Shown: piece after piece, positions 1-15,868 of the stretch
Layout: each line of letters opens with the position of its first letter
Numbering within the stretch: position 1 is the stretch's first letter
DNA from: a candidate division Zixibacteria bacterium RBG_16_43_9
GTDB lineage: Bacteria > Zixibacteria > MSB-5A5 > RBG-16-43-9
Length of the DNA stretch: 15,868 bases
Direction of reading: 5' to 3'
Assembly: GCA_001775355.1 (NCBI GenBank)
Contig: MEWM01000005.1
Span: 3,976 to 19,843, forward strand
The notes under the pieces: model-generated
What the model was told of the DNA's origin: nothing
Databases searched by the model: none
What the model saw: the letters and a program-made list of their open reading frames with translations, nothing else
Made by a program: the position numbers and the translations under genes

Positions 1-377
1 TTCAAATATTCGATTATCTCACCGGTTGTAGCACCGGGAGTAAAAAGCTTTCCCACTCCCTTTTTCTCCAACTTGGAGATATCCTCATCCGGGATAATCC
101 CTCCACCGAAAACGAGGATATGTTCGCACTTCCTTTTCTTGAGCAAATCCAGAACCGCAGGAAACAGGGTCATATGCGCACCTGAAAGGATGCTCATTCC
201 GATGGCATCTACGTCTTCCTGGATGGCTGCCTCCGCGATCATCTCCGCGGTCTGCCTTAATCCGGTATAGATGACCTCAAATCCTGCATCCCTGAGCGCG
301 GCAGCCACTACCTTGATACCCCGGTCATGTCCATCCAGACCCGGTTTGGCTAAGAGTATTCGATATTTTTTCCGCAT
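1..377 (-). CDS. Acyl-CoA mutase small subunit, B12-binding domain (partial, 3' end beyond the window)
   Basis: This is a stand-alone cobalamin-binding subunit of a B12-dependent acyl-CoA mutase. About 125 residues are visible from ATG at 377-375, and the C-terminus lies off the left edge. It starts [20 protein letters not shown] and carries the base-off/His-on B12 signature: Asp15-x-His17-x-x-Gly20 (His17 is the lower cobalt ligand), Ser62-Ile-Leu64 of the SxL motif, and Gly91-Gly-Gly93 near the nucleotide tail. Family members are about 130-140 residues, so only a few residues are missing. It should pair with the catalytic subunit at 1148-2815. The two genes are separated by about 770 bp holding a RAYT and REP hairpins, whereas such subunits are usually adjacent. 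Family assignment is firm. Substrate specificity is set by the large subunit, which points to isobutyryl-CoA rather than methylmalonyl-CoA. Confidence 0.93.
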
Positions 378-414
378 AAATTTCCCTCTTTGTTTCTTTC
401 GTCTCACCCGTTAT

Positions 415-485
415 GGCGGAGCAAGGTGCTCCGCCTACGGTGAATAAAAAAACATCAACCCCGTAGGCGGGGCTCCCAGCCCCGC
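415..485. repeat. REP hairpin doublet, GTAG feet inward (downstream of the RAYT)
   Basis: Two hairpins lie in inverted orientation. The minus-strand one has GTAG at 438-435 and stem GCGGAGCA/TGCTCCGC (434-416). The plus-strand one has GTAG at 463-466, stem GCGGGGCT (467-474), loop CCC and AGCCCCGC (478-485). The second ends 2 bp from the RAYT stop codon. The first belongs to a 26-bp block (414-439) repeated exactly at 1054-1079 and with one mismatch at 6236-6261. Confidence 0.85.
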
Positions 486-487
486 AT

Positions 488-970
488 CTAAAATACAATC
501 CTGTCAACTTTTATTAAGTTTTCATCCTCTATATAATAATTTCTAAAACTTGAAAACTGGTAATTCATAAGCTCTTTTACTATGCCTGCCACTAATGGGT
601 TTTTATGAATATAGTCAATCTTCCTCTTGAAATCAAATTCATCCCTTACAACATGCTCATAAAATCCTTCTTGCCATAAAGGTTCATTTCTCTTCAAGAG
701 CCTGTTGAGCACCTGCGAAGTATGGCTTTTAAAATCATGCATAATCTTGGAAATATCACCTTTTTCTGAGGGAGTTATGAGCAGGTGTATATGATTGGGC
801 ATTATTACAAAAGCATGTAATTGAAAATCGAATTTCTTTCGATAAAATTCTAAATCTTCAATAAGGACTTGAATAATTTCTCGACCTTTGAAAATATTTT
901 CCTTCTCATAAGTATTCGTAGTCACAAAATAACAATAATTCTCTAAGATAATCCTTTTAAGCTTAGGCAT
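488..970 (-). CDS. REP-associated tyrosine transposase (RAYT, IS200/IS605-like Y1 HUH nuclease)
   Basis: This 160-residue protein belongs to the REP-associated tyrosine transposase family, single-strand DNA nucleases related to the IS200/IS605 TnpA. The HUH metal-binding motif is His60-Ile-His62 within VIMPNHIHLLI. The catalytic tyrosine is Tyr120 in KIDYIHKNPLVAG, equivalent by motif to Tyr115 of the E. coli enzyme. The intervening WQEGFYEHVVRDEFDF block is also typical. Length matches the family (about 150-170), and both catalytic motifs are intact, so it may be functional. Known RAYTs bind and cleave REP hairpins that carry GTAG at the 5' foot; exactly such hairpins flank this gene on both sides and recur elsewhere in the window. 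The ATG at 970 has only a weak upstream ribosome site. The gene looks more AT-rich than its neighbours, which fits acquisition. Confidence 0.93.
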   Translation of the reverse strand: MPKLKRIILENYCYFVTTNTYEKENIFKGREIIQVLIEDLEFYRKKFDFQLHAFVIMPNHIHLLITPSEKGDISKIMHDFKSHTSQVLNRLLKRNEPLWQEGFYEHVVRDEFDFKRKIDYIHKNPLVAGIVKELMNYQFSSFRNYYIEDENLIKVDRIVF

Positions 971-1028
971 AATCCATCTATTCTTTCAAGCTGTGATTTT
1001 TGTCTCCTCAAATTACCTATATTCATCC

Positions 1029-1078
1029 GTAGGTGGGGCTCCCAGCCCAGCACTGGCGGAGCAAGGTGCTCCGCCTAC
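1029..1078. repeat. REP hairpin doublet, GTAG feet outward (upstream of the RAYT)
   Basis: A plus-strand hairpin (GTAG 1029-1032, stem core GGGCT/AGCCC around CCC, slightly degraded at its base) is followed by a minus-strand hairpin (GGCGGAGC/GCTCCGCC, 1055-1075, with CTAC 1075-1078 as the complement of GTAG). Hairpins face each other with GTAG on the outer ends, the arrangement described for REPINs. It matches the doublet at 6199-6260 in both arms. Confidence 0.85.
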
Positions 1079-1092
1079 GAGTTTTTATCCGC

Positions 1093-1120
1093 CATTCATC
1101 ATCCGTCATCCGTCATTTAT
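1093..1120. repeat. 7-bp tandem micro-array (4 units)
   Basis: Four successive heptamers, CATTCAT, CATCCGT, CATCCGT and CATTTAT, lie 15 bp beyond the REP doublet and 27 bp from the stop codon of the mutase large subunit. Period 7 is unbroken. Function unknown; resembles short tandemly repeated repetitive (STRR) heptamers known from other bacterial intergenic regions. Confidence 0.6.
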
Positions 1121-1147
1121 TTTTCTCATCTTCCTTCTTCCATTTCT

Positions 1148-2815
1148 TTATATTAGGGGAGGTTCCACATATTCACCAAAAACACTCTTCATTACCTCTA
1201 CAATTTCTCCCTCAGTCGCATAACAACGGATGCATTCCAGGATAGCAGGCATAGTGTTACTAGTTCCCTGAACCACTTTTTTCAAATGCTCCAGACTTCT
1301 TTTTACCTTATCGTTATCCCTTTCAGCCTTGACTTTTTTGACTGCCTGGACCTGTTCTCTCTCCACCTCGGGATCTATCTTCAAAATAGGTATTTCTATT
1401 TTTTCATCCTGGATCAAAAAATCATTAATCCCTACTACGATCCTATCTTTGCTCTCGATCTCTTTCTGGTAACGGTAAGCCGCTTCTGCTATCTCCCTCT
1501 GAAAGTATCCTTCCTCAATGCCTTTTAGAACCCCGCCTCTTCTCTCTATCTCCGCAAAATATTTATCTGCCTCTTCCTCCATCTTATTGGTCAGCGATTC
1601 GACATAATATGAGCCAGCTAATGGGTCAATCGTATTCGCCACACCGGTCTCAAAAGCGATGAGCTGCTGCGTCCTCAAGGCTATTTGCACTGCTTTTTCA
1701 GATGGCAAAGCCCAGGTCTCATCCATAGAGTTAGTGTGCAAACTCTGAGTTCCTCCTAAAACTGCAGCTAATGCCTCAAAAGCCGTGCGCGCGATATTAT
1801 TCTCCGGCTGCTGTGCGGTCAGACTACATCCTGCAGTCTGGGTATGAAACCTTAAGAGCCAGGACTCTTCTTTTTTAGCTTTATACCTCTCTCTCATATG
1901 CCTTGCCCAGATCCTGCGCGCGGCCCGGTATTTGGCGATCTCCTCAAAGAAATCCAGATGTGAGTTAAAGAAAAAGGATAACCTCGGAGCGAAGTCATCG
2001 ACATCCAAACCCGCCTTAATCCCTGCCTCCACATAGGCGAACCCATCTGCCAGGGTAAAAGCCAGCTCCTGCACCGCGGTAGCTCCTGCTTCCCTGATGT
2101 GATATCCAGAAATAGAGATAGTATTCCATTTGGGAACGTGCTGAGAGGAAAAAGCCATTACATCAGTGATCAATCTCATATGAGGCAAAGGAGGGAAGAT
2201 CCATTCCTTTTGAGCGATATATTCCTTCAAAATATCATTTTGAATTGTTCCTGTTAACTTTTCCGAGGAAATCCCCTGTTTTTCCCCGACTGCAATGTAC
2301 ATCGCGAAAAGTATAGAAGCCGGGGCATTGATGGTCATCGAGGTAGAGATTTTATCCAGGCTTATTCCATCGAAGATTATCTCCATATCTTTCAAGGAGT
2401 CCACAGCTACCCCACATACCCCAACCTCACCCAAAGAACGTGGATGGTCTGAATCATAACCCATCAAAGTCGGCAGGTCAAAAGCAACTGAAAGACCGGT
2501 TTGCCCTCTTTGCAAGAGAAAATGGTACCTTTCGTTGGTCTGTCTGGGCGTCCCCATTCCAGAGAACTGACGCATAGTCCATAATCTTCCCCGATACATA
2601 TTCGTCCTGATCCCCCGGGTATAGGGAAACTCCCCGGGGAATGCGATGTCTTTGCTGAAATCGATCTTCGCTATATCTGGAGGACTATAAAGAGGGTTGA
2701 CCTCCTCCCCTGAAACGGTTATGCACCTTCGATTGGGAGCCTTGCAGGTTTTATAAACCTCCTCCCATTTTCTTTTTTCTTCTTCGATTTTTTTAAGCTT
2801 ATCTTTATCAAACAT
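1148..2815 (-). CDS. icmA: B12-dependent acyl-CoA mutase large subunit, isobutyryl-CoA mutase-like
   Basis: This is the catalytic (alpha) subunit of the methylmalonyl-CoA mutase superfamily, 555 residues, a TIM barrel that binds acyl-CoA and works with a separate B12-binding subunit. Diagnostic blocks include YTRGIRTNMYRGRLW (65-79), GQTGLSVAFDLPT (104-116), GTIQNDILKEY (189-199), ISGYH with His239, and SLTAQQPENN/GGTQSLHTN. Specificity residues are unusual for a mutase labelled methylmalonyl: Phe84 (in MRQFSG) and Gln202 (in EYIAQKEW) stand where P. shermanii methylmalonyl-CoA mutase has Tyr89 and Arg207. They match Phe80 and Gln198 of Streptomyces IcmA, with the same offset of four. The likely reaction is therefore isobutyryl-CoA to n-butyryl-CoA. 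It follows meaB by 22 bp in the same direction. Family membership is certain; the substrate call is inference from two residues plus overall IcmA-like motifs (EYIAQKEW, FHTQTAG). Confidence 0.93.
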   Translation of the reverse strand: MFDKDKLKKIEEEKRKWEEVYKTCKAPNRRCITVSGEEVNPLYSPPDIAKIDFSKDIAFPGEFPYTRGIRTNMYRGRLWTMRQFSGMGTPRQTNERYHFLLQRGQTGLSVAFDLPTLMGYDSDHPRSLGEVGVCGVAVDSLKDMEIIFDGISLDKISTSMTINAPASILFAMYIAVGEKQGISSEKLTGTIQNDILKEYIAQKEWIFPPLPHMRLITDVMAFSSQHVPKWNTISISGYHIREAGATAVQELAFTLADGFAYVEAGIKAGLDVDDFAPRLSFFFNSHLDFFEEIAKYRAARRIWARHMRERYKAKKEESWLLRFHTQTAGCSLTAQQPENNIARTAFEALAAVLGGTQSLHTNSMDETWALPSEKAVQIALRTQQLIAFETGVANTIDPLAGSYYVESLTNKMEEEADKYFAEIERRGGVLKGIEEGYFQREIAEAAYRYQKEIESKDRIVVGINDFLIQDEKIEIPILKIDPEVEREQVQAVKKVKAERDNDKVKRSLEHLKKVVQGTSNTMPAILECIRCYATEGEIVEVMKSVFGEYVEPPLI

Positions 2816-2837
2816 AAGACCTCACCTTCAGGCTAAT

Positions 2838-3773
2838 TTACAAATTCAAATTCTCCAGAATCTTCTCTCCGGCAGAATAAGGATCTTCCTGACCGGAATA
2901 GACCTTTTCTGCCAGCTGGTCCAGATTGGCATCGTTTAAGTTCTTTTCGATCAGCTCTTTTAGCTTTAGCTCCATTATTTTTTTCAATTCCGATTTAATC
3001 TGTTCTTTACGATGTTTTTCCAGAAGATGGTTTTCGGTGATGTACTTTCTGTGCTCCTTAATTTTCTTTAACAAATCATCTATGCCTTTATTATTGACCG
3101 CTTCCGTAGAAACGACCGGGTAATTCCATTCCCCCTTTTTTCTCCGCACGTCCAGAATCATATCTAACTCCGAAACTATCCTGTTTGCTCCTTCTCTATC
3201 AGCTTTATTCACCACGAATATGTCTGCTATCTCCATCAGACCGGCCTTCATCGCCTGGATGCTGTCACCTGATTCCGGAACAAAAACTACCAGGGTAGTG
3301 TCGCAGGCATCAACTATGTCCAATTCTATCTGGCCTACGCCTACGGTTTCAATTAAAATAAAATCCTTACCAAAAGCATCTAAAAGCAAAGACACCTCTT
3401 TGGTGGCAAAGGCCAGACCACCTAAGGAACCTCGGGTTGCCATGCTGCGAATGAAGATACCTTTTTTGGTGGTCAAATCCTGCATCCTTATCCGGTCTCC
3501 TAAAAGAGCACCCCCGGTAAAGGGGCTGGATGGGTCGACCGCGATTATCCCCACTTCATTTCCGTTTTGAATCAGGTCACAGCTTAATTTGTCCACCAGG
3601 GTGCTCTTCCCAGCCCCTGGCGGACCGGTTATCCCTACCCGGTAAGCTTTCCCGGTTCTGGAGTATAGAGAGGATAAGATCTTGCGATAATCAGGGGCTT
3701 GATTTTCCACATAGGAGATAAGCCTGGAAAGTGCCACCTCGTCTTTTTGAAGGAATCTATCTAATAAAGACAT
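2838..3773 (-). CDS. meaB: MeaB/ArgK-family GTPase, chaperone of the acyl-CoA mutase
   Basis: This G3E-type GTPase of 311 residues protects and reloads B12-dependent acyl-CoA mutases by gating cobalamin delivery and release of damaged cofactor. The P-loop is GPPGAGKS (50-57). Next come the MeaB-specific block DPSSPFTGGALLGDR (80-94) and RSMATRGSLGG (109-119), then ETVGVGQ (142-148) with the switch glutamate, and NKAD (189-192) as the guanine-specificity motif. Length is normal for the family. It begins 10 bp after the recJ stop and ends 22 bp before the mutase large subunit, so it is almost certainly co-transcribed with its client. The older name 'ArgK, arginine/ornithine transport kinase' is a historical misannotation for such proteins. 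Confidence 0.95.
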   Translation of the reverse strand: MSLLDRFLQKDEVALSRLISYVENQAPDYRKILSSLYSRTGKAYRVGITGPPGAGKSTLVDKLSCDLIQNGNEVGIIAVDPSSPFTGGALLGDRIRMQDLTTKKGIFIRSMATRGSLGGLAFATKEVSLLLDAFGKDFILIETVGVGQIELDIVDACDTTLVVFVPESGDSIQAMKAGLMEIADIFVVNKADREGANRIVSELDMILDVRRKKGEWNYPVVSTEAVNNKGIDDLLKKIKEHRKYITENHLLEKHRKEQIKSELKKIMELKLKELIEKNLNDANLDQLAEKVYSGQEDPYSAGEKILENLNL

Positions 3774-3783
3774 ATCTTTCTTT

Positions 3784-5487
3784 TTATCTCATCTGCAGGT
3801 CTTTAAGACGCATCTGGATTTTGGAGTTTCCGTTCCAGACGTTGAGCTCCAGCACGTAAGCTAAATCTATTTTTGTGCCCCGCATTGCCAGAGGTTTGGC
3901 AAAATCTCCTAAATTAAACCCAATAGCATCCATAATTATCCCGTTTTTCTTCACTCTTAACCTCAGATGATTCTTTCCTACCACGTAGGCGTCATCCGCT
4001 AATTCCAGACCTCTGGTCACGAAGACCGGTTTTAAATTGCCGGGGCCGAAAGGAGCAAAAAGTTCCAGGGCTGATATAAGCCCATCCTGTATCTCCTCTA
4101 ATTCCAGCTCCGCATCCACAGTTAGCCTGGGAATTAAATCCTCATCTTTAATTATCCTGGCTGAAACCAGTTTAAATTTCTCTTTGAAGGATTCGATCTT
4201 TTTAGAGGAAATAGAAAGACCGGCCGCATACTTGTGACCCCCGTATTTCAAGAGACAATCCTCGCATTCTTTTAGAGCCTCGAACAGGTGAAACCCTGGG
4301 ATACTCCGGGCTGAACCCTTCCCCTCTTCACCATCGATGGAAATCATCACGGTTGGCCTGTAGAATCTTTCGGCAACTCTTGAGGCAACGATTCCTATAA
4401 CCCCCTGATGCCATCCAGCAGATGCTAATATAATCGCCTTGTCATTTTTCAGGTTAACCTCTTCCTGGATCAGCTCTAAAGCCTGTTCCAGGGTTCCCTC
4501 ATCGATATTTTTTCTCTTTCGATTTTCCTCATCCAAAACCCGCGAGATCTCCGAAGCTAATTTCTCATCTCTGGTGGTCAAGAGCTTGATTGCCCTTTCC
4601 GCATCTCCTAATCTTCCTACAGCATTTATCCGCGGTGCCAGGATGAACACAACCTGTCCTGTTCCGATCTCCCTTCCCATCAGCCCTGAGATGAAGATTA
4701 GAGATTTAAGCCCTGGTTTGGAGGTTTTAGCAACCTGTAAAAGCCCGTATCTGGTCAAAATCCTGTTCTCACCCAGGAGGGGAACAATATCCGCGGCAGT
4801 TCCCAGGGCTACTAAGTCAAGATGGTCCTCTAACTCTTTTTCATCCTGCCCTAATTTTCTGTAAAGAGCTTGAGCTAATTTAAAAGCCACCCCCACTCCG
4901 GAAAGTTCTTTTCCCTTATAGGTTTCTCCTTCCTGCTTGGGATTGATAATCGCCCAGGCATCAGGCAATACCTCAGCTGGCTCATGATGATCAGTAATGA
5001 TACAATCTATTCCTTTCTTTTGAGCAAAATCAACCTCTTTTACTGCATTGATACCACAATCGACTGAGATAATTAGTTTTGCTCCCCTTCTTTCCGCCTC
5101 TAAAATCCCCTCCTCAGAAAGTCCATAACCTTCGACCAGTCGGTTAGGCAGATAATATGAGACCTGGGCTCCTAATTTGGTCAAAACCAGATACATAAGA
5201 GAAGCTGAGGTGATCCCATCCACATCATAGTCCCCGAAGATCATTATCTTCTCTTTATCTGTGAGCGCTGATATAACCCTATCCACTCCCCTTTCCATAT
5301 CCTTAAGCATGAAGGGGTCAGAAAGATCGCTCAGGCTGGGGTTTAAGAAGTTCCTGGCTTCTTCCGGTTCTGAATACCCCCGATTGATCAGAATTTTTCC
5401 TATTACTGGAGGCAGCCCTAATTCGGATGAGAGTTCTTTGCACTTGTTCTCATCTAATTTCTGGGGAAATTCCCATTTCAATTCCAT
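3784..5487 (-). CDS. recJ: Single-strand DNA 5'-3' exonuclease RecJ
   Basis: RecJ degrades single-stranded DNA from the 5' end in recombination (RecF pathway) and mismatch and base-excision repair. The 567-residue length is close to the E. coli protein (577). DHH-family motifs appear in order: motif I Asp86-Tyr-Asp88-Val-Asp90-Gly; motif II around Asp143 (SVDCGI); motif III Asp166-His167-His168; motif IV near Asp223 (GTAADIVPL); then the DHHA1 block with GSARS (381-385) and GGHKYAAG (406-413), and a C-terminal OB-like region. All metal ligands look intact. ATG at 5487 follows a purine-rich AAAGGAAAA stretch at a workable distance. It is the first gene of a recJ-meaB-mutase run; the link with B12 metabolism is probably only positional. 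Confidence 0.96.
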   Translation of the reverse strand: MELKWEFPQKLDENKCKELSSELGLPPVIGKILINRGYSEPEEARNFLNPSLSDLSDPFMLKDMERGVDRVISALTDKEKIMIFGDYDVDGITSASLMYLVLTKLGAQVSYYLPNRLVEGYGLSEEGILEAERRGAKLIISVDCGINAVKEVDFAQKKGIDCIITDHHEPAEVLPDAWAIINPKQEGETYKGKELSGVGVAFKLAQALYRKLGQDEKELEDHLDLVALGTAADIVPLLGENRILTRYGLLQVAKTSKPGLKSLIFISGLMGREIGTGQVVFILAPRINAVGRLGDAERAIKLLTTRDEKLASEISRVLDEENRKRKNIDEGTLEQALELIQEEVNLKNDKAIILASAGWHQGVIGIVASRVAERFYRPTVMISIDGEEGKGSARSIPGFHLFEALKECEDCLLKYGGHKYAAGLSISSKKIESFKEKFKLVSARIIKDEDLIPRLTVDAELELEEIQDGLISALELFAPFGPGNLKPVFVTRGLELADDAYVVGKNHLRLRVKKNGIIMDAIGFNLGDFAKPLAMRGTKIDLAYVLELNVWNGNSKIQMRLKDLQMR

Positions 5488-5511
5488 GAAGACTTTTCCT
5501 TTCTCAATTTG

Positions 5512-5579
5512 GTAGAACAGACATTCTTGTCTGTTCTCGTGACAGTGTACTTGTGGTCAGACAGGAATGTCTGACCTAC
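5512..5579. repeat. REP-like hairpin doublet, GTAG feet outward
   Basis: Plus-strand GTAG (5512-5515) abuts AACAGACA-TTCT-TGTCTGTT (5516-5535). After a 19-bp spacer comes GGTCAGACA-GGAA-TGTCTGACC (5555-5576) with CTAC at 5576-5579. The two hairpins share the AGACA/TGTCT core. The doublet lies 25 bp upstream of the recJ start; no clear recJ promoter was seen around it. Confidence 0.8.
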
Positions 5580-5592
5580 TTCCTCAGTAAAT

Positions 5593-5615
5593 GGAGGTCT
5601 GAAGACCTCCGCTAC
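5593..5615 (-). repeat. GTAG hairpin (single)
   Basis: On the minus strand GTAG (5615-5612) and one C precede GGAGGTC-TTCA-GACCTCC (5610-5593), a perfect 7-bp stem. It is one of five GTAG hairpins packed into the 264-bp recJ-rnpB spacer (5488-5751), which holds no gene. Confidence 0.75.
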
Positions 5616-5634
5616 ATTGTTCCAGCAAGCACTT

Positions 5635-5738
5635 GTAGCGGAAGGCCTCAAGGTCTTGTCCACAGGATCCTGGCGAAGACTTCAGCCTTCCAGAATTCTT
5701 TTCATCCTTTATCTGTGGAGGTCTGAAAACCTCGCTAC
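5635..5738. repeat. GTAG hairpin doublet, feet outward, just downstream of rnpB
   Basis: Plus-strand GTAG (5635-5638) and one C precede AAGGCC-TCAA-GGTCTT (5642-5657, one G-U pair). At the other end GAGGT/ACCTC (5718-5733), one G and CTAC (5735-5738) form the opposite hairpin. Between them (about 5665-5692) is a weaker imperfect hairpin. The right hairpin begins 13 bp beyond the rnpB 3' end and could limit 3' exonuclease trimming or transcription there. Confidence 0.65.
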
Positions 5739-5751
5739 ATTTTTCAATAAA

Positions 5752-6129
5752 GACCAAAACAGACCATAAGCCGAGTTCTGTTATCCATCTGGATATGACG
5801 ATCATTTATCTGGGACCAGGTTTGCACCTGGACTCAAGCGACCTACCCGGGAGTAAAAACGAAGCAGGCGACTTCTCCTCCCCTATTTGGTCTTGCTCTC
5901 AAGTGGGGTTTGTCCTGCTCCCGGTATCACTACCGGGACGGTAGTCTCTTACACCACCATTTCACCCTTGCTCCTGCCCCGATGTATCGGGGCGGGGGCG
6001 GTATAGTTTCTGTGACACTTTCCGTTCCCCTGTAGGAGACCCTCGGGTTACGAGGCACTCTGCCTTGGAGAGCTCGGACTTTCCTTCCCCCGCCGTCGGC
6101 GGGGGACGATCGTCTGGTCTGTTTTGGTC
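5752..6129 (-). ncRNA. rnpB: RNase P RNA, bacterial type A-like
   Basis: This is the catalytic RNA of ribonuclease P, which cleaves tRNA 5' leaders. Ends were set by a perfect 14-bp P1 helix: 6116-6129 pairs with 5752-5765. On the minus strand the 5' part has the conserved GGAAAGTCCGAGCTC block, preceded by a compact P3-position hairpin with an 8-bp stem (6087-6105). The middle has the CACAGAAACTATACCGCC segment, and the 3' end has ACAGAACTCGGCTTAT immediately before P1. A second perfect hairpin at 5976-5993 probably forms part of P12. Length (378 nt) is normal. It lies 214 bp after guaB in the same direction. A proposed start within a few bases of 6129 is uncertain, as no convincing promoter was seen. 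Confidence 0.95.
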
Positions 6130-6154
6130 AAAGAGCAAAAATTCACTTCTCTTA

Positions 6155-6178
6155 TAAACTCTTCAACTTCTGAACTTA
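6155..6178. repeat. 8-bp tandem micro-array (3 units)
   Basis: Three units, TAAACTCT, TCAACTTC and TGAACTTA, lie between rnpB and the REP doublet at 6199. The first unit is identical to the first unit of the array at 15124-15155, far away in the window. Confidence 0.55.
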
Positions 6179-6198
6179 TATACCTTATTTATCCTCTC

Positions 6199-6260
6199 GT
6201 AGGCGGGGCTCCCAGCCCCGTTGATTTTTCTTCTATGGCGGAGCAAGGTGCTCCGACTAC
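6199..6260. repeat. REP hairpin doublet, GTAG feet outward (guaB-rnpB spacer)
   Basis: Plus-strand GTAG (6199-6202) is followed by CGGGGCT-CCC-AGCCCCG (6204-6220). After 16 bp comes GGCGGAGC/GCTCCG (6237-6255) with CTAC 6257-6260. Both arms are near-identical to those flanking the RAYT, so this is a RAYT-less dispersed copy of the same unit, about 5 kb away. Confidence 0.85.
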
Positions 6261-6343
6261 GAGCTCAGAGGATCAAACTTTTTGAGACTTAAAGAACTCT
6301 ACTGTAACAATCAATATAAAGGTTTTGGAAAAAGTTGTCAAGC

Positions 6344-8516
<2,173 letters not shown>

Positions 8517-8517
8517 T

Positions 8518-8533
8518 ACTAAGACTCCTTAGT
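8518..8533 (-). promoter_or_regulatory. Ribosome site inside a small inverted repeat
   Basis: On the minus strand ACTAAG-GAGT-CTTAGT forms a perfect 6-bp stem whose 5' arm and loop contain AAGGAG, the ribosome site of the zinc-ribbon gene. The stem is mostly A-T, so any masking of the site would be weak. Confidence 0.35.
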
Positions 8534-8545
8534 TTATTTTACTTA

Positions 8546-8583
8546 AAAAGAAAAGTGCACTTTTCATCGTGCACTTCTCTTTT
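8546..8583 (-). terminator. Terminator-like hairpin downstream of the tRNA unit
   Basis: A 15-bp stem with one mismatch (8546-8560 with 8569-8583) closes an 8-base loop. On the minus strand it ends in CTTTTCTTTT followed by further T/A bases, as expected for an intrinsic terminator of the tRNA transcript. The T-rich tract is partly inside the stem, so efficiency is uncertain, and it could act on both strands. Confidence 0.6.
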
Positions 8584-8667
8584 AAATTGGCCCTCTTCTT
8601 GAAACCTTTAAAAAACCGTCGATGGTCTCTTCCCTCTGAAAAACTTTCATCCATTTTCCCTTGTCTA

Positions 8668-8695
8668 TGAACCATGAACTATTAACTACTAACTG
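8668..8695. repeat. 7-bp tandem micro-array (4 units)
   Basis: Units are TGAACCA, TGAACTA, TTAACTA and CTAACTG in unbroken 7-bp phase, ending 7 bp before the 3' end of tRNA-Val. The rest of 8584-8701 shows no other feature. Confidence 0.55.
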
Positions 8696-8701
8696 CCTTT
8701 A

Positions 8702-8778
8702 TGGTGGGCAATATCCGACTTGAACGGATGACCTTTCGGATGTGAACCGAACGCTCTAACCAACTGAGCTAATCGCCC
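8702..8778 (-). tRNA. tRNA-Val (anticodon CAC)
   Basis: The minus strand folds as a full cloverleaf: acceptor GGGCGAT/ATTGCCC with one G-U pair, D-stem GCTC/GAGC, anticodon stem TTCGG/CCGAA with loop TTCACAT, variable AGGTC, and T-stem ATCCG/CGGAT with loop TTCAAGT. The discriminator is A and CCA is encoded (8704-8702). Anticodon CAC reads GUG. It is the second tRNA of a two-gene unit. Confidence 0.95.
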
Positions 8779-8787
8779 ACATAATAC

Positions 8788-8855
8788 AGTGACGGAGTGA
8801 TTAGTGATAAAGTGATTAACTAATCACTCCATCACTCAGTCACTTTATCACTCTT
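8788..8855. repeat. Head-to-head 7/8-bp repeat array between the two tRNAs
   Basis: The right half holds four 8-bp units, each beginning TCACT (8824, 8832, 8840, 8848). The left half holds four units beginning AGTGA (8788, 8796, 8803, 8811), the reverse complement of that core. Because the halves are inverted, two alternative long helices are possible: 8794-8805 with 8819-8830 (12 bp) and 8803-8815 with 8840-8852 (13 bp); they share bases and so compete. It fills almost the whole tRNA spacer. Confidence 0.7.
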
Positions 8856-8858
8856 ATC

Positions 8859-8932
8859 TGGGCCCACCAGGACTTGAACCTGGGACCCACTGATTATGAG
8901 TCAGTTGCTCTAACCAACTGAGCTATGGGCCC
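8859..8932 (-). tRNA. tRNA with CAU anticodon (elongator Met, or Ile2 after lysidine modification)
   Basis: The minus strand gives acceptor GGGCCCA/TGGGCCC, D-stem GCTC/GAGC, anticodon stem ACTGA/TCAGT with loop CTCATAA, variable GGGTC, and T-stem CCAGG/CCTGG with loop TTCAAGT. The discriminator is A, followed by GAT, so CCA is not encoded, unlike its neighbour. Anticodon CAU is certain. Elongator Met and TilS-modified Ile2 tRNAs share this loop, and I cannot separate them from sequence alone. Confidence 0.93.
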
Positions 8933-8950
8933 TCCAAAACATCTAAAAAG

Positions 8951-8980
8951 AATATATTACTTGCAAACCTCATTAGTCAA
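8951..8980 (-). promoter_or_regulatory. Sigma70-type promoter of the tRNA unit
   Basis: On the minus strand TTGACT (8980-8975) and TATATT (8956-8951) are separated by 18 bp. The -10 box ends 18 bp before the mature 5' end of the CAU tRNA, giving a short leader. Both boxes are near consensus and correctly placed. Confidence 0.75.
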
Positions 8981-9065
8981 GATTTTTTTCGATTTATTCC
9001 CTGATCTCTTTTTGGCTTTTGCACTATTCATACGTCCTGGAAGAAGCCTTTTTTGAGCCTGAGGC

Positions 9066-10808
9066 TCACTTCCTCACCAGTTTATGAAGTATGACTGTCA
9101 GCTCCTCTGCTTTTTCCTTTTCACCTTTGCCCCAGGCAATTTTGACCTCTTCCTTTAATCTCCTGATCTGGTCAGATTTCTTTTTCTGCTCTATCCTTTT
9201 GATATAATCCCCCAGCATAAGCTCCGGCTCAGCCAGCCCTAAGTCCAGGGTGGATATCTCCGATATAAGCTCTTTCAACTTTTGAGCTTGGGTTTTATCG
9301 ATCAGGGCTGAGGGCGAGACTTTTCCGGCTGCTTCAAAAAGATTCAGGATCATCTCAAATAATTCTGCATTTTCAGGAAAATAGAAATCCTCCTTGCTTA
9401 GCCTGTCCCTGGTCAGGGGAATTAATCTATTCTCATCTATTAAGATTTTTAAAAGCTCCCTTTCTAATTTATGCGGCCCTTTAAGCTTCTCTTCTGGTAA
9501 AACTTTGGAGCGCTCCTCTTTTCTGCCTATACCTTTGATTGCATCCAGGATGATTTTTTCGTTTACCTTGAAAGCTTGAGCAGCTTTATTTATGAAAAGG
9601 TCTTTCCAGAGCTGGTTTTTTATCCGGCTGGCAGTTTCGGCTAATTCCTTGATTATTCCCTCCTGCTCCTTCATTGGAAGCGAATTGAATTCCGCAGGCA
9701 AAGAGTCCTTTTTATAATCGATAAAGCTCTTGGCCTCTCTCAACTTCTGAGCCATGCCTTTTAGACCATACTTCCTCACAAAACTATCCGGATCTTCCCC
9801 TGAGGGTAAGACCACTATCATCATCTCCATTTCTGAGTCAAAAAGAAGGTCCGCGCTGCGGAATACGGCAGACTCTCCTGCCCGGTCTGAATCAAACAGG
9901 AGGTAGACTTTCTCCGCATAACGCGAAAGAAGCCGGGCTTGGTCCTGCGTAAAAGAGGTTCCCAGAGGAGCGACCACATTCTTTATCCCGGATTGATATA
10001 GACTGATTAAATCGATATACCCCTCTACCAGCACCGCTGCTTTTTTGTCCCGGATCAGATCCTTTGAAATATTAAGGCCATAGAGGATTTTCCCTTTGTG
10101 ATATATGGGAGATTCAGGCGAATTTAAGTATTTCGGCTCATCCTTCTCCTGGATGATTCTTCCTCCAAATCCCACTATCTTCTGGCTTAAGTTAAATATA
10201 GGGAAGGTTACCCGGTCCCTGAACCGGTCATACCACCCGGCTTTTTTGTCTTTTTCCACCACCAGACCAGCAGACAAAAGGATTTCTGGCTTCAAACCCT
10301 TCTCATTCGAGAACCTGATCAGCCCCTCCCATTCCGCAGGAGCATAACCTAAGGAGAAAACCTCTATCGTCTCTGAGGTAAATCCACGGCTTTGAAGATA
10401 ATCCTTTGCTTTTTTGCTGCGAGTTAGAGAATCTCGAAAATACTCGTTAGCCACCTGATTGGCATAAAAAAGCTGGTCCAAAGTTTCTGTAGCCTTCTGG
10501 TCTGAAGTCTTTTTGGGAAGAGAGATATTAGCCCGCTTAGCCAGTAGTTTCAGAGCTTCAAAGAAGCTTAGTTTCTCATGCTCCATCAGGAAAGTATAGA
10601 CGTTCCCTCCCTTTCCGCATCCAAAGCAGTGATAGATCTGCCTCTCCTGGCTGACTGAAAAAGAAGGCGTCTTCTCCGGGTGAAAGGGGCACAAAGCCGT
10701 ATAGCTTTTTCCTTTTTTCTTGAGAGGCAGGTATTCGGAGATGACCTCAACAATGTCGTTTGCTTCCCTGACCTGATTAATCAGCTCATCCGGTGTAAAA
10801 TTAGGCAT
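9066..10808 (-). CDS. dnaG: DNA primase DnaG
   Basis: DnaG makes RNA primers at the replication fork with the replicative helicase. The 580-residue protein has the N-terminal CHC2 zinc finger with Cys40, His43, Cys61 and Cys64. The RNA-polymerase core includes YDRFRDRVTFPI and GFGGR (about 193-217). The Toprim fold has the catalytic Glu262 in VEGYID and Asp306-Ser-Asp308 in LLFDSDRAG. A helical C-terminal domain (about 430-580) is the expected helicase-binding region. Length is normal. The start at 10808 matches the usual MPxFxPDEL opening, but the ribosome site (AAGCGA) is weak. The frequent partner rpoD does not follow here; a tRNA unit does. A nine-A run about 20-30 bp upstream may be part of a promoter, but no clear boxes were found. 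Confidence 0.96.
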   Translation of the reverse strand: MPNFTPDELINQVREANDIVEVISEYLPLKKKGKSYTALCPFHPEKTPSFSVSQERQIYHCFGCGKGGNVYTFLMEHEKLSFFEALKLLAKRANISLPKKTSDQKATETLDQLFYANQVANEYFRDSLTRSKKAKDYLQSRGFTSETIEVFSLGYAPAEWEGLIRFSNEKGLKPEILLSAGLVVEKDKKAGWYDRFRDRVTFPIFNLSQKIVGFGGRIIQEKDEPKYLNSPESPIYHKGKILYGLNISKDLIRDKKAAVLVEGYIDLISLYQSGIKNVVAPLGTSFTQDQARLLSRYAEKVYLLFDSDRAGESAVFRSADLLFDSEMEMMIVVLPSGEDPDSFVRKYGLKGMAQKLREAKSFIDYKKDSLPAEFNSLPMKEQEGIIKELAETASRIKNQLWKDLFINKAAQAFKVNEKIILDAIKGIGRKEERSKVLPEEKLKGPHKLERELLKILIDENRLIPLTRDRLSKEDFYFPENAELFEMILNLFEAAGKVSPSALIDKTQAQKLKELISEISTLDLGLAEPELMLGDYIKRIEQKKKSDQIRRLKEEVKIAWGKGEKEKAEELTVILHKLVRK

Positions 10809-10858
10809 ATTTTTCGCTTATAATTTTGTTTTTTTTTGTTTGTATGAAAGCATTTTAA

Positions 10859-10883
10859 CGTCGGGCATAAAGCCCGACGCTAC
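10859..10883 (-). repeat. GTAG hairpin upstream of dnaG
   Basis: On the minus strand GTAG (10883-10880) abuts CGTCGGGC-TTTAT-GCCCGACG (10879-10859), a perfect 8-bp stem. The sequence is unrelated to the RAYT-flanking hairpins except for the GTAG foot. Confidence 0.8.
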
Positions 10884-10892
10884 AATCTTTTC

Positions 10893-10915
10893 CCCTCTCT
10901 TTCCCAGGGAGAGGG
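10893..10915. repeat. CCCTCTC palindromic intergenic repeat
   Basis: CCCTCTC (10893-10899) pairs with GAGAGGG (10909-10915), and a further partial copy, GGGAGAGG, follows at 10918-10925. This resembles the common CCCTCTCCC-type intergenic repeat of many bacteria. No GTAG-hairpin relation was assigned. Confidence 0.55.
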
Positions 10916-10955
10916 TAGGGAGAGGTTCTGTCTTTTCTTTTATCCAGCCCTTTAT

Positions 10956-10978
10956 GCAGGGCTAAAGCCTTGCCCTAC
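10956..10978 (-). repeat. GTAG hairpin downstream of the DUF3108-like gene
   Basis: On the minus strand GTAG (10978-10975) and one G precede GCAAGGC-TTTA-GCCCTGC (10973-10956), with one A-C mismatch. A second, overlapping pairing, AGCCCT/AGGGCT (10946-10963), is also possible. Confidence 0.65.
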
Positions 10979-10995
10979 ATTTTCTTTTATTGGAT

Positions 10996-11016
10996 ATTCG
11001 TAATTCGTCATTTTTA
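10996..11016. repeat. 7-bp tandem micro-array (3 units)
   Basis: ATTCGTA, ATTCGTC and ATTTTTA run in 7-bp phase and reach the stop codon (11014-11016) of the DUF3108-like gene. The ATTCGTA heptamer resembles STRR-type heptamers reported in cyanobacterial spacers. Confidence 0.5.
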
Positions 11017-11730
11017 TTTATATTCCTTCAACGTCATCACTGTCCCACCTGCATTATCTAAATATTTCACCATAAGATTTGGTTTATTTTTCTGATAAAA
11101 AAGCTCAACCTCCTTACCGGCAACTTTCATCTTGACCTTGTTACAGAGGAACTCTCCTGAAGGGACTTTAACTTTTTCAGGTTTCAGCACCTCGATCTCT
11201 ACTGGAAAACTGGTTGCGGATATGGGAGACACATCTTTGAACGTAAACTTAGTCCTCTCTTTAAGAGTTAAAGCTCTCAGGAGCAAAACTATCTCCTCGT
11301 TATCGTATCCATCCTTCGGGAAATCTATGTCTGTCTCTTTATTTCCCTGAGGAGTCTCCAGCTTGACTTTTACCTTATCCGCAAGATAGATGGCTTGAAC
11401 TTTGATAAACATCTGGGGAGTCATTATCATCCGTTCTAAAATCAGGGGTTTAAGATTCCCCTGATTGATTATCAGGCTCACGCTGTCAAAGGTGTTCTGA
11501 CTCTGATAACCTGTCAGGGTCGCCACCTTTATTTGATAGGCTTTGGTCTTTTCAATAAGGGTATCAGTAATCAGATAATCTTGACTCCCCACCAACTCAT
11601 CTTTATACCTGATCTCATAGGAAAACTTTTCTCCATTTTTCCAGTTGGGATTCTTTATCAAGAGCTGACTTGAACTAATGCTGAAAAAGACAAAAATCAA
11701 AAGTAAACTTAAGATTATCTTTTTCCTCAT
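11014..11730 (-). CDS. Secreted DUF3108-like protein of unknown function
   Basis: This is a 238-residue exported protein. It begins with a classic signal peptide: MRKK, a hydrophobic stretch to about residue 17, then SISSSQ, with cleavage likely near 20-22. The mature part is predicted beta-rich. It contains NGEKFSYEIRYKDELVGSQDY near the start, VPSGEFLCNKVKMKV near the end, and a final KPNLMVKYLDNAGGTVMTLKEY. These features are typical of the DUF3108 family, periplasmic or envelope beta-barrel-like or lipocalin-like proteins without an assigned reaction. A GAGGAG ribosome site lies eight bases before ATG 11730. It starts 25 bp after the membrane-protease-like gene and is probably co-transcribed with it. 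Family assignment is moderate, from motif resemblance only. Confidence 0.8.
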   Translation of the reverse strand: MRKKIILSLLLIFVFFSISSSQLLIKNPNWKNGEKFSYEIRYKDELVGSQDYLITDTLIEKTKAYQIKVATLTGYQSQNTFDSVSLIINQGNLKPLILERMIMTPQMFIKVQAIYLADKVKVKLETPQGNKETDIDFPKDGYDNEEIVLLLRALTLKERTKFTFKDVSPISATSFPVEIEVLKPEKVKVPSGEFLCNKVKMKVAGKEVELFYQKNKPNLMVKYLDNAGGTVMTLKEYK

Positions 11731-11755
11731 TTCTCACACTCCTCTCATTAAAGGT

Positions 11756-12580
11756 TTAATTTGAAACTAATGGCTCTGTTATATTCTCTGTTTTCAACTC
11801 CAGCCTCTTTTTTAATGTTATCAGTAAAAAAATTAAAATCAGATATCCGAGGATGACATATACAGGCAAAACCCCAAACATCATATATTTCAGGAGAAAT
11901 TGAGCTAATTTTAATCTTTGAAAATACATAATGAATAAAACCGTTCCATCCACCAGCTCATGATAGAGTATGGCAATGACAAAAAACAAAGCAAGTTTTA
12001 TCCAGCTTTTATCTTTATACCAGAAATATACCCCCACTCCAACTAAGCCCCCCATAATCGCATGTATCTGAATAGCTAAGAACCTCTCATAAACCCCCAT
12101 CCAGGTGACAAAAGCGAAGAAAAGGTTCAAACCGAAGAGCTTCCCTATTTTGGGAAATAACATACAAAGCATCAGAGTAAAAGCCTCACCCACACCATAA
12201 CCCAGTCCCACCCAGTATCCAAAAGCTAAAGCACTGGAGCTTTTCTGAAAAAATCTTTTTATCTGATCTCGAAAAACCCAGACGGTGATAAAAATGACCA
12301 GGAGCTTGGCTAATTCTTCCCAGAAATTGTTATCCATCTGCACCACGAAGGTAACAAACCAGAAATTATTTTTCCAGAAAACCATCTGGACTTCCCAGTG
12401 CTTACGAAAGATAAACAGGGGAAAGAAAATAGACCCTACCCAGTAAGAGAAAAACCAGATCTTGATGGGTAGAGTTTTAATCTCAGATACTTTCCTCAAA
12501 ACCAGGAAAACAATCACCGGACATAAAATGCAGATTAAAAGAACCATCCCCAGGATAGGACTTGTTATCAGCTTGACCAT
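11756..12580 (-). CDS. PrsW/YhfC-like polytopic membrane protein, putative intramembrane protease
   Basis: This integral membrane protein of 274 residues has about eight hydrophobic segments. Polar residues within them follow the PrsW/YhfC/CAAX-protease superfamily plan: Glu88-Glu89-Leu-Ala-Lys92 (EExxK), Glu132 in GYGVGEAF, His173 in AIQIHAIMGG, and His207-Glu-Leu-Val-Asp211 (HxxxD). Such residues are thought to form the active site of glutamic or metallo intramembrane peptidases; PrsW cleaves an anti-sigma factor in Bacillus. The substrate here is unknown. ATG 12580 follows an AAGGGG ribosome site. The gene is followed 25 bp later by the secreted DUF3108-like gene. The catalytic assignment is inference from motif spacing; it could instead be an inactive relative. 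Confidence 0.7.
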   Translation of the reverse strand: MVKLITSPILGMVLLICILCPVIVFLVLRKVSEIKTLPIKIWFFSYWVGSIFFPLFIFRKHWEVQMVFWKNNFWFVTFVVQMDNNFWEELAKLLVIFITVWVFRDQIKRFFQKSSSALAFGYWVGLGYGVGEAFTLMLCMLFPKIGKLFGLNLFFAFVTWMGVYERFLAIQIHAIMGGLVGVGVYFWYKDKSWIKLALFFVIAILYHELVDGTVLFIMYFQRLKLAQFLLKYMMFGVLPVYVILGYLILIFLLITLKKRLELKTENITEPLVSN

Positions 12581-12610
12581 TTTTTAATTTTCCCCTTCTT
12601 TTAAGTTCTG

Positions 12611-12628
12611 GTAAACCTGAAGGTTTAC
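12611..12628. repeat. Palindrome GTAAACC/GGTTTAC
   Basis: A near-perfect 18-bp palindrome with stem GTAAACCT/AGGTTTAC lies in the mutS2-protease gene spacer. It lacks the GTAG foot seen in the other hairpins and may be a variant or unrelated. Confidence 0.5.
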
Positions 12629-12644
12629 ACTCCAAAGCCACTTA

Positions 12645-12669
12645 CGTCCCGCCAGAGGCGGGACGCTAC
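12645..12669 (-). repeat. GTAG hairpin downstream of mutS2
   Basis: On the minus strand GTAG (12669-12666) abuts CGTCCCGCC-TCT-GGCGGGACG (12665-12645), a perfect 9-bp GC-rich stem 26 bp after the mutS2 stop. It might also help end the mutS2 transcript, although no T-tract follows. Confidence 0.8.
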
Positions 12670-12670
12670 A

Positions 12671-12698
12671 ATCGTCTCTCATCTTACGTCTTACCTAT
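12671..12698. repeat. Weak 7-bp tandem micro-array (4 units)
   Basis: ATCGTCT, CTCATCT, TACGTCT and TACCTAT run in 7-bp phase with C at position 3 in each unit. It overlaps the mutS2 stop codon (12695-12697) and lies 2 bp from a GTAG hairpin. The match between units is low. Confidence 0.35.
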
Positions 12699-15055
12699 TC
12701 TTTCAATTTTACAATCGTCACTCCTGCTCCCCCTTCCTCTAACGTACCCATCCTGGTCTCTTTTACCCGATGATGTCCAGTGAGAAACTTCCCTATCTTT
12801 TCCCTCAAGGCTCCGGTTCCTTTGCCGTGAATTAAAACCACCTCAGATAAGCCAGCCAGATAGGCATCGTCTAAATATTTATCCACCTTATCGATTGCCT
12901 CATCTGAGGTCAAGCCTCTTAAATCTATTTCTGGCGAAATATCCTTGACTGAATATAACTCATATTTAGTCGAGGATAAAGGCTCCTCTTTCTTTTTTTC
13001 CTTGACCTTAGACAGCTCGCCCTGTTCCACAGTATACGTAAAGTTGCCGATCTTTAGTTTTACTTTGCCAGCTTTGTCCGGTTCAGATAGAACCTCTCCT
13101 TCCATCTTTAAAGACTCGATCCAGACCAAATCGCCGGGCTTTATGGACTCCTTAAGGGAAGGAGTCTTTCCCTCTAGATTTTCCAAGTCTTCCTCTAAGT
13201 TCTTTTTCGTTTGCTGCAGATACGTGTGAGCCTGCTTTATGATTTCCTTTTGAGCCTTGGTGCTTTTCAATTCGGAGATAAGGTGTTCGATCTCCACTCT
13301 CGTCTTTTCCACCAGCTCTCTTGATTCCCTGAGTGCTTTGGTCTTAAGCTCCTTTTGACTTGACTCAAACTTTTTTAATCTATCCTGATAAAGATTCAAA
13401 AGCTCATCTGAGACTTTTTTTTGCTCCTCTATTGCTTTTCTATTCTCCCTTACCACTTTTAGATTTCTTTCCAGTTCCTCTAAAAGCAGACCCAGATCCT
13501 TTTCCTTTGAGCCTAAAAGCTCAAAAGATTTCTGGATTATGTTCTCTGGCATACCCAACCTTCTGGCGATTTCTATTCCATAACTTCCCCCCGGGTAACC
13601 GACCTGAAACCTATAAGTTGGTTTGAGGCTTTCCTTATCAAATTCTAAGGAAGCATTTTCTACTTCTGGGTAGATCTGAGCTAAGGTTTTTAAAACCCCC
13701 TGATGAGTAGTTATCACCGTTCTTACTTTTTTCTGAATCAGGTCTGCAATGATTGCTTCTCCCAAAGCCACTCCTTCTTTTGGATCAGTGCCTGAACCTA
13801 ATTCATCTAAGAGGACCAAGCTGCTTTCATCTGCTTCTTTTAAAGCTTTGATTATCTGACCCATATGAGAGGAAAATGTGGATAAAGACATCTCTATGGA
13901 CTGCTCATCTCCTATATCTGCAAAGACCTGTTTGAAAATCGGAAGGGTGGAGCCGAATTCTGCAGGGATATGAAGTCCGGCCTGAGCCATCAGGGATGCG
14001 ATACCTATAGTCTTTAAAGCTACGGTCTTTCCACCGGTATTAGGCCCGGTGATGATCAAAACGCTGAATTTTTTACCCAAATCTAAAGAAAGGGGAACAA
14101 TCTCTTCCTTGGATAACATACCGGAAAGAGATAAAATAGGATGACGGGCATCTTTAAGATTAAGATAACCCTCAGCATTAAATTTTGGCTCGTTCCCCTT
14201 GCACTCTAAGGACAAAAGCGCTTTGGAATATATGAAATCCAGCTCCGCTATTACCTCTAAAGAAATCTGAAGGTCCTCAATATCTTTTCTGATCAGGGAA
14301 GTCAATTCCTTTAAAATCTTCTCTATCTCATTTTTCTCCTCAAGCTCCAATTCCCTTTGTTTGTTGTTCAACTCCACCACTGGCAAAGGCTCGACAAAAA
14401 GAGTAGCCCCAGAACTGGAGCGGTCGTGCACAATCCCTTTGCTTTTGTGAAATTCCTCTGCTGGAAGGGAGACCACATACCTCCCCTCCCTTAAAGTAAC
14501 GATCTCCTCTTGAGCCTCTTTTTTCTTCGTTTTTAGAAGACTATTGAGTTTCTCTAGAATTTTATTTCGATTAGTATTTTTCCCTTGTCTGATCGAAAAA
14601 AGAGCGGAGGTGGCATTATCTTTTATCTCGCCTGAGGAATCTATAGCCTTATTTATAGCTTTGGACAGCTCGTCGAATCGTTTGAGCTTGGAAATCAGAG
14701 AGGTCATCTGTGGATACTTTTTTTCTTTTTCCTGGATGAATTTGAGGAGCAGCCTGCAGAGTTTGAGCATCTCCTCGATCTTCAGAAACTCTCTCGGCTC
14801 CAAATATCCTCCGATCCTTTCAGCTTTTTTAAAAGAACCGGAAAGGTCTGGGATTGAATAAAGAGGGAACTTCTCTTCGAACTGCAAGATCTCTTTTAAC
14901 TCGGTTGTATCCTTCTGCCATTTTGAGATAAGCTCCTGTTCCGTGATTGGAAAAAGAGAAGCTACTTTTTTCTTACCTAATTCCGATAAGCACTTCGAGT
15001 CTAAAATCTTTTTTATCTTGTCAAATTCTAAAACTCTGAGAGTATGTTCGTCCAA
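12695..15055 (-). CDS. mutS2: Endonuclease MutS2
   Basis: MutS2 is a MutS-family ATPase with a C-terminal Smr nuclease. Known roles are suppression of recombination and, in Bacillus, rescue of collided ribosomes. It is 786 residues, as expected. The N-terminal core and lever are followed by Walker A GPNTGGKT (337-344), the ABC-type SxMS region LSTFSSHMGQI, Walker B LVLLDELGSGTDP (413-425) and the His-loop TTHQG. Then comes a long coiled-coil clamp (about 510-630) and a KOW-like patch around PGDLVWIESLKMEGEV. The Smr domain (about 707-786) contains EIDLRGL and the HGKGTGALR motif. The start is TTG (15055-15053), chosen because MDEHTLRVLEFDKI matches the family opening; no clear ribosome site precedes it. 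It follows cvpA by 114 bp. Confidence 0.95.
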   Translation of the reverse strand: MDEHTLRVLEFDKIKKILDSKCLSELGKKKVASLFPITEQELISKWQKDTTELKEILQFEEKFPLYSIPDLSGSFKKAERIGGYLEPREFLKIEEMLKLCRLLLKFIQEKEKKYPQMTSLISKLKRFDELSKAINKAIDSSGEIKDNATSALFSIRQGKNTNRNKILEKLNSLLKTKKKEAQEEIVTLREGRYVVSLPAEEFHKSKGIVHDRSSSGATLFVEPLPVVELNNKQRELELEEKNEIEKILKELTSLIRKDIEDLQISLEVIAELDFIYSKALLSLECKGNEPKFNAEGYLNLKDARHPILSLSGMLSKEEIVPLSLDLGKKFSVLIITGPNTGGKTVALKTIGIASLMAQAGLHIPAEFGSTLPIFKQVFADIGDEQSIEMSLSTFSSHMGQIIKALKEADESSLVLLDELGSGTDPKEGVALGEAIIADLIQKKVRTVITTHQGVLKTLAQIYPEVENASLEFDKESLKPTYRFQVGYPGGSYGIEIARRLGMPENIIQKSFELLGSKEKDLGLLLEELERNLKVVRENRKAIEEQKKVSDELLNLYQDRLKKFESSQKELKTKALRESRELVEKTRVEIEHLISELKSTKAQKEIIKQAHTYLQQTKKNLEEDLENLEGKTPSLKESIKPGDLVWIESLKMEGEVLSEPDKAGKVKLKIGNFTYTVEQGELSKVKEKKKEEPLSSTKYELYSVKDISPEIDLRGLTSDEAIDKVDKYLDDAYLAGLSEVVLIHGKGTGALREKIGKFLTGHHRVKETRMGTLEEGGAGVTIVKLKE

Positions 15056-15074
15056 AGAAGGCTCAAAGGTTAAA

Positions 15075-15089
15075 TCCGCCTTCGGCGGA
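15075..15089. repeat. Small hairpin TCCGCC-TTC-GGCGGA
   Basis: A perfect 6-bp GC stem (C-TTCG-G type on the plus strand) lies 20 bp upstream of the mutS2 TTG start. There is no T-tract and no adjacent GTAG, so it is not called a terminator or a REP. Confidence 0.5.
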
Positions 15090-15123
15090 AAGGGTTAAAG
15101 GGTTGAATCCAGCTTTATAAGGA

Positions 15124-15155
15124 TAAACTCTTAAACTTTTAAACTCCTAAACTTG
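15124..15155. repeat. 8-bp tandem micro-array (4 units)
   Basis: TAAACTCT, TAAACTTT, TAAACTCC and TAAACTTG form four perfect-phase octamers, constant in the first six bases and variable in the last two. This is the cleanest of the micro-arrays and lies in the cvpA-mutS2 spacer. Confidence 0.75.
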
Positions 15156-15169
15156 TTTTGACTGCTTTT

Positions 15170-15817
15170 CTATCTATTTCCTTTTCCGAAATATTCGTCC
15201 AGGTCCTGGGCAATTATCTCTGCTCGATTCGTTTTCTTGGGAGGGGTTCTGCCCAGAGATTCCCAGGGGCTTTTGACCCCTTCTGGCGACTCCTGTTTTA
15301 GAGCCACCTTGAGCTTGTCCACAAAAGAGGTGCTCTGCGGATGGAGAAAAACAGACTCCTGATAGATCAGGGGAATCGAGCCCCGGATTATCGGACCCAG
15401 TGTAGAGGTGTCGATTTTATTGGTCAGGCTCAGAGGCAGAGGCGGAAAGATTAAGAGGATCAGAACAAATCCTAAAACTATCCATCCCTGAAAGAAACCA
15501 AAAATTATGCCACCGAACTTGTCTATCTTCCCCAGCGGATTTAGAGAAGCCGCCTTATAGAACAAAAAGGCTAAGAGTTTAACTACCAGATAAACCAAGG
15601 CGAAAAGGAAGATCAGGCTGAAAAGGGAAACCACCACTGGCGAGACCTTCATATTGGACAAAACTCTTAAGGTTACTTTATCCACATAGTTGATGGACAC
15701 AATCACCCCAAGGAAAAGGCCGATGGTTCCCATAATCCCGCTGAAGAGTCCTCGCTTGGAGCCGATGAAGATCGCTACCAAAAGCAAAGCGATTAAAACG
15801 TAATCAATCCAGTTCAT
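15170..15817 (-). CDS. cvpA: CvpA-family integral membrane protein
   Basis: This 215-residue inner-membrane protein has four predicted membrane helices, at about 5-20, 27-45, 62-88 and 100-128. The first contains NWIDYVLIALLLVAIFIGSKRGLFSG, with the D-x-x and G-x-x-R-G-x pattern typical of CvpA; PLGKIDKFGGIIFGFFQG in the last matches the family's L-x-x-x-D-x-x-x-G block. A polar C-terminal tail (about 165-215) is cytoplasmic or periplasmic. CvpA relatives are linked to colicin V export and envelope stress tolerance, but the biochemical role is unknown. A strong AAAGGAGGG ribosome site precedes ATG 15817. A CvpA-MutS2 gene order is common in bacteria. Confidence 0.93.
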   Translation of the reverse strand: MNWIDYVLIALLLVAIFIGSKRGLFSGIMGTIGLFLGVIVSINYVDKVTLRVLSNMKVSPVVVSLFSLIFLFALVYLVVKLLAFLFYKAASLNPLGKIDKFGGIIFGFFQGWIVLGFVLILLIFPPLPLSLTNKIDTSTLGPIIRGSIPLIYQESVFLHPQSTSFVDKLKVALKQESPEGVKSPWESLGRTPPKKTNRAEIIAQDLDEYFGKGNR

Positions 15818-15868
15818 CCTTCCCTCCTTTCAAATTTTTGACCCGCCTTTAGGGCAAGACAGGATTAC

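Follow-up and report, generated by a model that had tools for sequence, protein, structure and literature searches.

REPs of the GTAG super-family carry an unpaired GTAG on one side of a 6–13 bp stem closed by a short loop, and they lie between genes as singles, dimers or heterodimers (Di Nocera 2013, PMC3733652). The published account divides them into 24 stem/loop families, several of which may share a genome with a RAYT nearby, and describes a few REPs nested within other palindromes. In Pseudomonas and Stenotrophomonas, 22 and 13 REP classes were reported in two strain groups, each class being tied to a RAYT and orthologous RAYTs having changed REPs (Nunvar 2013, PMC3686654). The TnpAREP/REP pairs of Group 3 (subclass 2.5), REPMb and REPSm, have perfect short stems and a GTAG that acts as a guide; in the REPMb loop TTTA, T12, T13 and A15 are required and base 14 is free, and a swap of the stem only moderately affects cleavage (Corneloup 2021, PMC8266576). 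In the E. coli protein, the guide is contacted by W94, Q95, E100, H101 and R104 (PMC6006769). REPs are also insertion hot spots for IS elements such as ISPpu9/10 and ISPa11 (Tobes and Pareja 2006, PMC1525189).

The window, i.e. the whole stretch of 15,868 nt analysed here from a candidate division Zixibacteria genome, is very probably best explained by a system of this kind, with known GTAG super-family REPs, several presumed RAYT movers and, in addition, inserts nested in the loops.

GTAG hairpins of the window and of the genome

The original prediction listed 14 hairpins with GTAG at the foot, and every one of these sites reads in the sequence as claimed. Ten of them obey a strict rule (GTAG, 0–1 nt, a perfect stem of at least 6 bp, a loop of 3–8 nt), against a mean of 0.25 and a maximum of 3 when the window is shuffled 300 times (first-order Markov), which confirms the association and rejects chance as the source of a GTAG surplus between genes. 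The first are 416–438 (minus strand; GTAG-GCGGAGCA-CCT-TGCTCCGC), whose slot holds a single copy in the sister genome G002, its direct-repeat partner at 1056–1078 (minus; GTAG-GCGGAGCA type) and 463–485 (plus; GTAG-GCGGGGCT-CCC-AGCCCCGC), a few nucleotides from the RAYT stop. Further along lie 5512–5535 (plus; GTAG-AACAGACA-TTCT-TGTCTGTT), 5556–5579 (minus; GTAG-GTCAGACA-TTCC-TGTCTGAC) and 5593–5615 (minus; GTAG-C-GGAGGTC-TTCA-GACCTCC), the last belonging to the largest GTAG cluster of the genome sample (34 copies). They are followed by 6199–6220 (plus; GCGGGGCT type) and 6239–6260 (minus; GCGGAGCA type), a pair kept in the sisters G001 and G002, then by 10859–10883 (minus; GTAG-CGTCGGGC-TTTAT-GCCCGACG, from a 30-copy cluster) and 12645–12669 (minus; GTAG-CGTCCCGCC-TCT-GGCGGGACG). 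The remaining four, judged by eye, are two imperfect copies, at 1029–1051 (plus; a degenerate REP of the GCGGGGCT type with two non-Watson-Crick stem positions) and 10956–10978 (minus; a degenerate REP with one stem mismatch), a weak 5 bp REP-like hairpin at 5718–5738 (minus) and a REP starting at 5635 that is split by a 34-nt insert. The GCGGGGCT/GCGGAGCA pair was also considered as one fixed composite unit and rejected, the feet pointing inwards at 416/463 and outwards at 6199/6239.

The genome was sampled as 60 stretches covering 688,932 of 1,951,274 nt (35%), with ORFs of at least 100 aa called by a simple script and no gene finder; hairpin densities may be slightly high, as 12 of the 20 stretches of one sampling batch came from contigs with Y1 genes. 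Early scans took maximal stems and overlooked hairpins in which stem pairing extends into the foot; a later scan corrects this, and only the GGAG-foot counts, the loop statistics and the hairpin search around Y1 genes still come from the older one. Enrichment of GTAG at hairpin feet and a scarcity of hairpins within genes, on both of which the original prediction depended, are found: a hairpin accompanies 256 of 912 intergenic GTAGs (28%), the first rank among 256 tetramers (median 2.2%), and GTAG hairpins number 270 in 107,745 intergenic nt and 33 in 581,187 nt of ORFs, i.e. they are about 44-fold denser outside ORFs. Inside ORFs, GTAG still ranks second of 256 (24/2170, median 0.36%, in the earlier maximal-stem scan). 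With GTAG at one foot, stems of 6–13 bp, short loops and many intergenic repeats, these hairpins are REPs of the GTAG super-family, as had been proposed.

At edit distance 3, the stems form 24 clusters of at least three intergenic copies (26 at distance 2, 21 at distance 4) that take in 227 of the 270 hairpins, with 3–34 copies apiece on 1–20 of the sampled stretches. The prediction that such diversity would be unusual does not hold in kind, since many-family GTAG REPs and multi-family genomes are already described in the two surveys (PMC3733652, PMC3686654). Here, 21–26 clusters of at least three copies occur in 35% of a 2-Mb genome, with few copies each, but these edit-distance clusters are finer than the families of Di Nocera (PMC3733652), in which compensatory stem variants are merged, which prevents a direct comparison of the counts. 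Pseudomonas and Stenotrophomonas likewise have numerous stem classes with a common foot; those totals combine 63 and 10 strains (PMC3686654), the present one concerns a single genome. Like the published GTAG REPs, those studied here occur as singles, dimers and heterodimers. Neighbouring REPs mostly differ in family and are often head-to-tail (36 head-to-tail, 24 head-to-head and 18 tail-to-tail pairs), an arrangement that is under-represented in the set of Di Nocera (PMC3733652). Pairs of the same family make up 9 of 22 head-to-head (2.6 expected), 3 of 11 tail-to-tail (1.6) and 2 of 23 head-to-tail neighbours (3.2).

Three genomes of the same genus were compared, G000 (which contains the window) and the sisters G001 and G002; they offer natural comparisons for the presence or absence of RAYTs, for REP slots with a changed family and for exact 21-nt insertions. 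The same slots hold different REP families across these genomes: that of 12645–12669 is occupied by a CGTCCCGC-type REP in G001 and by a CGTCGGGC-type REP in G002. Such replacements bear on the view that these are just intrinsic terminators, or hairpins that stabilise mRNA, with GTAG/CTAC beside them by accident. Most of the hairpins are intergenic and could be transcribed, and many REPs are thought to work as RNA elements (PMC3733652); nevertheless, the frequency of hairpins at intergenic GTAGs with the foot 0–1 nt away, loops that are less variable than stems, the occurrence of both orientations, often side by side, and the change of family within a slot make this view extremely unlikely.

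A second foot, GGAG, exists besides GTAG (older scan). It is represented by the REP at 12611–12633 (minus; GGAG-T-GTAAACC-TTCA-GGTTTAC), of which degenerate copies occupy the same slot in G001 and G002. This hairpin was missing from the list of 14; its cluster has 34 members in the sample.

Y1 genes, conserved loops and variable stems

The RAYT (TnpAREP) announced for the window is encoded at 488–970 on the minus strand. This 160 aa protein exceeds the cut-offs of NCBIfam NF047646 (137.5 bits, cut-off 80) and PF01797 (55.8 bits, cut-off 23) and matches the TnpAREP of PDB 4er8 (E 2.9e-13). It has the HUH motif NHIH, the Y motif YIHKNP and the guide-reading motif WQEGFYEHVVR, the five guide-contacting residues of 4er8 being all aligned and identical. 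The best named RAYT match in one contig scan is a protein from an Elusimicrobia MAG (39% identity). The gene sits between GCGGGGCT/GCGGAGCA REPs in the plus-strand order A(−) B(+) RAYT B′(+) A(−); the nearest REP copies are direct, A and B are mutually inverted and the upstream GCGGGGCT copy is degenerate. Both sisters lack this cassette at the orthologous slot.

Several RAYTs in the genome had also been envisaged, and its contigs indeed give 10 PF01797 matches, of which 9 exceed the cut-off, with different Y1 genes lying between different REP families. The C85 and C22 RAYTs are each placed between identical REPs. Among 25 distinct Y1 ORFs from 44 loci, like REPs are present on both sides in 9 of 14 with the guide motif [WF]Q....[ED][HR]..R and in 0 of 11 without it (older scan), the first residue having been widened from W to W/F after a first round. 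With the W-only version, a GTAG hairpin was found within 500 nt of 8/8 motif-bearing ORFs and also of 5/11 others. The five motif-bearing RAYTs without matching REPs on both sides include, by that rule, the RAYT of the window. The ORFs were searched by sequence motifs, and the search is incomplete (C124 of G000, for instance, was omitted). Only 4 of the 10 Y1 genes of G000 have the guide motif (three by scan, C124 by eye), far below the number of families. No hairpin of the GGAGGTC type, the largest GTAG family, lies within 600 nt of the ten Y1 genes of G000 (older scan), an assembly that is just 74% complete; G002 and G003 contain the apparent cognate RAYTs of these REPs. As RAYTs come and go from slots, many families lack one in their vicinity.

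These data suggest that many REP families of one genome would be moved by several RAYT/TnpAREP single-strand transposases. That a single RAYT mobilises all families in trans, the stem diversity reflecting mutational drift in one population, would fit the excess of families over guide-motif RAYTs as well as the TTYA loops and the one geometry common to many stems. It is nonetheless unlikely: different REPs bracket different Y1 genes (CGTCGGGC and GCGACCT in G000, GGAAAGC and GTCGAGAT in relatives), loops and stem lengths form several geometries (TTTAT, CTTGT, CCC, TTC) and, in G001, GGAG-foot REPs adjoin a different Y1 type.

It had been proposed that GTAG plus a stem was the sole fixed feature of the hairpins; this is too narrow, given the GGAG foot and a loop that is likewise conserved. 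Among 55 unique hairpins sharing one geometry, the information content is 0.70–1.34 bits at loop positions and 0.13–0.67 bits at stem or spacer positions (older scan). Under GTAG, 61 of 84 four-nucleotide loops are TTTA or TTCA, spread over 18 stem strings (16 once two one-pair extensions are merged). These loops fit the TTNA rule of REPMb, which was described in other organisms (PMC8266576). One reading of this pattern, which agrees with the published SELEX on a related enzyme, is that the foot and the loop (often TTYA) are conserved and the stems free. The RAYTs of this genome would likewise read the GTAG foot, as guide, and the loop while tolerating any stem that pairs, and family stems could drift because the stem need only pair. 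Conservation of this kind would correspond, at genome scale, to what SELEX predicts for one published enzyme.

Inserts nested in REP loops

The nesting of palindromic micro-inserts in REP loops is the unexpected part of this system. The REP at 5635–5691 (plus) reads GTAG-C-GGAAGGC up to a 34-nt insert at 5647–5680 (plus), then TTCA-GCCTTCC. The insert, whose CTCAAGGTCTT..AAGAC shell encloses a core centred on GGATCC, is missing from both sisters; the 30-nt flanks are identical to those of G001, and the G002 counterpart differs by a one-base change beside the insertion point. The hairpin originally delimited at 5635–5661 was rejected as an independent REP, since the sister alignment places it astride the insert boundary. 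The uninterrupted 16-mer CTCAAGGTCTTGAGAC is found elsewhere in 20 copies with at most one mismatch. At 5512–5535, it is the loop of the G001 counterpart that has an insert, a 21-nt sequence with GGATCC. Inserts seen as indels measure 16, 21, 31, 34, 40 and 120 nt.

REP loops thus appear to receive smaller palindromic inserts. Relative to the GTAG REPs of Di Nocera, among which a few REPs lie within other palindromes, it is here the loops that are invaded by other palindromes (PMC3733652). The IS elements that target REPs are guests provided with a transposase (PMC1525189), whereas the guests found here have only 16–120 nt and are largely self-complementary.

A 21-nt micro-element

The sequence TCCNNNGGATCC-N6-GGA, of about 21 nt, is a discrete micro-element with exact empty sites, no target duplication and a 5′ flank preference. 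It is present in 32 copies, against 0 for the reversed-pattern control, and hardly any copies of a stricter form (TCCTAY..) occur outside this order. In empty relatives, the joined flanks match over 74/74 and 78/78 nt; at four orthologous sites the gap is exactly 0, without target duplication. No orthologous flank exists in the sample for 20 of 26 copies in G000 and 18 of 24 in G002 and G001 together; the comparable sites comprise four exact empty sites, one that is exact in alignments only, three where the element is absent without a clean junction and two that are shared.

At two sites, L031:748 and window position 5512, the element is filled in one of the three genomes and empty in the other two, so that mobility, rather than loss only, appears well supported there. 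The inserts might instead be immobile, either an old feature that was precisely deleted or a by-product of assembly or recombination; the two sites common to G000 and G002 would agree with this, as would L017:14204, where G001 has a decayed copy, so that gain and exact loss in G002 are equally likely. Two genomes intact across the junction at each of the two sites filled once, 32 dispersed copies (0 for the reversed pattern) with a biased 5′ flank, and exact sites devoid (by eye) of direct repeats that could mediate deletion make immobility quite unlikely. Still less probable, and very unlikely overall, is a spread of the 21-mer solely as a passenger of REPs that move or undergo gene conversion. 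Such a process could explain why AACAGACA and GCGACCC REPs hold near-identical inserts at several loci; on the other hand, 38 of 50 copies lie outside any hairpin of at least 6 bp, and exact empty sites occur outside REPs both at L031:748, with identical flanks, and at L065:17536, where the flanks are more diverged. An element of this size with clean junctions is small enough for full in vitro study on oligonucleotides.

IS200/IS605-type elements make no target-site duplication and have a fixed tetra- or pentanucleotide 5′ of the element. The 21-mer resembles a non-autonomous element of this type in its lack of target duplication; its 5′ flank is biased and not fixed: at 34 unique sites, C(−4) is found 27 times, C(−3) 21 times and T(−2) 21 times, and the exact CCTN at 12 (against 1.9% of positions). 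A stem of at least 6 bp spans the insertion point in 12 of 50 elements (seven distinct stems by eye) and in 6 of 24 indel sites, versus 1.9% of random points and 5.0% of random intergenic points. A Y1 HUH transposase may move the 21-mer while the DNA is single-stranded, for instance in a REP loop that has been extruded; no Y1 gene with ends matching the 21-mer was found in the loci read. More broadly, REP hairpins could tentatively be viewed as landing pads for layered palindromic micro-elements of 16–40 nt that enter single-stranded loops, and other places, exactly through Y1 HUH chemistry. We consider this somewhat less probable than its opposite, and trust it slightly less than before because the exact CCTN occurs in so few flanks. 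If true, REP loops would be places where micro-elements accumulate, and the 21-nt TCCTAYGGATCC-N6-GGA would be one of the smallest mobile DNAs for which empty sites give direct evidence.

The small dispersed repeats (SDRs) of Nostoc, reportedly described by Elhai in 2008, are said to measure 21–27 nt and to show predicted structure, nested insertions and recent mobility. By description only, they resemble the 21-mer in size, structure and nesting. Parts of 14–16 letters of the 21-mer and of the 16-mer, on both strands, gave 0 matches in a literature search largely limited to non-subscription papers. In G000, the length is exactly 21 nt in 9 of 11 copies within ORFs and in 5 of 10 intergenic copies; these small numbers do no more than suggest that copies within ORFs could be selected for keeping the reading frame.

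GTAG feet in the window and across the genome

The original prediction, according to which fourteen hairpins of unrelated stem sequence share a GTAG foot and belong to a multi-family REP system mobilized by one or several RAYTs, was right in its observation and mostly right in its explanation. All 14 hairpins are found in the window. A strict hairpin definition retains 10 of them (mean 0.25 and maximum 3 in 300 first-order Markov shuffles), the other four being two degenerate copies, one hairpin with a 5-bp stem and the REP at 5635. A hairpin with a GGAG foot (12611-12633) had been overlooked. The window also carries MM_CoA_mutase and B12-binding genes, recJ, guaB (IMPDH), a DUF3108 gene, rnpB (5752-6125), two tRNA genes, and putative dnaG and mutS2, both named from their sequence. 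Inverted repeats of the AGTGATTAACTAATCACT type, devoid of a GTAG foot, lie between the two tRNA genes (8788-8852); 15 nt of them are missing in the sister genome G001.

At genome scale, 60 stretches totalling 688,932 nt were sampled, i.e., 35% of the draft genome G000 (1.95 Mb, 160 contigs, 74% complete), in which the window occupies contig C5, positions 3976-19843. Their 398 intergenic pieces (105,849 nt) contain 256 hairpin-bearing GTAG feet, whereas 40 shuffles average 2.2 and never exceed 5. GTAG ranks first among the 256 tetramers at hairpin feet (28% of its occurrences versus a median of 2.2%), and the next four tetramers, TAGG, AGCG, TAGC and CGTA, are overlaps of the GTAG motif. Most hairpins lie outside genes, with 270 intergenic versus 33 in ORFs when whole stretches are counted (approximately 44-fold by density). 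Another hairpin group has a different foot, GGAG with a T after it, and its main cluster has 34 members in the G000 sample.

Conserved foot and loop, variable stem

Single-linkage clustering of the hairpins (n = 270) by edit distance gives 24 clusters of at least three copies at distance 3 (26 at 2 and 21 at 4), the largest having 34, 30, 22, 21 and 14 copies. They represent a finer division than the families of the literature, in which stems differing by compensatory changes are pooled. In the 55 unique hairpins whose arm and loop measure 8 and 4 nt, respectively, and for which foot positions 1, 3 and 4 were fixed by selection, the loop positions hold 1.23, 1.34, 1.01 and 0.70 bits, versus 0.13-0.67 bits for stem and spacer positions. 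Four-nucleotide loops under GTAG are TTTA or TTCA in 61 of 84 cases, across 18 stem strings (16 if one-pair extensions are merged); the remaining GTAG hairpins have TTTAT, CTTGT, CCC or TTC loops. According to Corneloup 2021 (PMC8266576), the REPMb enzyme requires three bases of the TTTA loop (T12, T13 and A15), accepts any base at position 14, and is moderately affected when the entire stem is exchanged; this loop requirement agrees with the TTYA loop group found here. Taken together, the conserved foot and loop and the REPMb precedent suggest that the stem diversity would result from an enzyme that reads foot and loop and leaves stems free. The REP/RAYT system as a whole belongs to a known kind, of which it is a rich example.

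REPs at most 100 nt apart form 36 head-to-tail, 24 head-to-head and 18 tail-to-tail pairs, so that head-to-tail neighbours are commoner here than is described for GTAG super-family REPs in PMC3733652. Leaving aside pairs with a small-cluster member, both partners belong to the same family in 9 of 22 head-to-head pairs (2.6 expected from label shuffling), 3 of 11 tail-to-tail pairs (1.6 expected) and 2 of 23 head-to-tail pairs (3.2 expected). Homotypic pairs therefore exist, yet most neighbours differ in family.

RAYT genes and REP slots

The ORF at 488-970 (-) was confirmed as a RAYT (NCBIfam, 137.5 bits) and matches PDB 4er8, with which it shares all five guide-contact residues named in PMC6006769. 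The possibility that the genome encodes several RAYTs also held: G000 contigs contain 10 PF01797 matches, nine of them above cut-off, and six of the 10 genes pass NF047646. Among 25 distinct Y1 ORFs from G000 and its relatives, 9 of the 14 that carry the guide motif are bracketed by like REPs, versus none of the 11 without it. A looser test (any GTAG hairpin within 500 nt) is less clear, with 8/8 motif-bearing ORFs and also 5/11 others. The window RAYT is one of the 14 but not of the nine; its upstream GCGGGGCT REP copy is degenerate. Y1 ORFs of the NHYH type, in L187 (a G001 stretch) and L026 (G000, 10385-10744), are near GGAG-foot rather than GTAG-foot hairpins (331 nt away in G000), pointing to a joint change of foot and enzyme type. 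The predicted start of the RAYT ORF on contig C85 carries a REP, and two other Y1 proteins contain the peptides GAGLKPAPT and GTGFQPV, which resemble translated repeats (loci L023 973-1006, L024 6333-6962 and L025 1821-2369).

G001 and G002, two sister genomes of the same genus, are collinear with the window. The slot of the RAYT harbours a single GCGGAGCA REP and no RAYT in G002, and REPs of other families in G001; the best match of the window RAYT among the Y1 loci of both genomes reaches 37% identity. As the A-type REPs (416-438 and 1056-1078, both -) are direct repeats around the cassette, the cassette may equally well have been lost by recombination in G002 or gained in G000. The slot beside mutS2 contains a CGTCCCGC-type REP in G000 and G001 and a CGTCGGGC-type REP in G002, and the 6199/6239 REP pair is common to all three genomes. 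The DUF3108 gene and a gene for a 274-aa protein without Pfam match (10812-12613), with REPs near both edges, are missing from the corresponding slot of G001 and G002, which is only ~120-140 nt long.

Small inserts nested in REP loops

Two things are new here: a nested 21-mer that inserts exactly, and the way in which REP loops are used. The REP at 5635 is broken by a 34-nt insert missing in G001 and G002, and the G001 copy of the 5512 REP carries a 21-nt insert missing in G000 and G002. In 31 alignments of G000 with G002 or G001 (146 kb in total, some overlapping), a scan for indels of 12-160 nt whose two 30-nt flanks each reached at least 70% similarity yielded 27 indels at 24 unique sites. 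GGATCC occurs in eight of these sites (five 21-nt inserts, the others of 34, 40 and 114 nt), and six of the 24 (versus 1.9% of random points) fall in a hairpin loop, the empty junction being spanned by a stem of at least 6 bp.

The pattern TCCNNNGGATCCNNNNNNGGA occurs 32 times in G000 and its reverse never. The stricter TCCTAYGGATCC-N6-GGA occurs 20 times in G000, 18 in G001, 24 in G002, five in G007 and once each in G003, G005, G009 and G044, with all controls at 0 and no copy in the other 124 of the 132 genomes of the phylum; the copy in G044, a genome outside the order, may be due to chance. Variants of 20, 22 and 23 nt are found. For 20 of the 26 copies sampled in G000, the sample includes no orthologous flank; four others are absent from the orthologous site and two are shared. 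The corresponding numbers for the 24 copies of G002 and G001 are 18, four and two. At the absent sites, the gap is exactly 0 in four cases, L240/L022 is exact in alignments and three are unclean. Joined flanks are identical over 74/74 nt for an insert in G002 that is empty in G000, and over 78/78 nt for one in G001 that is empty in G000 and G002. L031:748 is filled in G002 and empty in G000 and G001, and at L017:14204 the copy is decayed in G001 and the site is empty in G002.

At 34 unique sites, the 5' flank shows C at -4 (27 sites), C at -3 (21) and T at -2 (21), and an exact CCTN at 12 sites versus 1.9% of positions. No target duplication was seen at the exact sites. By analogy, the exactness of insertion, the lack of duplication and the preference for a short sequence on the 5' side resemble the general insertion rule of IS200/IS605 Y1 transposases, and the closest precedent for the 21-mer is the Nostoc SDR group. 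Guide and cleavage rules of the IS200/IS605 type are treated in PMC8266576, and REPs nested in other palindromes are reported for a few species in PMC3733652. Parts of the 21-mer, and of the 16-mer described below, matched no paper in the literature collection searched, which covers mostly open-access work.

Another loop guest, the 16-nt CTCAAGGTCTTGAGAC, has 20 copies with at most one mismatch (control, 0); further guests are a 31-nt insert, a 120-nt insert and several others recognized by inspection. In G002, 22-nt inserts of the 21-mer type (L204 9763 and L217 18590) lie precisely in the middle of a GGGCGTTCAA/TTGAACGCCC palindrome. REP loops at L016 848, L021 332, L022 12009 and L026 19100 contain ~45-120 nt of TTCGACTTCGCTCAGGACGGTGAGC-like sequence, the 120-nt one at L016 848 being missing in G002. 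A separate 18-nt insert, GTCGATTTTGACCTTGAG (L022 9721 versus L240), has an empty site in G002 with flank identities of 1.0 and 0.97 and has CTCAAGGTC in common with the 16-mer.
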